Of a stretch of DNA of 64,000 nucleotides, positions 1-64,000 are shown piece by piece. A program made the position numbers and the translations under genes. Position 1 is the stretch's first letter. Every line of letters begins with the position of its first letter. The stretch comes from Chloroflexus sp. Y-396-1 (GTDB lineage: Bacteria; Chloroflexota; Chloroflexia; Chloroflexales; Chloroflexaceae), in NCBI RefSeq assembly GCF_000516515.1, contig NZ_KI911784.1:186001-250000 (forward strand), given 5' to 3'. The notes beneath the pieces are model-generated. The model had not been told where the DNA came from. It searched no databases and saw only the letters and a list, made by a program, of their open reading frames with translations.

Positions 1-718
1 CAACAATGTTCAAACGGGCCTGGACACAAGCAGCTAGAAAGTCGGCCATGTCTTGCGACATAGAACCGAATCGAACCAGATCCTGGACGGTCAGCTTGTC
101 TTTGCGGAACTTGCGAATGGTGATCGTCGGCCCATTAAGCGCCAGCGGTCGAATAACAACGTTTACCCGCGAACCATCTTTCAAGCGAGCATCAACCATC
201 GGCGATGATTCATCGACTCGACGCCCTAATGGTGCCACAATCCGGTCAATGATCCGCATGACGTGCTCATCATCGGTAAACGTAATATCAGTTTTGATCA
301 ACTTCCCCTTCTTTTCGACGTAGACTTGCTTCGGGCCGTTGACCATAATTTCACTAACCTCATCATCGGCCAAAAGTGGTTCAATTGGACCAAGACCGAT
401 GATGTCGGCAGCAATACTTTCAAAGAGTCGCTGGCGTTCACTGCGCGACAGAACAATACTTTCGCTATCAAGAATGGCGTTAAAGATCTCTTCGACCTGT
501 TTACGCACTTTTGCCGGGTTACTCAAATCGATCTGTGGGTTTAGTTCATTAATCAAGCGATCCTGCACTCGCGAGCGAAGTTCGCGAAACGTCTCATCAT
601 TACCGGAAATTCCAACCGACGGCAGTCGACCGGTTGCCTCTGGCCGAATCGGCGCTCGCGACAGAGTCGGTTCGGCAGGCGTCGGAACGCCTCCGCCAAT
701 TCGCTTAAGCAATGACAT
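1..718 (-). CDS. cpaF: Tad/Flp pilus assembly ATPase CpaF (TadA), 3' end cut by window edge
   Basis: Only the N-terminal ~239 residues lie in the window; the Walker A/B ATPase core is beyond base 1. The visible part matches the N-terminal domain of CpaF/TadA secretion ATPases: an early INELN segment, then ESIAADIIGLGPIEPLL, a DDEVSEIMVNGP motif, DGSRVNVVIRPLA and TITIRKF. The start at 718 follows a good ribosome binding site (GGGAGG on the minus strand). CpaF is the cytoplasmic hexameric motor of Tad/Flp pilus assembly. It lies 50 bp downstream of cpaE and is probably co-transcribed with cpaB and cpaE. The family call is strong; the exact substrate (pilus or related export) is inferred. Confidence 0.92.
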   Translation of the reverse strand, partial: MSLLKRIGGGVPTPAEPTLSRAPIRPEATGRLPSVGISGNDETFRELRSRVQDRLINELNPQIDLSNPAKVRKQVEEIFNAILDSESIVLSRSERQRLFESIAADIIGLGPIEPLLADDEVSEIMVNGPKQVYVEKKGKLIKTDITFTDDEHVMRIIDRIVAPLGRRVDESSPMVDARLKDGSRVNVVIRPLALNGPTITIRKFRKDKLTVQDLVRFGSMSQDMADFLAACVQARLNIV

Positions 719-767
719 TGCGTTAACCTCCCTTTGTAAAACAACCGTCGGTTATGGACGCGACCAT

Positions 768-2018
768 TTAGCGGCGGGGGATCAAACCACCGAGCAGACC
801 GCGCGATTTTGCCGCCTCTTTGCTCGCTGCCGCCTCTTTGCTCGACTTAGCCACCAACTCACGAGCCAGGTTCATAATGTCTTTTGACACCTGATGGTTA
901 GGTTTCGCCAGTATCAGGGGTGTACCCTGATTAATAGCCAGCGTCATTTCCTGAGCAGCATCACCGATCTGCAACGCCAGCTTCCGCTGGAGATGCTTCT
1001 CGACATCTTCAGCGCGAATACCGGTACGGTTTGTGGCTTTATTCAGCACCAACATCACTTTATCTGCAGGATACCCGAGAAGATCGGCCACTTCGAGGAA
1101 GAGTTTAACATTCCGGATACAGTGCATTTCGAGGGTCATAAGGGTAATCACGCGCTGAGCCAGATCAAGTGCAGCTAGTGAGCGATCCTGAAATGATGCT
1201 GGTGTATCAACAATGACGTAGTGAAACTCCTGACGTAAAGCTTCGAGGATCGTGCGAATCTGATCGGCGGTAACCAGCTCACCGCGCTGGGGATCAGGCG
1301 GAGCCAGAAGAACACGGATTTGTGTCGGATGAGGCGCCATCACATCGTTCAAGAGATCGCGATCAAGCCCCTCGATGCGTGATGCCAGATCAAGAATCGT
1401 TTTATCCGGCCGCAGATTCAGGAGCACGCTCAGGTCACCAAAGAGAACATTCCCATCGACCAGCGCCACCTTCTTGTTTGTCTGTTGACGGATAGCCACC
1501 GCCAGGTTCGCCGCGATTGACGAAACACCAACGCCGCCTTTCGGGCTAAATACGGCAAAGATTTCTCCATCAACACCAGACGGTCCGCCCACTGTCTGAC
1601 CGCTCATCCCCATAACCGGCACAACCGGACGGGTTGCTGCCAGACGAGCGACATGACGGATCGAGCGGTAGAGATCATCGGCACTGATCGGTTTAATGAG
1701 AAATTCACGCGCTCCTGCCAGCATCGCCCGCCGAATGTAATCGGTTTCACCCTGGACACTCATAATGATCACCTGAATGGTTGGATCTTGGGTCAGGATC
1801 GCTTCTGTAGCAGCGATCCCGTCCATATCAGGCATGTTGATGTCCATTAAAATGACTTGTGGGCGATGCTGACGGGCAAGCGCAATCGCTTCACGTCCGT
1901 TGCTGGCTTTGGCAACGACTTCAATATCCTTTTCAAAGAAGAGCAGTTTTTCGAGTTGATCGCGAGTATCGACGATGTCATCAACGATCATGACTCGAAT
2001 CTTGTCACCTTCACTCAT
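768..2018 (-). CDS. cpaE: TadZ/CpaE: receiver domain fused to MinD-like ATPase
   Basis: 416 residues. Residues ~8-125 form an intact response-regulator receiver domain: paired acidic residues in IVDD, the phosphoacceptor Asp in LMDINMP, and the conserved Lys in IKPIS. Residues ~150-400 form a MinD/ParA-like ATPase with a deviant Walker A (SPKGGVGVSS), a DGN segment and a VIVDTPA Walker B. This is the architecture of TadZ/CpaE, which places Tad pilus machinery at a site in the cell. The intact Asp suggests that a histidine kinase could control it, although many TadZ receiver domains are degenerate. It lies between cpaB (122 bp before its start codon) and cpaF, all on the minus strand. Confidence 0.93.
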   Translation of the reverse strand: MSEGDKIRVMIVDDIVDTRDQLEKLLFFEKDIEVVAKASNGREAIALARQHRPQVILMDINMPDMDGIAATEAILTQDPTIQVIIMSVQGETDYIRRAMLAGAREFLIKPISADDLYRSIRHVARLAATRPVVPVMGMSGQTVGGPSGVDGEIFAVFSPKGGVGVSSIAANLAVAIRQQTNKKVALVDGNVLFGDLSVLLNLRPDKTILDLASRIEGLDRDLLNDVMAPHPTQIRVLLAPPDPQRGELVTADQIRTILEALRQEFHYVIVDTPASFQDRSLAALDLAQRVITLMTLEMHCIRNVKLFLEVADLLGYPADKVMLVLNKATNRTGIRAEDVEKHLQRKLALQIGDAAQEMTLAINQGTPLILAKPNHQVSKDIMNLARELVAKSSKEAAASKEAAKSRGLLGGLIPRR

Positions 2019-2140
2019 TGCAATAACTCCTCAGTTTGCCTCGTAAGTAACGGACGTGAGCACTACGAACACGGGATAGTATTTTGCAGACTGCACGGTA
2101 TGATAGTATTGTACCTCATAGCTTCATTATATGGAATAGG

Positions 2141-3169
2141 CTAAGGCGTCGGCTGGAGAAATTCGTCCTCACTATATACCTGCGGCGGCAACGGGCGTGG
2201 CAGTGGCAAGCCGAACTCACGTACTAGGATATCAAGAGTCGCACCACTAGTCTCCTCTATTAATATATCATCAGCACCACGAAGCGCTAATACGATCCGA
2301 GCATTCGACTGTAACGCAAACTCTAATAACTCAATTTCCTGATCAGTTAGACCAAGTACGACCATCCAAAATCCTTGAGTCAACGTACTGACGCCACCTG
2401 TGCCACCCTCAACCACCTGTCCACCGGTGATAGGCTGTCCTGAAGCATCAACCTGCGGCAGACTTGACGATTGTGGTGGTGGGATCGTTTCGGACGGGCC
2501 GGCACCTCCCCCGTCGCTAGGCGCGGTTGGTACGGCAGGACGCACGATCTGCAATACTTGCGCACGTTGAATGATCGTTTTCGTCGCGAAGAAAAACTCC
2601 TGCGATTCTACAAATCGAGACACAGGTTGGTTATCCTCAATGGGCTGTGTTATGTTAGGACGAAAAATTTGCCGCTCAACTGAGAAAGTAGCGATAATAT
2701 CAACAAAGTCTCCAACTGCGATCTGGTCAGCCACTCCTGATATGATGTTCACAGGAAGCGGATACGCCTTTACTCGTGGCTGGCCGGGTTCAGGAGTTGG
2801 GATACGTTGTGCCAAACCAGCGTCACGGAGATCAGCGCGCCTGATCGGTTGACCGGCAGGGACCGGATTAATCAATAGTTTGCCGAGCACATCACTAATC
2901 TTACTAAACTCCTGCGCTTCATCAAACTCGGTAATCGGTACTTCAGCGACTTCGAGCACCGTTGGATCATTGAGCAAGGTGTTTGCTTCAAGATCAACAC
3001 GCGCTTGCACGACAAGAACACGGGGTACCTCTGTAAGAGGGGGTGGAACCTCGGGTGTTTGGGAGGTAGTGTCAGCAGGTTCACTACTACGCAAGATCAA
3101 GAAAGCCGCTAGTCCACCGATAATGATAATAAGTCCGATCAGTAGAATGAGTAACGCACCACGCTGCAT
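2141..3169 (-). CDS. cpaB: Flp pilus assembly protein CpaB/RcpC
   Basis: About 342 residues. A single N-terminal membrane helix (ALLILLIGLIIIIGGLAAF) is followed by a SAF-like domain (residues ~55-135; DLEANTLL, GQPIRRADL) and a middle part with GVADQIAVGDFVDIIATF, typical of CpaB/RcpC, a periplasmic component of the Tad secretion system. The ATG at 3169 is preferred over an in-frame TTG at 3178 because AGGAAGG sits at correct spacing before the ATG but directly abuts the TTG. First visible gene of the pilus cluster. The proline-rich linker (SGQPITGG, EVPPPLTEVP) and a PLPRPLPPQVY tail are unusual extras. Confidence 0.9.
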   Translation of the reverse strand: MQRGALLILLIGLIIIIGGLAAFLILRSSEPADTTSQTPEVPPPLTEVPRVLVVQARVDLEANTLLNDPTVLEVAEVPITEFDEAQEFSKISDVLGKLLINPVPAGQPIRRADLRDAGLAQRIPTPEPGQPRVKAYPLPVNIISGVADQIAVGDFVDIIATFSVERQIFRPNITQPIEDNQPVSRFVESQEFFFATKTIIQRAQVLQIVRPAVPTAPSDGGGAGPSETIPPPQSSSLPQVDASGQPITGGQVVEGGTGGVSTLTQGFWMVVLGLTDQEIELLEFALQSNARIVLALRGADDILIEETSGATLDILVREFGLPLPRPLPPQVYSEDEFLQPTP

Positions 3170-3223
3170 AGAAGGCAACCTTCCTGTTCAGCAAAGCCGG
3201 TCGGCTTCGCGCACTGCGCTGCC

Positions 3224-3229
3224 ATTATA
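3224..3229 (-). promoter_or_regulatory. Extended -10 promoter of the cpaB-cpaE-cpaF cluster
   Basis: On the minus strand this reads TATAAT preceded by TGC (extended -10), about 55 bp upstream of the cpaB ATG. The -35 is poor (TGTCAC at 17 bp). A short GC-rich inverted repeat (AGCCG/CGGCT, 3195-3206) lies in the leader. Position and sequence fit a housekeeping sigma promoter; untested. Confidence 0.5.
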
Positions 3230-3416
3230 GCATACACCGGCAAGCTGTGACAGGAATTCTTACACCTTCTTTAACAGGTGCGGTTTAGACAGCTACTCAT
3301 GTGTATCAGGTCATCGAATAGAGTGTTGTTTTTCGTAGATGCTACTGTACTTTTACTACCTTTATAGGAGAGGGTTTCTTAGCCCAGAACGATACTTATT
3401 CACAATACGGAACATC

Positions 3417-4301
3417 TTACGACAAATAGTCGTTTTCCCTGTCAAGAAATTGTGCAATTGTTTGATAACATATTGCCGGTTCTTCAACCATTGGTACATG
3501 ACCACAGTCGGGAATGAAAACTACCCGTACATCGCGCAAATAACGACTGAGCGCCATCACGTTTGCCGGTGGAAAGACCGGATCGTTACGTCCACTGATA
3601 AGCAAAACCGGCGGCAACGGGCGTTGCAATACCCGTTTAAGCTGTGGATGCCCCATAATGGCTGCCGACTCAATAGCTACCAGCGGATCCATCACAACCA
3701 GATCGGCGATCCCCTGAGCCAGCAGTGAACTGTCGAGTGGACGTCGTACCATCGGGCGGGCCAGTAACTCTGGTGTTGGTGGCAACGTCCACCATACTTT
3801 CCGCCAATCGTGAGTGACTTCCCACCATGGCCGCCAACAGAGCAGCCACGGCCGCCACCATGCGGCAGCCACCTGCCACTGGGCGCCGGCAACGGTAACC
3901 AGGCTATCCTCGCAAGGATTGGCACTAAAACCGAAACTGATTAGGGCAAGACGCTCGACCCGCTCATGTGCCAGGCCGCTGGTTGCCAGAGCCACTGCTG
4001 CACCTAAGGAATGACCTACTAACGCAAACCGGTCAATATCGAGTGCATCGGCTACTGCCAACACAGCCCTAGCATACGAAGTCAGGGTTACCGGTTCGAG
4101 GGGCGCCGGTGAGGCGCCACAACCGGGGAGATCAATCGCAATTAGTCGATAGTCGGGCAAAAACGCCGGTGCAGCCTGCCAGTACCGACTCGAAGCTCCC
4201 CAACCATGCAAAAAGATTAGCGGACGCCCCTGCCCAGAAACACGGAAGGCAACCGGCCCCGACGGGCTCTCGATTTCCCAAAGCGTAGACAATGTTGTCA
4301 T
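3417..4301 (-). CDS. Alpha/beta-hydrolase fold protein
   Basis: 294 residues with the fold's hallmarks in order: oxyanion motif HGWGAS near residue 31, nucleophile elbow GHSLGAA near residue 96, an Asp in SGRNDPVFPP near 236, and the catalytic His in CGHVPMVEEP near 266. The spacing fits an esterase, lactonase or C-C hydrolase; the substrate cannot be read from sequence. Tryptophan-rich cap region (WWRPWLLCWRPWW) between strands. A strong AGGAGG site precedes the start. It is transcribed alone, divergently from the uracil-DNA-glycosylase-like gene. Confidence 0.88.
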   Translation of the reverse strand: MTTLSTLWEIESPSGPVAFRVSGQGRPLIFLHGWGASSRYWQAAPAFLPDYRLIAIDLPGCGASPAPLEPVTLTSYARAVLAVADALDIDRFALVGHSLGAAVALATSGLAHERVERLALISFGFSANPCEDSLVTVAGAQWQVAAAWWRPWLLCWRPWWEVTHDWRKVWWTLPPTPELLARPMVRRPLDSSLLAQGIADLVVMDPLVAIESAAIMGHPQLKRVLQRPLPPVLLISGRNDPVFPPANVMALSRYLRDVRVVFIPDCGHVPMVEEPAICYQTIAQFLDRENDYLS

Positions 4302-4330
4302 AGTAGAACCTCCTCTATTCTGAGATCCAC

Positions 4331-4336
4331 TATAAT
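4331..4336 (+). promoter_or_regulatory. -10 element (TATAAT) upstream of the UDG-like gene
   Basis: Perfect TATAAT in the divergent spacer; a matching -35 is not obvious. If used, transcription would start near 4343. That makes a GTG start at 4351 unlikely and favours ATG codons at 4375 or 4390 for the next gene. Confidence 0.4.
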
Positions 4337-4389
4337 CCTAAACAGTTACAGTGTGTTGGCAGTCGTATGAGCTGATGTTAAACAATATG

Positions 4390-5073
4390 TCATCACCGAT
4401 TAACGAACTGATCAGTGATCTAGCTGCACTTGAAGCGCCACCTGATACGGTCAATATGTATGCCTGGTGTGCTGCTGATGCGTTGCAAACCCAGGGGAAT
4501 GTCATTCGCCGAAACAATCTGGCGCTGGCGCTCTCGCTGGCGCTCGAACGTGGCCCCGATCTGCTGCTGGTCGGCGAGGCTCCCGGTTACAACGGCGCAC
4601 GACGGACCGGCGTTCCCTTTACCAGTGAACAGATTCTGCTGTCCGGCATTGAACCACTGCATCAATTTGGAGTTGAACGGGGATTTGCTCTGGCAACCAC
4701 TGATGGCCGAATTTCTCGTGAACCGACTGCGACGATTGTCTATCGCGAGTTAGCAGCGCTAAAGCTATTTGCCGTTGGCTGGAATGCGTTTCCACTTCAT
4801 CCACATCAACCAGGTCAACCGCAGAGTAATCGTACTCCACGCCAGCACGAACTGGCGCTTGGTTTACCCTTCTTACAGCGCGTGTGCAGTCTCTTTTCTG
4901 TCTGCCCAGTTGTGGCGATGGGTCGAATTGCTGATCAGGCCCTCTGCCGCCTCGGTATTCCCCATGCCGTGGTTCGTCATCCAGCCCAGGGTGGTGCGCG
5001 CCGCTTTGCCGAAGGATTACGTCAGCTCTTGGCCTGCGCCAGGGAGTTGCCAACGGCAGAACATTCGCTATAA
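4390..5073 (+). CDS. Uracil-DNA glycosylase superfamily-like protein
   Basis: About 227 residues from the ATG at 4390 (in-frame alternatives: ATG 4375, GTG 4351). The motif LLLVGEAPGYNGARRTGVPF corresponds to motif 1 of the UDG superfamily (GExPG). A region with GWNAFPLHPH resembles the substrate-pocket Asn/Phe segment, and AVVRHPAQGG occupies the position of the C-terminal HPS/HPA motif. It lacks the Cys pattern of Fe-S family 4 enzymes, so it is better called UDG-like than a proven glycosylase. Expected role: excision of uracil or related damaged bases. Divergent from the hydrolase gene; the GH13 gene promoter lies over its last codons. Confidence 0.7.
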   Translation, partial: SSPINELISDLAALEAPPDTVNMYAWCAADALQTQGNVIRRNNLALALSLALERGPDLLLVGEAPGYNGARRTGVPFTSEQILLSGIEPLHQFGVERGFALATTDGRISREPTATIVYRELAALKLFAVGWNAFPLHPHQPGQPQSNRTPRQHELALGLPFLQRVCSLFSVCPVVAMGRIADQALCRLGIPHAVVRHPAQGGARRFAEGLRQLLACARELPTAEHSL

Positions 5074-5074
5074 T
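5047..5074 (+). promoter_or_regulatory. Promoter of the GH13 lipoprotein operon
   Basis: TTGCCA (5047-5052), 16-bp spacer, TATAAT (5069-5074), overlapping the end of the preceding gene, about 40 bp before the GH13 start. Good match to a housekeeping promoter. Confidence 0.6.
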
Positions 5075-5113
5075 GCAGATAACAACGATTAATTCACAAC
5101 GAAACGATTGCTT

Positions 5114-6865
5114 ATGCACCGAACAGTATGTACCCTGCTGATGATCGTCTTGCTTGTGGCGTGTGGGATGCCAGCAGCGACATCAACCGACTCATCACCC
5201 ACCCCGACCACGGCCAACACGCCAACAAGTAGCCGGCCACCAACGCCTACCCGTGATCCGCGATTGCCGACATTGCCAGCGCGGATAACCCCCGGCCCAA
5301 CGGCAACACCGTTTCCGCTTGCAGCCGGTTGGTGGGATGGTGCGGTCTGCTACGAAATCTTCGTGCGCTCGTTTTACGACAGTGATGGTGACGGAATCGG
5401 TGATATTAATGGGATCATTGCCAAACTGGATTATCTGAACGATGGCGATCCGACCATGACCACCGATCTAGGGATTAACTGTATCTGGTTGATGCCGGTG
5501 GCTGAAGCTGCGAGTTATCATGGGTACGATACCATCGACTATTACACGGTCGAACGCGACTACGGTACTAATGACGACTTCAAGCGTTTGGTCGCGGAAG
5601 CAGAACGACGTGGTATCAAAATTATTATTGATCTGGTGTTGAACCATACCAGCACCCAGCATCCCTGGTTTCAGGAAGCGTTACGCGATCCGAATTCACC
5701 CTACCGTGATTGGTATCTCTGGTCGGCTATCGATCCTGGCTATCGCGGCCCGTTTGGCAACAATGTGGTCTGGCATAAATCGCCCGTTCGTGATGAATAC
5801 TACTACGGCGTTTTCTGGGGTGGCATGCCTGATCTCAACTACCGGAATCCAGCAGTAACTGCGGAAGCATATAAGATTGCACGCTTCTGGGTTGAAGAAA
5901 TGGGAGTTGCCGGCTTCCGCCTTGACGCCATTAAGCATCTGGTTGAATATCATACCCTTCAGGAAGACACTGCTGAAACATTTGAGTGGCTGCGTGCATT
6001 TCGCCGCTTTCTCGAGCGTGAACTGCCGGGCACCTTCACAATTGGTGAAGTCTTTAATGGGAATCCTCGCACCCTGGCGCCGTATTATCCCGATCAACTT
6101 GACTACTATTTTGAGTTTGAAGTAGCCAACCAGATTCGCGGAGCGGCCAATACCGGCTTAGCGCGTCTGTTTATGCAAGCGGTGCAAGAGGCTTACACCA
6201 AACTTCCTTACCAACGCTGGGCGCCTTTCCTGACCAATCACGACCAGAATCGGGTGATGTCGGTACTGGGTAACGACTTTGCAAAAGCGAAACTTGCCGC
6301 ATTGGCACTCTTGACCATGCCGGGTTTACCCTTCATCTACTACGGTGAAGAGATTGGAATGCTGGGTGTCAAACCAGATGAACGCATCCGTACTCCGATG
6401 CAGTGGACGAAGGAGGAGTTTGGTGGATTTTCGTCCGGTATTCCCTGGCAACTTCCGCAGCGCGACTATCCGGAAAAGAATGTGATGCTACAAGATCAAG
6501 ACCCCGACTCGCTGCTGAACACGTATCGGCAATTAATTCATCTCCATGTCGGTACTCCCGCACTGGCAACCGGCGATTTCTGGCCACTAACCGTTAAAGG
6601 CGCCGGTATTGCCGCCTATATCCGACGGAGCGGTGATAATATAGTATTGGTGATGATTAATTTTGACAAAACTCCCGCCGGACCATTCAGTCTGACGCTG
6701 GAAAGTAGTGATTTGCCGGGTGGCGCCTATCAATTGACCGCGCTCTTCGGCACACCGCCCGCACCGGCAGCGACACTAACGATTGATAATGGTGTCATTG
6801 TTGATTATCAGCCATTTACCGAAATCCCGGCTCAAACTGGGTACATCTTCAAACTGGAGCGTTGA
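5114..6865 (+). CDS. Secreted GH13 alpha-amylase family lipoprotein
   Basis: About 583 residues from the ATG at 5114 (a TTG two codons upstream is possible). The N-terminus is a lipoprotein signal (VLLVACG lipobox) followed by a Thr/Pro linker. The catalytic barrel shows all GH13 conserved regions: DLVLNHTS, GFRLDAIKHL (nucleophile Asp), FTIGEVF (acid/base Glu) and FLTNHDQNR (transition-state Asp). The order DGDGIGDINGI and YHGYDTIDYYTV resembles oligo-1,6-glucosidase/neopullulanase-like members. A small C-terminal beta domain follows. Expected role: hydrolysis of alpha-glucans outside the cytoplasmic membrane. Its stop overlaps the start of the HipA-like gene (ATGA), so the three genes to 8044 are likely one operon. 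Confidence 0.92.
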   Translation: MHRTVCTLLMIVLLVACGMPAATSTDSSPTPTTANTPTSSRPPTPTRDPRLPTLPARITPGPTATPFPLAAGWWDGAVCYEIFVRSFYDSDGDGIGDINGIIAKLDYLNDGDPTMTTDLGINCIWLMPVAEAASYHGYDTIDYYTVERDYGTNDDFKRLVAEAERRGIKIIIDLVLNHTSTQHPWFQEALRDPNSPYRDWYLWSAIDPGYRGPFGNNVVWHKSPVRDEYYYGVFWGGMPDLNYRNPAVTAEAYKIARFWVEEMGVAGFRLDAIKHLVEYHTLQEDTAETFEWLRAFRRFLERELPGTFTIGEVFNGNPRTLAPYYPDQLDYYFEFEVANQIRGAANTGLARLFMQAVQEAYTKLPYQRWAPFLTNHDQNRVMSVLGNDFAKAKLAALALLTMPGLPFIYYGEEIGMLGVKPDERIRTPMQWTKEEFGGFSSGIPWQLPQRDYPEKNVMLQDQDPDSLLNTYRQLIHLHVGTPALATGDFWPLTVKGAGIAAYIRRSGDNIVLVMINFDKTPAGPFSLTLESSDLPGGAYQLTALFGTPPAPAATLTIDNGVIVDYQPFTEIPAQTGYIFKLER

Positions 6866-7641
6866 TGATACGGAGAGTAACTGCCACTCGCTACGTCACA
6901 CCTTTACGCGAGGGAGGTTCGTTGCCGGCAATTGTTGAAGCCGACGATGATGGACTGTATGTGGTAAAATTTCGCGGCGCCGGACAAGGGCCAAAAGTAC
7001 TGGTAGCTGAACTGATTTGTGGTGAACTAGCCCGTGCTCTGGGCCTACCAATTCCTGAACTGGTATTTATCGATATTGATCCGGCATTAGGCCGCAACGA
7101 GCCCGACCGTGAGATTCAAGATCTGCTCTCTGCTAGTGCTGGCTTGAATCTGGCGGTCGATTTCTTACCCGGTGCGTTAGCGTTTGATCCAGTCGCAACC
7201 CGCATCCTCGACAGGAGACTCGCGTCACTCATTGTCTGGTTTGATGCGTTTATCACGAATGTTGATCGAACCCCCCGTAACACCAATTTGCTCTGGTGGC
7301 ATCGGCAGCTTTTTCTCATCGATCACGGCGCGTCGTTGTACATGCATTACACATGGCAAGATTATCAACAGCGTGCCCGTAACCCCTTCAGCCAGATTCG
7401 GGATCATGTCTTGTTACCCATCGCTACCGAGTTAGAAACCGCCGACCGCGAACTGACAAGCCGGATCACGCCAGAGCTACTCTGGAACATTGTGGCGAAT
7501 GTCCCTGATGAATGGCTGGTCGATCACCGCTTCCCTTCTGTCGAAGCTCATCGAGCGGCCTACGTAGAATATTTATGTCTGCGGCTCACCGCACCACGTG
7601 CATTTGTACAGGAGGCTATCGATGCCCGCGAGCGCCTTTGA
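6862..7641 (+). CDS. HipA-like kinase-fold protein (HipA_2 type)
   Basis: 259 residues. Motifs of the compact HipA-like family: GLYVVKFRGAGQGPKVLVAE (nucleotide-binding Lys), a VWFDAFITNVDRTPRNTNLL stretch (catalytic loop with D...N) and LFLIDHGASLY (metal-binding Asp). It lacks the N-terminal HipA dimer domain of the classical HipA toxin. These proteins are generally encoded next to a DUF3037 protein, as here. Substrate unknown; Ser/Thr kinase activity is possible by homology. It overlaps the upstream GH13 stop by 4 bp and the downstream DUF3037 start by 20 bp, which implies translational coupling. Confidence 0.82.
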   Translation: MMIRRVTATRYVTPLREGGSLPAIVEADDDGLYVVKFRGAGQGPKVLVAELICGELARALGLPIPELVFIDIDPALGRNEPDREIQDLLSASAGLNLAVDFLPGALAFDPVATRILDRRLASLIVWFDAFITNVDRTPRNTNLLWWHRQLFLIDHGASLYMHYTWQDYQQRARNPFSQIRDHVLLPIATELETADRELTSRITPELLWNIVANVPDEWLVDHRFPSVEAHRAAYVEYLCLRLTAPRAFVQEAIDARERL

Positions 7642-8044
7642 ATATGCGTTGTTGCGTCTGGTACCACGGGTCGAACGGGGTGAACGGATCAACATTGGGG
7701 TGGTGCTGCTCTGCCGACAACAACGGTTTTTAGGCATTCGTATCCACCTCGATGAGTCACGAATTGCCGCACTCTGGCCTGATCTCGATCTGGTACCGGT
7801 GCGTGAGCAATTACATGCGTTTGAGGTCATTTGCACTGGTGGCGCCAAGGCCGGACCAATTGGTGAACTTCCACTCTACGAACGATTCCGCTGGCTCACG
7901 GCGACACGCAGCACCGTGATCCAGCCTTCAGCAGTTCATTGTGGACTATGCGAGTCACCGCAAAAGATGCTCGATCATATTTTTCAGCAGATGGTCTTGT
8001 GGCCGGGACAGCTCGTGGTTGGCGCAACCGATGGCAGGTTATAA
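7622..8044 (+). CDS. DUF3037-family partner of the HipA-like protein
   Basis: About 140 residues starting at the ATG at 7622, within the last codons of the HipA-like gene and after a GGAGG-type site. It begins with FEYALLRLVPRVERGERINIG and continues with VVLLC and a later PQKMLDHIFQQMV segment, the signature layout of DUF3037 (N-terminal FxYxhLRhVPxxxRGExxNhGV). Function unknown. The fixed pairing with a HipA_2 protein suggests a two-protein unit. The last 6 bp overlap convergently with the roadblock gene. Confidence 0.8.
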   Translation: MPASAFEYALLRLVPRVERGERINIGVVLLCRQQRFLGIRIHLDESRIAALWPDLDLVPVREQLHAFEVICTGGAKAGPIGELPLYERFRWLTATRSTVIQPSAVHCGLCESPQKMLDHIFQQMVLWPGQLVVGATDGRL

Positions 8045-8410
8045 TTCAACCCGCACTCGTTCGACCATCGCCTGGAGCGCAAAGCGAGCCTTGCCCAAAT
8101 TAGCAATTTCACTTAACACTCCGAGCACCCCGTAGTAACCGGGGATGATCTGCGTTGCCAGCATGAGCATGGCATCGGTCTCTAATACCAGATCACGGAC
8201 ATAGCCGGCACCGATCCGATTAGCGGCTGCCGCGGCACGTGAGGTTAGATCGGCCAATTCAAGTTCAGCGAGTTCAACATCAACATCGAGTTCTGCGGCA
8301 TTCGGATGATAAGCCATTGCCACACTCAACCCATCGGTGCCGACAATACCGGCAAACTGCGCCCCTTTCACGCTAGCAATGGCTTCGTTGAGAATGGTAT
8401 TCACATTCAT
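8039..8410 (-). CDS. Roadblock/LC7 domain protein
   Basis: 123 residues, one domain. N-terminus NTILNEAIASVKGAQFAGIVGTDG and C-terminal LGKARFALQAMVERVR match the roadblock/LC7 fold of MglB-like regulators, which act on small Ras-like GTPases in polarity and gliding. No GTPase gene is adjacent. It is transcribed towards the DUF3037 gene with a 6-bp convergent overlap, and 32 bp separate its start from the recR stop. It may therefore be co-transcribed with recR. Confidence 0.82.
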   Translation of the reverse strand: MNVNTILNEAIASVKGAQFAGIVGTDGLSVAMAYHPNAAELDVDVELAELELADLTSRAAAAANRIGAGYVRDLVLETDAMLMLATQIIPGYYGVLGVLSEIANLGKARFALQAMVERVRVEL

Positions 8411-8442
8411 ACCTATCTGAATGAGAGATCGATCGATTCCCT

Positions 8443-9057
8443 CTACAACTCACGCCGTCCTTCAAATGCCGAACCGAGAGTCTCCGGGTCGGCCCATTCG
8501 AGATCACCGCCGGTTGGTAATCCGCGCGCTAGGCGCGTCACCCGCACACCCAGCGGCGCCAAATCACGGAGCAGCAGAAAAGCAGTTGCTTCACCCTCAG
8601 TATTGGGATTCGTAGCGAGGATCACTTCCTGTATCGGTTCACTCCGAATACGAGTTAACAACTCATCGATCTTGAGATCCTCACGGTATATTCCTTCAAG
8701 CGGAGCGATATGACCGTGGAGCACGTGGTACAACCCACGGTAGGCGCCGGTGCGCTCGATAGCCAAGACATCGAGCGGCTCTTCAACGACACAAACTTTC
8801 GTCTGATCACGTGATGGATCGAGACAGATTGGGCACAATTCACCCACGGTAATGTTGAAACAGCGCCGACAGTAGCCGACCTGTTCTTTCACGTCGAGGA
8901 TAGCCTGCGCGAGAGCCTGAGCCTGCTTTGGTTCGGCGCGCAACAGAAAGAAAGTGAGACGCGAGGCAGTTTTTGGACCAATTCCGGGTAATTTGGCAAA
9001 CTCCTCGATGAGACGCGCCACCGGTGGGGCTATCAATTGATCAGGACGCGCAGTCAT
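8443..9057 (-). CDS. recR: Recombination protein RecR
   Basis: 204 residues, standard RecR length. Helix-hairpin-helix LPGIGPKTASRL near residue 22, a four-cysteine zinc finger (CRRCFNI...CPICLD) near residues 58-76, and a Toprim domain starting KVCVVEEPLDVLAIERTG with HVLHGHIAPLEGI and later ILATNPNTEGEATA. It acts in RecFOR-dependent gap repair by clamping DNA. It lies downstream of ybaB, the usual bacterial order (ybaB-recR), with 83 bp between. Confidence 0.96.
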   Translation of the reverse strand: MTARPDQLIAPPVARLIEEFAKLPGIGPKTASRLTFFLLRAEPKQAQALAQAILDVKEQVGYCRRCFNITVGELCPICLDPSRDQTKVCVVEEPLDVLAIERTGAYRGLYHVLHGHIAPLEGIYREDLKIDELLTRIRSEPIQEVILATNPNTEGEATAFLLLRDLAPLGVRVTRLARGLPTGGDLEWADPETLGSAFEGRREL

Positions 9058-9140
9058 ACCATAGGCTCCAACGCGAATAAAACTGATGCCAGGGGTTATT
9101 CCCCGACATCACTGTATTCCGCACCGAATACCACATTGGC

Positions 9141-9443
9141 CTAGAATAGCCCTTTGAGACCACCGGTCAGTGGCTGCATTCGCTCTTCGGCCAGTTGCTG
9201 AGCTTTCCGTGAGGCATCATTGATCGCAACGAGCAAGAGGTCTTGCAACATATCAACATCGTTGGGGTCAACAACTTCAGGTGAGATAGTGATCGATTGC
9301 ACTTCACGGTGACCGTTCATCTTGACCGTCACTGCGCCACCACCAGCAGTTCCCTCAACAACCGTGGCCGCCAATTCTTCCTGTACCTTTTGCATCTGGC
9401 GCTGCATCTGTTGGGCCATTTGCATCAGTTGCCGCTGATTCAT
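9141..9443 (-). CDS. ybaB: YbaB/EbfC nucleoid-associated protein
   Basis: 100 residues from the ATG at 9443, which has AGGAGTGAG upstream; a longer in-frame extension to 9563 has no support. N-terminal amphipathic helix rich in Met/Gln (LMQMAQQMQRQMQKVQEEL), then GTAGGGAVTVKMNGHREV and DLLLVAINDASRKAQQL, the whole YbaB core. Binds DNA as a dimer. It precedes recR as in many bacteria. Confidence 0.93.
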   Translation of the reverse strand: MNQRQLMQMAQQMQRQMQKVQEELAATVVEGTAGGGAVTVKMNGHREVQSITISPEVVDPNDVDMLQDLLLVAINDASRKAQQLAEERMQPLTGGLKGLF

Positions 9444-9783
9444 AGACTCACTCCTTTGTCGTATACTTCCCCCACGCCAGACGGTACGTATCCGTTGTAC
9501 GTGTACCCTGATGGTACCTACATTGTATGTAGCGTACCACACTCCTGAACACCTGTACAGCAATATTCTAACCGAAGTTGTTATCCAATGCAGCAGCGCT
9601 CAGCCAACAGCGAGGACGTCTCGGAGCAAAGAGAGAGTGAGAGATAGGGATAGCATGACATATCAAGCATACCGGAAACGCTGAAAAACTCGCTCGCCTC
9701 TACTCCCTTCCTCAGCCATTTTGGGCGAGGAAGGGAGAAATAGCAGCGGGCAACTGTCGGCATAAGGAATGTTCAGACTTATG
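9444..9783. other. 340-bp spacer between ybaB and the AIM24-like gene
   Basis: No convincing gene. It contains a GTACC/GGTAC-rich stretch (about 9482-9537: several copies of GTAC in direct and inverted arrangement) that could hold the ybaB promoter region, and an 11-bp perfect palindrome at 9703-9737. Confidence 0.6.
9703..9737. repeat. CT/GA-rich palindrome (dispersed family)
   Basis: CTCCCTTCCTC (9703-9713) pairs perfectly with GAGGAAGGGAG (9727-9737) across a 13-base loop. Related palindromes occur at 44782-44816 and 52971-52997. Here it lies just after the stop of the AIM24-like gene and could end that transcript, but no U-run follows. Confidence 0.6.
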
Positions 9784-10734
9784 CTAATCATTCGTGAACA
9801 GACTGCCAAAACTAATTCCACCTCCACCACTTGAACTACTTGTAGGCATGTACTGGGCCAGTTTCTTGGCAAGATTCATTGCTGGCATCGTCTGGAGCCA
9901 AACCCGCCCCGGCCCACGGAGAGTAGTCAGGAACAGGCCCTCGCCGCCAAAGAGGATGTTCTTGAAGCCACGGACTATCTCCACATCAAAGTTGACCGTT
10001 GGTTCGTACATTGCCACATGGCCGGTATCGACCTTCAGCATCTGGTTGGCTTCGAGCGTATACTCAACGATCTCGCCGTCGAGTTCAACAAACGCCAAAC
10101 CAGGACCGGTCAGCTTTTGCATAATAAAACCTTCACCGCCGAAGAAACCGGCGCCGAGTTTGCGCCGGAAATGAATATCAAGCGACACACTGCGTTCGGC
10201 GCACATAAAGGCATCTTTCTGGCAAATCATTGTCTGCCCCGGCCCCAGATTGAGCGGGACGATTTTACCCGGAAGTTCGGCTGAGAAACCGATAATCCCC
10301 GGCCCTCCTTGCGGAGTGAAATTGACCATAAAGATCGACTCACCGGAGAGCATGCGCTTGAATGCCCCTCCCAGCCCACCTTCCATGTTAGTTTGCATCT
10401 GCACATTGGCACTCATCCAGCTCATTCCACCACGCTCAGAAAAGACCGTCTGTCCGGCAGGAACCTCGAGGATGACTGCCTGCATGGTTGTACCAATGAT
10501 CTTGTAGCGCAAGCCACTCGCTCCAACACCAGTACCAACAACCAGTGGATCCGGTAGGTCGAGCCGCTCACCGGGGCGGTTATCGTACACATCAGCCATG
10601 TTGGTAAATGTACCAGAAGGCGGTACCAGTGGCGGTGGCGTCGGTGTTGATGACGCCGGCATCAACCGTGCGCCGCAGTTGGTGCAAAAACGAGCATTAG
10701 GGGCTACCGGAGCGCCACACTGTGGACAATTCAT
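9784..10734 (-). CDS. Zinc-ribbon plus AIM24 (TIGR00266-type) domain protein
   Basis: 316 residues. An N-terminal zinc ribbon (CPQCGAPV...FCTNCGARL) is followed by a Pro/Thr linker (~27-45) and a ~230-residue AIM24/TRAP-like beta-sandwich domain with [46 protein letters not shown] and [14 protein letters not shown]. Bacterial AIM24 proteins are of unknown biochemical function. C-terminal Ser/Gly-rich tail ([12 protein letters not shown]). A single gene between ybaB and rho. Confidence 0.85.
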
Positions 10735-10814
10735 CAGAAACCTCCTTACATGAGAAGCGGAAGCATTCCAGGCACTATACTGTACGTATCTTGGATAGGC
10801 AAGGTTGCATCAGG

Positions 10815-12164
10815 CTAACTCTTACTTAGTGTCTGCAAAAATTCTGCGTTCGATTTCGTTTTCGCCATCCGAGTCAGCATCAGCTCCGTCCCCTCATTCT
10901 CGCCAAGCATACTCACCATGCGGCGCAACGTCCACACCTGGCGTAACGTATCAGGGCTAAGCAAGAGATCCTCACGCCGTGTCCCAGAACGCTGAATATC
11001 GATAGCCGGGAAGATTCGCTTTTCGGCCAGTTTCCGATCAAGGTGCAGTTCCATATTCCCGGTGCCCTTGAATTCCTCGTAGATCACATCGTCCATCCGT
11101 GATCCGGTATCAATGAGACAGGTGGCGATAATTGTCAATGATCCACCGTTTTCGATGTTCCGGGCCGCTCCAAAGAATCGCTTCGGCGGGTAAAGGGCAA
11201 CCGGATCGATACCACCAGACAGGGTGCGACCACTCGGTGGCATAGCGACGTTGTAGGCTCGCGCCAGGCGTGTAATCGAGTCCATCAAGATCACAACATC
11301 ATGCCCGATCTCCACCAGCCGTTTTGCACGCTCAAGCGTCATTTCGGCAACTTTCGTGTGGTTCTCGACCGGCTCATCAAACGTCGAAGAGATCACCTCA
11401 CCGCGCACAGAACGTCGCATATCAGTCACCTCTTCCGGCCGTTCACCGATGAGCAAAACCATGAGCGTAATATCGGGGTAATTGGTTGTAATACCGTTAG
11501 CAATCGCCTTGAGCAGCATCGTCTTTCCAGCTTTAGGTGGAGAGACGATAAGTCCGCGTTGACCACGTCCGATAGGAGCAATCAGATCAACTAGGCGTGT
11601 ATGCAAGAGGTTTGGCTCAGTTTCTAACTTAATCTGTTCGTTAGGAAAGATTGGCGTCAGTTGATCAAAGAAGGGACGTTTACGGGCAGTTTCAGGGTCT
11701 TGCTCGTTAATTTTCTCGACCCGCAGAAGAGAGTAGTAGCGCTCATTCTCTTTTGGTGGACGGATCTGCCCCCATATTCGATCACCACTGCGCAGAGCGA
11801 AGCGCCGAATCTGAGATTGCGATACATAAACATCTTCAGGGCTAGGCAGCATCCGGTTGCCACGAAGAAAGCCAAAACCCTCCGGCATAATATCCAGGAT
11901 GCCGTCGCTATAAATCGTGCCAAACTCGATAGCAGCGCGCTCAACAGTGGTACTATCGACGGCATTACTCTCGACAATAGGGGCAGGTTCGGCAACTGCA
12001 ACCGTTGGTGCAGATGTCATCATCTGCTTTGCATTCTGAGCTTCGATGAGTTTGTCAATGAGCTCACGTTTTTTCAGTGAGCTAATCCCTGAAATGTCAA
12101 GTTTACGCGCCATTTCGCGCAGATCAGCGAGCGTCTTTGTTTCAAGTTCAGCAACCGTCATCAC
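10815..12164 (-). CDS. rho: Transcription termination factor Rho
   Basis: 449 residues. N-terminal Rho_N helix bundle ([15 protein letters not shown]), a ~60-residue acidic/alanine linker, a cold-shock-like RNA-binding domain ([16 protein letters not shown]), and the RecA-like motor with Walker [12 protein letters not shown], Walker [17 protein letters not shown] and the R-loop region. All motor motifs look intact. RNA-dependent ATPase that ends transcription. The start uses the first of two ATGs after a GGAG site. A promoter about 285 bp upstream implies a long leader. Confidence 0.97.
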
Positions 12165-12448
12165 GACACATTCTCCTTGGAAACAGTCAGAAACAGATAA
12201 ACGTATCGAAATAGTGAAGAGTACCTCAATTTAATCTGCCAGATGGCGAGATTGCAGGTGATGGATGAATGACAGCATGGTAAAACAGACTTTGTTCCTG
12301 ATGATGAAACCCGTAATTTGTACTCGAATTCGCAGATATATACCTGATCGTGCCGGAGCGGCAATGTAACACTGGGGAAGTCATTGTAGCGCCATCAGCG
12401 CTGTCATCTCAGAACGAGACACGTATGTTGTGTTTGGGATTTGGCGAT

Positions 12449-12478
12449 AGTATAACACAAATGTCAAGATCAAGGCAA
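12449..12478 (-). promoter_or_regulatory. Candidate rho promoter with long leader
   Basis: On the minus strand: TTGCCT (12478-12473), 18-bp spacer, TATACT (12454-12449). The transcript would have a leader of about 280 nt before the rho ATG at 12164. Long rho leaders are used for autoregulation by attenuation in other bacteria; that role is inferred here. Confidence 0.5.
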
Positions 12479-12680
12479 CTGTCGATGAGTAATACCTTTC
12501 AACGTTTTCAGCTTCAAGCTATACCCGATGACCAAACTGCTCAACAATGGCGAGAGCGCAACCAACCTCACGCACTCGCTGCCGATACATCCCGATCCAC
12601 GCCATCACCAGGTATGCAAGCCTCTGGCCCGCCTTGTGCTGGGCGTAGCGACCCATTAGTTGGCGCACCAGGACGCTATC

Positions 12681-12734
12681 AACCCCTAGGCTCTCCTCTT
12701 ACAGGGGGTTAGGAAGGGGTAAACCGGCCCCTAC
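12681..12734. repeat. G-rich inverted repeats of the GGGGC/GCCCC family
   Basis: AACCCCT (12681-12687) pairs with AGGGGGTT (12703-12710, one extra G). Directly after it, AGGAAGGGGT...CGGCCCCTACC forms a second imperfect palindrome. The same pattern, GGGGC...GCCCC with a short centre, recurs at 13002-13031 and 50515-50537. Confidence 0.45.
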
Positions 12735-13001
12735 CAATACGTTTTCATTGGGAATGATTCGGTGAGACAACAGGAGCGTGAGCACAGACTACCTCAGAAT
12801 GCGAAGATGCGAATCTTCTCACACTCTGGGGATTGGTTGAGAACCCGTACCTACCTACTGCTCCCGCATCTTTTCTCCTTCATCTATTATCTACCACTAC
12901 CGGATAGGGAAAGAGCCTTGAAACGTTCTACTGATTTGCAGGGCAAGACGATGCCATCCATACCATCCATTGCTATAACCGGTAAGTGCTATAACTCGAA
13001 C

Positions 13002-13031
13002 GGGTAGGGGCGGCCTGGCCTGCCCCTACCC
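13002..13031. terminator. Perfect 10-bp palindrome after apt
   Basis: GGGTAGGGGC (13002-13011) pairs with GCCCCTACCC (13022-13031) around a GGCCTGGCCT loop, 27 bp beyond the apt stop on the minus strand. No clear U-tract follows, so it may be a repeat used as a processing or termination site rather than a canonical terminator. Confidence 0.5.
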
Positions 13032-13057
13032 CTTCATAGGTCGTACTACCATCAACA

Positions 13058-13579
13058 TCAAAACTGGATGAGCGAGAAGACCGAGCGATCGCGCAGGCGC
13101 TCACGACCATTGAGAAAGGTTAGCTCGATCACAAAAGCCAGTTCGGCGACTCGCCCGCCAGCCATCTCGATTAAATCGCATGCCGCAGCAATCGTACCTC
13201 CGGTCGCCAGCAGATCATCAACGACTAATACCCGCGCCCCTGGCTGAAACGCATCACGATGTATCTCAAGTCGATTGGTGCCATACTCGAGCTGGTATTC
13301 GATCTGATAGGTTGCCGCCGGCAGTTTGCCCGGTTTGCGGATTGGTACTAGGCCAACACCAAGCCGATAGGCAAGCGGTGCGCTGAAAATAAAACCTCGA
13401 GACTCGATCCCTACTACTGCATCGATATGCTGATCACGGTAACGCTCGTGCAGACGGTCAATCACTTCACCGAACGCTGGGCCATTTCCGATAAGCGTTG
13501 TAATGTCCTTAAACTGGATACCGGGGATGGGAAAGTCGGGAATGTTTCTGATCAGACTGGCCAGATCCTGCTGCGTCAT
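13058..13579 (-). CDS. apt: Adenine phosphoribosyltransferase
   Basis: 173 residues from the ATG at 13579, which follows GGAGGGTGT; an upstream in-frame extension to 13645 would run over the promoter. Core motifs: IPDFPIPGIQFKDIT near the N-terminus, GIESRGFIFSAPLAYRLG, and the PRPP-binding loop VLVVDDLLATGGT. Converts adenine and PRPP to AMP in purine salvage. The C-terminus lists LTFLNGRERL, usual for Apt. Transcribed alone. Confidence 0.96.
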   Translation of the reverse strand: MTQQDLASLIRNIPDFPIPGIQFKDITTLIGNGPAFGEVIDRLHERYRDQHIDAVVGIESRGFIFSAPLAYRLGVGLVPIRKPGKLPAATYQIEYQLEYGTNRLEIHRDAFQPGARVLVVDDLLATGGTIAAACDLIEMAGGRVAELAFVIELTFLNGRERLRDRSVFSLIQF

Positions 13580-13613
13580 ACACCCTCCATCTCTAATCGT
13601 CTGCCCACGCGCT

Positions 13614-13619
13614 ATTATA
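13614..13619 (-). promoter_or_regulatory. -10 element of apt
   Basis: TATAAT on the minus strand, 35 bp upstream of the apt ATG, preceded by a T-rich stretch. The -35 is not clear. Its position excludes the longer apt start. Confidence 0.5.
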
Positions 13620-13787
13620 GAAAATTCGCTAATGTACGCATGCAATAGTATGCACTTCTGTTCACAATTTAAAGAGATCGATCTGCCTAATTCATCATAG
13701 CATTATTTTCTCGCACTTGGTGGTATCTTGCCTGGCATAGTACAATGAGTGGGTAACGAGATCACCGAATTCAGGTGTAAACCACTT

Positions 13788-14723
13788 ATGAATGCTATCG
13801 AATGCTATAAACTCAGTCGGCGTTTTCGGTCCCTGATTGCAGTAGACCAGCTCGATCTCTCCATTCCGGTTGGTACAATCTTTGGCTTTCTTGGTCCTAA
13901 CGGCGCCGGTAAGACGACCACCGTGCGGATGCTGTGCGCCCTGATAGCACCTTCCACTGGCAGCGCCCGCGTGGCTGGTTTTGACATCCAGACCGAGGCT
14001 GAGGCAGTACGGGCAAATACCGGTATTTTGACTGAAACACCTGGTCTTTACGATTCGCTCAGCGCGATGGAGAATTTGACCTTTTTTGCTCGTCTCTACG
14101 GACTTTCAAGCGTGCAAGCAACTGAGCGCGCAACTTATTATTTGCGTCTTTTCGAGCTTTGGGATAGGCGAAATGAACCGGTTGGTGGATTCTCAAAAGG
14201 CATGCGCCAGAAACTGGCGATTGCGCGTGCCTTGTTGCACGATCCGGCAGTGCTCTTTCTCGACGAACCAACTTCTGGGCTCGATCCGGCAGCGGCGCGG
14301 GCCGTGCGCGATCTGATCAAGTCGTTACGGGCAAGTGGCCGTACCATCTTTCTTACAACTCACAACCTAGCGGAAGCTGATGAGTTGTGCGACTTGATCG
14401 CAGTGTTTCGCACGCGGCTGATTTCGCTTGATACACCAACTAATCTCCGCACCCGGCTGTTTGGCCGCGGTGTGCAAGTCAAGCTGGCTGGCCCGGCTGC
14501 ATCGCTGGTAACAATCGTGCAAGCATTACCATTTGTCATCGACGTGACAGCCGACGAGCAGACTCTTTTTATTCGTCTGACCGATCCTGAACGTGATAAT
14601 CCGATGTTGGTACGGGCGTTAGTTGCAGCCGGTGCCGATATTTGCTATCTTGAACCTTTTACACCATCACTTGAAACCGTTTATCTTGAGCTGATGCAAG
14701 AGAGCGTGGAGGTTGGTACGTAG
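13788..14723 (+). CDS. ABC transporter ATP-binding protein (ABC-2 exporter type)
   Basis: 311 residues from the ATG at 13788; the earlier in-frame GTG at 13749 adds residues without similarity to the family. Walker A GPNGAGKTT, Q-loop region NTGILTETPGLYDSLS, signature GGFSKGMRQKLAIARAL, Walker B VLFLDEPTSGLDP and H-loop TTHNLAEADELCD are all present. A C-terminal ~90-residue DUF4162-like extension is typical of drug/lipid ABC-2 exporters. Partner permease starts about 100 bp downstream. Substrate unknown. Confidence 0.93.
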   Translation: MNAIECYKLSRRFRSLIAVDQLDLSIPVGTIFGFLGPNGAGKTTTVRMLCALIAPSTGSARVAGFDIQTEAEAVRANTGILTETPGLYDSLSAMENLTFFARLYGLSSVQATERATYYLRLFELWDRRNEPVGGFSKGMRQKLAIARALLHDPAVLFLDEPTSGLDPAAARAVRDLIKSLRASGRTIFLTTHNLAEADELCDLIAVFRTRLISLDTPTNLRTRLFGRGVQVKLAGPAASLVTIVQALPFVIDVTADEQTLFIRLTDPERDNPMLVRALVAAGADICYLEPFTPSLETVYLELMQESVEVGT

Positions 14724-14825
14724 TGGTACGACTCAGAGCGTTAATGAGACAGGGAGGATCTCGTCTACGATGACTACCGGTGAGGGCGCTTGGATGGTGA
14801 CGAACATTATGATAAAGGAGTATAG

Positions 14826-15620
14826 ATGATTCGTTGGGAACGGGTCAAGGTCATTATTGACAAAGAGTGGCTAGAACTGCGCCGTTCACGCAGTTTACTG
14901 GCGGGGATGTTGTTGCCGCCACTCCTCCTTCCGCTGTTCACGCTTGGGCTTATATTTGCGATGGGGATTGTTAGTGATCCCGACACAGCCGACATTCCGG
15001 CGGTAGCGGTTGATCCAACCCTGGCAAATCTGTCACTCGAAGCACTGGCCCAGGTCATCTTCGGACGGCAATTTTCCGTTCTCTTTCTCTTGTTGCCGAT
15101 GATTATTCCGAATGTACTGGCTTCATACAGCATTGTGGGCGAGAAGAATCGGCGGACGCTTGAGCCATTGTTAGCGGCGCCAATTACGGTAAGCGAGTTA
15201 CTGGTAGGAAAAGTACTGGCAGCGGTTATTCCCGGTATTCTACTGACATGGCTCTGTGCCACGATTTTCGCCATCGGCCTGGTGCTGGTCGTGGTTGATC
15301 CGGTGGTGCCAACACTTGTTTTCCAGCCTGGCTGGTTGATCATGCTCATTTTCGCCAGTCCACTCCTGGCAGCAATTTCGGTGGCGCTTACCGTCATGAT
15401 CTCCTCACGAGTAAATGATCCGCGAAGTGCGCAGCAGATCGCCGGGGTTCTGATTGTGCCGGTCATGTTGCTCTTCTTCGGTCAGATGTTGGGTCTTTTT
15501 GTGCTTGATGTTATGATGGGTTTGAACTTCTCGCTAGTGTTATCTCTCCTTGCCATCGGTCTGATCTGGTTAGCAGCGAAAGTATTTCAGCGTGAGGAAA
15601 TTCTCACTCGTTGGCGCTAA
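14826..15620 (+). CDS. ABC-2 type transporter permease
   Basis: 264 residues with six predicted membrane segments: one near residues 20-45 (LLAGMLLPPLLLPLFTLGL), an extracytoplasmic loop, then helices after 85. The cytoplasmic motif SIVGEKNRRTLEPLLAAPIT is the ABC-2 permease hallmark that docks on the ATPase. A GGAG ribosome binding site precedes the ATG. Works with the ATPase encoded upstream; substrate unknown. Confidence 0.92.
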   Translation: MIRWERVKVIIDKEWLELRRSRSLLAGMLLPPLLLPLFTLGLIFAMGIVSDPDTADIPAVAVDPTLANLSLEALAQVIFGRQFSVLFLLLPMIIPNVLASYSIVGEKNRRTLEPLLAAPITVSELLVGKVLAAVIPGILLTWLCATIFAIGLVLVVVDPVVPTLVFQPGWLIMLIFASPLLAAISVALTVMISSRVNDPRSAQQIAGVLIVPVMLLFFGQMLGLFVLDVMMGLNFSLVLSLLAIGLIWLAAKVFQREEILTRWR

Positions 15621-15752
15621 ATGTACTTGCGCGAGCGGATATAATTGAGTGAAGAAGGAAGCAATGAGCGGCGACAAAACCAGTACCATGCAGGATACCG
15701 GTGGTTCAGTACTCGTTCGCTCTCACAACCACCCTGCGATAGGGAGTGGTCT

Positions 15753-17753
15753 ATGGAAGTGACGTCCCGGCCCATGTACGAGGTATTGACCTCACAACCA
15801 CCTGATTTGATAGGGGCAATCCGTGAGACAATACCGTCGATTGGCATGTTGATCGATGCACTTGAGCAACGCACCGATCCGGCGGTACGTCTAAGCCTGC
15901 TCCGTCAGATTGGTGCCGAGTGGTACACCTGTGGTGGAACGGCTGAGGTATTGACCGAGTTGGGTTTGCATCTTGCGGCTCACCTCCCAATGGCACAAGG
16001 GATTGTTGTGAGTGAGTTACTACTAGCCTTCGGAGCCGCTCAGGAGGAGCAACGCACCCGCGAATGGGAAGCCCGGCTGGTGGCGCGGGCAACCCAGCTC
16101 GATGGTTTGCATCGGATTATTTCGGCAGCCAATTCAACCCTCGACCTGGACTCTTCACTGCAAACGGTCGCCGAGACGGTAGCCCAGGTGATGAATGTGG
16201 AGGCCTGTTCGATCTACCTCTACGACAAACACCGTGATGAGCTGGTCTTACGGGCAACGCACGGCTTAAATCGAGCGGCGGTTGGGCAGGTCGTGGCCCG
16301 CCTCGGCGAAGGAGTGACCGGTTGGGCAGCGCAGTTGGGTTATCCCGTAGCTGTACACGACGTACATAAAGATCCACGTTACCAACGGGAACCACAACTC
16401 GGTGAAGAGCTGTTCCGCTCGATGCTGGCAGTACCGATTGTGCTCTTCTCAGCCGAGCGGTTTCAATTTAGTGCCGATAAATTGCAAGGCGTTATTAACG
16501 TCCAGACGATTGTGCCACGCGATTTTACCCAAGAAGAGATATCGTTTGTTGAGACAGCAGCCGGCGAACTTGCGTTTTTTATTGCAAATGCCAAACTCTA
16601 TCAGCAAACCGATGAACGGTTACATCAGAAGTTGCGCGAGTTGACAACCCTGCAACAGGTATCGAAGTCGATTGCCGAGCAAATTGGGCTGCAAGATGTG
16701 CTCAATTTGATCGTCGAGAAGGCCGTTGATCTCTCAAAAGTCGACCGGGCGTCAATTTTCCAGGTAGGCGAGGATGGCAAGTTGAAACTGGTTGCCAGTT
16801 ATGGTGGAGAGGGCGATGGGGTACGCGATCTGATTATTCAGACGGTACGTGATGGCCGACCGCTGGCGGTGATGAACGCCTATCAAGATGCACGGTTTCC
16901 ACAACTACCGGCAGTCGCTCGTGAAGAGAATTTTTATTCACTCTTCTGTATGCCGTTGCGGGCTAGAGGCCGTACCATCGGTGGCATTTGTCTCTATCGT
17001 CGTGAGCCACATCTGTTTGATTACGAACAGGTGCGGCTCCTGAATACCTTTGCCGATGAAGCAGCGATTGCCATTGAGAACGCACGTCTGTACGAAGAGA
17101 GTCTACGTGCGTTACGAATCAAATCGGCTTTGTTGCAAGAAATGCACCATCGAGTGCGCAATAATCTGCAAACAATTGCCGCCCTACTCGCTATGCAGTT
17201 GCGTCGGCTCGATCCGACCAGTCCTGGCGCAAAAGCGCTCCGTGAGAGTGCCGCTCGTATTCAGGCAATTGCGGCCATTCATAATCTCCTCTCGCGCGAC
17301 GACATTGGCGTAACCACTGTCAGTGCGGTGGCTCGTCAAGTGATCGAGAGCGTGCAAAGCACTCTCTTCGAGACGGATATTCGAGTTGACTTCGCCTTTC
17401 TTGGTGATGAGGTGCGCATTGGTTCGCGCGATGCAACTGTGTTAGCGTTGGTCATTAACGAGCTGATTGACAATGCTTTGACACACGGGCTAGGTGTTGA
17501 AGGTGGTCGGATCGAAGTTGAAGCCGTGTTAAAGCATGGGCAGGTTATGGTTGAAGTACGCGATGACGGGCCGAAACATCCGCCGCCACCATCACGACAG
17601 AGCAGTGGTCTGGGTTTACAAATTATTGAAACGCTTGTCAAGGGTGATTTGAACGGCTCGTTTAGTCTGACTCGTGATGTCGAAGCGGGCTGGACACGAG
17701 CACGGATCTGTTTTCCGCAACGCATCATCGATGAGGAACGGATTGAGGTCTAA
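15753..17753 (+). CDS. GAF-GAF sensor histidine kinase (HisKA_2 class)
   Basis: 666 residues from the ATG at 15753, which has GGGAG upstream; a TTG/ATG-poor extension to 15645 is less likely. N-terminal ~110 residues uncharacterised, a short coiled linker, then GAF 1 (~residues 130-280; DSSLQTVAETVAQVM, ACSIYLYD) and GAF 2 (~300-450; VDRASIFQVGEDG). The dimerisation box has the phospho-acceptor His in LLQEMHHRVRNNLQTIAALL, typical of HisKA_2, and the HATPase has VINELIDNALTHG and SGLGLQIIETLV. No membrane segment, so a cytoplasmic sensor. No response regulator is adjacent. Confidence 0.92.
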   Translation: MEVTSRPMYEVLTSQPPDLIGAIRETIPSIGMLIDALEQRTDPAVRLSLLRQIGAEWYTCGGTAEVLTELGLHLAAHLPMAQGIVVSELLLAFGAAQEEQRTREWEARLVARATQLDGLHRIISAANSTLDLDSSLQTVAETVAQVMNVEACSIYLYDKHRDELVLRATHGLNRAAVGQVVARLGEGVTGWAAQLGYPVAVHDVHKDPRYQREPQLGEELFRSMLAVPIVLFSAERFQFSADKLQGVINVQTIVPRDFTQEEISFVETAAGELAFFIANAKLYQQTDERLHQKLRELTTLQQVSKSIAEQIGLQDVLNLIVEKAVDLSKVDRASIFQVGEDGKLKLVASYGGEGDGVRDLIIQTVRDGRPLAVMNAYQDARFPQLPAVAREENFYSLFCMPLRARGRTIGGICLYRREPHLFDYEQVRLLNTFADEAAIAIENARLYEESLRALRIKSALLQEMHHRVRNNLQTIAALLAMQLRRLDPTSPGAKALRESAARIQAIAAIHNLLSRDDIGVTTVSAVARQVIESVQSTLFETDIRVDFAFLGDEVRIGSRDATVLALVINELIDNALTHGLGVEGGRIEVEAVLKHGQVMVEVRDDGPKHPPPPSRQSSGLGLQIIETLVKGDLNGSFSLTRDVEAGWTRARICFPQRIIDEERIEV

Positions 17754-17886
17754 AAGCGCGGCAGCTTGCGAGCCATGGGATCAAACCGCGCTGACACGTA
17801 CCGGTCGGGAGTAGTAATCAGTAGGTGATGAGAGGAGTCGGCAGGTACTACCTGGTATAAGGTCGAGTTATATCGTTGGAGGTGTT

Positions 17887-18852
17887 GTGGAACCGACAAT
17901 CTGGGCGTGGATTGGCTTTCACGCAGTCATTTTTCTCGTTTTAGCGCTCGATCTTGGTCTCTTCCACCGTCATTCGCACAAAGTTTCTCTTCGTGAAGCC
18001 GGATTATGGACACTGGTCTGGATCACGTTGTCACTGGCGTTCAACGGCCTGATCTGGTGGTGGCGTGGCCCTGAAGATGGCTTGAATTTTCTTACCGGCT
18101 ACCTGGTAGAGTATTCGTTAAGCGTTGATAATATTTTTGTATTTGTGCTCCTGTTTAGCTACTTCCGCGTGCCACCGCAATATCAACACCGAATCCTCTT
18201 TTGGGGCATTTTAGGTGCTCTGATCATGCGTGGAACGATGATCTTGCTCGGATCGGCATTAGTTGCACGATTTGAGTGGATTCTCTACCTGTTTGGTCTC
18301 TTTTTGTTGGTTACCGGCATCCGCTTAATTTTTCAGGATGATGAGCCTGAAGTCGACCCGCAACGAAATCTTCTAGTACGACTGGCACGACGAGTCCTGC
18401 CAATCACCACTGAGACGCACGGCGACCGTTTCTTCGTTCATGAGCAAGGTCGTTATAATGCAACACCGCTCTTCCTTGTGTTGTTGATTGTCGAAAGTAC
18501 TGATCTTCTGTTTGCCGTTGACTCTATTCCGGCCATTTTCGGCATCACCCACGATCCATTTATCGTCTATACCTCAAATATCTGCGCTATTCTGGGCCTC
18601 CGTTCACTCTATTTTCTGCTAGCTGGCGTGATGGAGTCGTTCTACTACCTGCGCTTTGGGCTGGCCATTATTCTGTCGTTCATTGGGGTCAAGATGTTAA
18701 CACCGCTCATTACCGGCTGGTTTTTGGGCGGTCATGGTCTACACATCCCCACCACCGCCTCGCTATCGGTCATCGTCGTGACGCTGTTGGTATCGGTGAT
18801 CGCATCAATTATCCGTTCGCACCGCTTGGCTCACGTAATCGACTCGCACTAA
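17887..18852 (+). CDS. TerC/Alx family integral membrane protein
   Basis: 321 residues, GTG start after GGAGGTG. About nine hydrophobic segments. The two TerC signature acidic motifs are present: EYSLSVDNIFVFVLLF near residue 78 and VLLIVESTDLLFAVDSIPAIF near residue 200. The family includes Alx and other Mn2+ exporters or metal-homeostasis proteins, some of which assist metalation of secreted enzymes. The 130-bp upstream region has GGAGTAG but does not show a full yybP-ykoY riboswitch. Confidence 0.93.
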   Translation: MEPTIWAWIGFHAVIFLVLALDLGLFHRHSHKVSLREAGLWTLVWITLSLAFNGLIWWWRGPEDGLNFLTGYLVEYSLSVDNIFVFVLLFSYFRVPPQYQHRILFWGILGALIMRGTMILLGSALVARFEWILYLFGLFLLVTGIRLIFQDDEPEVDPQRNLLVRLARRVLPITTETHGDRFFVHEQGRYNATPLFLVLLIVESTDLLFAVDSIPAIFGITHDPFIVYTSNICAILGLRSLYFLLAGVMESFYYLRFGLAIILSFIGVKMLTPLITGWFLGGHGLHIPTTASLSVIVVTLLVSVIASIIRSHRLAHVIDSH

Positions 18853-18864
18853 AGGAGCAGTCTT

Positions 18865-20796
18865 ATGCCCGACTTTCCGACCGAAGGTTCACCACCGTTC
18901 ATCAACCGGATGCTGACCGTCACCGAATGGCGAGACTACGTCGCTAACTATGATTTTGGTAAACTTGCACCGAGCCGCCTGGTCTTACACCACACCTACC
19001 GGCCAGATGAGGCTTCATGGCGTGGTTTAACAACCATGCGCGGGATTCAGCGATTTTACGCTGGAAAAGGCTGGACGGCTGGCCCCCATATTTTCGCCGG
19101 TCCCGATGGTATCTGGCTGGCCACGCCAATGTCGCAGATCGGGATTCACGCAGGCACCGGCAATGGATCGCTTGCCAAAGGCTGGTATTCGATAGGCCTT
19201 GAGATGGTCGGCTATTTCGATAAGGTCTTACCATCAGGGAAGGTCTGGGAGCATTCGCTGGCCGTGATGGGAGAACTCTCGCGCCGTCTGAAGATACCAC
19301 CGCGGCAGTTGATCTCGTTTCACCGCGACTATACCAATCAGAAGAGCTGTCCTGGCTGGGCAGTCACAAAAGAGTGGGTGTGGTCACAGGTAGAAGCGTA
19401 TCTCAATAACACCACACCGCCTGTCGTACCACCTGGTCAGATTGGCACCCCAACACCTGATGATGAACGATTGATCGAAGTGCTGCTCGAAGAGGGATAC
19501 AAGCATAAGACAAACGGTCAGGGTTACAACGCCGATTGGGCCTTCCACGTCTACGCCCTCGAACATCAGCTTGGGATGCCAATGGGACCAAGCGCACGCC
19601 TGAAAGTAGACGGAAAAGAATACAACTATCAACCGTTTGCCCGCGACACACTCTACTGTGAAGTACCTAACTGGGGCGACGTGAAGACGCTTAGTGAGTT
19701 GCTTGCTGGAAGTATTCCCGCAGGTGGTCTAGGACGGGCACTTCTGGAGGCAACTTATCAGGCTGGTGGTTCGCCGTTCCGCCCCGATTGGGCCTTTCAT
19801 CAATACGCTGTTGCTCAACGATTAGGGCCACCGGTTGGCAAAAGTGCGCAGATCACGGTTGACGGGAAGCAGTATGCGTACCAGGCGTTTGCAGTTGATA
19901 CCCTTTACAATCCGGTACCCAATTGGAAAGACGTGCGCCGGTTGAGTCAGATTGGTACAGCCACTGATCCGGCGACGATGAAACTCCGTGACGCACTGCT
20001 GACGGAAACTTACAAACAAGCCGGGACAACCTATCGACCCGATTGGGCGTTTCATCAACTGGCCCGGCAGTGGGCTATCGGTGTTCCACTGGCGAATAGC
20101 TATCAGATCACGCTCGAACAGACAACCTACGCTCTGCAACCATTTGCACTAGACGTTCTCTACAATGTGGTACCGAAGTGGAGCGAGGTGAAGCGTCTGA
20201 GTGACCTGGCCCGGCAGCACGGAATGCCGGTGTTGGGAACAGCAATACCAACAGAACCGGTCACAACCGGTGCCCGATTGACAACAACCGCTCAACCACC
20301 TATTGATGGTGAAATGACCATCATCCAGATAACACCGCCAGCACTGGCTTTCAGTGAGCGCGGTGGCGAGCGCGTAAGTATGGTTGTTCTGCACGCAATT
20401 CCCGGCGCCGTAACAGACACCATCGCCGCGATGACCGATTTTCATGCGCGCTTCGCCACTCATTACCTAATTGGACTCGATGGACGGATCTATCATCTGG
20501 TTGATGAAACCAAGGCAGCATGGCACGCTGGTTTCGCCATCAGCAGTGGAATACGTTACAACCTAAACCGGATCAGTATTGGAATTGCGCTTGAACGACC
20601 AGCCGGATGGCCAACGACAAGCAGCGTGGGTGATACCGTTGCACAGATACATGCACTCTGCTGGTTACTGCGTCAGCTCGATGCCCGCTACCAGTTGTCA
20701 CCCGATGCAATTGTACTCTGGACGAGTCTGGCCGGTAGTGATGATGAAGCACTGATAGGATTGCCGCTGGAGAGTCTGCGCGAAGCGTTGAAGTAA
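18865..20796 (+). CDS. Double N-acetylmuramoyl-L-alanine amidase-like protein with three internal repeats
   Basis: 643 residues, no obvious signal peptide. Residues ~30-180 form an amidase_2/PGRP domain with apparently intact zinc ligands (VLHHTYRP; then FHRDYTNQKSCPG). Residues ~200-450 contain three ~85-residue repeats, each with an RPDWAFHQYA-like motif, a xxYxYQxFAxDTLY motif and a VPxWxxVxRLS end. Residues ~490-640 are a second amidase-like domain (VVLHAIPGA, THYLIGLDGRIYHL, AWHAG) in which the second His/Cys ligand region is replaced (LWTSLAGSDDEA), so it is probably non-catalytic. Expected to act on peptidoglycan; the export route is unclear. 12 bp downstream of terC. Confidence 0.82.
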   Translation: MPDFPTEGSPPFINRMLTVTEWRDYVANYDFGKLAPSRLVLHHTYRPDEASWRGLTTMRGIQRFYAGKGWTAGPHIFAGPDGIWLATPMSQIGIHAGTGNGSLAKGWYSIGLEMVGYFDKVLPSGKVWEHSLAVMGELSRRLKIPPRQLISFHRDYTNQKSCPGWAVTKEWVWSQVEAYLNNTTPPVVPPGQIGTPTPDDERLIEVLLEEGYKHKTNGQGYNADWAFHVYALEHQLGMPMGPSARLKVDGKEYNYQPFARDTLYCEVPNWGDVKTLSELLAGSIPAGGLGRALLEATYQAGGSPFRPDWAFHQYAVAQRLGPPVGKSAQITVDGKQYAYQAFAVDTLYNPVPNWKDVRRLSQIGTATDPATMKLRDALLTETYKQAGTTYRPDWAFHQLARQWAIGVPLANSYQITLEQTTYALQPFALDVLYNVVPKWSEVKRLSDLARQHGMPVLGTAIPTEPVTTGARLTTTAQPPIDGEMTIIQITPPALAFSERGGERVSMVVLHAIPGAVTDTIAAMTDFHARFATHYLIGLDGRIYHLVDETKAAWHAGFAISSGIRYNLNRISIGIALERPAGWPTTSSVGDTVAQIHALCWLLRQLDARYQLSPDAIVLWTSLAGSDDEALIGLPLESLREALK

Positions 20797-20877
20797 AGAG
20801 GGTTGTTATCGGTCGCAGAAGTTATAACGGTACTTTCGCTATCGTGTTTGTGTTTCACCAGCGAATGACGGTAAGCT

Positions 20878-22818
20878 ATGAATCAACCAGGCTGGCGATG
20901 GCTTACGGGTTTGTTATTCATCCTTGCACTGTTCCTGGCGCCGACAGCACCGGTCAGGGCAGGGCCAAAGGTGGTTGGCGATGGTACAGCAACCAGTTGC
21001 ACGGCAACAGCCCTCGTCACAGCAGTTGCAGGTGGTGGTGAGATTTCGTTCAACTGTGGTGCGGTACCTCATACTATCGTGCTATCCACACCATTGACGA
21101 TTAATGCCCCTCAGACCATTATTGATGGTGGAGGTCTGATTACTTTACAAGGCGGTGGAGGGCGAATTATTGACCACTTCACTATCGGAAATATTGGTTC
21201 CAGTCGCCTTGAGCTGCGCAACCTGACCCTTATCGGTGGACGAGCTAGCGGAGGTGGTACCGATCAATCGGCTGTAAACGGCAGTGGTGGTGCAATACGA
21301 AGCTATTTTGCGGCAGCCAACCCTGCCTATACTCCCACGCTGGTGATTGATCGAGTCATTTTTCGTGATAATCAAACAACCCTGACGGCTGTGCCAGCAG
21401 GAAAGGACGCCTACGATTACGGCGGTGGGGCAATCTACAGTCGGGGAGGAGCCGTGATCGTAACAAACAGCCGCTTCGAGGGGAATCATGCAAACAACGG
21501 CGCCGGTGGCGCAATCCATCTGCTGCAAAGCAGTCTGCTAGTTGAAGATAGTGTGTTTGTGGGTAACACAGCTATCGGCGCCCGACCGCAAGATAGTCTG
21601 GGAGGTGCAATCTCGGCTGATGGGCTAGGTGGAGCAAATCGCACCTTACGCATCGTCCGCTGTCGCTTCCAGGATAACCGGGCTTACAATTCTGGCGGCG
21701 CAATCCATGCTAATCTGTACGAAGATAGTAGCAGCTTTGAAGTCATTGATAGCTCTTTCGTTGATAACGCGGTGATAGGCGGGAGTCGTGGACAAGGCGG
21801 CGCCATTGGCGGTGGTGGTACAAATATTGGTGCGGGTACCGGCAATCCAGTGGTATTGATCAGTGGCAGTCTGTTTCACGCTAATCGAGCCCAGCGTACA
21901 CCAGGAGCCGATGCAAACCCGCGTGAAGATGGTTCGGGTGGAGCAATTGCCTTTCCGCAACAGGTTCGTCTGCGCATTGTCAATTCAACTTTCGTTGCTA
22001 ATCGCGCAGAAGGAACCGGTATCAATGCAAACGGTGGTGCGCTTTACGTGCTGAACAACCGTCCTGAGCCGTTTGTTATTGAGTCCAGCACATTTGCCGG
22101 GAATTATGCCGGTTGGGTTGGTGGCGCAATCAGTCATTCGGGAAACGGCAGTGTCAGCAACAGTCTCTTTGCCTACAATACTGCCGACAACGGTGGTAAT
22201 GGCTGGAGGATTCAGCAGCATTGTTCGCGTGAGCTAACGCATGATGGTCTTAGCCTACAATATCCACCTCGCCTCACTAGCGCTAATTTCTGGAACGATG
22301 TGACCTGTTTTGCAGGGAAGAGTGCCCCAACTCAGACTGGTGATAGTCAATTTCGTGATCCATTGCTTCAACCACTGCGTAATAACGGTGGACCGACTCT
22401 GACGATGGCCATTCTCACCGACAGCCCGGCGCGTGATGCTGGCAGTGGCTGTCCAGCAACCGACCAGCGTGGGATAAGCCGTCCGCAGCTTAACGCCTGT
22501 GATCTTGGCGCCTTTGAATTACACGTGTCTTTGATCGCTACTCCACCGTTAGTTACTCGTAATCAGCCCCCACCGCTACTTTTCTTACACGGGGTGGATT
22601 TTACCAGCTCAACTCAGGCCTTCATCAACGGACAAGCACGTTCGACTACATTGCTCAGTAGCCAGCAATTACAGGTCACATTGACTATCACCGATGTTGC
22701 TAATCTGGGTTCGCTAAGCATTACTCTAAGCGGCCCTGGTAGCGCAATTGGTGCAGCAGAAGTGTTGGTCGTTGATACAGTTTATAGTGCCTATCTACCG
22801 ATGATTATCACGAACTAA
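20878..22818 (+). CDS. Secreted right-handed beta-helix protein (choice-of-anchor Q type)
   Basis: 646 residues. N-terminal signal peptide (LLFILALFLAPTAPVRA). The central ~500 residues are a parallel beta-helix rich in GGAI/GGAIxS and N-x-A motifs (SGGGTDQSAVNGSGGAI, SSFVDNAVIGGSRGQGGAIGG), ending with PARDAGSGCPATDQRGISRP, the hallmark end of choice-of-anchor Q proteins. A C-terminal IPT/TIG-like domain (LFLHGVDFTSSTQAFINGQ) follows, and the protein ends with SAYLPMIITN. Likely an extracellular or surface adhesin-like protein. No enzymatic residues can be assigned. Confidence 0.82.
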   Translation: MNQPGWRWLTGLLFILALFLAPTAPVRAGPKVVGDGTATSCTATALVTAVAGGGEISFNCGAVPHTIVLSTPLTINAPQTIIDGGGLITLQGGGGRIIDHFTIGNIGSSRLELRNLTLIGGRASGGGTDQSAVNGSGGAIRSYFAAANPAYTPTLVIDRVIFRDNQTTLTAVPAGKDAYDYGGGAIYSRGGAVIVTNSRFEGNHANNGAGGAIHLLQSSLLVEDSVFVGNTAIGARPQDSLGGAISADGLGGANRTLRIVRCRFQDNRAYNSGGAIHANLYEDSSSFEVIDSSFVDNAVIGGSRGQGGAIGGGGTNIGAGTGNPVVLISGSLFHANRAQRTPGADANPREDGSGGAIAFPQQVRLRIVNSTFVANRAEGTGINANGGALYVLNNRPEPFVIESSTFAGNYAGWVGGAISHSGNGSVSNSLFAYNTADNGGNGWRIQQHCSRELTHDGLSLQYPPRLTSANFWNDVTCFAGKSAPTQTGDSQFRDPLLQPLRNNGGPTLTMAILTDSPARDAGSGCPATDQRGISRPQLNACDLGAFELHVSLIATPPLVTRNQPPPLLFLHGVDFTSSTQAFINGQARSTTLLSSQQLQVTLTITDVANLGSLSITLSGPGSAIGAAEVLVVDTVYSAYLPMIITN

Positions 22819-23127
22819 CACATAACACAAAAGGCAGCCCCACAGGAAAGCTGTGTGGGTTGACACGCAGGCATCAACAATATCTGCTTTCAGAGCCTAT
22901 CCGACATAACATCACAATAGATGAACCTCGGCGATGGATGCAATGCGATTCGCGAGGAGGGCCGAAGCGATGCCTCGCCCTTGCCGGTATCCGCGACGAT
23001 GGTCACGGGAGCGCCGATCCGACCTCATCTGTTGGAGCAGCAGATCGGTTGGGGCGCAGCGCTGCTGCACCCGTCCATCCGTTTGATTCGGAGTTGTCGT
23101 ATCCAAATACTACTCATCCTGCGAATG

Positions 23128-23182
23128 TTCACCTTAATTTAACATTTTCTTAATCATCCAATGATACTTCCTTAAATCAACC
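23128..23182 (+). promoter_or_regulatory. Candidate Pho box: five 11-bp direct repeats
   Basis: In exact 11-bp register: TTCACCTTAAT (23128), TTAACATTTTC (23139), TTAATCATCCA (23150), ATGATACTTCC (23161, degenerate) and TTAAATCAACC (23172). The core TTMACA at 11-bp spacing is the pattern bound by PhoP/PhoB-type regulators. It lies 145 bp before the pstS ATG, with a TGTATCGTATT stretch (23185-23195) as a possible -10. Sequence pattern seen directly; regulator inferred. Confidence 0.7.
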
Positions 23183-23251
23183 CTTGTATCGTATTGGCGC
23201 AAGCGTCACTCACTGCGTTCCTTAGAGTGTCGCACCAGGAAGTGTAACAAG

Positions 23252-23272
23252 CCGGGCAACGAGTTGCCCCGG
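23252..23272 (+). other. Hairpin in the pstS leader
   Basis: CCGGGCAA and TTGCCCCGG pair with one bulged C around CGAG, followed by TCTTT. Could be an mRNA-stabilising or attenuating structure in the phosphate operon leader. Confidence 0.4.
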
Positions 23273-23326
23273 TCTTTAGGGACGCTTGCAAAGTTGCAGA
23301 TAGTAGCTGAAGGAGAAGTATCAGGT

Positions 23327-25417
23327 ATGGTACGAAACGTGAAACGATGGATCTACGGTCTTATGTTGATGGCACTGATCGTGCCGGTGATCGCAGCTTG
23401 TGGCGGTCAGCCAACTGCTCAGCCCACGGCGGCGCCCGCACCCACGGCGGCGCCGGCACCCACAGCGGCGCCCGCGCCCACGGCGGCGCCCGCGCCCACG
23501 GCGGCGCCTGCACCTACAGCGGCTCCGGACTCTGGTCTAGCTAGCTTGAGCGGCGACATTCTCATCGATGGTTCATCGACAGTCTATCCGGTGACGGCGG
23601 CAGCCGCAGAAGAATTCTCGAAGCTCGCCCCGAATGTGCGGGTCAGTGTCGGAATTTCCGGTACCGGTGGCGGGTTCAAGAAGTTCTGCAACGGCGAGAC
23701 CGACATCTCGAATGCGTCACGGCCAATCAGGCAGGAGGAACAAGAGGCCTGCGCCAAGAATGGCATTGAGTTCATTGAGCTACCGGTCGCTTACGATGGT
23801 CTCTCGGTGATTATCAGCCCACAGAACAATTGGGTGACCTGTCTGACCGTGGCCGAGCTGAAGAAGATGTGGGAACCAGAGGCGCAGGGCGTGATCACGA
23901 ACTGGAAACAAATTCGTGACAGCTTCCCTGACCGACCGCTCGTGCTGTTCGGTGCGGGTACCGACTCTGGGACATTCGACTACTTCACCGAGGCGATTAA
24001 CGGCAAGGCCAAGGCAAGCCGTGGCGATTACCAGGCCACCGAAGACGACAACGTGACGATTGTCGGCGTGAGTGGTGATGTCAATGCCATCGGGTATCTG
24101 GGCTACGCCTACGTCGTCGAGAACCCAGGCAAGATCAAGCCGATTGCTATCGACGGTGGCAAGGGCTGTGTCGAGCCGAGCTTCGAGACGATTGCCAACG
24201 GCACCTATATCCCGCTGTCACGTCCGTTGTTCATCTACGTGAACAAGAAGGCGGCTGAGCGGCCGGAGGTACAGGCGTTCGTCAATTACTACCTCAGCCC
24301 AGAGTTCACACCGATCATTCAGACCCCCCAGGTCGGCTATGTCAAGCTGTCAGACCAACTCTACACCGCCATTGCCAAGCGCTTTAACGACCGCGTCGTA
24401 GGCACGCTGGTGCGCCCCGGTGAGGAAGTCGGTCTCACACTTGATCGATACTTGACCGGTGAACTGCCATCGAGCGTACCAACCTTCGATTACACCAAGC
24501 TGAGCGGCGACATTCTCATCGATGGTTCATCGACGGTCTATCCGGTGACGGCGGCAGCCGCAGAAGAATTCTCGAAGCTCGCCCCGAATGTGCGGGTCAG
24601 TGTCGGAATTTCCGGTACCGGTGGCGGGTTCAAGAAGTTCTGCAACGGCGAGACCGACATCTCGAATGCGTCACGGCCAATCAGGCAGGAGGAACAAGAG
24701 GCCTGCGCCAAGAATGGCATTGAGTTCATTGAGCTACCGGTCGCTTACGATGGTCTCTCGGTGATTATCAGCCCACAGAACAATTGGGTGACCTGTCTGA
24801 CCGTGGCCGAGCTGAAGAAGATGTGGGAACCAGAGGCGCAGGGCGTGATCACGAACTGGAAACAAATTCGTGACAGCTTCCCCGACCGACCGCTCGTGCT
24901 GTTCGGTGCGGGTACCGACTCTGGGACATTCGACTACTTCACCGAGGCGATTAACGGCAAGGCCAAGGCAAGCCGTGGCGATTACCAGGCCACCGAAGAC
25001 GACAACGTGACGATTGTCGGCGTGAGTGGTGATGTCAATGCCATCGGGTATCTGGGCTACGCCTACGTCGTCGAGAACCCAGGCAAGATCAAGCCGATTG
25101 CTATCGACGGTGGCAAGGGCTGTGTCGAGCCGAGCTTCGAGACGATTGCCAACGGCACCTATATCCCGCTGTCACGTCCGTTGTTCATCTACGTGAACAA
25201 GAAGGCGGCTGAGCGGCCGGAGGTACAGGCGTTCGTCAATTACTACCTCAGCCCAGAGTTCACACCGATCATTCAGACCCCCCAGGTCGGCTATGTCAAG
25301 CTGTCAGACCAACTCTACACCGCCATTGCCAAGCGCTTTAACGACCGCGTTGTAGGCACGCTGGTGAAGCCCGGTGAAGAGGTTGGGTTAACACTTGACC
25401 GTTATTTAGGTAAGTAA
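23327..25417 (+). CDS. pstS: PstS phosphate-binding lipoprotein, tandem-duplicated
   Basis: 696 residues from the ATG at 23327 (AAGGAGAAG upstream). Lipoprotein signal with VIAACGG lipobox, then a linker of six PAPTAA-like repeats. Two PstS solute-binding domains follow head to tail: copy 1 from residue ~74, copy 2 from residue ~392. Both begin [15 protein letters not shown] and have SGTGGGF and GADTSGTF-like phosphate-binding loops (here [10 protein letters not shown]). The copies are identical at protein level over about 300 residues apart from one Arg/Lys, with only a few silent base changes; period 954 bp. Ordinary PstS has one domain. First gene of the high-affinity phosphate uptake operon. 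Confidence 0.96.
23547..25407 (+). repeat. 954-bp near-identical tandem duplication inside pstS
   Basis: Copy 1 begins at 23547 and copy 2 at 24501, an offset of 954 bp (318 codons). Bases are almost identical until about 24411/25365. Only isolated differences are visible (a/g in the first Val codon, t/c in the PDRP codon region, c/t near GVV), after which the copies diverge into different endings. Copy 1 ends in a linker ([13 protein letters not shown]) and copy 2 in the stop. Confidence 0.95.
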
Positions 25418-25430
25418 ATCAGTTGGCACG

Positions 25431-25463
25431 GTATGAGCAAGGGTTTCTCTCCCTTGCTCATAC
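25431..25463 (+). terminator. 13-bp perfect hairpin between pstS and pstC
   Basis: GTATGAGCAAGGG pairs perfectly with CCCTTGCTCATAC around a 7-base loop, without a following U-run. It sits 14 bp after pstS and 58 bp before pstC. It probably protects the pstS message or partly terminates, giving more binding protein than permease. Confidence 0.7.
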
Positions 25464-25520
25464 GTCATCTCTATGGTAGGCTAGAGATGGTACGTTGAAA
25501 CACTTTCCAGGGAGGATTAC

Positions 25521-26435
25521 GTGGCTGTTACTGACCTCCAAAAACAATCGAGCTTCTTGCGTAACACTCGCGAAAAACTGATCCAGGTTGCATTGCTACT
25601 CGCTGCTACTGTTTCTATTCTGACAACGATAGGCATTGTCTTCTCACTCTTGTTTGAAACTATTGCCTTCTTTAGAGAAGTTTCTATCATTGAATTTCTC
25701 ACCGAAACTGAGTGGACGCCTCTCTTTTCAGTAAAGAAGTATGGTATCTGGCCACTATTATCGGCAACATTGTTAACCTCGGCGATTGCCCTATTAGTAG
25801 CAGTACCTCTGGGGTTGGTAGCAGCTATTTTTCTCAGTGAATTTGCTTCTGACAATGTCCGCCGAACGATTAAGCCATTGCTAGAGATTCTGGCCGGTAT
25901 TCCGACCGTCGTATACGGCTATTTTGCCTTAACTACAGTTACCCCGTTTCTTAAAAACTTTATCCCAACCCTAAGCATTTTCAATTCACTCAGCGCTGGG
26001 ATTGTTATGGGTGTTATGCTCATCCCATATGTTGCGTCGCTTAGTGAAGATTCACTCTCGGCGGTACCTAATTCGTTACGGGAAGCCGCTTATGGTCTAG
26101 GTTCTACCCGCTTTGAAGTGGCAACCCGTGTCGTAGCACCAGCCGCCATTTCAGGCATAGTAGCCTCGATAGTATTGGCCTTCTCGCGAGCCGTGGGTGA
26201 AACGATGATCGTGGCAATCGCGGCTGGACAGAATCCACGCTTCACATTTGATCCGACAGTCCCCGTCATGACGATGACCTCATACATCGTACAGGTCAGT
26301 CTTGGTGATACTCCGTATGGTTCATTGAGTTATTACACGCTGTACGCGGTTGGTTTTACCCTATTTCTCTTTACATTCATCCTCAACATCTTCAGCTACT
26401 GGATGGTTCGCAAGTTTCGGGAGGTCTACGATTAA
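25521..26435 (+). CDS. pstC: Phosphate ABC transporter permease PstC
   Basis: 304 residues, GTG start after GGGAGG. Six membrane helices; the motifs [20 protein letters not shown] and [28 protein letters not shown] (EAA loop docking on PstB) define PstC. It pairs with PstA in the membrane to move phosphate delivered by PstS. Its last base overlaps the pstA start (TAATG). Confidence 0.96.
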
Positions 26436-27391
26436 TGTCTACACAGGAACGACTTCGGGATAACGCCAAGGAGGCGGCTGAACTGATCACCAGCACCACC
26501 GATACGGTAGATCGAGGAAGCGGCAATCTAAAATGGCGTCACTTCAAAGGGACAATCTTATCTGTCCTTGGCTGGGCCAGTATCATTTTTGGCCTGGGTG
26601 TTCTGGCGATTCTAATCATTGACGTGATCAACCGAGCAACTGGTATCTTTACCGGTGGTCAGAACTGGTTAACCTGGGATTTTTTCAATAACTTCGACTC
26701 GCGATTTGCGCAGCGGGCCGGGGCGAGAGCTGCTATTGTTGGTACCCTCTACACAATTTCGCTCACAATCCTTTTTGCATTTCCATTAGGTGTAGCAGCA
26801 GCAATTTATCTTGAAGAGTATGCAAACGACAACTGGTTTACCCGGTTAGTTGAGATTAATATTAGTAATCTAGCAGCCGTTCCCTCCATTATTTACGGCT
26901 TGCTCGGATTGCAAGTGTTTGCCCGCTGGCTCATGCTCGGTCGTAGTATCATAACCGGTGCGCTAACCCTGGCCCTCCTAGTCGTGCCAATTATCATCGT
27001 GGCCTCTCGCGAATCAATTCGTGCTGTTCCGCTAAGCCTGCGTCAGGCCAGTTACGCCCTCGGCGCGACTCGCTGGCAAACAACCTGGTATGTTGTACTC
27101 CCGCAAGCAATTGGCGGCATCCTCACCGGCAGTATTCTGGCCGTTTCACGGGCTATTGGTGAAACAGCACCACTGATCACGATCGGGGCGCTGACATTCG
27201 TGCCATTCCTGCCACGCAATCTCTTCGACATTTTCACAGTGTTACCCATCCAGATTTTCAACTGGACCTCGCGACCGCAAGATGATTTCCGTGCACTGGC
27301 GGCTGCCGGTATTGTGGTATTGCTGGCAATTTTGCTAACCATCAACGCACTGGCGATCTATCTGCGTATCCGTTACCAGAAACGTTATTAG
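26435..27391 (+). CDS. pstA: Phosphate ABC transporter permease PstA
   Basis: 318 residues. About 40 extra N-terminal residues (polar, [18 protein letters not shown]) precede the first membrane helix. Six helices; [18 protein letters not shown] and [28 protein letters not shown] (EAA loop) are typical of PstA. Translationally coupled to pstC by TAATG. Confidence 0.96.
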
Positions 27392-27409
27392 TACAAGTGA
27401 AGGTTAGCG

Positions 27410-28210
27410 ATGACAGTTCACGATCTCGAACGAAATAACCCTAATGCGCTTGAAGCGCGAAACATGAGCGTCTATTATGGCTCATTTCGAGCCGTCAAAA
27501 ACGTTAATCTGGCAATTGAGAAGAACCGCATCACAGCGTTAATCGGACCTTCAGGCTGTGGTAAGAGCACCGTGTTGCGCTCCTTCAATCGCATGAACGA
27601 TCTGGTACCCTCGGCACGGGTTGAAGGTGAAGTGCTCTTCCACGGAGAAAACATCTATGCACCAGGCGTTGATCCGGTCAATGTACGGCGGCGAATTGGA
27701 ATGGTTTTTCAGAAACCCAACCCGTTCCCTAAGAGCATCTACGAGAATGTAGCCTACGGCCCGCGCGTCAATGGCTGGCGCCTCTCGAAACGCGAGATGG
27801 ATGAACTGGTCGAACGATCACTGCGCGGTGCTGCGTTGTGGGATGAAGTTAAAGATAAGCTAAATCAGAACGGGTTATCACTGTCGGGCGGTCAGCAGCA
27901 ACGCCTCTGCATCGCCCGTGCTCTCGCGATAGAGCCGGAAGTGATTCTCATGGATGAGCCATGCTCGGCACTTGACCCAATTTCGACCCTGAAGATTGAA
28001 GAGTTAATGTTCGAGCTGCGTCGGAACTACACGATCGTGATCGTCACCCACAATATGCAGCAAGCATCACGAGCTTCTGACTATACTGCTTTCTTCCTAA
28101 TGGACAATGATCGGGCTGGTCAATTGATCGAATACGGACCAACCGCACAGATCTTCCAGAATCCGAAAGACGAGCGTACTGAGCAGTACATCTCGGGCCG
28201 GTTTGGATAA
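27410..28210 (+). CDS. pstB: Phosphate ABC transporter ATPase PstB
   Basis: 266 residues. Walker [10 protein letters not shown], the PstB-specific [18 protein letters not shown] segment, signature [16 protein letters not shown] and Walker [14 protein letters not shown]. Energises phosphate import. No phoU follows; the operon ends at a strong hairpin at 28310-28342. Confidence 0.97.
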
Positions 28211-28268
28211 TCTGAACGTGCTCGCCATTCCTCGCGAACGTCGCTGGCTTGCACGGCGACGTTTCTGT

Positions 28269-28297
28269 TTGCACGACACCATCGTATCGGCTATAAT
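28269..28297 (+). promoter_or_regulatory. Near-consensus promoter inside the pstB-rpmB convergent spacer
   Basis: TTGCAC (28269-28274), 17-bp spacer, TATAAT (28292-28297). The start site would be about 28304, just before the 28310 hairpin. A transcript that passed the hairpin would be antisense to rpmB and could reach degV. Confidence 0.5.
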
Positions 28298-28309
28298 GAG
28301 AAAAAGCGC

Positions 28310-28342
28310 AGAGGCCAGCGTCCCTGCCGGACACTGGCCTCT
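28310..28342. terminator. Bidirectional hairpin between pstB and rpmB
   Basis: AGAGGCCAGCGTCC (28310-28323) pairs with GGACACTGGCCTCT (28329-28342) with one mismatch around CTGCC. It lies between two convergent genes. AAAAAGCG precedes it, which gives a U-rich tail only for minus-strand (rpmB) transcripts. Confidence 0.75.
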
Positions 28343-28365
28343 CGTAATGAGGATCGGCGATCAGC

Positions 28366-28551
28366 TTAGCGAGTCTTCGCCAATGTACGCATACAACGAG
28401 TGCAAATCCGTACTTGAACCGATTGACCATCGGCAGTCATCAGCTTCGTCTTCTGAATATTGGGGCGCCACATACGGTTTGTCCGGCGTTTCGAGAAGCT
28501 GACATTATGTCCAAATGAAGGTTTTTTACCACAGAGTTCACACATTGCCAT
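28366..28551 (-). CDS. rpmB: 50S ribosomal protein bL28
   Basis: 61 residues from the ATG at 28551, with GGAG at good spacing; a second ATG two codons later is possible. Typical bL28: CELCGKKPSFGHNVSFSKRRTNRMWRPNIQ, with a C-terminal ICTRCMRTL. Four cysteines (C..C near the start, C..C near the end) indicate the zinc-binding C+ form. Transcribed alone from a TATAAT promoter. Confidence 0.96.
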   Translation of the reverse strand: MAMCELCGKKPSFGHNVSFSKRRTNRMWRPNIQKTKLMTADGQSVQVRICTRCMRTLAKTR

Positions 28552-28586
28552 AGTATTACACTCCGAAAGATACAAGATCGTTTGTA

Positions 28587-28592
28587 ATTATA
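28587..28592 (-). promoter_or_regulatory. -10 element of rpmB
   Basis: TATAAT on the minus strand, 35 bp upstream of the rpmB ATG; the -35 is not well defined. Confidence 0.5.
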
Positions 28593-28655
28593 CTCTGTGA
28601 GACTATACCATATTGCATTCGCTTTGGCAAACCGCACCCAGAGACAGGGTAGACC

Positions 28656-29510
28656 ATGGCAACGATGAAGGTAATCACCGACGGTGTAAGTGACATTCCA
28701 TTTGAAGTGGCACGCGAACTCGAGATTGAGGTGGTGCCACTCCTCGTCCGTATTGACGACCGACTCTATCGGATTGGGATCGATATTAGCGAAGATCAGG
28801 TCTACGATCAGCTTTTTAATAGTCACGAGCGGGTTGAGATCGTTAAGCCAACGGCGACGACTTTTGAACAACTCTATCGTAGCCTGCTTGGACGCTACGA
28901 TTACGTCTTTTCGATCCATCTCAGCCAACACCTTGGCTCTATTTTCAGCGAAGCTCTGGCCGGACGTTCACGCTTACCCGCTTCAAGTACCAGGATCGAG
29001 GTGATCGACAGCAAATTGGCCGGTATGGCACTCGGTTCGATAGCCATTGCGGCTGCAAAAGCAATTCGTGAAGGTATGTCTCCGGCTGAGGTTAAGGAAC
29101 GGATTGGACAAACGATTCGCCACACCCACACAGCCTTTTTCGTCGATACTATGGAATATCTTGAACAGAGTGGATTACTGACCTTCGGCGGTTCACTGAT
29201 CGGTTCGATGCAACGCATTAAGCCTCTCATGATCCTTGATGAAGGCGAAATTGTGCCGTATGAGCGAACCCGCACCCGTGCGAAAGCGATTGAAGGTCTA
29301 TTTACCTTTGTTGAGGATTTTCCTCACGTTGAAGGGGTGATCATTCACTATGCCACCACCCCTGAAGATGTGGAGAAACTGTTAGAGAAGCTCGACCCGA
29401 TCTTCCCTCGTGATCGGGTACAGGTATCACGTATGGGACCGGCGATTGCAGCCTGCCTTGGCCCCGGTGCAATGGCAGTAACTGCGTTTGAAGGCTACGA
29501 TGAGGCATGA
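28656..29510 (+). CDS. DegV family fatty-acid-binding protein
   Basis: 284 residues. N-terminal TDGVSDIPFEVARELEIEVVPLLV is the canonical DegV start; later motifs include SIHLSQHLGSIFSEAL, VIDSKLAGMALG and SMQRIKPLMILDEGEI. DegV/FakB proteins bind a fatty acid and present it to the kinase FakA; no fakA is seen here. Its stop overlaps the recG start (ATGA), so the two are coupled. RBS AGGGTAGACC. Confidence 0.94.
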   Translation: MATMKVITDGVSDIPFEVARELEIEVVPLLVRIDDRLYRIGIDISEDQVYDQLFNSHERVEIVKPTATTFEQLYRSLLGRYDYVFSIHLSQHLGSIFSEALAGRSRLPASSTRIEVIDSKLAGMALGSIAIAAAKAIREGMSPAEVKERIGQTIRHTHTAFFVDTMEYLEQSGLLTFGGSLIGSMQRIKPLMILDEGEIVPYERTRTRAKAIEGLFTFVEDFPHVEGVIIHYATTPEDVEKLLEKLDPIFPRDRVQVSRMGPAIAACLGPGAMAVTAFEGYDEA

Positions 29511-32104
29511 CCGAGGCTGAGCGACAGCAAGTAACGGCGCTCGGTAAACTGCTGGCAGCCGAGCGCCGTGATGGGTGCGCAGATCGCGTGGCAAGCGATG
29601 GTCTGATGACGTATCTCAAGCAATGGTCGGCAACCGCAGCGAGCGCAGCTCACCTTCCTGCCGTCCAACGTGCTATCGGTCGGCTGGTTGGCTACGATAG
29701 GATGACCGTTACCGAGCGTGATCAGGCATTGGCAGCAGCCATCGAAGACCTACGCTCACTCTTTCGTACCGGTAACAGGTTAGAAACGGTTGCCACCATC
29801 GCCACGCCGTCAAACGAGCCAATACCAGAATCAGCGAACGTTTCAAAGGTGAGTCGTTCTCCTGGCTCACGGCAACCGCGCCGACAAACTGTAAAGACAC
29901 TGCAACGACCATTGGCCGAACTTGAACTCGACGCCCCACTAGAACGGATCGCTGGCGTTCAATGGCGACTGGTTGCCAGCTTTCGTCGGCTGGGTGTCAA
30001 CACAATTCGCGATCTGCTTTACCATTTTCCCCGCCGCTACGACGATGTCAGCAATCGACGCATGATCGGCGAATTGCAGGTTGGTGCCGAAGAAACCGTG
30101 ATCGGTGAGGTCACCGATGTACGTACTATCGGTACCGGACCCAAATTGCGCGTGCGGGTTGAGATAAGTGACGAGACCGGTTCCATCGAGGCGATCTTCT
30201 TTAATCAACGCTGGATCGCCCAACAGATTCGGGTCGGTCAGACCATTGCCCTGAGCGGAAAAGTTACTACGTTTGGCGGCAAACGGCAATTTAGCAGTCC
30301 ACGCTGGGAACGCTATACTCACGATCCTAATGCTCTCTTACACACCGGACGGCTGGTACCGATCTATCCACTGACTCAAGGGTTGCATGAAAATCAGGCC
30401 CGCCGCTTTATCAAGCAGGTCGTCGATGAGATGACCCCACGAGTCGTTGATCATCTGCCACCGGCCCGTCGCGCCCAGGTCCGCTTGCTCCCTCTCGGCG
30501 AGGCATTGGCACAGATACACTTCCCGTCAGATAAGAAAAAACTCGACGAGGCACGTCGGCGGCTCGGTTTTGACGAGTTTCTCTTTATCCAGATCGGTGT
30601 TCTACAGCGTAAACGTCTCTGGCAACAAGAGATGTGTTTTGCCTTTACCATTGATGAAGAGGTTCATGCTGCGCTTCTGCACTTGTTACCATTCCAGTTA
30701 ACAACAGCCCAGCAACGGGCTATCAGCGAGATCTTTGCCGACCTACGCCGGCCATCGCCAATGGCTCGCCTCTTGCAAGGTGATGTCGGGAGCGGGAAAA
30801 CGGTAGTTGCCGCCGCAGCACTGTTGCAAGCGATTGCCAACGGGTTTCAGGGCGCCCTTATGGCACCAACCGAAATTCTTGCTGAGCAACACTCCAAAAA
30901 TTTGAAACAGCTCCTCAGTCGTGTGCGTGTACCACGTAAAGCTCCTACATATCAGCAAATTTCGTGGCAGTCTGCACTCGATGCCGAAGAGTCGGCAAAG
31001 CTCGCCGAGACGTTAGCAATCCTCGGGATGACCCCAGAGGAAGATATGGACGGTCATGGTGTACGAGTGGCCTTGCTTACCGGTAGCATGGGGACGCGCG
31101 AGCGGCGACAGGTGCTCGAGGGTATTGCGCGCGGCGAGATTGATCTGGTGATCGGTACTCACGCCCTTATTACCGAGACGGTACAATTTGCCAATCTAGG
31201 CCTGGTCGTCGTTGATGAACAACATCGTTTCGGGGTGGAACAGCGGTTGCGCCTGAAGAACAAGGGGTACAATCCGCATATGCTGGTGATGACCGCCACC
31301 CCTATTCCACGCACCTTGACGATGACCATTTACGGTGACCTTGATGTATCGGTGCTTGATGAGCGACCGCCTGGCCGTCAGGAGATTCGTACCCGCGTTG
31401 TTGGCCGGGCAGAACGGGAAAAGGTGTATCGTCATATTCGGAGGCAAGTGGAGGAAGGACGGCAGGTTTATGTCATCTGCCCGCTGGTGGAGGAGAGCGA
31501 AAAACTCGATCTCCCCTCGGCAGAAGAGATGTACGAACGACTCCAGCACGAGGTCTTTCCCGATCTACGAGTAGCACTCTTGCACGGAAAATTATCGGCG
31601 CGTGAAAAAGACGACATAATGCGGGCATTTCGTGAACATAAGTACGATATTCTGGTGTCAACTGCTGTGATTGAAGTTGGAATTGATGTTCCCAATGCCA
31701 CCACGATTGTCATCGAAGGGGCTGAACGGTTCGGTTTAGCCCAGTTACACCAGTTCCGAGGGCGCGTTGGGCGTGGCAACTATCAGAGTTACTGCATTCT
31801 GATCAGTGATAGCAACAATCAACAGTCGAGAGAACGCTTAGCTGCTCTGGAGCAGACCAACGATGGCTTCAAGTTGGCCGAAATTGATCTGCAATTACGG
31901 GGTCCAGGCGAGTTTTTTGGCACCCGTCAGAGCGGTACACCCGATTTGAAGATGGCTCGACAAGGTGACACCCGCTTGTTGACCGAAGCGCGTGCGCTGG
32001 CAGACGCTATTCTCGCCGATGATCCAGAACTGAACCGCCCCGAACACGAGCTGCTCCGTCGAAAAGTGAATGAGTTTTGGGCGGCGGCGATGCAGGCTGG
32101 ATAG
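29507..32104 (+). CDS. recG: ATP-dependent DNA helicase RecG
   Basis: 865 residues, longer than usual RecG (~690) because of a ~145-residue N-terminal extension of unknown role. An OB-fold wedge domain (ETVIGEVTDVRTIGTGPKLRV) is followed by the helicase core: Walker A GDVGSGKTVVAAAALL, APTEILAEQH, DEQH box VVDEQHRFGVEQR, TATPIPRTL and motif VI QLHQFRGRVGRG. A ~25-residue insert (EDMDGHGVRV region) lies between motifs Ia and Ib. Remodels stalled forks and branched DNA. Coupled to degV; the E2-like gene follows after 49 bp. Confidence 0.96.
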   Translation: MTEAERQQVTALGKLLAAERRDGCADRVASDGLMTYLKQWSATAASAAHLPAVQRAIGRLVGYDRMTVTERDQALAAAIEDLRSLFRTGNRLETVATIATPSNEPIPESANVSKVSRSPGSRQPRRQTVKTLQRPLAELELDAPLERIAGVQWRLVASFRRLGVNTIRDLLYHFPRRYDDVSNRRMIGELQVGAEETVIGEVTDVRTIGTGPKLRVRVEISDETGSIEAIFFNQRWIAQQIRVGQTIALSGKVTTFGGKRQFSSPRWERYTHDPNALLHTGRLVPIYPLTQGLHENQARRFIKQVVDEMTPRVVDHLPPARRAQVRLLPLGEALAQIHFPSDKKKLDEARRRLGFDEFLFIQIGVLQRKRLWQQEMCFAFTIDEEVHAALLHLLPFQLTTAQQRAISEIFADLRRPSPMARLLQGDVGSGKTVVAAAALLQAIANGFQGALMAPTEILAEQHSKNLKQLLSRVRVPRKAPTYQQISWQSALDAEESAKLAETLAILGMTPEEDMDGHGVRVALLTGSMGTRERRQVLEGIARGEIDLVIGTHALITETVQFANLGLVVVDEQHRFGVEQRLRLKNKGYNPHMLVMTATPIPRTLTMTIYGDLDVSVLDERPPGRQEIRTRVVGRAEREKVYRHIRRQVEEGRQVYVICPLVEESEKLDLPSAEEMYERLQHEVFPDLRVALLHGKLSAREKDDIMRAFREHKYDILVSTAVIEVGIDVPNATTIVIEGAERFGLAQLHQFRGRVGRGNYQSYCILISDSNNQQSRERLAALEQTNDGFKLAEIDLQLRGPGEFFGTRQSGTPDLKMARQGDTRLLTEARALADAILADDPELNRPEHELLRRKVNEFWAAAMQAG

Positions 32105-32153
32105 CGTAGCAAGATTGACCAGAGTACACGTATGAAACATCCGAGGTAACTTC

Positions 32154-33230
32154 ATGCAGGATCAGATTATCGATATGCCTAAAGCGTTAGGTGAGGCGCG
32201 CTTGCTGAAATGGCTGGTGCAGGTGGGCGACACAATCACGCCAACAACTCCGTTGGCGCGTGTACTAACGGACGATGCCGAATGGGTGATACCGGCTCGA
32301 TGGAGCGGTGTGGTGGTTGAGCATCTAGTTAGGGAGGGTGAATCTATTCCGGCCGGTAGGGCGCTAGCACGCTGTACGGCAACGCCGCGGCTCCGGGCTA
32401 CACCACTCGCCCGCCGCGTGGCAGCAATGTTGGGTATCGATCTGACAAAACTGACCGGCAGTGGCCCGGCCGGTCGTATCGGGCGTGCCGATGTAATCAG
32501 AGCAGCCGGACTATCCATCGCTACACCCGTTTCTCTCCCGACCCCTCAACCGGAGACATCAGTTATCGTAACTCGGCATACCGTACCGGCGCCCACTGCT
32601 GCGCATGGCGCAGAAACAGCAGTGATTACCTCTTCGGTGACCGTACCAGGAGTTACTTTCTCGGATCTGATCCCGGTAGCCAGTGTAACTGTCGCCATTG
32701 ATCTACAACTGTTGCTGCAACGTTGTGCCGGGCAGTCGGCAATGTTTGCCGCGTATAGCCTGCAATCCTCCCCACTGAGCGCGCTGATCGCCACCGCGGC
32801 CAGCATCTTTCCGCTTCATCCACTGATCAATGCAACCTGGAGTGATACAGCTATTGTTATCCGTCACCGGTATCACGTAGCCGCTGGCCTCCCTAACGGA
32901 CGGTGGGTGCTTATTCGTGATGCCGGTGATCTTACTGAACGTGGGATTGCACGAGCACTCAACCGTGAAAATCACGATCTGCAATCAGCAACCTGCGCCG
33001 TTGCCGTGACCGCCGATTGGTGGCGTCTGATGCCACCTCTACCAGGAACAGCAGCAGCGATCACGCTGAGCGAGGCGCGTTTGCAACCGGTTGCCCTGAC
33101 CGAGACAAGTTTGCAAATCGGTGCTGTTGCCCAGCTCAGTGTATGCTATGATGCACGAATTCTCGATCATCCTACCGTCATGGCTTTCCTCACCGATCTG
33201 TGTGACCGGCTTGGATGTCGGACTGTCTAG
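32154..33230 (+). CDS. Degenerate dihydrolipoamide acyltransferase (E2)-like protein
   Basis: 358 residues with the E2 order: lipoyl-like domain (1-80), peripheral-subunit-binding domain (TPLARRVAAMLGIDLTKLTGSGPAGRIGRADV, ~82-117), a Thr/Pro linker, and a shortened catalytic-like domain (~160-358). Two key residues are absent. The lipoylated Lys of the TDKA hairpin is replaced (LTDDAEWVIPA). The catalytic His of DHRxxDG near the C-terminus is Ala (YDARILDHPT). No E1 or E3 genes are nearby. It may be a structural or regulatory paralogue; acyl transfer seems unlikely. Likely in one operon with degV-recG. Confidence 0.8.
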   Translation: MQDQIIDMPKALGEARLLKWLVQVGDTITPTTPLARVLTDDAEWVIPARWSGVVVEHLVREGESIPAGRALARCTATPRLRATPLARRVAAMLGIDLTKLTGSGPAGRIGRADVIRAAGLSIATPVSLPTPQPETSVIVTRHTVPAPTAAHGAETAVITSSVTVPGVTFSDLIPVASVTVAIDLQLLLQRCAGQSAMFAAYSLQSSPLSALIATAASIFPLHPLINATWSDTAIVIRHRYHVAAGLPNGRWVLIRDAGDLTERGIARALNRENHDLQSATCAVAVTADWWRLMPPLPGTAAAITLSEARLQPVALTETSLQIGAVAQLSVCYDARILDHPTVMAFLTDLCDRLGCRTV

Positions 33231-33296
33231 CCCTGGATCAGGGTTAGAGAGTTTATGAATATTCCCTTCCTGATCGTCATCATAATTTTTCTCTTA

Positions 33297-33389
33297 CGGC
33301 AGTATGCGGGCCAGCGGCCCGCGCTTCCAGGTCTGTGAGCTGCGCTCCGCCTCCGGCAGTATGCGGGCCAGCGGCCCGTGCTCCCAGGT
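33297..33389. repeat. Duplicated 36-bp REP-like palindrome (GCGGGCC...GGCCCGC)
   Basis: Two copies, 33297-33332 and 33354-33389, 57 bp apart, differ by two bases. Each contains GCGGGCC-AGC-GGCCCGC followed by a CTTCCAGGT/CTCCCAGGT tail. Related singletons occur at 50351-50371 and 50585-50603. Confidence 0.75.
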
Positions 33390-33474
33390 ATTTCAACCTA
33401 AACGACCGCTTATGGTTGCCTCACAATTACGAAAAACCTTCACTCTTTTACCAGCACAACATAGTTGCAAGTGG

Positions 33475-33499
33475 TATAATCTGATTGTCAGGCTGACAA
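33475..33499 (+). promoter_or_regulatory. pfkA promoter with overlapping palindrome
   Basis: TATAAT (33475-33480) within AGTGGTATAAT gives an extended -10. Five bases downstream is the perfect 7-bp palindrome TTGTCAG-G-CTGACAA (33485-33499), placed at the expected transcription start, 40 bp before the ATG. It could be an operator. Confidence 0.55.
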
Positions 33500-33538
33500 G
33501 TCAGGAACAAGAATAATCGATCCGAGGGAGTAAAGCCC

Positions 33539-34609
33539 ATGGCGAACAAGAAGCAGCGGATCGGTGTGCTTACCAGTGGAGGCGATGCACCAGGCCTCAA
33601 TGCCGTTATCCGTGCAGTCGTCAAGTCGGCGTCTAGTCTCGGTTGGGAAGTGATCGGTATTAATGACGGATTTGAGGGCTTATTAGGCCAAAAAAGCTAT
33701 CGTGTTCTAACCAACGCAGACGTTCAAGGACTATTGCCACGCGGTGGTACCATTTTACGTACCACCAACAAGGGGCACTTTGGGCCACGACGGAGCGATG
33801 AACTTTCTGAATCAGACCCCTATGTGCGCGCCGTCAGAGCCATTGAAGAACTCGGACTGCGAGCGTTGATTACCATTGGTGGCGAAGGAACACAACGCAT
33901 AGCCCTCGAACTGTATAAATTGGGCGCTCCGGTCATTGGGGTACCAAAAACGATTGATAACGACCTGGCCGGTACCGATCGCACATTCGGCTTCGACACA
34001 GCGCTACAAGTCGCTACCGACGCGATTGATCGCCTGCACACGACGGCTGCCAGCCACAATCGGGTGATGGTCCTTGAAGTCATGGGGCGCCATACCGGTT
34101 GGATCGCGCTTCACGCTGGATTAGCCGGTGGAGCCGATGTCATTCTCATCCCGGAGATTCCATTCTCGATGGAGCGTGTCGCCGAGAAGGTAATGATGCG
34201 TGATCAGCAGGGAAGTGCATTCAGTATTATTGTGGTTGCGGAGGGTGCACGACCGCGCGGTGGGAGTGAAATGTACGTCGCCGAAGGTCGTTTAGGCGGA
34301 ATCGGGCATTGGGTAGGGGAACAGCTCGAGAAGCTAACAGCTAAAGAGGTGCGGGTCGTTGTGCTTGGACACCTCCAACGTGGAGGTTCACCATCGCCGT
34401 ATGATCGGCTACTCTCAACCCGTTACGGGGCTGCCGCTGTGCAAGCAGCCGCACGCGGTATCTACGGCGAAATGGTAGCACTCCGTGGTCAAGACATTGT
34501 GACGGTGCCGTTAGATGAGGCCTGCGGTCACTTAAACCGGGTACGTCCGCATAGCGATCTGGTACTCTGTGCACGTAGTTTGGGGATCGTGTTTGGTGAT
34601 GAACTCTGA
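33539..34609 (+). CDS. pfkA: 6-phosphofructokinase, group III, predicted ATP-dependent
   Basis: 356 residues. N-terminal GVLTSGGDAPGLNAVIRAVV, catalytic PKTIDNDLAGTDRTFGFDTA, EVMGRHTGWIALHAGLA and LGHLQRGGSPSPYDRLLS. The donor-selecting position is Gly in TIGGEGTQRIA (PPi-using relatives have Asp there: GGEDT), while Lys replaces the Gly of classical E. coli PfkA in PKTIDND. This combination suggests ATP use, as in group III actinobacterial enzymes. Commits fructose 6-phosphate to glycolysis. RBS GGGAG. Confidence 0.93.
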   Translation: MANKKQRIGVLTSGGDAPGLNAVIRAVVKSASSLGWEVIGINDGFEGLLGQKSYRVLTNADVQGLLPRGGTILRTTNKGHFGPRRSDELSESDPYVRAVRAIEELGLRALITIGGEGTQRIALELYKLGAPVIGVPKTIDNDLAGTDRTFGFDTALQVATDAIDRLHTTAASHNRVMVLEVMGRHTGWIALHAGLAGGADVILIPEIPFSMERVAEKVMMRDQQGSAFSIIVVAEGARPRGGSEMYVAEGRLGGIGHWVGEQLEKLTAKEVRVVVLGHLQRGGSPSPYDRLLSTRYGAAAVQAAARGIYGEMVALRGQDIVTVPLDEACGHLNRVRPHSDLVLCARSLGIVFGDEL

Positions 34610-34649
34610 TGTCGCCCACGGTGTCGGCAACAGAGCGAAGGTATACGCG

Positions 34650-35138
34650 ATGATTCGTTACGAAATTGCTGCCACGACGGTAACAACTGCACCGCCAGAG
34701 CGCGTGCTGGCGGTGCTCGACGATTTTGGTAACTGGCCGCGTTGGATGCCATCGTTAGAACGAGTACGGATTGAGTTACCACCGAATGAACGACCGCGCA
34801 CCGGCTATCGCTTCAAATTGCATGGCATGTTTGTCCATGCCGAGATGGAAGTGATTGACTATACGCCACTCAGCCGGGCAACGCGCTTTCGCATTAGTTT
34901 TCCGCCTTTTCAGGGTATTAATCGCTGTCGGCTGGTACCGCTAGAGGATGGTCGGTATCGGATTGAGCGTCTAGATCAGTTGGAATTGCCCGATCTGGTG
35001 GCCCATCTGATTGATGCAACCCAACGTAAACGGTTTGAAAAGCTGGCGCTTGAATTTCTTCAGGCTTTGCGACGTGAAGTTGAACAAACACCACATGCAG
35101 CCGTCTCATCCACTCCACCAACTGGCCGATCAGATTGA
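34650..35138 (+). CDS. SRPBCC/START-like ligand-binding protein
   Basis: 162 residues from the ATG at 34650; longer starts would overlap pfkA. A polyketide-cyclase/SRPBCC fold is suggested by ATTVTTAPPERVLAVLDDFGNWPRWMPSL (strand-helix, W-x-x-W-M) and the closing KRFEKLALEFLQALRREVEQ helix. Such proteins bind hydrophobic ligands or help lipid/quinone synthesis; the ligand is unknown. Overlaps the next small gene by 44 bp. Confidence 0.72.
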   Translation: MIRYEIAATTVTTAPPERVLAVLDDFGNWPRWMPSLERVRIELPPNERPRTGYRFKLHGMFVHAEMEVIDYTPLSRATRFRISFPPFQGINRCRLVPLEDGRYRIERLDQLELPDLVAHLIDATQRKRFEKLALEFLQALRREVEQTPHAAVSSTPPTGRSD

Positions 35139-35340
35139 GCGGGCCGGTCTCTGCGTACCGGTAGCAATACTCTTACACATCGTTGCACCGCTCGATGTTG
35201 TGTGCAGTCAGACGGTGCAAACCGTTGCACCGTTCCTGCGCGGTACACGCTGGACTTCAGTAGTCGATGTGCTCACTGTTCCTGACCATTGGCCAATGCT
35301 GCGCGATCTGTTACAATCACGGTTGCGCAAGGAAGAATGA
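35095..35340 (+). CDS. Small conserved hypothetical protein
   Basis: 81 residues starting at the ATG at 35095, inside the end of the SRPBCC gene. The sequence LADQIERAGLCVPVAILLHIVAPLDVVCSQ has an amphipathic helix then a hydrophobic segment, and ends with DLLQSRLRKEE. It resembles small proteins of Chloroflexota with a (L)A(E/D)xIExxGLxxPA...LxxxxPL pattern; function unknown. The frame continues without stops to a natural end and its codon use looks coding. Confidence 0.55.
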   Translation: MQPSHPLHQLADQIERAGLCVPVAILLHIVAPLDVVCSQTVQTVAPFLRGTRWTSVVDVLTVPDHWPMLRDLLQSRLRKEE

Positions 35341-35713
35341 GCGATTATGAGGTGATAGGATCATCCTTGCTTCGATGACAAATTGCCGGGAAAGGCGATG
35401 AAGACACCGTAAAAGTATGCTCTCTCTTCTTTTGACTGCTGAAGCGTTGCTTCAGCAGTCCACAGTACCCGCCCCCGTTCAGTCCTGGCATCGTCTCCGC
35501 AACGCGCTTTAGCAATGAAACCCGTGCCCCATCCCACCAAACTGCATGCGTCAGTACGAGAAAGGTGAGGGATGGATAGGATCGTTGCAACTCTGAAAAT
35601 CCCTAAAGAATACTGCCAAACAATTGACAAAGCCGATCTAGTGGGTTAAACTCAATAGGAAATTAATCATCAGGTTGTAAAAGATTGCTTTTCGGCGGAA
35701 GGAATACCAACTC
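35341..35713. other. 373-bp region before the membrane cluster
   Basis: Contains a 12-bp perfect hairpin (GACTGCTGAAGC, 35434-35445, with GCTTCAGCAGTC, 35449-35460, loop GTT) that likely ends the pfkA transcript, and the promoter of the next operon. No gene seen. Confidence 0.65.
35624..35652 (+). promoter_or_regulatory. Consensus promoter of the DUF6754/WL-repeat cluster
   Basis: TTGACA (35624-35629), 17-bp spacer, TAAACT (35647-35652). Best -35 match in the window. 62 bp upstream of the first gene of the five-gene cluster. Confidence 0.7.
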
Positions 35714-36508
35714 ATGACCGTGCCAGCAATCTTCTTCATTATTATTCTCGTTCTGGTCGTTGCACTGATCTGGCTTCATTATGCCCGTGTACAGGCTGGT
35801 CGTGTACCAGAACGACGGCCGTTTCCTGCACTAGAGGTACTGCAAGCAGCACTTGCCCGCAGTGCAGAGACCGGAAGACCGGTTCATCTCTCACCTGGCG
35901 CTAGCACGATTGGGGCTGGTGAAGGACAACGGGCCAGCACTGCTGAGTTGCTGGCCGGCTTGAACGTTATTGGACGAGCAGCCGAACAAGCTGCTGCTGG
36001 CGGGGCTTCTATCGTCGTTAGTTCGGCTGATGCGGTTGCACATCTGGCGTTACGAGGGATGGTACGCCAGTCGTACCGATCGTTTGGGCAGGAGCAGTCG
36101 TTTAATGCGCGTCAGATTGAGCTGTGGGCGCATGGCGATGCGATGGCTTATACGGCTGCTGTGGCAGCCATTTATGATCGAATTCCCTTGGAGGCCAGTT
36201 TACTGGCCGGCGCTTTTGGTCAGGAGGCATTATTAGCTACCGAGACCGGTGTTGAACGTATGCTACCGCAGGTTTTGGGGAGTACTCATCCATCAGCATT
36301 GGGCTTGATGGCAATCACCACTCCCTATATATTGATAGGGGAAGAGATTTACGCTGCTGAAGCATACCTAACTTCTACTTCAATACCCCAGGCTCGTCTG
36401 TTAACCCACGATGCACTACGCACCGTGGTTATCTGGCTAATGCTGATCGCTTTTGGGTATGGTTTCATTCGCATCGCCTTCGGATGGCCTGTCTTAGCGG
36501 GATGGTGA
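35714..36508 (+). CDS. DUF6754-like membrane protein
   Basis: 264 residues. An N-terminal membrane helix (FFIIILVLVVALIWLHYA), a ~210-residue soluble domain, and a C-terminal helix (TVVIWLMLIAFGYGFIRIAFG). The soluble part carries RPVHLSPGASTIGAG, AAGGASIVVSSADAVAHLA and TGVERMLPQVLGSTHPSALGLMAITTPYILIGEEIYAAEAYL, which resembles the DUF6754 family. Function unknown. Stop and next start are 5 bp apart; first of five apparently co-transcribed genes. Confidence 0.75.
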   Translation: MTVPAIFFIIILVLVVALIWLHYARVQAGRVPERRPFPALEVLQAALARSAETGRPVHLSPGASTIGAGEGQRASTAELLAGLNVIGRAAEQAAAGGASIVVSSADAVAHLALRGMVRQSYRSFGQEQSFNARQIELWAHGDAMAYTAAVAAIYDRIPLEASLLAGAFGQEALLATETGVERMLPQVLGSTHPSALGLMAITTPYILIGEEIYAAEAYLTSTSIPQARLLTHDALRTVVIWLMLIAFGYGFIRIAFGWPVLAGW

Positions 36509-36512
36509 GTTC

Positions 36513-37181
36513 ATGTCATCGCCACTGCGCAACCCTCGCCAGCTTATTACAGTGTTAATTGCCGGTGTAAGCGGACTGATTGTGTTGCTCGATTTTGTTG
36601 GCGCTGGTCCGGCAGTTCGTGTTCTGGCAACAGTGCTGGTGCGCTGGGCAGCCTTGATTACGGCCATTGCAGTGGTGATAGGAATATTCAGTGTCTTCCG
36701 TACCCACCTGCGCCACATTCAGATGCGCACACCAGAAGCTGGCTATAGTCTGGTTCTGCTTTCCGGTATGATTATTGTTATTGTGGCTGGTACTCTCTAC
36801 CCGACACGCACAGCGACAGGTCTGGCATTACCGGCAACACTGGCTGCGATCCCAATTCGCACCGTCTTTCGCCTGATTTATGAACCACTTGCTGCTAGCC
36901 TGTTGGCATTGCTTACGTTTTTTGCCCTTCGCGCCATGCTGCGCGCTGTTCGTAGCGGTCGGGCAGAAGCTATCTTTGTCGTTGTGGTGGCACTGCTTGC
37001 ATTGATTCTTCAATTGCCACTATTAGCTGTAATACCGGTGATTGGGCAGGCTATCCAATGGCTCAATGACTATCTGGTCGCGGCTGGCGCACGAGGCCTT
37101 TTACTGGGTTCGGCTATTGGCGCACTCGTAGCCGGGATTCGTCTGCTCATTGGTTTTGATATGCCGTATGCTGATCGTTGA
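36513..37181 (+). CDS. Polytopic membrane protein of the WL-repeat cluster
   Basis: 222 residues, about six hydrophobic helices: the first two at 10-55, then pairs around 75-95, 105-140, 150-175 and a last segment near 195-215. No recognised family and few charged motifs (FRTHLRHIQMRTPEAGYS loop). 5 bp after the DUF6754-like gene and 28 bp before the WL-repeat gene. Probably a membrane subunit of the same system; function unknown. Confidence 0.7.
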   Translation: MSSPLRNPRQLITVLIAGVSGLIVLLDFVGAGPAVRVLATVLVRWAALITAIAVVIGIFSVFRTHLRHIQMRTPEAGYSLVLLSGMIIVIVAGTLYPTRTATGLALPATLAAIPIRTVFRLIYEPLAASLLALLTFFALRAMLRAVRSGRAEAIFVVVVALLALILQLPLLAVIPVIGQAIQWLNDYLVAAGARGLLLGSAIGALVAGIRLLIGFDMPYADR

Positions 37182-37209
37182 GACGATCGGCATAGCACGC
37201 TAATGCCTT

Positions 37210-40200
37210 ATGGAACACTTACCGCCATGGCTTCGCAACGTACCACTGCCCCCTCCGCCAACCGACGCTGATGACACGCCGGACTGGTTGCGTGGTATTG
37301 ACAGTTTTACGCCGCCACCATCAACAGCGGCGCGCACACCTGATTGGTTGACAGAACCGGCAGAGCAGACGGAGGCAGCCAGTATTCCTGATTGGTTGGC
37401 TGAACTACAGGCTGAAGTGACCGATCCACTGGCCGAGTCTGGTGCACAAACCCCTTGGATCGGTGACGTGAAACCAGAACCTACTGCTGAACGGCCATCA
37501 GCCTTCGGCACAGCCGATTGGTTACAAGGTTCAGACGATGAACCACCGCCGACGACCAGTTCGCGCTTACGAATGCCGGTTGGGCCAACCGATTGGCTAC
37601 GCAGCATGGGGCATGAAGAGGAGGGCGAATCTGCGGCCCAAGAACCAGCGGCAGAAGCGGCTAACCTTGATCTTGATAGCGGTGTCCCGGACTGGTTGCG
37701 CGAATTGAGTGAAGAGGAAATTACGCAGGCGTTAGCCACTACGACGCCTGAACCATCGTCAACTGTAACCGCAGCAAACACTCCGTCCGAGCCGGAACCG
37801 GCCGATTGGCTGAGTGAACTAGACCGTTTATCATCTGATACAAAGGCTCCAACACGCGATTGGCTGCAAGAGGGGACAGCAAATGATGAGACGATCCTGG
37901 CAACCAACGTACCCGAATGGTTAACACCAGATCAACCGTTGACTCCTGAGACATCAGCACCAGATTTACCACCATGGCTACAGAACATTGCTGGCGATGA
38001 ACCACCTGCTGCACCCGGCTCAGTACGTCTCGATCTGCCGTCCTGGTTGCTTGAGGAAGACTCACCCCAATTGCCAACAGTTGCACCCGACGCCCCGACA
38101 TTACTGGCCGACAGCAATGTTATGTTCCCGCAGAGCGGTGCTGTTGATCAAGATATTCCAGCCTGGTTGAAAACGGAACCTCCTGCATCCGTACCAGAAG
38201 CATCAGCCGACATTCCAACATGGCTACGCGAATTAGAATCTACTGAGCAGGCAGAACAACAATCTACAGAATCTGAGGCACCAGCCTGGCTACAAGAAGC
38301 CGAACCAGCCACCGCCGAGGCACCTGACTGGCTGCGTGCGGCTGAACCGCCGACCAGTGATGTGCCTGCCTGGTTGCAAGAAGCCGAACCAGCCGCCACC
38401 GAGGCACCTGCCTGGTTGCAAGCGGCTGAACCACCGGCCGCCGATGTGCCTGCCTGGTTGCAAGAAGCCGAACCGGCTACCGCCGAGGCACCTGACTGGC
38501 TGCAAGCGGCTGAACCGCCGACCAGTGATGTGCCTGCCTGGTTGCAAGAAGCCGAACCGGCTACCACCGAGGCACCTGACTGGCTGCAAGCGGCTGAACC
38601 GCCGACCAGTAACGTGCCTGACTGGTTGCAAGAAGCCGAACCGGCCACCGCCGAGGCACCTGACTGGCTGCAAGCGGCTGAACCACCGGCCGCCGATGTA
38701 CCCGCCTGGTTGCAAGAAGCCGAACCGGCTACCACCGAGGCACCTGACTGGCTGCAAGCGGCTGAACCACCAGCCGCCGATGTGCCCGCTTGGTTGCAAG
38801 AAGCCGAACCGGCCACCGCCGAGGCACCTGACTGGCTGCAAGCGGCTGAACCACCGGCCGCCGATGTACCCGCCTGGTTGCAAGAAGCCGAACCGGCTAC
38901 CACCGAGGCACCTGACTGGCTGCAAGCGGCTGAACCACCAGCCGCCGATGTGCCCGCTTGGTTGCAAGAAGCCGAACCAGCCACTGCCGAGGCACCTGAC
39001 TGGTTGCAAGCGGCTGAACCGCCGACCAGTGATGTGCCTGCCTGGTTGCAAGAAGCCGAACCGGCTACCACCGAGGCACCTGACTGGCTGCAAGCGGCTG
39101 AACCGCCGACCAGTGACGTGCCTGCCTGGTTGCAAGAGGCCGAACCGGCTACCACCGAGGCACCTGGCTGGCTGCAAGCGGCTGAACCGCCGACCAGTGA
39201 CGTGCCTGCCTGGTTGCAAGAAGCCGAACCAGCTACCACCGAGGCACCTGACTGGCTGCAAGCGGCTGAACCGCCGACCAGTGACGTGCCTGCCTGGTTG
39301 CAAGAGGCCGAACCGGCTACCACCGAGGCACCTGGCTGGCTGCAAGCGGCTGAACCGCCGACCAGTGACGTGCCTGCCTGGTTGCAAGAAGCTGAACCAG
39401 CTACCGCCGAGGCACCTGACTGGCTGCGTGCGGCTGAACCGCCGACCAGTGACGTGCCTGCCTGGTTGCAAGAAGAGACCGGTGCACCGTCAGCCACCCC
39501 CGTCACTGACGTACCCGCTTGGTTGCAAGAAGCTGAACCAGCTACCGCCGAGGCACCTGACTGGCTGCGTGCGGCTGAACCGCCGACCAGTGATGTGCCT
39601 GCCTGGTTGCAAGAAGCCGAACCAGCTACCACCGAGGCACCTGACTGGCTGCGTGCGGCTGAACCGCCGACCAGTGACGTGCCTGCCTGGTTGCAAGAAG
39701 AGACCGGTGCACCGTCAGCCACCCCCGTCACTGACGTACCCGCTTGGTTGCCAGAAGCTGAACCAGCTACCGCCGAGGCACCTGACTGGCTGCGTGCGGC
39801 TGAACCGCCGACCAGTGACGTGCCTGCCTGGTTGCGCGAAGAGACCGGTGCACCGTCAGCCACCCCCGCCACTGACGTACCCGCTTGGTTGCAAGAAGCT
39901 GAACCAGCTACCGCCGAGACACCTGACTGGTTGCGTGCGGCTGAACCATCCGCTGCCGATGTGCCCGCCTGGTTGCAAGCGGCTGAACCGCCGACCAGTG
40001 ATGTGCCTGCCTGGTTGCAAGAAGAGACCGGTGCACCGTCAGCCACCCCCGCCACTGACGTACCCGCTTGGTTGCAAGAAGCTGAACCAGCTACCACCGA
40101 GGCACCTGACTGGCTGCGTGCGGCTGAACCGCCGACCAGTGATGTGCCTGCCTGGTTGCAAGAAGAGACCGGTGCACCGTCAGCCACCCCCGTCACTGAC

Positions 40201-41775
40201 GTACCCGCTTGGTTACAAGAAGCTGAACCAGCTACCGCCGAGGCACCTGACTGGTTGCGTGCGGCTGAACCATCCGCTGCCGATGTGCCCGCCTGGTTGC
40301 AAGAAGCTGAACCAGCTACCGCCGAGGCACCTGACTGGTTGCGTGCGGCTGAACCATCCGCTGCCGATGTGCCCGCCTGGTTGCAAGCGGCTGAACCGCC
40401 GGCCGCCGACGTACCTGCCTGGCTGCAAGCGGCTGAACCACCTGCCGCTGACGTGCCCGCCTGGTTGCAGGAACCGTCATCCGGTACGGTTGATACCCCA
40501 GACTGGTTAGTGACCAATGCACCGGCAGCAGCAATACCGTGGTTAGAGGCAGGGTCAGCTCAATCTAGCCCCGTTACTGAACCACCACCAACGACAAGCT
40601 CGACCAGTGATGAATTCTTAAGCGGAGCCGAATTACCACCCTGGTTGCGAGCTTCATCCGAACGAGTAGCTGAGCCAGCAGTAACACCTTCATTAAGCTG
40701 GTTGCAACGTCTGGGAAGTCGTGAAGCTGACGAGAGTGAAGCAGTTTGGGCAGGGGCTGAGGTGACTGTCGTGAGACCACCATTGCCTGCCCCTACTCAG
40801 CGCACTTCTGATCAGATAGCGGCAGTTGCATTACTCGAACGCCTGCTTCAATCACCATTACCGGTAACAATGCCCACTGAGCAACCTGTTGTCGCCCGTC
40901 GTCGTTTACCGGTTCTTGAACAATTGCTGGCACTGGTGTTATTGCTTGCTATCCTCATTGGTCTGTTGTTTCCAGGTCTGACTGCAACACTGACAAATCA
41001 GGTGCAACCATCACCGGCAGCAGTTGCACTCTATGATCAGATCGCCAGTCTGGGGAGCGAAGATGTGGTCTTGATCGCATACGAGTGGGGAGCGCAACGT
41101 GTTGCTGAATTGCGGCCACTCGAATCAGCATTGCTTGCCGAATTGACTGACGAGCGAACGAAGCTCATTATTGTCAGTACCGACTTGCAGGGTACCCTGC
41201 TCTCGTTTGATCTGATTGGGCCATTGCGGGCTGCCGGTTACAACAACGAGAACGGTGTAACCTTTGGTGGTCGTGATTATGTGCTGCTCGGTTATCGGCC
41301 GGGTGGTGAGCTTGCCTTACGTAGTCTGGCCCTCGATCTACGTGCCGAATTGCGCCGCGATTATACCGGCCAAGATGCAACCGCTGGATTACTGGCGACC
41401 CGGCCTGACGGTACGCCCCGAATTGAGAAGCTAAACGATCTGGCAATGATCGTCGTTCTGGCCGATCAGGTGCAGGATGTGCAAGCCTGGATGGAACAAA
41501 TTCACAGTGCAGCCCCAGACGTGCCGATTGCATTCTTGCTCCCACAAGAGGTTTATCCACAGGTACTGCCGTACCTGCGTTTACCTGGTGTCTACGCGGT
41601 AGCCGGCCAGCGCGGTGCTATCGATTTACTGGCCGCGGGAAATGCGGACGAAAAAGCAGCGTATGCACTTTCCTTTCAGACATGGTCAACGCTGGTGTTT
41701 ATTGGCGTGCTGGTTCTGGGAGTGCTGATCGTTGGGATTGGTCGTTTGTCTCACTTGATACGAGGTAAATACTGA
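37210..41775 (+). CDS. Giant membrane protein with ~52 tandem 14-residue Trp-Leu repeats
   Basis: 1521 residues. Residues 1-356: acidic, Pro/Glu/Thr-rich, with about 14 irregular (P)xWL motifs. Residues ~357-1102: about 52 units of 14 residues, VPAWLQEAEPATxE alternating with APDWLxAAEPPTSD, so a 28-residue (84-bp) higher-order period. Five units carry a 19-residue variant, QEETGAPSATPxTD. Then two more WL motifs, a membrane helix at ~1235-1262 (LEQLLALVLLLAILIGLLFPG), a ~230-residue globular domain (VVLIAYEWGAQRVAEL, DYVLLGYRPGGELAL, IAFLLPQE), and a C-terminal helix (TLVFIGVLVLGVLIVGIG). The C-terminal domain resembles no family I recognise. Its stop overlaps the next gene (1 bp). Confidence 0.85.
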   Translation: MEHLPPWLRNVPLPPPPTDADDTPDWLRGIDSFTPPPSTAARTPDWLTEPAEQTEAASIPDWLAELQAEVTDPLAESGAQTPWIGDVKPEPTAERPSAFGTADWLQGSDDEPPPTTSSRLRMPVGPTDWLRSMGHEEEGESAAQEPAAEAANLDLDSGVPDWLRELSEEEITQALATTTPEPSSTVTAANTPSEPEPADWLSELDRLSSDTKAPTRDWLQEGTANDETILATNVPEWLTPDQPLTPETSAPDLPPWLQNIAGDEPPAAPGSVRLDLPSWLLEEDSPQLPTVAPDAPTLLADSNVMFPQSGAVDQDIPAWLKTEPPASVPEASADIPTWLRELESTEQAEQQSTESEAPAWLQEAEPATAEAPDWLRAAEPPTSDVPAWLQEAEPAATEAPAWLQAAEPPAADVPAWLQEAEPATAEAPDWLQAAEPPTSDVPAWLQEAEPATTEAPDWLQAAEPPTSNVPDWLQEAEPATAEAPDWLQAAEPPAADVPAWLQEAEPATTEAPDWLQAAEPPAADVPAWLQEAEPATAEAPDWLQAAEPPAADVPAWLQEAEPATTEAPDWLQAAEPPAADVPAWLQEAEPATAEAPDWLQAAEPPTSDVPAWLQEAEPATTEAPDWLQAAEPPTSDVPAWLQEAEPATTEAPGWLQAAEPPTSDVPAWLQEAEPATTEAPDWLQAAEPPTSDVPAWLQEAEPATTEAPGWLQAAEPPTSDVPAWLQEAEPATAEAPDWLRAAEPPTSDVPAWLQEETGAPSATPVTDVPAWLQEAEPATAEAPDWLRAAEPPTSDVPAWLQEAEPATTEAPDWLRAAEPPTSDVPAWLQEETGAPSATPVTDVPAWLPEAEPATAEAPDWLRAAEPPTSDVPAWLREETGAPSATPATDVPAWLQEAEPATAETPDWLRAAEPSAADVPAWLQAAEPPTSDVPAWLQEETGAPSATPATDVPAWLQEAEPATTEAPDWLRAAEPPTSDVPAWLQEETGAPSATPVTDVPAWLQEAEPATAEAPDWLRAAEPSAADVPAWLQEAEPATAEAPDWLRAAEPSAADVPAWLQAAEPPAADVPAWLQAAEPPAADVPAWLQEPSSGTVDTPDWLVTNAPAAAIPWLEAGSAQSSPVTEPPPTTSSTSDEFLSGAELPPWLRASSERVAEPAVTPSLSWLQRLGSREADESEAVWAGAEVTVVRPPLPAPTQRTSDQIAAVALLERLLQSPLPVTMPTEQPVVARRRLPVLEQLLALVLLLAILIGLLFPGLTATLTNQVQPSPAAVALYDQIASLGSEDVVLIAYEWGAQRVAELRPLESALLAELTDERTKLIIVSTDLQGTLLSFDLIGPLRAAGYNNENGVTFGGRDYVLLGYRPGGELALRSLALDLRAELRRDYTGQDATAGLLATRPDGTPRIEKLNDLAMIVVLADQVQDVQAWMEQIHSAAPDVPIAFLLPQEVYPQVLPYLRLPGVYAVAGQRGAIDLLAAGNADEKAAYALSFQTWSTLVFIGVLVLGVLIVGIGRLSHLIRGKY
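38278..40515 (+). repeat. 42-bp/84-bp tandem coding repeat in the WL-repeat gene
   Basis: About 52 units of 42 bp, most within 84-bp pairs such as gcctgcctggttgcaagaag + gcacctgactggctgcaagc. Units differ by point changes and five carry 15-bp insertions. The pattern suggests expansion by slippage or unequal recombination. Confidence 0.9.
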
Positions 41776-42425
41776 TGGATATTGCGATAACCTTTATTCC
41801 AGTTGTCCTGACCCTGCTGGTGTTTAGCCGTGTGCTCGGTGATACGCCGGCTTTTCGGCTGGTGCAATATCTGTTTGTTGGCGTTGCCCTCGGTTACGCT
41901 TTCGTTGTTGTCTATCATCAGGTGCTGCGACCGGCTGTTGTTGACCTGATTGCGGCTAGTGGTCAACCAGCGCTGGTTACCTGGCAGTTGATACCGTTTG
42001 TGTTGGCAGCCCTGTTACTTACTCGTGTCAGTGGCCAACAGACCAGTTCCTGGCTGGCAAACATTCCGTTGGCGATTATCTTCGGTGTCGGAGCAGCGCT
42101 GGTTGTTGGCGGTGCGATAGCCGGTACGATTCTGCCGCAAGTACTTGATTTTACCCGCGCCGATCTCTCATCACCGGCAGCAATTCTAGGAAGCATTGTG
42201 CTGATCTTTGGCTCGATTGCTACATTGCTTTCATTTTCACTGACACGCTTGTCTGATCCGCAACGACAACGCCAGATCGATCTGGTAGCTCGCATAGGAC
42301 GGTGGGTGTTATTATTGGCATTTGGCTTTTTCCTGGCTGGTAGTGTTAATTCCTACCTCGCCGCGCTCAATGAACGCCTGCTCTTCATCATCGACTGGAT
42401 GCGCATGGTTTCAGGGGGTAGTTGA
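41775..42425 (+). CDS. Polytopic membrane protein following the WL-repeat gene
   Basis: 216 residues with about seven hydrophobic segments (first DIAITFIPVVLTLLVFSRV; last two at ~175-210). Charged loop RLSDPQRQRQIDLVARIGRW. No family recognised. Overlaps the repeat-protein stop by one base (TGATGG), so translation is coupled. Likely membrane partner of the repeat protein. Confidence 0.72.
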   Translation: MDIAITFIPVVLTLLVFSRVLGDTPAFRLVQYLFVGVALGYAFVVVYHQVLRPAVVDLIAASGQPALVTWQLIPFVLAALLLTRVSGQQTSSWLANIPLAIIFGVGAALVVGGAIAGTILPQVLDFTRADLSSPAAILGSIVLIFGSIATLLSFSLTRLSDPQRQRQIDLVARIGRWVLLLAFGFFLAGSVNSYLAALNERLLFIIDWMRMVSGGS

Positions 42426-42547
42426 ACGTTCCCTCACTATTCTCGCCATAAAGCGAACGAACGTGGCGAAGACAGCCGAACAAGGAGAGCACAGCGTTCT
42501 TACACGCCCTTTTGGCGGAAGGAACCGCAGAAGATAAGGTACATAGC

Positions 42548-44572
42548 ATGGCAGACAGTGTGCAGGCGATACTAGCCGTTGAAATCGGTAGTCTGACGAC
42601 CAGAGTCTCGCTGATCGACCAAGTTGATGGTGAAAGTCGACTGATCGGTCAAGCTGAAACCCTAACCAGTCGTGAATTGCCATATCAGAATGTGTTCTTT
42701 GCGATACAGGAAGCAACTGCGCAATTAGCCGACCTTACCGGTCGTCAATTACTGCACGATGGGCGCTTGCTCATTCCACGAACCACTACTGGCGATGGTA
42801 TTGATGCAGTAGTAGTTGTTGCTTCTGCAATCGAACCGTTACGAGTCGTCGTGGCGGCGATTGCCTCTGACGTTTCGGCCCGAAGTGCATTGCATGCCAT
42901 TTGTGGGGTGCCGAATGTCGTGTTAGATGTGGTAACCCTGGATGATGTCTCACATCAACCTAGTCATACGCAGTCATGGATTGAGCGTCAACTTGAGAAG
43001 CTACTCCCACTCTCGCCAGACGTGATCGTCTTGACGGGTGGTATTGAGGGCAGCACCGTTGAGGCAATGAAGCGGCTGGCGCATCTGGTTCGTCTCAAGC
43101 TCTCCTTCACTGAAGCGATTAAACAACCGTTGCCAACAGTTATTTATGCCGGCAATACAGCCGCAGCATCAATCGTTCACACGATCCTTAGTGAACACAA
43201 CTGTGAATTGATAAGCGTAGCTAATGTACGACCCACTCTTAACCAAGAGATCGTAACCCCATTACGACAGGCGTTACTGGCTCGTTATGCAAGACAGTTG
43301 TCCGATTTGCCCGGCTTACATCATTTGGTAGATTCTGAAAAGGGAACGTTGCGCACGATGGTTGAAGCGCAATATGTGATGACGCGCTTCCTGGCTGAGC
43401 GACGAAAACAGCCGGTTTTGTTGGCAGATGTTGGTGCGACAACAACTACGCTGATCGCCGCTGCACCAGATCACGTAAGTGCTGCAATCCATGGGGTTTG
43501 TGGCACTGCATTCGGAGTCAGCAACTTGGTATGCGAAGTTAGCCCTGCAGCAATTGCACGCTGGTTGCCATTTGCGATTGAAGAGCAAGAACTGATCGAA
43601 CGAGTACTTCAGCGGACGTTACGTCCACAAACAATACCGGTAACTCGTGAGGATTGCTACCTTGATCTGGCGATTGTGCGCGAAGCGTTAGCATTGGGAA
43701 TGGCTACATTGCGCGATGAACAACCAGCCCTGACCTATAGCTATCTCGTAGTTAGCGGTGGTGCGCTGATCCATGCCCCCCATCCTGGGATGGCACTCCT
43801 AGCGATCCTCGATGGTTTGCAGCCAGCGTATGAGTTACCGGGTCTGTTGTTACCGATCCATCTCGACAGCCTGGGTCTACTAGCGGTATGTGGCGGAATA
43901 GCAGCACGCAGCGCCGACGCAGCCGTATCGGTTTTTGATCGCGATCTGCTGATGAATACGCCATTAGCAACCTGTATTGTGTTACAGGGCGGCAACCGGT
44001 TTGGCGATCCGATCGCTGAGGTTGAACTGATCACTGTTGGCGGTGGTAGTGAACAAATCCAGGTACGCAATGGCGATTTGCTCCGACTGCCGTTACCAAT
44101 TGGTCGTTATGCGCAGGTAAAGGTGCGACCACGAGCCAGTGTGCGCGTAGGAAAGGCTGCACCTGGTGAGGCGGTTGAGAGCGATCCGGCTGAAGTTCAC
44201 GGCAGCCTGCTTGGCCTAATCATCGATGCACGAGGACGACCACTCACCTTACCAGAGAATGGAGCAGAACGCCGACGACTTCTCTGGTCATGGTTGCGGG
44301 CAGTCGGCGCCGAGCACAGCGATAGTCCGTACCCTGAACCCATAACTGCTTTGCCAGCGATGCCAGAACCAGTGGTATCATCCACGCCAGTTGCGCCCAA
44401 GCAACGGCGAAGCTGGTTTGGACGCCGGAAACAAGTGCCAATACCACCAGAAATGACCTCATCACCAGGGGATACAGCACCAGCAGAAGCGCCCGGCGAC
44501 AATCTCGATGAGCTACGCCAGAAGGTTACTAAATCTGCGCGTCGGAATTGGTTCGGTCGGCGCAAATCGTAA
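42548..44572 (+). CDS. MutL/FtsA-like actin-fold ATPase with twin WFGRRK tails
   Basis: 674 residues from the ATG at 42548 (AAGG 10 nt before; an upstream in-frame TTG at 42512 also exists). Residues ~1-460 match the glutamate mutase MutL family of the ASKHA superfamily: AVEIGSLTTRVSLID (phosphate 1), VLLADVGATTTTLIAA (phosphate 2) and YLVVSGGALIHAPHPG (adenosine). A beta-rich part (~470-590) follows, then a Pro/Ala linker with two copies of a basic aromatic motif, RRSWFGRRKQ (near residue 622) and RRNWFGRRKS at the very C-terminus. It may be a membrane anchor, as in FtsA. No glutamate mutase genes are nearby, so its partner is probably the membrane cluster upstream. Confidence 0.78.
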   Translation: MADSVQAILAVEIGSLTTRVSLIDQVDGESRLIGQAETLTSRELPYQNVFFAIQEATAQLADLTGRQLLHDGRLLIPRTTTGDGIDAVVVVASAIEPLRVVVAAIASDVSARSALHAICGVPNVVLDVVTLDDVSHQPSHTQSWIERQLEKLLPLSPDVIVLTGGIEGSTVEAMKRLAHLVRLKLSFTEAIKQPLPTVIYAGNTAAASIVHTILSEHNCELISVANVRPTLNQEIVTPLRQALLARYARQLSDLPGLHHLVDSEKGTLRTMVEAQYVMTRFLAERRKQPVLLADVGATTTTLIAAAPDHVSAAIHGVCGTAFGVSNLVCEVSPAAIARWLPFAIEEQELIERVLQRTLRPQTIPVTREDCYLDLAIVREALALGMATLRDEQPALTYSYLVVSGGALIHAPHPGMALLAILDGLQPAYELPGLLLPIHLDSLGLLAVCGGIAARSADAAVSVFDRDLLMNTPLATCIVLQGGNRFGDPIAEVELITVGGGSEQIQVRNGDLLRLPLPIGRYAQVKVRPRASVRVGKAAPGEAVESDPAEVHGSLLGLIIDARGRPLTLPENGAERRRLLWSWLRAVGAEHSDSPYPEPITALPAMPEPVVSSTPVAPKQRRSWFGRRKQVPIPPEMTSSPGDTAPAEAPGDNLDELRQKVTKSARRNWFGRRKS

Positions 44573-45264
44573 TAGCGTTGTGTATGAAGACTTTTCTACG
44601 TTATTTTCTGTCCGGTAGAAAAGCGAACAGAGGTAGCGGAATGAGAGGGTTTCACCCTCCTGCGAGCAGGGAACTGAGAGCCTGATCAAAAACCCAGATT
44701 TCTCATTGGGGACGTACCCGTACCCATGTGACCACTGGGTGAGAGGGTGTCAACCTGCTTTCGCTCCAGCCATCCCTCGTTCCCTCTTCCTCTCCCCGTG
44801 TGGAAGAGGAAGGGGGCAAGGGGGAAGGTGAGGGTGCGCTAGGTGTGCTCCGCAGCGCCGGCGCTGAAACCGTTACCACCCGTTTCCATCGCGGCGAGGA
44901 AAGGCCTGCGGTGCCGGCCAACGTTCCCCGAACCATTCTGGAGATTTCATGATCGAGCCTCATCACAAGCCCAGGTTTTTGATGAGGCGCTTCGTTGCTC
45001 GCTACTTCAGCCGACGCCACTGCTGAGCACCACCCCGAGTTTCAGATCATGCTCGAGGGGTGATAGTCGGCTGATGCGCCAACCGATGAGTTCCCGCGAC
45101 AGACCACACAGCACGGACAGGCGACCCACGCTTTGCGAGAAACCGGGTAGATCGGGGAGCGCCGTCAGTACGTACATGTTCATGGTATTGCCCTGTCTAA
45201 GGTTGAGAACACTGAAAAGCCCTTCTATCTGACACCGTACAGCACATATTATCGCTACCTGTGG
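44573..45264. other. 690-bp gene-poor spacer before the arg operon
   Basis: A 9-bp stem, CTTTTCTAC (44591-44599) with GTAGAAAAG (44615-44623), follows the MutL-like gene and may end its transcript. A CT-rich palindrome lies at 44782-44816. A short minus-strand frame (45007-45183, start MNMYVLTALPDLPGF) has no clear support. No other gene seen. Confidence 0.55.
44782..44816. repeat. CT/GA-rich palindrome (dispersed family)
   Basis: CCCTCTTCCTCT pairs with AGAGGAAGGGGG (one wobble) around CCCCGTGTGGA. Same family as 9703-9737 and 52971-52997. Confidence 0.6.
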
Positions 45265-45270
45265 TATACT
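45265..45270 (+). promoter_or_regulatory. Extended -10 promoter of the arginine operon
   Basis: TATACT preceded by TGG in GTGGTATACT, 45 bp upstream of the leader peptide. It matches AGTGGTATAAT before pfkA. The -35 is weak, as expected for an extended -10 promoter. Confidence 0.6.
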
Positions 45271-45309
45271 ACTCTCGTCAATTGCGCAGGCGAGAAGGCG
45301 GTGCTTACG

Positions 45310-45411
45310 ATGTCTGTTATTATCCAACACTGCAATACGTACAGCGGTTTAGCCGTTTGTCACAATCGTCGTCACCGTCGTCATAGTCAGCCGGTCACAC
45401 GATCTGGCTAG
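45310..45411 (+). CDS. Candidate arginine-operon leader peptide (33 codons)
   Basis: ATG at 45310, with an AAGG-type site 10-14 nt upstream, to TAG at 45409-45411. The peptide has the run HNRRHRRHSQ (CGT CGT CAC CGT CGT CAT at 45367-45384), four Arg codons within six and one more Arg later. It lies between the operon promoter and a terminator-like hairpin, which is the layout of ribosome-mediated attenuation. Stalling at the Arg codons would leave CTGGCT (45404-45409) free to pair with GGCCAG (45444-45449) and block the hairpin. When Arg is plentiful the ribosome reaches the stop codon inside that strand and the hairpin forms. Translation and function are inferred. Confidence 0.7.
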   Translation: MSVIIQHCNTYSGLAVCHNRRHRRHSQPVTRSG

Positions 45412-45442
45412 CGGCGCCTGTGCTCTTGTAAGGATTGTTCTC

Positions 45443-45472
45443 AGGCCAGCTTGCCAGCACGCAGGCTGGCCT
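45443..45472 (+). terminator. Attenuator hairpin of the arginine operon
   Basis: AGGCCAGCTTGC (45443-45454) pairs with GCAGGCTGGCCT (45461-45472), 12 bp with one wobble, loop CAGCAC, followed by CTTCTATGT. It stands 36 bp before the first structural gene. Its 5' arm can pair alternatively with CTGGCT at the leader-peptide stop. Confidence 0.75.
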
Positions 45473-45508
45473 CTTCTATGTATCGACCTGTAAGTAGTGA
45501 AGGAACGT

Positions 45509-46207
45509 ATGACCCACTTATACCTGATCCGCCACGGCGAATCGGTCGCCAATGTGAAACCAATTGTAGCCGGAATGAAAGGTGATGCCGGTCTTACCGA
45601 GCGCGGTATCGAGCAGGCCAAGCGTCTGCGTGATCGTCTGGCAACCAGCGGTGAGATCAAAGCCGATGTGCTGATTTCATCAACATTGCCCCGCGCCCGC
45701 CAAACTGCCGAGATTATTCAACCAGCCCTGGGAATTCCAATCATCTTTGATGATGAAGTACAGGAATTGAAGGTCGGTGAAGCCGATGGCATGACAAACC
45801 AGGAGGCATGGGCTAAGTTCGGCGTTCCCGATTTTGACCGTTACCCATTACGACCACTTGCTCCCGGCGGTGAAAGCTGGGGAGACTTCACCCTGCGCGT
45901 CAGTCGTGCCCTTACCCGCATTACCACAGAATACGAAGGAAAAACAATCGTTGTTGTCTGTCATGGCGGCGTGATTGATTGTTCGTTCATCCACTTTTTC
46001 CGAATGCCAAGCCTGGTGGTACCACCGATTGATTTTCATACCCGCAACACCAGTATTACCTGGTGGGAACGGGTACATCGGCGTCATCAACAGCTCTGGC
46101 GGCTCAACGCATATAATGATATTGCTCATCTGCAAGGTATTGGCGTGGTTGAGTCGGTCCGCTGGGAAGACACCCATCCCGCTGCACCGGTACCAACCGA
46201 GGAGTAG
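45509..46207 (+). CDS. Histidine phosphatase (phosphoglycerate mutase-like)
   Basis: 232 residues from the ATG at 45509 (GAAGGA upstream). Catalytic LIRHGES motif near the start (His nucleophile, Arg), a second core SSTLPRARQTAE, Glu in VQELKVGEADGM, and the second His in VVCHGGVIDC. It may be a phosphatase of small metabolites (phosphoserine, sugar phosphate or alpha-ribazole phosphate); the substrate is not evident. First gene of the arginine operon, 6 bp before argJ. Confidence 0.9.
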   Translation: MTHLYLIRHGESVANVKPIVAGMKGDAGLTERGIEQAKRLRDRLATSGEIKADVLISSTLPRARQTAEIIQPALGIPIIFDDEVQELKVGEADGMTNQEAWAKFGVPDFDRYPLRPLAPGGESWGDFTLRVSRALTRITTEYEGKTIVVVCHGGVIDCSFIHFFRMPSLVVPPIDFHTRNTSITWWERVHRRHQQLWRLNAYNDIAHLQGIGVVESVRWEDTHPAAPVPTEE

Positions 46208-46213
46208 GAACGT

Positions 46214-47431
46214 ATGATGACATTTCTTGCTGACGGCCACGCCACCAGCCCACAAGGCTGGCGCGCCGCAGTAGCGGCCTGCGGGATTAAATATGCCAAT
46301 CGTGATGATCTGGCCCTACTGGTCAGCGACTATCCGGCGACAGCAGCCGCTGTGTTTACCACCAACGCAGTGAAAGCCGCACCGGTACGCTACGATATGG
46401 CGCTTATGGCACAAGGTACCGCTCTGCGGGCAGTTGTGATCAACGCCGGTAATGCCAATGCCTGTACTGGCGCCGATGGCGATGCTGCGGCTGTTGCAAT
46501 GGCCCAGGCCGTCGAACAGACGTTGGGCCTCCCACCACATAGCACATTTGTTATGTCAACTGGAACAATCGGTGTCCCCATGCCGATAGAGAAGATTGTG
46601 CGCGGGATCGCGGTTGCGGCCCAGCGGCTAAGTCCTGAGCACGGACTGGCTGCGGCACGTGCCATCATGACAACCGATACCCGACCAAAACATTGCGCCG
46701 TGACTGTGACTCTTTCTGGTGGTCACGTCATTACCATTGGAGGGATGGCCAAAGGTGCTGGGATGATCCATCCCAATATGGCAACCATGCTGGCCGTTGT
46801 CACCACTGATGCGACCGTACCACGGCCAGTCCTCGATCAGGCGATGCGGCAGGCGCTAGAGGTGAGTTTCAACAGCATCAGTATTGACGGCGATACCAGT
46901 ACGAACGATACGTTGCTCGTCATGGCGAACGGAGCGAGTAATGCACCGCCAATTACCGATCTCGATACTCCCGACGGTGCTGCTTTTTGTGCCGGTCTGA
47001 CTGCGGTTTGTCAACACCTAGCCCATGCCATTGTTCGTGATGGTGAAGGAGCAACCCGTTTTGTCACAATTACGGTGCGTGGGGCAGTCAACGATGCCGA
47101 AGCTAAACTGGCAGCAATGACAATTGCTCGTTCGCCTCTGGTGAAGACGGCGTTGTTTGGCGCTGATCCCAATTGGGGACGAGTATTGTGCGCAATAGGT
47201 TATTCAGGGGCCACCGTTGATCCTGATCGAGTCGTGCTCTCGTTTGGTGGTATGCGGGTGTTGGAAAACGGTTTACCGTTACCATTCGACGAGCAGGCTG
47301 CCCACCAGTTGCTCGATGTGGCCGAGATTACGATCGATGCCGATCTCGGCCTTGGCGAGGGGAAGGCAACGGTGTGGACGTGTGATTTTAGCTACGACTA
47401 CGTGCGGATCAATGCTGAATACCGCACCTGA
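46214..47431 (+). CDS. argJ: Bifunctional ornithine acetyltransferase / N-acetylglutamate synthase ArgJ
   Basis: 405 residues. The autocleavage site is visible in GMAKGAGMIHPNMATMLAVV: cleavage before the Thr of MAT-ML gives the N-terminal nucleophile. Other motifs: NAGNANACTGADGD near residue 75 and SISIDGDTSTNDT near 225. Transfers the acetyl group of N-acetylornithine to glutamate and, in the bifunctional form, can use acetyl-CoA. The operon also carries a separate acetyltransferase (49638). Two adjacent ATGs; the first is used here. Confidence 0.96.
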   Translation: MMTFLADGHATSPQGWRAAVAACGIKYANRDDLALLVSDYPATAAAVFTTNAVKAAPVRYDMALMAQGTALRAVVINAGNANACTGADGDAAAVAMAQAVEQTLGLPPHSTFVMSTGTIGVPMPIEKIVRGIAVAAQRLSPEHGLAAARAIMTTDTRPKHCAVTVTLSGGHVITIGGMAKGAGMIHPNMATMLAVVTTDATVPRPVLDQAMRQALEVSFNSISIDGDTSTNDTLLVMANGASNAPPITDLDTPDGAAFCAGLTAVCQHLAHAIVRDGEGATRFVTITVRGAVNDAEAKLAAMTIARSPLVKTALFGADPNWGRVLCAIGYSGATVDPDRVVLSFGGMRVLENGLPLPFDEQAAHQLLDVAEITIDADLGLGEGKATVWTCDFSYDYVRINAEYRT

Positions 47432-47446
47432 CGCCGGGGCAAGATC

Positions 47447-48190
47447 ATGGATCTCGCTGACCGCCAATCAATTACGCGTGAACTGTGTCAGCGCCTTGCC
47501 ACAGTAGCGGACGTTGCCATTGTGGTGGCAGGGATGGTAGCGCCTGCGGCGCCGCCCACCGATTTTGATCCGCTTGAGCTGTTGGTCATCACCGAGCGAG
47601 TGAGGCAACGTCCAATGCACAGTTTCATGATGCGAGGTATACCGGTAACGATCAATACTATCGCCTTACCTGATTTAGAAGTGATCTTGCAAGTACCTGA
47701 TCTGCGCTGGCCACAATGGTTGAGCTGGCTGGCACAGGTACAACCTATAGTTGGGACGGCTGAACAGGTACAGGACTGGTTATCACGAGCCAGGGCGTTA
47801 CCAGAACGTGCCTTTTACCAGAGCATCATTCCGTATCTGCCGCAATTGGTATTTCGGCGCTACAGTGAATTACGGGCAGCTACCGTGCGGCGTCAGGCTT
47901 CGGTGGCAAGGTTGCTGGTATCTGAATTATTGATGGAAATGATCAGCGCACTCTGTTTGATCAACCGTTGTTGGCTAACACAGCATCGATATGCTGGCCT
48001 GAACGAAAGTTTTTCTTTCCCGTTACAACCGCGTGATTGGCCGCAACTGGCTACTGCTCTGATCGCAGCTCAAGAGCTTGATGAGATCGGACGGCTGGCA
48101 GGCACGCTGATCGGGAATTACTGGCAACTCCTGGTACGTTGTAGCCTACAGGTCGAAAACCACCAAACGATTGCCAGTGCACCACTGTGA
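47447..48190 (+). CDS. Nucleotidyltransferase-like protein of unknown role in the arg operon
   Basis: 247 residues. The first ~90 residues resemble a degenerate nucleotidyltransferase fold (VAIVVAGMV..., DFDPLELLVIT as a remnant of the D-x-D strand). The C-terminal ~150 residues are helical, HEPN-like in size (SELLMEMISALCLINRCW, AQELDEIGRLAGTLIGNYW). The usual GS motif is missing, so catalysis is doubtful. It lies 15 bp after argJ and 21 bp before argH, so it is surely transcribed with them. Function not known; a regulatory role would be speculation. Confidence 0.6.
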   Translation: MDLADRQSITRELCQRLATVADVAIVVAGMVAPAAPPTDFDPLELLVITERVRQRPMHSFMMRGIPVTINTIALPDLEVILQVPDLRWPQWLSWLAQVQPIVGTAEQVQDWLSRARALPERAFYQSIIPYLPQLVFRRYSELRAATVRRQASVARLLVSELLMEMISALCLINRCWLTQHRYAGLNESFSFPLQPRDWPQLATALIAAQELDEIGRLAGTLIGNYWQLLVRCSLQVENHQTIASAPL

Positions 48191-48211
48191 TACGAAAGAG
48201 GAGGATTGTCG

Positions 48212-49597
48212 ATGGAACACCGGCTCTGGGGAGGACGGTTTAGCGAACCTACGGCGGCAGAGATGCGCCGCTTCAACGACTCATTCCATTTTGACGTGCG
48301 TCTGGCCGAGGTTGATATTGCCGGTAGCATTGCCTGGGCCGGTGCACTGGCACAAGCTGGTCTCATCAACGAGACCGAACACGCTGATCTTGTCCGTGGT
48401 TTAGAACAGGTGCGAGCCGAATTCGCAAACGGTACATTCGTGGCCGCAGAAGGTGATGAGGACATTCACACCGCTGTCGAACGTCGGTTGCGTGAACTGA
48501 TTGGCGATGCGGCGCTTAAGCTTCATACCGGGCGTTCGCGTAACGATCAAGTCGCTACCGATATGCGTCTCTACACCATCGGGATTGCCCGTCAGCTTAA
48601 CCACCGTTTGCGTGATCTGCAACTAGCGCTCTTGTCGCAAGCCGAACAGCATACTGCGACGGTTATGCCAGGCTATACCCATTTGCAGCGCGCCCAACCG
48701 ATCACGTTCGGGCATTGGTGCCTGGCTTATGTTGAGATGTTTGCCCGTGATCGGAGCCGACTTGAGAATGCGACTCGTCGCATGCGTGTGCTCCCGCTCG
48801 GCGCAGGCGCTCTGGCCGGCAATTCGCTTGGAATCGAACGTGAGCGGCTTACCGAATTACTCGATGAATTTGATGAATTAGCGGCAAACTCGCTTGATGC
48901 TGTCAGTGATCGGGATTTCGTTGCCGAAATCCTCTTCGATTGTGCTCTAATCGGTGTCCATCTCAGTCGGTTGGCCGAAGATATTATTCTCTATGCCAGC
49001 GCCGAATTTGGCTTTCTCGAACTGGCCGATGCCTACAGTACAGGCTCAAGTCTGATGCCACAAAAGAAAAATCCCGATAGTATGGAGTTGTTACGCGGTA
49101 AGAGTGGTCGCCTGTTGGGAAACCTCGTAGCATTGCTTACGGTATTGAAGGGATTGCCGCTGACCTACAACAAAGACATGCAAGAAGACAAGGAACCACT
49201 CTTCGATAGCTTTGATACACTCGATCTAGGGCTACAAATAGCAGCAGCGGCCATTGCGACAATGAAGGTGAAACCCGAACGAATGGCAGCAGCCCTCGAT
49301 GATGCGATGCTAGCTACCGATCTGGCCGATGAACTGGTACGTCGAGGCATTCCATTTCGGCTGGCGCATAGCAAGGTAGGACGATTGGTGCAGCGGGCAT
49401 TGGCACTCGGCGTAAGCTTGCGCCACTTGCCACTCTCTGAGTATCAGGCCATCGAACCTACTCTCGATGCGAGTATCTACGCGGTATTCGACATGGCGCG
49501 TAGTGTAGCCCAAAAATCGAGTTACGGCGGCACCGCCCCCCAGCGAGTACGTGAGCAATGCGCACGCTGGCGCGAATTGTTAATGCAGAACGATTGA
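48212..49597 (+). CDS. argH: Argininosuccinate lyase
   Basis: 461 residues from the ATG at 48212 (GAGGAG upstream). N-terminal LWGGRFSEPTA, HTGRSRNDQVATDMRLY, TVMPGYTHLQRAQPITFGHW and the signature loop GSSLMPQKKNPDSMELLRGK with the catalytic Ser. Cleaves argininosuccinate to arginine and fumarate. Third enzyme gene of the operon. Confidence 0.97.
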   Translation: MEHRLWGGRFSEPTAAEMRRFNDSFHFDVRLAEVDIAGSIAWAGALAQAGLINETEHADLVRGLEQVRAEFANGTFVAAEGDEDIHTAVERRLRELIGDAALKLHTGRSRNDQVATDMRLYTIGIARQLNHRLRDLQLALLSQAEQHTATVMPGYTHLQRAQPITFGHWCLAYVEMFARDRSRLENATRRMRVLPLGAGALAGNSLGIERERLTELLDEFDELAANSLDAVSDRDFVAEILFDCALIGVHLSRLAEDIILYASAEFGFLELADAYSTGSSLMPQKKNPDSMELLRGKSGRLLGNLVALLTVLKGLPLTYNKDMQEDKEPLFDSFDTLDLGLQIAAAAIATMKVKPERMAAALDDAMLATDLADELVRRGIPFRLAHSKVGRLVQRALALGVSLRHLPLSEYQAIEPTLDASIYAVFDMARSVAQKSSYGGTAPQRVREQCARWRELLMQND

Positions 49598-49637
49598 GTC
49601 GTACCCCGATAACAGATGGAGGACTACAAAAACAGCC

Positions 49638-50159
49638 ATGACTAGCCCATTGTACGCACCTCCGGTAAGTTTACCGGTCCTTCACATCCGACCTGACGCT
49701 GCGGTTACCATTCGCCGGGCGCGGGTCAGCGATGTCCCACGGCTATACGAAATTATCAACTACTACGCAGCACGTGGCGATATGCTTCCTAAGACGCTCG
49801 ATCAGCTCTACAATCGAGTGCGTAATTTTAACGTGGCCGAGGCCGATGGTGAAGTGATCGGTTGTGCCGCCTTGCACATTACCTGGGCCGACCTGGCCGA
49901 GGTGGTCAGTGTTGCAGTCCATCCGTCGTTCCAAGGTCGTGGCATTGGTCGAAAATTGATCGAACCACTCTTCACCGAAGCAATGGAACTAGGTATTCCT
50001 ACACTCTTTACACTTACCTTACAGGTTGGTTTTTTCAGCGCGCTGGGATTCCGCGAGATCCCCAAGTTACGGCTACCGCACAAAATCTGGCAAGATTGCG
50101 CCACGTGCTTTAAGCAGGATCGCTGCGATGAAGTAGCGATGATTCGGCAGTTGCCGTAG
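49638..50159 (+). CDS. GNAT N-acetylglutamate synthase-like acetyltransferase
   Basis: 173 residues. Acetyl-CoA loop HPSFQGRGIGRKLIEPLF, upstream strand AEVVSVAVH, and the C-terminal signature KIWQDCATCFKQDRCDEVAM, which marks the short ArgA-like class (Cys-rich KIWxDC...CDE). This supports a role as N-acetylglutamate synthase, feeding the first step of arginine synthesis. A ~25-residue N-terminal extension precedes VTIRRARVSDV. Last gene of the operon; argJ could make the step partly redundant. Confidence 0.85.
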   Translation: MTSPLYAPPVSLPVLHIRPDAAVTIRRARVSDVPRLYEIINYYAARGDMLPKTLDQLYNRVRNFNVAEADGEVIGCAALHITWADLAEVVSVAVHPSFQGRGIGRKLIEPLFTEAMELGIPTLFTLTLQVGFFSALGFREIPKLRLPHKIWQDCATCFKQDRCDEVAMIRQLP

Positions 50160-50644
50160 GTGAGTATTCGTCATCTCAGCACCTGCTGATCAAACATACG
50201 CTGGGTTTCAGTGAAGCGACAAATTATCAAAGACACAGAAGTTGCACAATTCCGGAAAGCCCATTATCCCAGGGGTATCAATTATGCTATACCCGACAAT
50301 CGTGCTAAAAAAAGAATGAAATACGCGCAACATACCTGAGCATTGTCAGCACGCGGGCCAGAGGCCCGCGTAAAGGTTATTTTGTAGACCCGTGCTTAAA
50401 AACTGTTTCATGGCACGTTTTACCCTTGTTGGTGAGCATGCTTCCTCCATATCATGCAAGAGGTTTTAACATTCTGTCCCTACCCAACAGGTAATGATGG
50501 AGAAGGGAACGAGAGGGGCGGATTTGGAACCCGCCCCCAATGGCGTGCTGGGTGTTTCGATGTTTCTACCCGATTCCATCAAGACGCGGACCAGAGGCCC
50601 GCGCACCCAGGGAATGAAAGCATATTTAAGACACACTCCGCGAG
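50160..50644. other. 485-bp spacer with three dispersed palindromes
   Basis: No gene seen. ACGCGGGCC-AGA-GGCCCGCGT (50351-50371, perfect), GGGGCGGATT-TGG-AACCCGCCCC (50515-50537, one mismatch) and GCGGACC-AGA-GGCCCGC (50585-50603, one mismatch). The remainder is moderately AT-rich (for example 50300-50335). Confidence 0.7.
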
Positions 50645-52279
50645 CTACTTCTCGATAATCGGAAGATAGCGCACTGCTGGCACAAAAACGGTTTGTGTCG
50701 CTTCACCGTAGACTAATCTTGTTTCACCATCTAGCAGCTCCACATTCGTGATCCGTGCAAAATCACCAACCGCACCGGCACGCAGAAAAACTGCCACCTC
50801 CACAGTATTATTTGCAGGGAGATCACTAATACTCCAGCGGATCTGCCCGACACTCTCTACACCGCCGTCGCGGATCGCAACTACCTCGACGTCAGGGGGT
50901 AGATCGACGACCAACTCAAGATCGACCAAATCTGCACCTACCCCCAGCCCAGCGTTGAAAATAGTAAACACGACTGGAAATACCGATCCTACTTCGGAAA
51001 AGCTCGGTGAACTGGTAAACACCAGTGGCAACGGTTGATCAATCCTGGTAACAACAGAACCACGAATATTGCCGCGGACAAGGGAACCAGCATTGGCTTC
51101 CACCCGATAGATATTAGCAGTTACATCGCTTGCAGCCTGGACTTGGTAGGTCAGGGTAATCACCTCACCCGGATCAAGACTACCAACCGACCAGATAACC
51201 TCACTGGTGCCGCTATCGTAAACACCGCCATCGCTGATACTGCCCGTTACCAGCGTAGCACCCGCTGGAACAGTCGAGAACACCTCGACATCACTCAGCG
51301 TCGTTGGCCCACTATTAGCAACGAAGATTACGTACTCAAACGGTTCGTCCGGTGCTGCTGCTGAGAGATACCACCGGTCAGGATCATACAACTGCAACTG
51401 CCAGACATCAACATGAGGCTGGTTGTTGATCTGCGCAGTAATCCAATCGGCGAACGAGGCAGTTTTAGCGTACACGCCGGGGAAGTTCGGCCAGGCACAA
51501 CCGATTCCAAAACTAACGATACCGGCATGAAGCAACCCACCAGAGCCATCGGGAACCATCAGTGGCCCACCGCTGTCACCCTGGCAGGTATCAATCCCGC
51601 CCGATGGATACTGACCGGCGCAGAGGTGTAACGATTCATTCAATCCACCACTGTAGCGCTCATTACACGTCGCTAGGTCAACAATCGGGACGCTGGCCTT
51701 ATGAGCCACGTCAGGAAAATCAAGCCCTGTCTGTGGTAAGCGATTACCCCAACCGGCAATTTGGGCGGTTGTACCTACTGCAAAACGAGCTGCGTCCGCC
51801 AGAGTAGCAATCTTGATTGGCGTGATGCCGGTCACTGGATCGGCCAATCGTAACAAAGCAATATCGTTGGCGAGAATTGACCCTTCAATGTAGAGCGGAT
51901 GGGCAATGATCGTTGCCACGCTCTTTCGCTGAGCTGCGGTAGCCTGCGACAGGTCTTGCTGACCAACTAACACCTCCACTGCATTTGGTGCAACCGTGCC
52001 TTCCTCTGAAACCAAACAATGCGCCGCCGTAAGTACCCACTGCGTCGTCGTGAAATCACCGCCATCGTCAATAAGCGCACCACCACAGAATGCAAACGCC
52101 TCATCGGTAATCGACGCATCGAGCAACGCCACCAGCCACGGATAATCACCCGGTTGCACCGGTTCACCGCCAACAATACTAAGGGTTGGCGGCGGGAGTG
52201 GACGTGATAATGCACCCGACGGTAGCATCCACATCATGATCAGAGCGAACAGAGTCCCCCTCCAGAATAGTTTTCGCAT
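50645..52279 (-). CDS. Secreted trypsin-like serine protease with DUF11-like domains
   Basis: 544 residues. Signal peptide (LFALIMMWMLPSGALS), then an S1 chymotrypsin/trypsin domain at ~33-285: IVGGEPVQPGDYPWLV activation-like start, LTAAHCLV (His), NDIALLRL (Asp) and CQGDSGGPLM (Ser). The Asp in GGIDTCQGDSGG (six before Ser) suggests trypsin-like Arg/Lys specificity. Two ~100-residue DUF11/CARDB-like domains follow (VANSGPTTLSDVEVFSTVPAGATLV and IFNAGLGVGADLVDLELVVDLP). The C-terminus is VRYLPIIEK, like the beta-helix protein tail. Confidence 0.93.
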   Translation of the reverse strand: MRKLFWRGTLFALIMMWMLPSGALSRPLPPPTLSIVGGEPVQPGDYPWLVALLDASITDEAFAFCGGALIDDGGDFTTTQWVLTAAHCLVSEEGTVAPNAVEVLVGQQDLSQATAAQRKSVATIIAHPLYIEGSILANDIALLRLADPVTGITPIKIATLADAARFAVGTTAQIAGWGNRLPQTGLDFPDVAHKASVPIVDLATCNERYSGGLNESLHLCAGQYPSGGIDTCQGDSGGPLMVPDGSGGLLHAGIVSFGIGCAWPNFPGVYAKTASFADWITAQINNQPHVDVWQLQLYDPDRWYLSAAAPDEPFEYVIFVANSGPTTLSDVEVFSTVPAGATLVTGSISDGGVYDSGTSEVIWSVGSLDPGEVITLTYQVQAASDVTANIYRVEANAGSLVRGNIRGSVVTRIDQPLPLVFTSSPSFSEVGSVFPVVFTIFNAGLGVGADLVDLELVVDLPPDVEVVAIRDGGVESVGQIRWSISDLPANNTVEVAVFLRAGAVGDFARITNVELLDGETRLVYGEATQTVFVPAVRYLPIIEK

Positions 52280-52604
52280 GGCATCTCCTTGATCATTCTA
52301 AAAATCATGTAACGTTATCGATTTTAATAATAACAAAAACCACGTGACTTGTCAATGAGAGAGAATGTCATATTACGACCATTCCTGCATTCAGCAGTAC
52401 TCAAAACGGTAGATCAGGCTGTTGCATCAATCAAGTAAAAAAGTGGTATATTAGACGTGAGCTTTTCCATGTTTCGCTCTAGCAGGAAAATTAAGCAGAA
52501 AGGCTTGTCTCACCACAACCTTACTAGCTTACTAGAGCGACACGGGAGTAACCCGAGAACCAGTACAACCCTGGAGATGAGCACTTAAAGAAGGGAGACC
52601 ACGT
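52280..52604. other. 325-bp region upstream of the NHLP-type gene
   Basis: AT-rich near 52310-52360 (ATTTTAATAATAAC). It contains an extended -10 candidate, AGTGGTATATT (52442-52452), and a tandem CTTACTAG repeat (about 52522-52537). The divergent protease promoter is presumably in the AT-rich part. No gene seen. Confidence 0.5.
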
Positions 52605-52820
52605 ATGAGTCCTGATTTTGAACGACTGATTGGTCGGGCAGTCCTCGATCCTGACTTTCGCAAGCGGCTGCTTGACGATCCTGATGCAGCGGCGAAGGAA
52701 GCTGGTCTGCAACCCGCTCCGGATGAGATGGAGCGCCTGCGCAAAGCCCTAACCGATCCGGCACAGCGGAAACAGCTTGAAGATATTGATCGGCAGATTG
52801 CTGCGCCCGTTTGGAATTAG
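52605..52820 (+). CDS. Small NHLP-clan (nitrile hydratase-like leader) protein
   Basis: 71 residues, RBS GAAGGGAG. Pattern FERLIGRAVLDPDFRKRLLDDPDAAAKEAG matches the nitrile-hydratase-alpha-like leader (NHLP) clan, Os1348 type: F/L-x-x-A-x-x-DxxFRxxLLxDPxxAxxExGL. Such peptides include RiPP leader regions, but no core region with Cys/Ser/Thr and no modifying enzyme or transporter is visible within 10 kb. The tail (DIDRQIAAPVWN) is short. It may be an orphan leader or a stand-alone regulatory peptide. Confidence 0.8.
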   Translation: MSPDFERLIGRAVLDPDFRKRLLDDPDAAAKEAGLQPAPDEMERLRKALTDPAQRKQLEDIDRQIAAPVWN

Positions 52821-53179
52821 AACTTTTCTGAAAAAGCTCCTATCACCCAGATGGGTAGGCTGCAGGCTTATACCTTAACGAGACGAACTACATCTGAGAT
52901 GTTGTCTCGATAAGCTACTAGCGTACATCCGCAAGCACCATAGCTGATGATCTCACCTCTCTTCAACTTCCTTCCTCTCTCGATGTGGGAGAGGAAGAGA
53001 AGGTTGAGCCGATGAACTTTTCATAAGAAGGACTTTGAAACGAGTTACCTATTACGGGATTAAGAGTAAAGGTATCAGCTACTGCAACCTGATGGCACAC
53101 ATAGTTACAGATAACACATGTGATCGCCTGGAAACATACTATGGGAGATAGGTTCTAACAGTATTTATTTGTAAGAAAT
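52821..53179. other. 359-bp spacer with structured elements
   Basis: A possible stem-loop lies at 52879-52909 (CGAGAC with GTCTCG; inner CATC with GATG) and a CT/GA palindrome at 52971-52997 (CTTCCTCTC with GAGAGGAAG). Nothing else recognised. Confidence 0.5.
52971..52997. repeat. CT/GA-rich palindrome (dispersed family)
   Basis: CTTCCTCTC (52971-52979) pairs perfectly with GAGAGGAAG (52989-52997). Same family as 9703-9737 and 44782-44816. Confidence 0.6.
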
Positions 53180-54559
53180 ATGAAGTCACAAGACACCCAA
53201 CTACTTAATGAATTACTAAAACAGCTTGATGCTGAAAGTGATGAAATACGCTTGCGTTCGACTTTGCGAATGCTCAACTTGATCGTTCTAACTCTTACCC
53301 TGCTAGCACTCCTTATTATGCTTATTCCACCATTTTCATTAATAGATTCTTATGTTATTGTATCCGTTTCAATTACAGTTAATATTCTTATTGAATGGTT
53401 GATCCGGAAAGAACATGCGAACATCGGTGCATATATTTTTACAATTTGGACAAATTTTGGTATGATTATGTTTCTGATCTTGAGCGCCACTCAACAAGAA
53501 AAATCTAATTTGGTAATGTTTGCAGGGACTACACCATTGTTTACTATCCTAGGTGGTCTGTTGTTAGGCTGGCGATTCGCAGGTATTCTTACGATAACTA
53601 ATCTCATCATAGTCTTTTTTGTCTACTTTTGGTTCTTCACTACAACGGGAACATCGCGAGGTGTGTTTGAAGAAACGACTGGACTATTTATACCAGTTCT
53701 GCTCTATTCAGTGCTTGTTTGGGCGGCAATTTCATTTTACCAATATTATCTAACCTCTTCACGTCAGAAATTGAATCAAGCGCGGACAAAGCTCTTGCAA
53801 GACCAGATACTTCGCCACGATCTGGAAATCGCTCGTATGCTTCAGCAACGCCTCTACCCATCGGCTCCACCATCGATAGACCATATCCAGATCGTGGCAT
53901 ATTCGGAGCCGGCCCGTGAAACGAGCGGAGATTTCTACGATTTTGTGCGGATGCCCGATCAACGTTGGGCCATCGTTGTGGCCGATGTGACCGGTAAGAG
54001 TATTGCGGCAGCGATGGTCATGGTTATGGCGCGATCGGTTCTGCGCTCTTATATCACCAGCCAAAAAACGCCAACGGCGATCCTGAAGGCAGCAAATAAT
54101 GCCCTTTGCAACGATGGTCTTGGTAATCAGTACGTAACCGTTTTCCTTGGTATTCTCGATCCGCAAACAAACACGATCCAGTTTGCAACCGCCGGACATC
54201 CTTTTCCGTTTCTCCGTCGGAATGGTCAGATCCAAGAGATCGGCCACGGAAGTCTACCATTAGGAACACGGCTGAATACGGAGTACCGTGAAACAACGTT
54301 GCAATTGCAAGCAGGTGATCAGATATTTCTCTTAACCGATGGCTTTTTCGAGGTACGTAACGCTCAACGTGAAATTTTTGGTTTTGAGCGTCTGAAGCTT
54401 CTTCTTAATCAGATCGATCCACATAATCCTAGACGAGCACTGGAACAACTCCTAGCGGCTATCAATCAGTTTTGTGATCAAGTTGAACGAAGTGATGATA
54501 TGACTGCACTGATCATTCAGGTGCTTCCGCAAACGTATGCTGCAACTGCTACCGTCTGA
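53180..54559 (+). CDS. Membrane-anchored SpoIIE/PP2C-type phosphatase
   Basis: 459 residues. An N-terminal ~200-residue module with about six membrane helices, a short coiled linker (LNQARTKLLQDQILRHDLEIARMLQQRLYP), then a SpoIIE PP2C domain. Its metal-binding residues are in ETSGDFYDF and VVADVTGKSIAAAM, FATAGHPFPFLRR, LLTDGFFEVRN and RSDDMTALIIQ. Likely dephosphorylates an anti-sigma antagonist or related protein, in response to a membrane-sensed signal. The membrane module is encoded by noticeably AT-richer DNA than the phosphatase domain. Overlaps the next gene by 23 bp. Confidence 0.9.
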   Translation: MKSQDTQLLNELLKQLDAESDEIRLRSTLRMLNLIVLTLTLLALLIMLIPPFSLIDSYVIVSVSITVNILIEWLIRKEHANIGAYIFTIWTNFGMIMFLILSATQQEKSNLVMFAGTTPLFTILGGLLLGWRFAGILTITNLIIVFFVYFWFFTTTGTSRGVFEETTGLFIPVLLYSVLVWAAISFYQYYLTSSRQKLNQARTKLLQDQILRHDLEIARMLQQRLYPSAPPSIDHIQIVAYSEPARETSGDFYDFVRMPDQRWAIVVADVTGKSIAAAMVMVMARSVLRSYITSQKTPTAILKAANNALCNDGLGNQYVTVFLGILDPQTNTIQFATAGHPFPFLRRNGQIQEIGHGSLPLGTRLNTEYRETTLQLQAGDQIFLLTDGFFEVRNAQREIFGFERLKLLLNQIDPHNPRRALEQLLAAINQFCDQVERSDDMTALIIQVLPQTYAATATV

Positions 54560-55448
54560 AGAAGATTACTGGCAATCTGTGTCAGCGCAATTGATAACGT
54601 TGATTGAACCACTCCCCCCAACACTCCGTCAGCCGCTCGTTCAGGTGCTCGACAACTCGATTCATCGTCTTCTCACGCTCTGGCCTGTCTGGTTGTCGTC
54701 CTTGGTACCTCTTCCAACATCGAGCCGAGATCGGCTCGCTTTAGCAACCTTATGCGGCGGTTGGGCAGCAGCAATCCGTGATGCCTGTCTCGATGGCGAG
54801 CTAACTCACCTGGCAGCACCGATGAGTCGCCTATTGTGGCGCAGAGCATGGCACTTATTTGGGACACTTGCCGTTGATCTGCGATTGTTGTTAGCATTAG
54901 AACAGCGCATGGTTTCTGCATATCGAAAAGAACTTGCCGCTCGCACAGTCACCGGCTATTGGCAACCGGCCCAATTGCGATTATTAACGGCGCGGTGGGT
55001 TTGTGATCGAGCTGCGGGCTGGCATGCTGTACAGCGTGCGCATCTGATCCTGGCCGGTTTACGACTAGATCACCCCCTGGCGCTGCGATTGACCAACGCG
55101 CTCGATGCATTGATCCTTGCTCGTCAGCTTGGTGATGATGTTTCTGATCTGGCCGATGATATTCGCGCAGGACGGGCTAGTTGGCTCATCCGACTCATTG
55201 CCGAAGAAATCTGGCGGGCCAAGGGCAAAGTGACGCCCATCGAAGGGCAACGTATCGCCGGACGCTGGCTGCTTAATACAACGCTACGTCAGAAAGTGGT
55301 ACATATCCATGCAACGTTGTGTCAGTATGTAATGCAGGTATTACAACCCTACACCGGGTACATTCCCCGACTGATTGATCTAGTCACCTCAGAGCGAGAT
55401 GTCGGACCGATGATAGCAACTATGAACCTGTTAGTGCTCCCACACTAG
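54537..55448 (+). CDS. Isoprenoid-synthase-fold-like protein
   Basis: 303 residues, all helical, Leu/Trp/Arg-rich. The segment LILARQLGDDVSDLADDIRAGRASWLIRLI strongly resembles the second Asp-rich motif of trans-prenyl diphosphate synthases (QxxDDxxDhxxD). The first Asp motif is not clear (AIRDACLDGEL is a weak candidate). It may bind isoprenoid substrates or be a degenerate relative. Start overlaps the phosphatase stop region by 23 bp, so the two are coupled, and the end overlaps the convergent CobW gene by 18 bp. Confidence 0.6.
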   Translation: MLQLLPSEEDYWQSVSAQLITLIEPLPPTLRQPLVQVLDNSIHRLLTLWPVWLSSLVPLPTSSRDRLALATLCGGWAAAIRDACLDGELTHLAAPMSRLLWRRAWHLFGTLAVDLRLLLALEQRMVSAYRKELAARTVTGYWQPAQLRLLTARWVCDRAAGWHAVQRAHLILAGLRLDHPLALRLTNALDALILARQLGDDVSDLADDIRAGRASWLIRLIAEEIWRAKGKVTPIEGQRIAGRWLLNTTLRQKVVHIHATLCQYVMQVLQPYTGYIPRLIDLVTSERDVGPMIATMNLLVLPH

Positions 55449-56393
55449 CCGCTCGCGCCATTGGTTAACCCGTTCATCACTATCGATACACGCATCCAAC
55501 GCAATCCTTGCGTCGATCAGGGCACTATCGCGGCCAATGAGAACTAATCGGCAAAGCGGGACCGGTCGCTCTTTGATACGCAATGCCCTACTATTCACGC
55601 GCCCGGCAACCACATGCACTTCATCAGCCCACGGCGAATCGGTACAGAAGACGATACCTTTGGCGCGAAACAAGCCTTGTTCGGTAAGCTGGCGTAAAGT
55701 CTGTTCCAGCGCCGAACGACACAATGGTAGATCGGCGTACCAATCAATAGCAGCAAACTCACTGTGCTGATGTGGTAAGAGATCCGGCACCGAGCCATCG
55801 TAGCGCGGACTGAAAATCAATTCAGGCGCAATATCGCCATACACGGCTGAAACAATTGGCGCACGCCGATTAATTGAGCGCAGCCGTTCATCGAGATGTT
55901 GCCGGGCCTGAGGAGTCACCAGATCGGTATGCGTCACCATGATCAGGTCGGCAAGTTGAAGCTGACGCATTGTTAGCGGTGAAACAGCTATAATACGGTC
56001 GAAATCGGCTGCTGAGACGAGGGTGACCAGCGTATCAAGCGGAACATCGGCGGCTCGCAACTGGCGGATCAGTGCACCCGGTTCAGCAAGGCCGCTGGTC
56101 TCAATAGCGATTGCCGCCAGCGGACCACTATCGATCAACGTTTCAAGCGCAAGCAAGAGATCACTCCCTGCCACACAACACACACAACCACCCGTTAGCT
56201 CGATCAATGGGGAAGCGCCATGTTGTGCTAACAACGTACCGTCAATCCCCAGCGCACCGAATTCATTGACGATAACACCGATACGACGATCAGCACGTGC
56301 TAACAAGCGGCGCAGCAGCGTCGTCTTGCCACTACCGAGAAATCCACTGATCAACGTCACAGCCGGAGTTGTCCGCTCACTTTGTGTCGGCAT
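55431..56393 (-). CDS. CobW/COG0523 family GTPase (metallochaperone-like)
   Basis: 320 residues. Walker A GFLGSGKTTLLRRLL near residue 17, the conserved metal-binding motif GGCVCCV (CxCC) near residue 68, ETSGLAEPGALI, and the NKxD-like THTDLVT. C-terminal CobW_C domain (GLFRAKGIVFCTDSPW). Such GTPases deliver Zn or other metals or serve cobalamin and nitrile hydratase pathways. Overlaps the upstream lipoprotein gene by 17 bp, hence the same operon. Confidence 0.94.
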   Translation of the reverse strand: MPTQSERTTPAVTLISGFLGSGKTTLLRRLLARADRRIGVIVNEFGALGIDGTLLAQHGASPLIELTGGCVCCVAGSDLLLALETLIDSGPLAAIAIETSGLAEPGALIRQLRAADVPLDTLVTLVSAADFDRIIAVSPLTMRQLQLADLIMVTHTDLVTPQARQHLDERLRSINRRAPIVSAVYGDIAPELIFSPRYDGSVPDLLPHQHSEFAAIDWYADLPLCRSALEQTLRQLTEQGLFRAKGIVFCTDSPWADEVHVVAGRVNSRALRIKERPVPLCRLVLIGRDSALIDARIALDACIDSDERVNQWRERLVWEH

Positions 56394-57504
56394 AACCGGT
56401 CAATTCCACATACCCTCGACCACGCATTCTTCCACTCACCTCAACTGCACCCTCCCAGTAGACGACAGACGTCGGTAGTTCCTGGTCGCGTAGCGCTGGT
56501 GTCACCTTAAGCTCGATCCCATAACGCGGAATGCGCATGTACCAACCAGAGGGGTACACTGCCCCACTACGTGGACTACGCCAGGTTTCGGTTACTTCCA
56601 GCTCTACATCACCAGGGCCAAGAATAATCACCGTATCATTGGGAAGAAGCAGACTTCCACCGACAAACGGTGATGGCTTGCCATCTGCCGCCCGAAGCTG
56701 GTAATACATTAGATCGTGACCACTCTCAAGTTGTAGGGCAAACCAGTCCCAACCGATCACACCCTCTTCGAGTGCGCTGGTACCCCACTCGCGATCCATC
56801 CAGGTTAGACCATTCACGGTATATGTCACAGAGCCAATCCGAATGGTACCATTGCTCACCATGCGCGTAAGTGAATAGTAAGCCGATGCGTTGCCAACTT
56901 GCGAACCCTTCTGACTCACGCCGGCATTTCCCTGTAAGACCGGCGGCCGACTGTTTACCGCCACCAGATCGAGGGCCACATCATCTTGGGCAGCGCGGAG
57001 CCGCATCGTCATACCTTCAGGTCCACTGCCTTCTACCGACCAGTCATTCAAAAAGACCCGAAATGGATCACCACTGGCGCCCGCCAACTCCACTGCGGCT
57101 CGACTAAAACGCTCAAACGCATAGAAGCGACCTCCATCAATATCACTGATGGCAAAGTGAGCCATATAGACTTCATTGGTCGCCCATGCCGAATCACGGG
57201 CCGGCAGGTACGGGCTGAGCGCTCGCCGGAAGAAGGTCAGTTGGAAACCAAAGCGCCGTCCGTTTTCGGCTGTCAGATTACCGGTATAGTACCACCACTC
57301 AGTTTGAAACGTCGGATGCGGGCCGTGATCGGCAGGAAAGACGAAAGGCCGCGGTTCAACGACACGCTCAAAACCGGTGATGTCACCAGCGTTCACCGCC
57401 TCAATTGCGCCAATAGTGGCCTGTACAACCGGTCGGGCCGGTGAACTACAGGCGGTGAGGAATATTGTGATGATTATCAGCGACCATTTTGCGAAAGAGT
57501 GCAT
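56377..57504 (-). CDS. CrtC/AttH-type lipocalin-like lipoprotein
   Basis: 375 residues. Lipoprotein signal (IIITIFLTACSS). The following domain begins FPADHGPHPTFQTEWWYYTGNL, the clear hallmark of the CrtC/AttH fold, continues with FGFQLTFFRRAL and FAISDIDGGRFYAFERF, and ends with KVTPALRDQELPTSVVYWEGAV. This fold includes carotenoid 1,2-hydratase CrtC and the AttH component of lipoprotein-type ABC exporters. The lipobox and extracytoplasmic location favour the AttH-like group, but CrtC-like activity cannot be excluded in a carotenoid-making phototroph. The CobW gene follows in the same operon. Confidence 0.82.
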   Translation of the reverse strand: MHSFAKWSLIIITIFLTACSSPARPVVQATIGAIEAVNAGDITGFERVVEPRPFVFPADHGPHPTFQTEWWYYTGNLTAENGRRFGFQLTFFRRALSPYLPARDSAWATNEVYMAHFAISDIDGGRFYAFERFSRAAVELAGASGDPFRVFLNDWSVEGSGPEGMTMRLRAAQDDVALDLVAVNSRPPVLQGNAGVSQKGSQVGNASAYYSLTRMVSNGTIRIGSVTYTVNGLTWMDREWGTSALEEGVIGWDWFALQLESGHDLMYYQLRAADGKPSPFVGGSLLLPNDTVIILGPGDVELEVTETWRSPRSGAVYPSGWYMRIPRYGIELKVTPALRDQELPTSVVYWEGAVEVSGRMRGRGYVELTGYADTK

Positions 57505-57617
57505 AACTTTTTGCTCGTTGTAACGGTTATATAATTAGGAAGTCTCTTTAGTAGTGTACCACGGATTGATGCAGATACTCAGGATCGATGAGCCAGCAGA
57601 GCACACTGCTGTGCGTC

Positions 57618-57676
57618 CCTACATCTCATACACTGGTTAGAAAGAATGCACGGCTGTGCGTCCCTACGATGACACA
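57618..57676. repeat. Short repeat with GCTGTGCGTCCCTAC
   Basis: GCTGTGCGTCCCTAC occurs twice (about 57609 and 57652). This looks like fragments of a dispersed element common in intergenic DNA. It lies between divergent genes. Confidence 0.4.
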
Positions 57677-57734
57677 GCGGGGGGTCCGCAACTCATATGT
57701 AGCATGAGGCTCACGTTCTCTTAGAGAGGAATCT

Positions 57735-58199
57735 ATGATCAACCCTGACGATGATGCCCGCGTGCTTGTGGTTATTGTGCCAAAACCACGAGATCTGGAA
57801 TTAGTACGTACTGCAGGTTGGTACCGACTACCGCTGGCCCACACGCCACCGCAACTCGCCGCCGACTATCTGGCATTCTATCAACCGGCCTCATTTGGTC
57901 AGGCGCGCTGGCAGATACAGTACTATGCCGCTATTGTACGTTACCAGCTTGTACACCGCCGTGATCTGCTCCCTGCGGAGGCAACCCACCCACGATCCGG
58001 AGATCGTTACTACCGCATTGACGTAGGACCGTTACAAGAACTCGAACGACCGGTACCATCGGCACGTTTACGCCGGATCACCTTTATTGCGACAACCTTT
58101 GGCCGTTTACGGCAGGCAATCGATGTTACCGATCTGTTCACCCCACCACCACCGCCAGAAGTATGGGGTGGTGGTTTAGCCGGAAAAGCAATCACTTAG
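57735..58199 (+). CDS. Conserved hypothetical protein
   Basis: 154 residues with RBS AGAGAGG. Recognisable layout: [100 protein letters not shown]. Soluble alpha/beta composition; I recall similar proteins in Chloroflexota but no function. No catalytic residues proposed. Convergent with pyrC (4-bp overlap). Confidence 0.62.
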
Positions 58200-59191
58200 T
58201 CGATCAGTACGCGCCAACGTAATGTTTGACCGGCAGCGAACGGCACGACATCGCCGTACCGTGGTGGTACCGTCCAGGGGTCTTCAACCAATCGCACCTC
58301 GCGCTGCGGTGGCTGCAACCCATGAATACGGCAGGCATTACCGCTCACAAAATCGGGCAAACGGTCAAGCGCATGATGACGCTCAAATAGTTCAACCAGC
58401 ATCGGCAACAGCACCGGCGCCGAAAAGACACCAGCAGCGCAAAACGCCGCCTCCTTGTGCTCAATCGGATGCGGTGCCGAATCACTGCCAAACATCAATT
58501 TAGGATGACCAGATAGAGCTGCGGCCAAAAGTGCATCGCGGTCTGACGGTCGTTTAGCAATCGGTTTACAGAACAGATGGGGTTGGAGCAGACCACCGGC
58601 TACATCATCAAGGGTAATCAAGAGATGGTGGAGCGTTACTGTAGCAAAAAGGTTCGGGTAGCGGTCAAGTAATTCGAGCGCCGCAGCCGTTGTGATGTGT
58701 TCCATCACAATCCGTAGACGGGGGAAGGTCTGTGCCCAGCGCTCATACACCGGTAAGAATTCAATTTCACGATCCAGCACAAAACCGTGGCTCTCACCGT
58801 GTACAAGCAGGGGAATTCCTAACTCTTCCATAACAGCCAACGTCGGCTCAATTGCCTGCAAATCACTGACCCCACCAGTACTATTCGTGGTCACGCCCTC
58901 AGGGTAGAGTTTGATTGCAAAGATTCGCTCACGTAACGCTTGCAAAGTAGCGGCATCGTAAGCGCGGAAAAAGAGGGTCATCAGTGGCATGAACGGATAC
59001 GGTGCAACCGCAGATCGTATTTCGGCCTCGTATGCTGCAAGCCGATCAAGATTATCAACTGGCGGCACCAGATTCGGCATGATCACCGCACCGGCAAACT
59101 GAGATGCAGAAAATGGCGCTACCAGCCGGAGCATCGCTCCTTCACGCAGATGAAGATGCATATCAAGTGGAGCAAACAGCGAAATGGTCAT
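58196..59191 (-). CDS. pyrC: Dihydroorotase (class II)
   Basis: 331 residues. Metal ligands in [10 protein letters not shown] near residue 11, carboxylated Lys in [14 protein letters not shown] near residue 97, [19 protein letters not shown] and [13 protein letters not shown] (active-site Asp). Cyclises carbamoyl aspartate in pyrimidine synthesis; class II (E. coli PyrC-like). Coupled to the upstream TerB-like gene by a 4-bp overlap. Confidence 0.95.
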
Positions 59192-60120
59192 AGACGTTTT
59201 CCTGGCTGACGTGGCAGACGCAGACGTGCCGCCACAAAGCGATCATGAGAAAGATTGATTGCTGCCGTAATCCGGCTAATTTCGGCACTTTCAGCACTAG
59301 AAAGTTCGCCGTCGGCAAGCGCAACGGCAAAGAGTGCGTCGAGAAATCGTTCACGCTGCTCGACGGTTGTCGCGTCAGCAAATGCTTTTGTAAGACGGAA
59401 AAAGTCAAGGCTGGCAGCGCTTTCTGTCAGAGCCACTTCAGCGACCAGCGTTGCCCGAGTATGATCCAGATTCCACCACTCTTTGAGGATGGTCACAATA
59501 CGGTCGTGCTCTGCGGGAGTTACCTGATCGTCAACACGAGCAATCCGGGCAAGGAGACCACCGGCTAGCGTTAAGACGTGCAGTTCATCGCGGTCTATCC
59601 CAAGTGTGTCGATATCCTGCCCTAATCGCACATGTAAGGCATAGTAGATACGATTACGAAGAAATTCCGGTAATAGTTCCTCACGATTCGGACCAGGAGC
59701 ACGAATTCCGAGTGCAATCCGAAAAGCCCGTCCAAGCTGATGCAGCACACTCTGGCTATCACGCTCTAGAGCCTGCTGAATTGCTTGCACCACCTCACGT
59801 TCAACCGGTGTCACTACTCGATCCGCAGCCACCAGCCGCTGAATCGTGTGTAAAACCATCTGACGTTCTTCCGACGTCATGATCAGGTCACGCAGTTCAT
59901 CGACCAGGCGTGTACGTTCAGCCGTGTCAACCGGCGAATAGAGGTAGATTTCCAACTCGGCCCACTCATCAGCGGTCAATTCACCTTGACTGCCAGTTTG
60001 CCCAAGTTCGGCCAGCAACCGTTTGAGATCATTGATCTCATCAAGTGAGAGTTCGCCATCGGCCCAGGCTGCTGCAATAATCACTTTCGCCAGGGCCATG
60101 ACCAATGGATATTTTGCCAT
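59188..60120 (-). CDS. Double TerB-like domain protein
   Basis: 310 residues. Three related helical segments with the TerB/DUF533 metal-site pattern: [22 protein letters not shown] near residue 15, [21 protein letters not shown] near 205, and [18 protein letters not shown] near 275. TerB-like domains sit at membrane-associated stress or metal-response complexes; the specific role here is unknown. Transcribed with pyrC. Confidence 0.72.
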
Positions 60121-60546
60121 GATAGTTCCAGCTATTCCCCAAATACGATGATTATCGTATGTTTACGCTTGTGCAAAGCGATTGATGAGTGGATTATGTC
60201 AGTCCACACGATTTCCTGAAAGGAGCGACGTTCAACGTTTCAGTACTCATCCGGTGCAACACACACGACCGCCCGCACCCCCTTCCTTTCCCACACGGGG
60301 AAGTTGCGGTAAGTTGGGCATCAGTCTCTCCCACGCCCTCCCAATTTCCTATCTTCGCTCTGCTCCTTCCTCTATGTAGGAAGAAAACGTTGAAAACCCC
60401 TGTATCTTGAAAGACAGTACTATACAGAAGACTAGAAATATTGTACAATAACTAAGAAGAGATTATCTACCGGTAAAGAGGCCGGTCACAGCAATGTCGC
60501 TCGCCCGTTTGGGTAGAGCGACGTTTGACATTTAAGGAGTAACGCC
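60121..60546. other. 426-bp spacer and leader of the zinc-ribbon gene
   Basis: No gene seen. Just upstream of the 60547 start there is a strong leader hairpin: AATGTCGCTC (60493-60502) with GAGCGACGTT (60516-60525; one wobble), extended inwards by GCCC/GGGT. CT-rich sequence with partial palindromic character at 60285-60380. Confidence 0.55.
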
Positions 60547-60777
60547 ATGCAATCTCAACCTCGTTGCCCACGTTGCGATCAGCCGCTGGTACCAGAAGGA
60601 ATGTACCTCCGTTGTACGACGCACGGTCTCTTCTTTCGCTATGGTCCGCGCCGGTTATTAGCTGCACCGATGACAGTTGAACGACACGAGCCATTGCTGC
60701 CCTGGCAGACTTTGAGTGAAGAACCTGCCAGAAAATTATCGCTACCAACCACCACCGCCGCCGCCGCCACCAAATGA
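60547..60777 (+). CDS. Small zinc-ribbon protein
   Basis: 76 residues, RBS AAGGAG. CPRCDQPLVPEG...LRCTTHGLFF is a four-ligand ribbon (C-x2-C, then C-x2-H). The C-terminal third is Ala/Thr-rich (PTTTAAAATK). Function unknown. Its last 36 bp overlap, on the opposite strand, the Gly-rich end of the large TPM-like gene. The overlap codes for Ala/Thr on one strand and Gly on the other, so the true C-terminus is the least certain part. Confidence 0.6.
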   Translation: MQSQPRCPRCDQPLVPEGMYLRCTTHGLFFRYGPRRLLAAPMTVERHEPLLPWQTLSEEPARKLSLPTTTAAAATK

Positions 60778-63480
60778 ACCACCACCACCACCGCCGCCGA
60801 AAGAGCCACCGCCGCCGCCACGGCTACTCCATTCACTCGAATGCGATGACGTGCTCCACGAGTGGCTATGCCCCCAACCACCGGTCATATTCCCAAGCCG
60901 TACTAGTGTTGAGACAATAGTATCAGTAGCCTGGGGTGAGATAACCGGTGGTTGAAGTGTTTTAAGTACATTGTCGGTTCCTGCATCAATTTCCTGCGCT
61001 TCGCGCAAGGCGGTACGTAAGGCTTCTTCACCATTGATAGGTAACCGAATTTGATGAAACCGTTGCTGCAATGCCGTAATTTGCCCCGCCACCGCAGATG
61101 AAACCCCCATTGGTGATGTATGTTGTAGTTGAGTGATACGGTTCAACTTTTCACGTACCCGCTGTAAAACCTGATTGAGTTCAGCACGTAACGTTTCTAA
61201 ACGCTGTACTTCAGCATACGCCTGCTGGTACGTCGTGGTTGCAGCCTCGGCCAGAGACTGGTACTGGTTCATCGCTGCCGCCAATGCCTGCCGACGTGCC
61301 TCATCTTCATAGATTTCAGCCTGCTGAAATAGCGTATATGCCTGTTGTAGCATTGTCCGCACCTGATCAAGCTGTTGGCGAACCGCTGGGGAAAGATCGG
61401 CATCGTGAACAGCCACGTAATGCACCAGCTTTTGCACTTCATTGGTTGCCAATTGCTTGATCTGCTGCGCACGCTCACGTAAGCGATTGGTCTGCTCAAC
61501 TTCATCACGGGCACCGGCCAGCGCTTCATCGGCCAGACGATCAGCTTCTTGCGCGGCACGAACCAGTTGCAGCCAATCGGGTTTTGCTTTGGCTGCTTCG
61601 GCCTTTGCCGTCGCCAGCAGAGCTGCCGCCTGCCTTAGTAGAGCATCAGCCTGGGGACTGACATCGGGATCGTGGGCTGCAACAAACGACAGGCCACTGT
61701 TAATTGACCGTTCGGCCTCAGCCATGATCTCACGGGCGATAGATCGGGCTTCTTCCAACGCACGAAGCCGATCGGTAATCGCCGTAATCAGACGTGCCGC
61801 GTGATCGAGTTCCTGCTCGGCAGCATCGAGATATGAGCGCGCAGCCAGAAATTCTTGTACTTCCATTGTATTCGCCGTTCGCGCCTGCTTCCAGTGCTCA
61901 AAAGCACGTGCAACGGCTGCCTCTGCCTCACTACCGTTTCCACGAATATCAGCCCAGGTGCTCTCGGCAAATTCATCAACCAGATCAAACGCTTCGCGCC
62001 CAGCGGCAATCAACTTCGCCGTTTGCGGGCCACGTGCGGCCAGAGCTGCAATACGACGTTCGTTGTCAGCCCGAATGGTCGGAAGATCAAAGCCTTCGCG
62101 CTGCGCCCGTGCAAGCGCTGCTTCAGCTTCTGCGATTGCAGTGGTGGCCGCCGGTATTGTACCTTGCTGTAATGTATCTGCCAGTCGATCCAGCGCTGCT
62201 CGCGCTTCATCAAGCGCTCCATGGCATACTTCCATCCGATACCCCTCGGCGGCTAGCGCCTCTGCGGTGCGGCGACCCTGAGGAATAGCGGCCCGTATTG
62301 TTGCATACCGGTCGAGAATGTCCATCAGGGTCTGTCCGATTACCGACGCCTCTTGCGCTGCTTGGATCGCCTCAGTAGCCTCTAATCGCTCTAATGCCGC
62401 TTCTGCTCGATGGAGAACAGACTGAATCGGCCCGAGCACGGCTGCATGATCGGTTAATTCCTTCCCAAACTGAGGCAAGCGCTCAGAGACGTCGGTCAGG
62501 ACTTTTTTTGCGCGTGAGACATCCTCCTGTGCCTGACGCATCAATGCTTCATAATGAGCACGCCGCTGTTCAAGCGCATCAAGGTGACTGGCAACCTCTG
62601 CGGCCTTTGCCTGTAGCCGTTCATAAGCGGTTGCTGCTATCTCTACCTGCTGTACCGATGGTTTTGCTTCACGATCCAGTTGCTCACCGATCTCGTCAAA
62701 TGTGACTTTCAAGTCAGCAAACGCTTTGCTCGCCACCTCTTGCATCTGCTCTAATTCGGCTACCGCTACTGGTGGATACGAAATACGGTCAAACTTCGCC
62801 TTCTCGAGCGAACTATTAAACCGTTGCCCGAGCTGCACGATCAATGTTCCGATCCGTTCACGGGAATCACGCAACCGTCGCTCAGCAGCCCGGCGGGTCT
62901 TTTGACGGCGGTGAAGCTGGTAGGCGCCAACACCAGCAGCCGCAGCTCCAGCCAGACCTAACCCACCGATCACGACGGGGGTTAAATCGGTATTGATGGT
63001 AATCCCACCACCTGGACGTGGCGGATTAACAATGGCCGCTTCAATAGCCGTTAACGCACTTGTTACGCCGCGAGTAAAATCGCCCTCTGACAAACCAGGG
63101 TTGAGTTTATCAGTACGGATCAGCTCATAGTTATCGTTAACAGCCAGTGCGTCGCTCCATTCGTCACCGAACCAGATCGCACTATAGCGATCATTCACTG
63201 CGACGTAAATGGCAATCAGCGTCGATCGCACAGCTCCATCACTACGAGCCAGGCCGTCGGCAATGAGCCGTCGTTCAAAATCAGCTTCACCACCGGAATC
63301 AACAACATACACTGCTACTTGTGCTCCACGGCGTAGCAGTGGGTCAGCCGCAGCGCGAATGGCAGGCTGATTCAGACGTCTAGCGGGATCAACGATCACT
63401 AGCTGCCCCTGCGCCCACACTTGCGTCAGGAATACCAGGGCAAGCAGCAACCCGATCCACCAGCGCAATGCGATTCGCAT
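60742..63480 (-). CDS. Large TPM-like secreted/membrane protein with long coiled-coil and Gly-rich tail
   Basis: 912 residues. Signal peptide (WWIGLLLALVFLTQVWA); a TPM-like ~140-residue extracytoplasmic domain (RGAQVAVYVVDSGG, FERRLIADGLARSDGA, STLIAIYVAVNDRYSAIWFGDEW); one membrane helix (VVIGGLGLAGAAAAGVGAY) near residue 170. A ~600-residue Ala/Glu/Gln-rich helical region of many ~40-residue blocks follows (AEAALARAQREGF, AAALLATAKAEAAKAKP), then a short Ser/His segment and a tail of GGGGGSFGGGGGGG. The Gly-rich end with an apparent W is typical of TPM proteins. Role unknown; possibly envelope quality control. Confidence 0.78.
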   Translation of the reverse strand: MRIALRWWIGLLLALVFLTQVWAQGQLVIVDPARRLNQPAIRAAADPLLRRGAQVAVYVVDSGGEADFERRLIADGLARSDGAVRSTLIAIYVAVNDRYSAIWFGDEWSDALAVNDNYELIRTDKLNPGLSEGDFTRGVTSALTAIEAAIVNPPRPGGGITINTDLTPVVIGGLGLAGAAAAGVGAYQLHRRQKTRRAAERRLRDSRERIGTLIVQLGQRFNSSLEKAKFDRISYPPVAVAELEQMQEVASKAFADLKVTFDEIGEQLDREAKPSVQQVEIAATAYERLQAKAAEVASHLDALEQRRAHYEALMRQAQEDVSRAKKVLTDVSERLPQFGKELTDHAAVLGPIQSVLHRAEAALERLEATEAIQAAQEASVIGQTLMDILDRYATIRAAIPQGRRTAEALAAEGYRMEVCHGALDEARAALDRLADTLQQGTIPAATTAIAEAEAALARAQREGFDLPTIRADNERRIAALAARGPQTAKLIAAGREAFDLVDEFAESTWADIRGNGSEAEAAVARAFEHWKQARTANTMEVQEFLAARSYLDAAEQELDHAARLITAITDRLRALEEARSIAREIMAEAERSINSGLSFVAAHDPDVSPQADALLRQAAALLATAKAEAAKAKPDWLQLVRAAQEADRLADEALAGARDEVEQTNRLRERAQQIKQLATNEVQKLVHYVAVHDADLSPAVRQQLDQVRTMLQQAYTLFQQAEIYEDEARRQALAAAMNQYQSLAEAATTTYQQAYAEVQRLETLRAELNQVLQRVREKLNRITQLQHTSPMGVSSAVAGQITALQQRFHQIRLPINGEEALRTALREAQEIDAGTDNVLKTLQPPVISPQATDTIVSTLVRLGNMTGGWGHSHSWSTSSHSSEWSSRGGGGGSFGGGGGGGSFGGGGGGGGW

Positions 63481-63632
63481 GCCCGATCTCCTCTCTACAG
63501 CACCTTTCGGTTAAGACGTGAGTATTTGGAGGAAAGAAGATGGGGCAGTGAGCGAAGAGACGACTTCACAGCACGATCCATGCTCTCCTCCTTCTCTTTG
63601 TACGCTGAAACAGCGGCTGACGTTGCATAATT

Positions 63633-64000
63633 TCATGGACGTGGAGAACCGCTGCCTGGATTGGGTAGGTCACGGGCATCTGCGGGCGGTGTCAAACGAA
63701 CAGGACGGTTAATATCACTCAACCGGACATCAAGGACAAACGAAAAAGGTTGAGCCTGCCCTTGCGGATCAGTTGCCGTACCATCGAACGTGATTGTCAA
63801 CTGACGCAGATAGCCATCTGCACATACCAGCATGCGAGCAGAGGCTTCGGAAACGGTACTATCAGGCAATTGGGTAGGTAAGCCAACTGCACCTAGACTG
63901 GAAAAGAGAGCGGTCGTAGCGTCACGGTCGCCCAGGTATTCCTGACATTGCACACCATCTTGCTCTACGACTGCACCAGCAGTGAAGCGGCTGAAATCGG
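63633..64000 (-). CDS. Partial hypothetical extracytoplasmic protein (N-terminus beyond window)
   Basis: Open from 64000 down to a stop at 63633, 122 residues visible, so its start lies outside. DFSRFTAGAVVEQDGVQCQEYLG, MLVCADGYLRQLTITFDGTA and FVLDVRLSDINRPVRLTPP suggest a beta-rich lipoprotein-like domain (LppX/LolA-like layout), with a Pro-rich tail. Its end is 152 bp upstream of the TPM-like gene, same strand. Family not assigned. Confidence 0.6.
   Translation of the reverse strand, partial: DFSRFTAGAVVEQDGVQCQEYLGDRDATTALFSSLGAVGLPTQLPDSTVSEASARMLVCADGYLRQLTITFDGTATDPQGQAQPFSFVLDVRLSDINRPVRLTPPADARDLPNPGSGSPRP

Follow-up and report, generated by a model that had tools for sequence, protein, structure and literature searches.

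The ribosome-mediated attenuators trp, his, leu, thr, ilv and phe are best known in proteobacteria, and the amino-acid attenuators, although textbook biology, are documented for the most part from a small number of phyla and amino acids. In its classical form, an attenuator consists of a leader peptide with sensor codons, the pairings 1:2, 2:3 and 3:4, a terminator, and a biosynthetic operon for the amino acid that is sensed. The element that we describe here, located in a 64,000-nucleotide stretch of the genome of Chloroflexus sp. Y-396-1 (hereafter “the window”, C1:186001-250000 of a single-contig genome of 4.89 Mb), has this same anatomy of leader, pairings, terminator and operon; in contrast to the classical attenuators, the elements of the Chloroflexota would sense arginine and lysine, and they are without an Rfam match.

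According to passages of a survey of amino-acid attenuators (PMC3766115), the His, Leu, Thr and Trp attenuators are available in Rfam, while those of Ile/Val and Phe have also been characterised; the same passages suggest a gamma-proteobacterial origin for these systems, and place five Chloroflexi genomes among those surveyed with the four Rfam attenuators. Consecutive Arg codons, as in the Chloroflexus leader, are found in orf34, the leader ORF of speF in Salmonella, where ribosome pausing alters the folding of the RNA; orf34 serves the control of ornithine decarboxylase, through Rho-dependent termination together with a masked ribosome-binding site and decay by RNase G (PMC6386406), whereas the Chloroflexus leader has an intrinsic-type hairpin and precedes arginine synthesis genes. 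The His-leader attenuators of Firmicutes, a comparative discovery, are an example of leader peptide, terminator and antiterminator outside the proteobacteria (PMC9413887); these leaders concern histidine, and the word “arginine” occurs 0 times in the main text of that article. The open-licence PMC literature, covered mostly at the level of abstracts and with most subscription papers outside its scope, has yielded no report of an arginine attenuator upstream of the genes for arginine synthesis in bacteria, and none of a leader peptide in Chloroflexus. We take the mechanism to be of a known kind, and its arginine specificity, the phylum in which it occurs and the exchangeable sensor on one scaffold to be new.

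The leader in the window and the genes that follow it

The element spans positions 45262-45482, where an extended -10, a leader ORF and a 12-bp terminator hairpin are followed by the arg gene set (Table 1). This arrangement, a 33-codon ORF between an extended -10 promoter and a 12-bp hairpin before a set with argJ and argH, had been pointed out in a preliminary description made from the letters of the sequence, and is confirmed by our reading of the sequence and by the models TIGR00120 and TIGR00838. The leader peptide reads MSVIIQHCNTYSGLAVCHNRRHRRHSQPVTRSG, with four CGT Arg codons within its run; transcription would start at about position 45277, and the best -35 in the window is poor, with 3/6 matches.

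Table 1. Positions of the features of the leader element, of the genes downstream of it and of related leaders elsewhere (positions are those of the window, unless a genome is named).
Feature	Position	Strand	Remarks
Extended -10 promoter element TGG-TATACT	45262..45270	+	Read from the sequence
Leader peptide ORF, 33 codons + TAG	45310..45411	+	ATG 45310, TAG 45409-45411
Sensor codons CGT CGT CAC CGT CGT (Arg Arg His Arg Arg)	45367..45381	+	
Segment 1, AGCCGG	45389..45394	+	Pairs with 45404-45409 (1:2, pause/protector hairpin)
Segment 2, CTGGCTAGCGGCGCCTG	45404..45420	+	Overlaps leader stop; antiterminator 5' side; folds and covariation
Segment 3, CAGGCCAGCTTGCCAG	45442..45457	+	Partner of segment 2 (antiterminator) or segment 4 (terminator)
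Terminator hairpin 3:4, 12 bp, 6-nt loop	45443..45472	+	Fold, covariation
T-rich terminator tail	45473..45480	+	Weak in the window; TTTTTT in several relatives
First gene, histidine-phosphatase superfamily (phosphoglycerate-mutase-like)	45509..46207	+	PF00300, E 2e-42
argJ	46214..47431	+	PF01960, TIGR00120 (above cut-off)
Protein of no recognised family, between argJ and argH	47447..48190	+	
argH	48206..49597	+	TIGR00838, 585.7 bits against a cut-off of 279.5
GNAT acetyltransferase, N-acetylglutamate-synthase-like	49638..50159	+	NF005840 (N-acetyltransferase) above cut-off
Lys-codon leader MRNVTFSAKQNKHAKKPDERSG (L111)	G000:C1:3055700-3055786	-	Before homocitrate synthase, genome of the window
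Gln-/Lys-rich leaders, LysE-type			L134, L135, L138, L212, L217, L219, L220, L231; L147, L201-L205
Pro-containing leaders (such as NPNPSP...RSG)			L222, L226-L230, L232, L234, L235

As a putative intrinsic terminator with a U tract, the hairpin has a strong stem, followed by a tail that is weak in the window and good in several relatives. Between positions 44000 and 50500 we have found 6 terminator-like sites, against 6.1 expected from shuffling, and the fold z-scores of the element (-1.98 and -1.75) belong to energies that are not exceptional; the window alone would not prove much, and it is conservation, as a comparison of sequences, that makes the element secure. The scaffold model R2, a sensor-free model trained on both arg and lys elements (39 sites, that of the window included), matches positions 45387-45482 at E 9.6e-14, while elsewhere in the window it gives just three matches at E 10 or below, all on the minus strand (E 0.038, 0.51 and 0.51). 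A minus-strand match of R2 at 35866-35962 was inspected and rejected, there being no leader at that place. The families of Rfam 15, with its known leaders, T-boxes and riboswitches, have 0 matches at the gathering score across the window and likewise 0 in five loci with related elements; for 45200-45520 there are 0 even at a limit of E 5.

Concerning the genes downstream, the GNAT protein is matched by the amino-acid N-acetyltransferase models only below their cut-offs, and the protein encoded between argJ and argH has no Pfam match at E 1 and no NCBIfam match at 0.001. The His-phosphatase-family gene stays beside argJ in many Chloroflexales, as an unexplained partner in the arg operon; the family-less protein of the argJ/argH interval is a second such partner.

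Conservation of the arginine leader

In all eight genomes of the genus, as well as in a genome of another genus (G013), the promoter, the leader ORF and the hairpin are located directly before the His-phosphatase gene, and the leader frame and stop position are the same in the 8/8 genus genomes. A relative of ArgJ occurs in 30 of 31 genomes, the window's own included; the reading of 19 loci has revealed nine with the leader and ten without it at that place, where argG sits instead. Before argG, the leader was read in 11 of 30 argG loci; in the genus, argG is located at another place and is of a different sequence type, so that the leader has kept its place in front of whichever gene comes first in the operon: it precedes argG where argG heads the operon, and the His-phosphatase gene otherwise. 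What the nine aligned leaders have in common is the run of Arg codons, the stop position, segment 2 and the hairpin, while the N-terminal part of the peptide varies. Among 56 named loci (taken from 80), 14 carry the element, with 0 of the 5 Roseiflexus and Herpetosiphon loci among them.

The covariance model R1, built from an alignment of 20 arg elements, was searched against 82 Chloroflexales genomes, where we have found the arg element at E 1e-9 or better in 36 (two elements in G002); one lys element (G030) scores as well in R1 as the arg elements at this threshold. Two further arg elements, both before argG, occur in G053 (4e-8) and in G039 (1e-4; L139, matched by R1 alone and missed by R2). 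The total thus comes to 38 of the 82 genomes, distributed over the families as 33/41 (f1, the window's own), 4/6 (f2), 1/9 (f3) and 0/26 (f4); in 8 of the 41 own-family genomes the model search has not found the arg leader. In 37 of the 38 the element is followed by argG or by the His-phosphatase gene (in G049 the contig ends), and argJ follows the His-phosphatase gene in all 13 genomes where that gene comes first. Outside the order, a weak match in G425 (R1 E 0.005, R2 E 1.4e-5) has Arg-Ser-Arg-Arg and precedes argC. R2 has a match in 67 of the 82 genomes of the order at E 0.05 and in 54 of 400 genomes of the phylum at E 0.02, the latter being a sample searched with strict filters, so that little weight falls on a missing match there. 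The element is nearly palindromic, and its echoes on the reverse strand were taken out ahead of the counts, which brought 152 matches down to 129. Eight matches that are coding sequence or chance-like (L140, L142, L143, L149, L221, L223, L233 and L236) were rejected and are not counted, and L218 and L224 stand as doubtful cases.

The sensor residues were counted over ten codons, at positions -16 to -7 from the stop. Left out of these counts are L122 and L132 (before argG) and L215 (before homocitrate synthase), for which the script gave no leader at the expected stop, likewise L141 and L225 (LysE-type), and those whose downstream gene was not recognised (L100, L218, L221, L223, L224, L233, L236 and the first copy in L127); one arg site (G002) is counted twice among the 36 arg rows, and two lys sites (G068 and G060) among the 56 lys rows. 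The 36 arg rows, from 35 distinct sites, contain 3-7 Arg and 0-1 Lys residues each, so that the conservation of the leader ORF and of its Arg codons, on which the preliminary description had staked its proposal, is borne out. The sensor that it had called Arg/His-rich holds in its Arg part, whereas His occurs in just 15 of the 36 rows: the three His codons are a peculiarity of the genome of the window, the run being mainly Arg in the other seven leaders of the genus, and we have replaced the label “Arg/His” with “Arg”.

Of the 167 Arg codons in the arg sensors (36 rows), 119 are CGT, while seven genes of the window use it for 50 of 177; one codon is favoured, as if a single tRNA were read. At L127 (G002:C607:5745-5864), a second, nearly identical arg element is located 1.8 kb before the first and precedes an unrelated membrane-protein-like ORF; it is either a real duplication or an effect of the assembly.

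The promoter counts are flattered by the script that was used, which took the best-scoring -10 and gave points for TGn and for a -35. With this limit, a -10 is found in 34 of the 36 arg rows, preceded by TGn in 34/34, while 46 of the 50 lys rows with a -10 have TGn; a -35 with at least 4/6 matches occurs in 24/34 arg rows and 48/50 lys rows, nearly all at a spacing of 17. All 34 arg rows with a -10 have an in-frame start codon, which is ATG in 29. In 4 arg rows (L051, L052, L066 and L133) and 11 lys rows (L111 and L151-L154 among them), no more than about 5 nt separate the start codon from the inferred start of transcription; these are possibly leaderless leader peptides.

Lysine and other sensor codons on the same scaffold

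In many of the genomes with an arg element, R1, built from arg elements alone, gave a match at a second site as well; these matches often start only at position 29, i.e. without the Arg run. These second elements have Lys-codon leaders, for example ...KQVKRSKKPDVWSG, located before a homocitrate synthase gene (TIGR02146 above cut-off) or a gene of the homoaconitase family, the downstream identities having been tested in one of each kind. The lys rows (n=56) contain 0-2 Arg and 2-4 Lys residues, except for one row that is cut by the contig start and has 0 and 0; where the leaders are readable whole, the Arg and Lys sensors do not overlap. By our tally, a Lys-type element is present in 53 of the 82 genomes, before homocitrate synthase in 39 and before homoaconitase in 14; within these 53, the leader is unreadable to its stop in two, the frame is uncertain in G016 (L206), and in G060, G065 and G027 the lys gene starts 450-610 nt downstream of the element. 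Leader-peptide attenuation of the homocitrate-synthase lysine cluster of Thermus thermophilus was reportedly described by Tsubouchi et al. in 2005; among the known systems, this leader would stand closest to the Lys elements, and it lowers the novelty of the lysine side.

Weaker relatives of the scaffold are located before LysE-type transporter genes (PF01810 in 3 of 3 tested). Eight such leaders are Gln-rich by script, with 2-5 Gln residues, six of them in family f43 outside the order and two inside, and a ninth (L141) was read by eye; in genus g15, the leaders before LysE-type transporters are five Lys and one Gln. In family f13, nine leaders have two or three Pro codons at E values of 0.003-0.015, so that their case is one of a repeated pattern and not of score; two precede proS (TIGR00408), where a tRNA synthetase would be under attenuation through the amino acid that it charges, and seven precede MazG-like and LOG-type genes (one tested). 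At L210 (G060:C9:17907-18006), a scaffold-like match (E 1.1e-6) is located before a gltX-like gene and has no clear run of Glu codons. As read from these sequences, the elements look like a single attenuator scaffold with exchangeable sensor codons.

Competing pairings and the reading of the element

The preliminary description had proposed that CTGGCT, at the leader stop (45404-45409), can pair with the 5' side of the hairpin, as the alternative fold of an arginine-operon attenuator; these letters can indeed pair there, but the antiterminator is longer than CTGGCT alone. The 2:3 antiterminator, counted on an alignment that was fitted to a model without it, has 90.2% of cells paired across 36 distinct arg elements (0/500 shuffles as high), with double changes in 5 of 12 pairs (reached by 7/500 shuffles) and in 13 cells (0/500); controls with a slid 2:3 pairing have at most 52% of cells paired and at most 5 double-change cells, yet one of them (+3) also has 5 such pairs. 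The 1:2 and 3:4 pairings, counted on an alignment that was fitted to them, together have 92.2% of cells paired, with double changes in 6 of 18 pairs (1/500 shuffles) and in 21 cells (0/500); for 1:2 by itself the values are 92.1% in 36 distinct sequences and 2 of 6 pairs. Here the slid controls reach 51% paired and 14 cells, but 6 (-1) and 7 (+3) double-change pairs against 6, so that the pair count alone does not discriminate. The clearest change in the antiterminator is at column pair 63-93 (C-G to U-G to U-A), while one 2:3 pair fails in 12 of the 36 sequences; counts on 19 distinct sequences agree with those on 36. Since related sequences can exceed shuffles, these figures are support and not probabilities. 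Each of the three predicted competing pairings (1:2, 2:3 and 3:4) shows compensatory changes, and the putative antiterminator and terminator, which are mutually exclusive, both covary among the relatives; together with the conserved Arg codons, this supports the attenuator that had been proposed.

We have also modelled the ribosome on the leader, removing the RNA that it covers, and calculated the fraction of the terminator 5' arm that is held upstream before segment 4 exists, with the stall codon fixed at -9 from the stop for all rows. The mean fraction held in the arg rows (n=36) is 0.72 with the ribosome stalled, 0.26 with the ribosome at the stop and 0.41 with segment 2 shuffled, while in the lys rows (n=53) it is 0.73, 0.41 and 0.44, respectively. 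One of the 36 arg rows (L092) is an exception, with 0.28 sequestered when stalled, and in L088, L104 and L083 a ribosome at the stop still leaves 0.62-0.73 sequestered. The run in the window has its last Arg at -10, which makes this case slightly less favourable than the modelled one; compared with most relatives, the distance from the end of the run to segment 1 is greater by two codons, so that a stalled ribosome would cover segment 1 only partly. The minimum-energy folds of five species, with the upstream part masked, have the terminator or a 2:4 pairing in the full-length RNA, so that 2:3 must win by forming first. Without a ribosome, the RNA of these five up to segment 3 forms 2:3 and not 1:2, and 4/5 keep 2:3 at full length; an untranslated leader is, thus, not predicted to terminate as in the classical models.

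From the parts of the element, their conservation, the compensatory changes in three pairings and the match between sensor codon and downstream pathway, the element is very probably a ribosome-mediated attenuator of transcription, with charged arginine tRNA as the signal that it senses, for which we infer that the leader is translated, that stalling at the Arg codons drives the choice of fold and that termination actually occurs. A ribosome would trail the RNA polymerase through the leader. With sufficient Arg-tRNA, it would reach the stop codon and cover segments 1 and 2, whereupon 3:4 would form and transcription would stop at about position 45478; with Arg-tRNA in short supply, it would wait on the CGT run, and segment 2, being free, would capture the emerging segment 3, so that no terminator would form and transcription would read through into the arg genes.

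In an alternative reading, the ribosome is stalled by the nascent basic chain, or by arginine in the ribosome tunnel, instead of by uncharged tRNA. Arg or Lys runs slow ribosomes, both main kinds of sensor are basic, and conservation is good at the end of the peptide, in the ...P..(R)SG or (R)PG that precedes the stop; however, this last conservation is explained by segments 1 and 2 pairing in the RNA, the peptides vary in their N-terminal parts, the residue tracks the pathway (with Arg in arg leaders and Lys in lys leaders), and the scaffold seems to occur with Gln and Pro as well, which makes such an arrest peptide very unlikely. That the element is a constitutive terminator or an RNA-stability hairpin, with the Arg-rich frame as a by-product of CGT-rich sequence, would suit the weak single-genome statistics, but is hardly credible next to a promoter, an ORF, a stop position and three competing pairings that are kept across many genomes, and next to the same frame carrying Lys codons where lys genes follow. 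Equally improbable is a translational switch that hides the ribosome-binding site of the first gene and does not stop transcription: the hairpin does end 36 nt before the start codon of that gene, but AAGGA at 45500-45504 stays free of the hairpin, and a T run directly follows the stem in several relatives.

Regarding control by ArgR, a search for the N-terminal domain of this protein (PF01316) gave matches in 0 of 21 genomes, against 9 of 14 controls, while its C-terminal domain (PF02863) was found in 0 of the 8 genus genomes and in 8 of the 14 controls. Returning to the proposed attenuator sensing arginine tRNA, we consider it rather probable that one ancestral attenuator has spread by duplication and exchange of sensor codons, keeping its promoter type, stop position and antiterminator, and that across the Chloroflexota it acts on the synthesis of arginine and, in the alpha-aminoadipate route, of lysine, on LysE-type transporters (with Gln or Lys codons) and on prolyl-tRNA synthetase (Pro), replacing the missing ArgR in the Chloroflexales.

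An arginine attenuator where ArgR was not found would explain how arginine synthesis is controlled in these phototrophs and their relatives. An RNA scaffold that is kept while its sensor codons change would be a natural experiment, separating codon sensing from effects of the peptide, and the change of sensor on one scaffold suggests how attenuators may get re-targeted in evolution.
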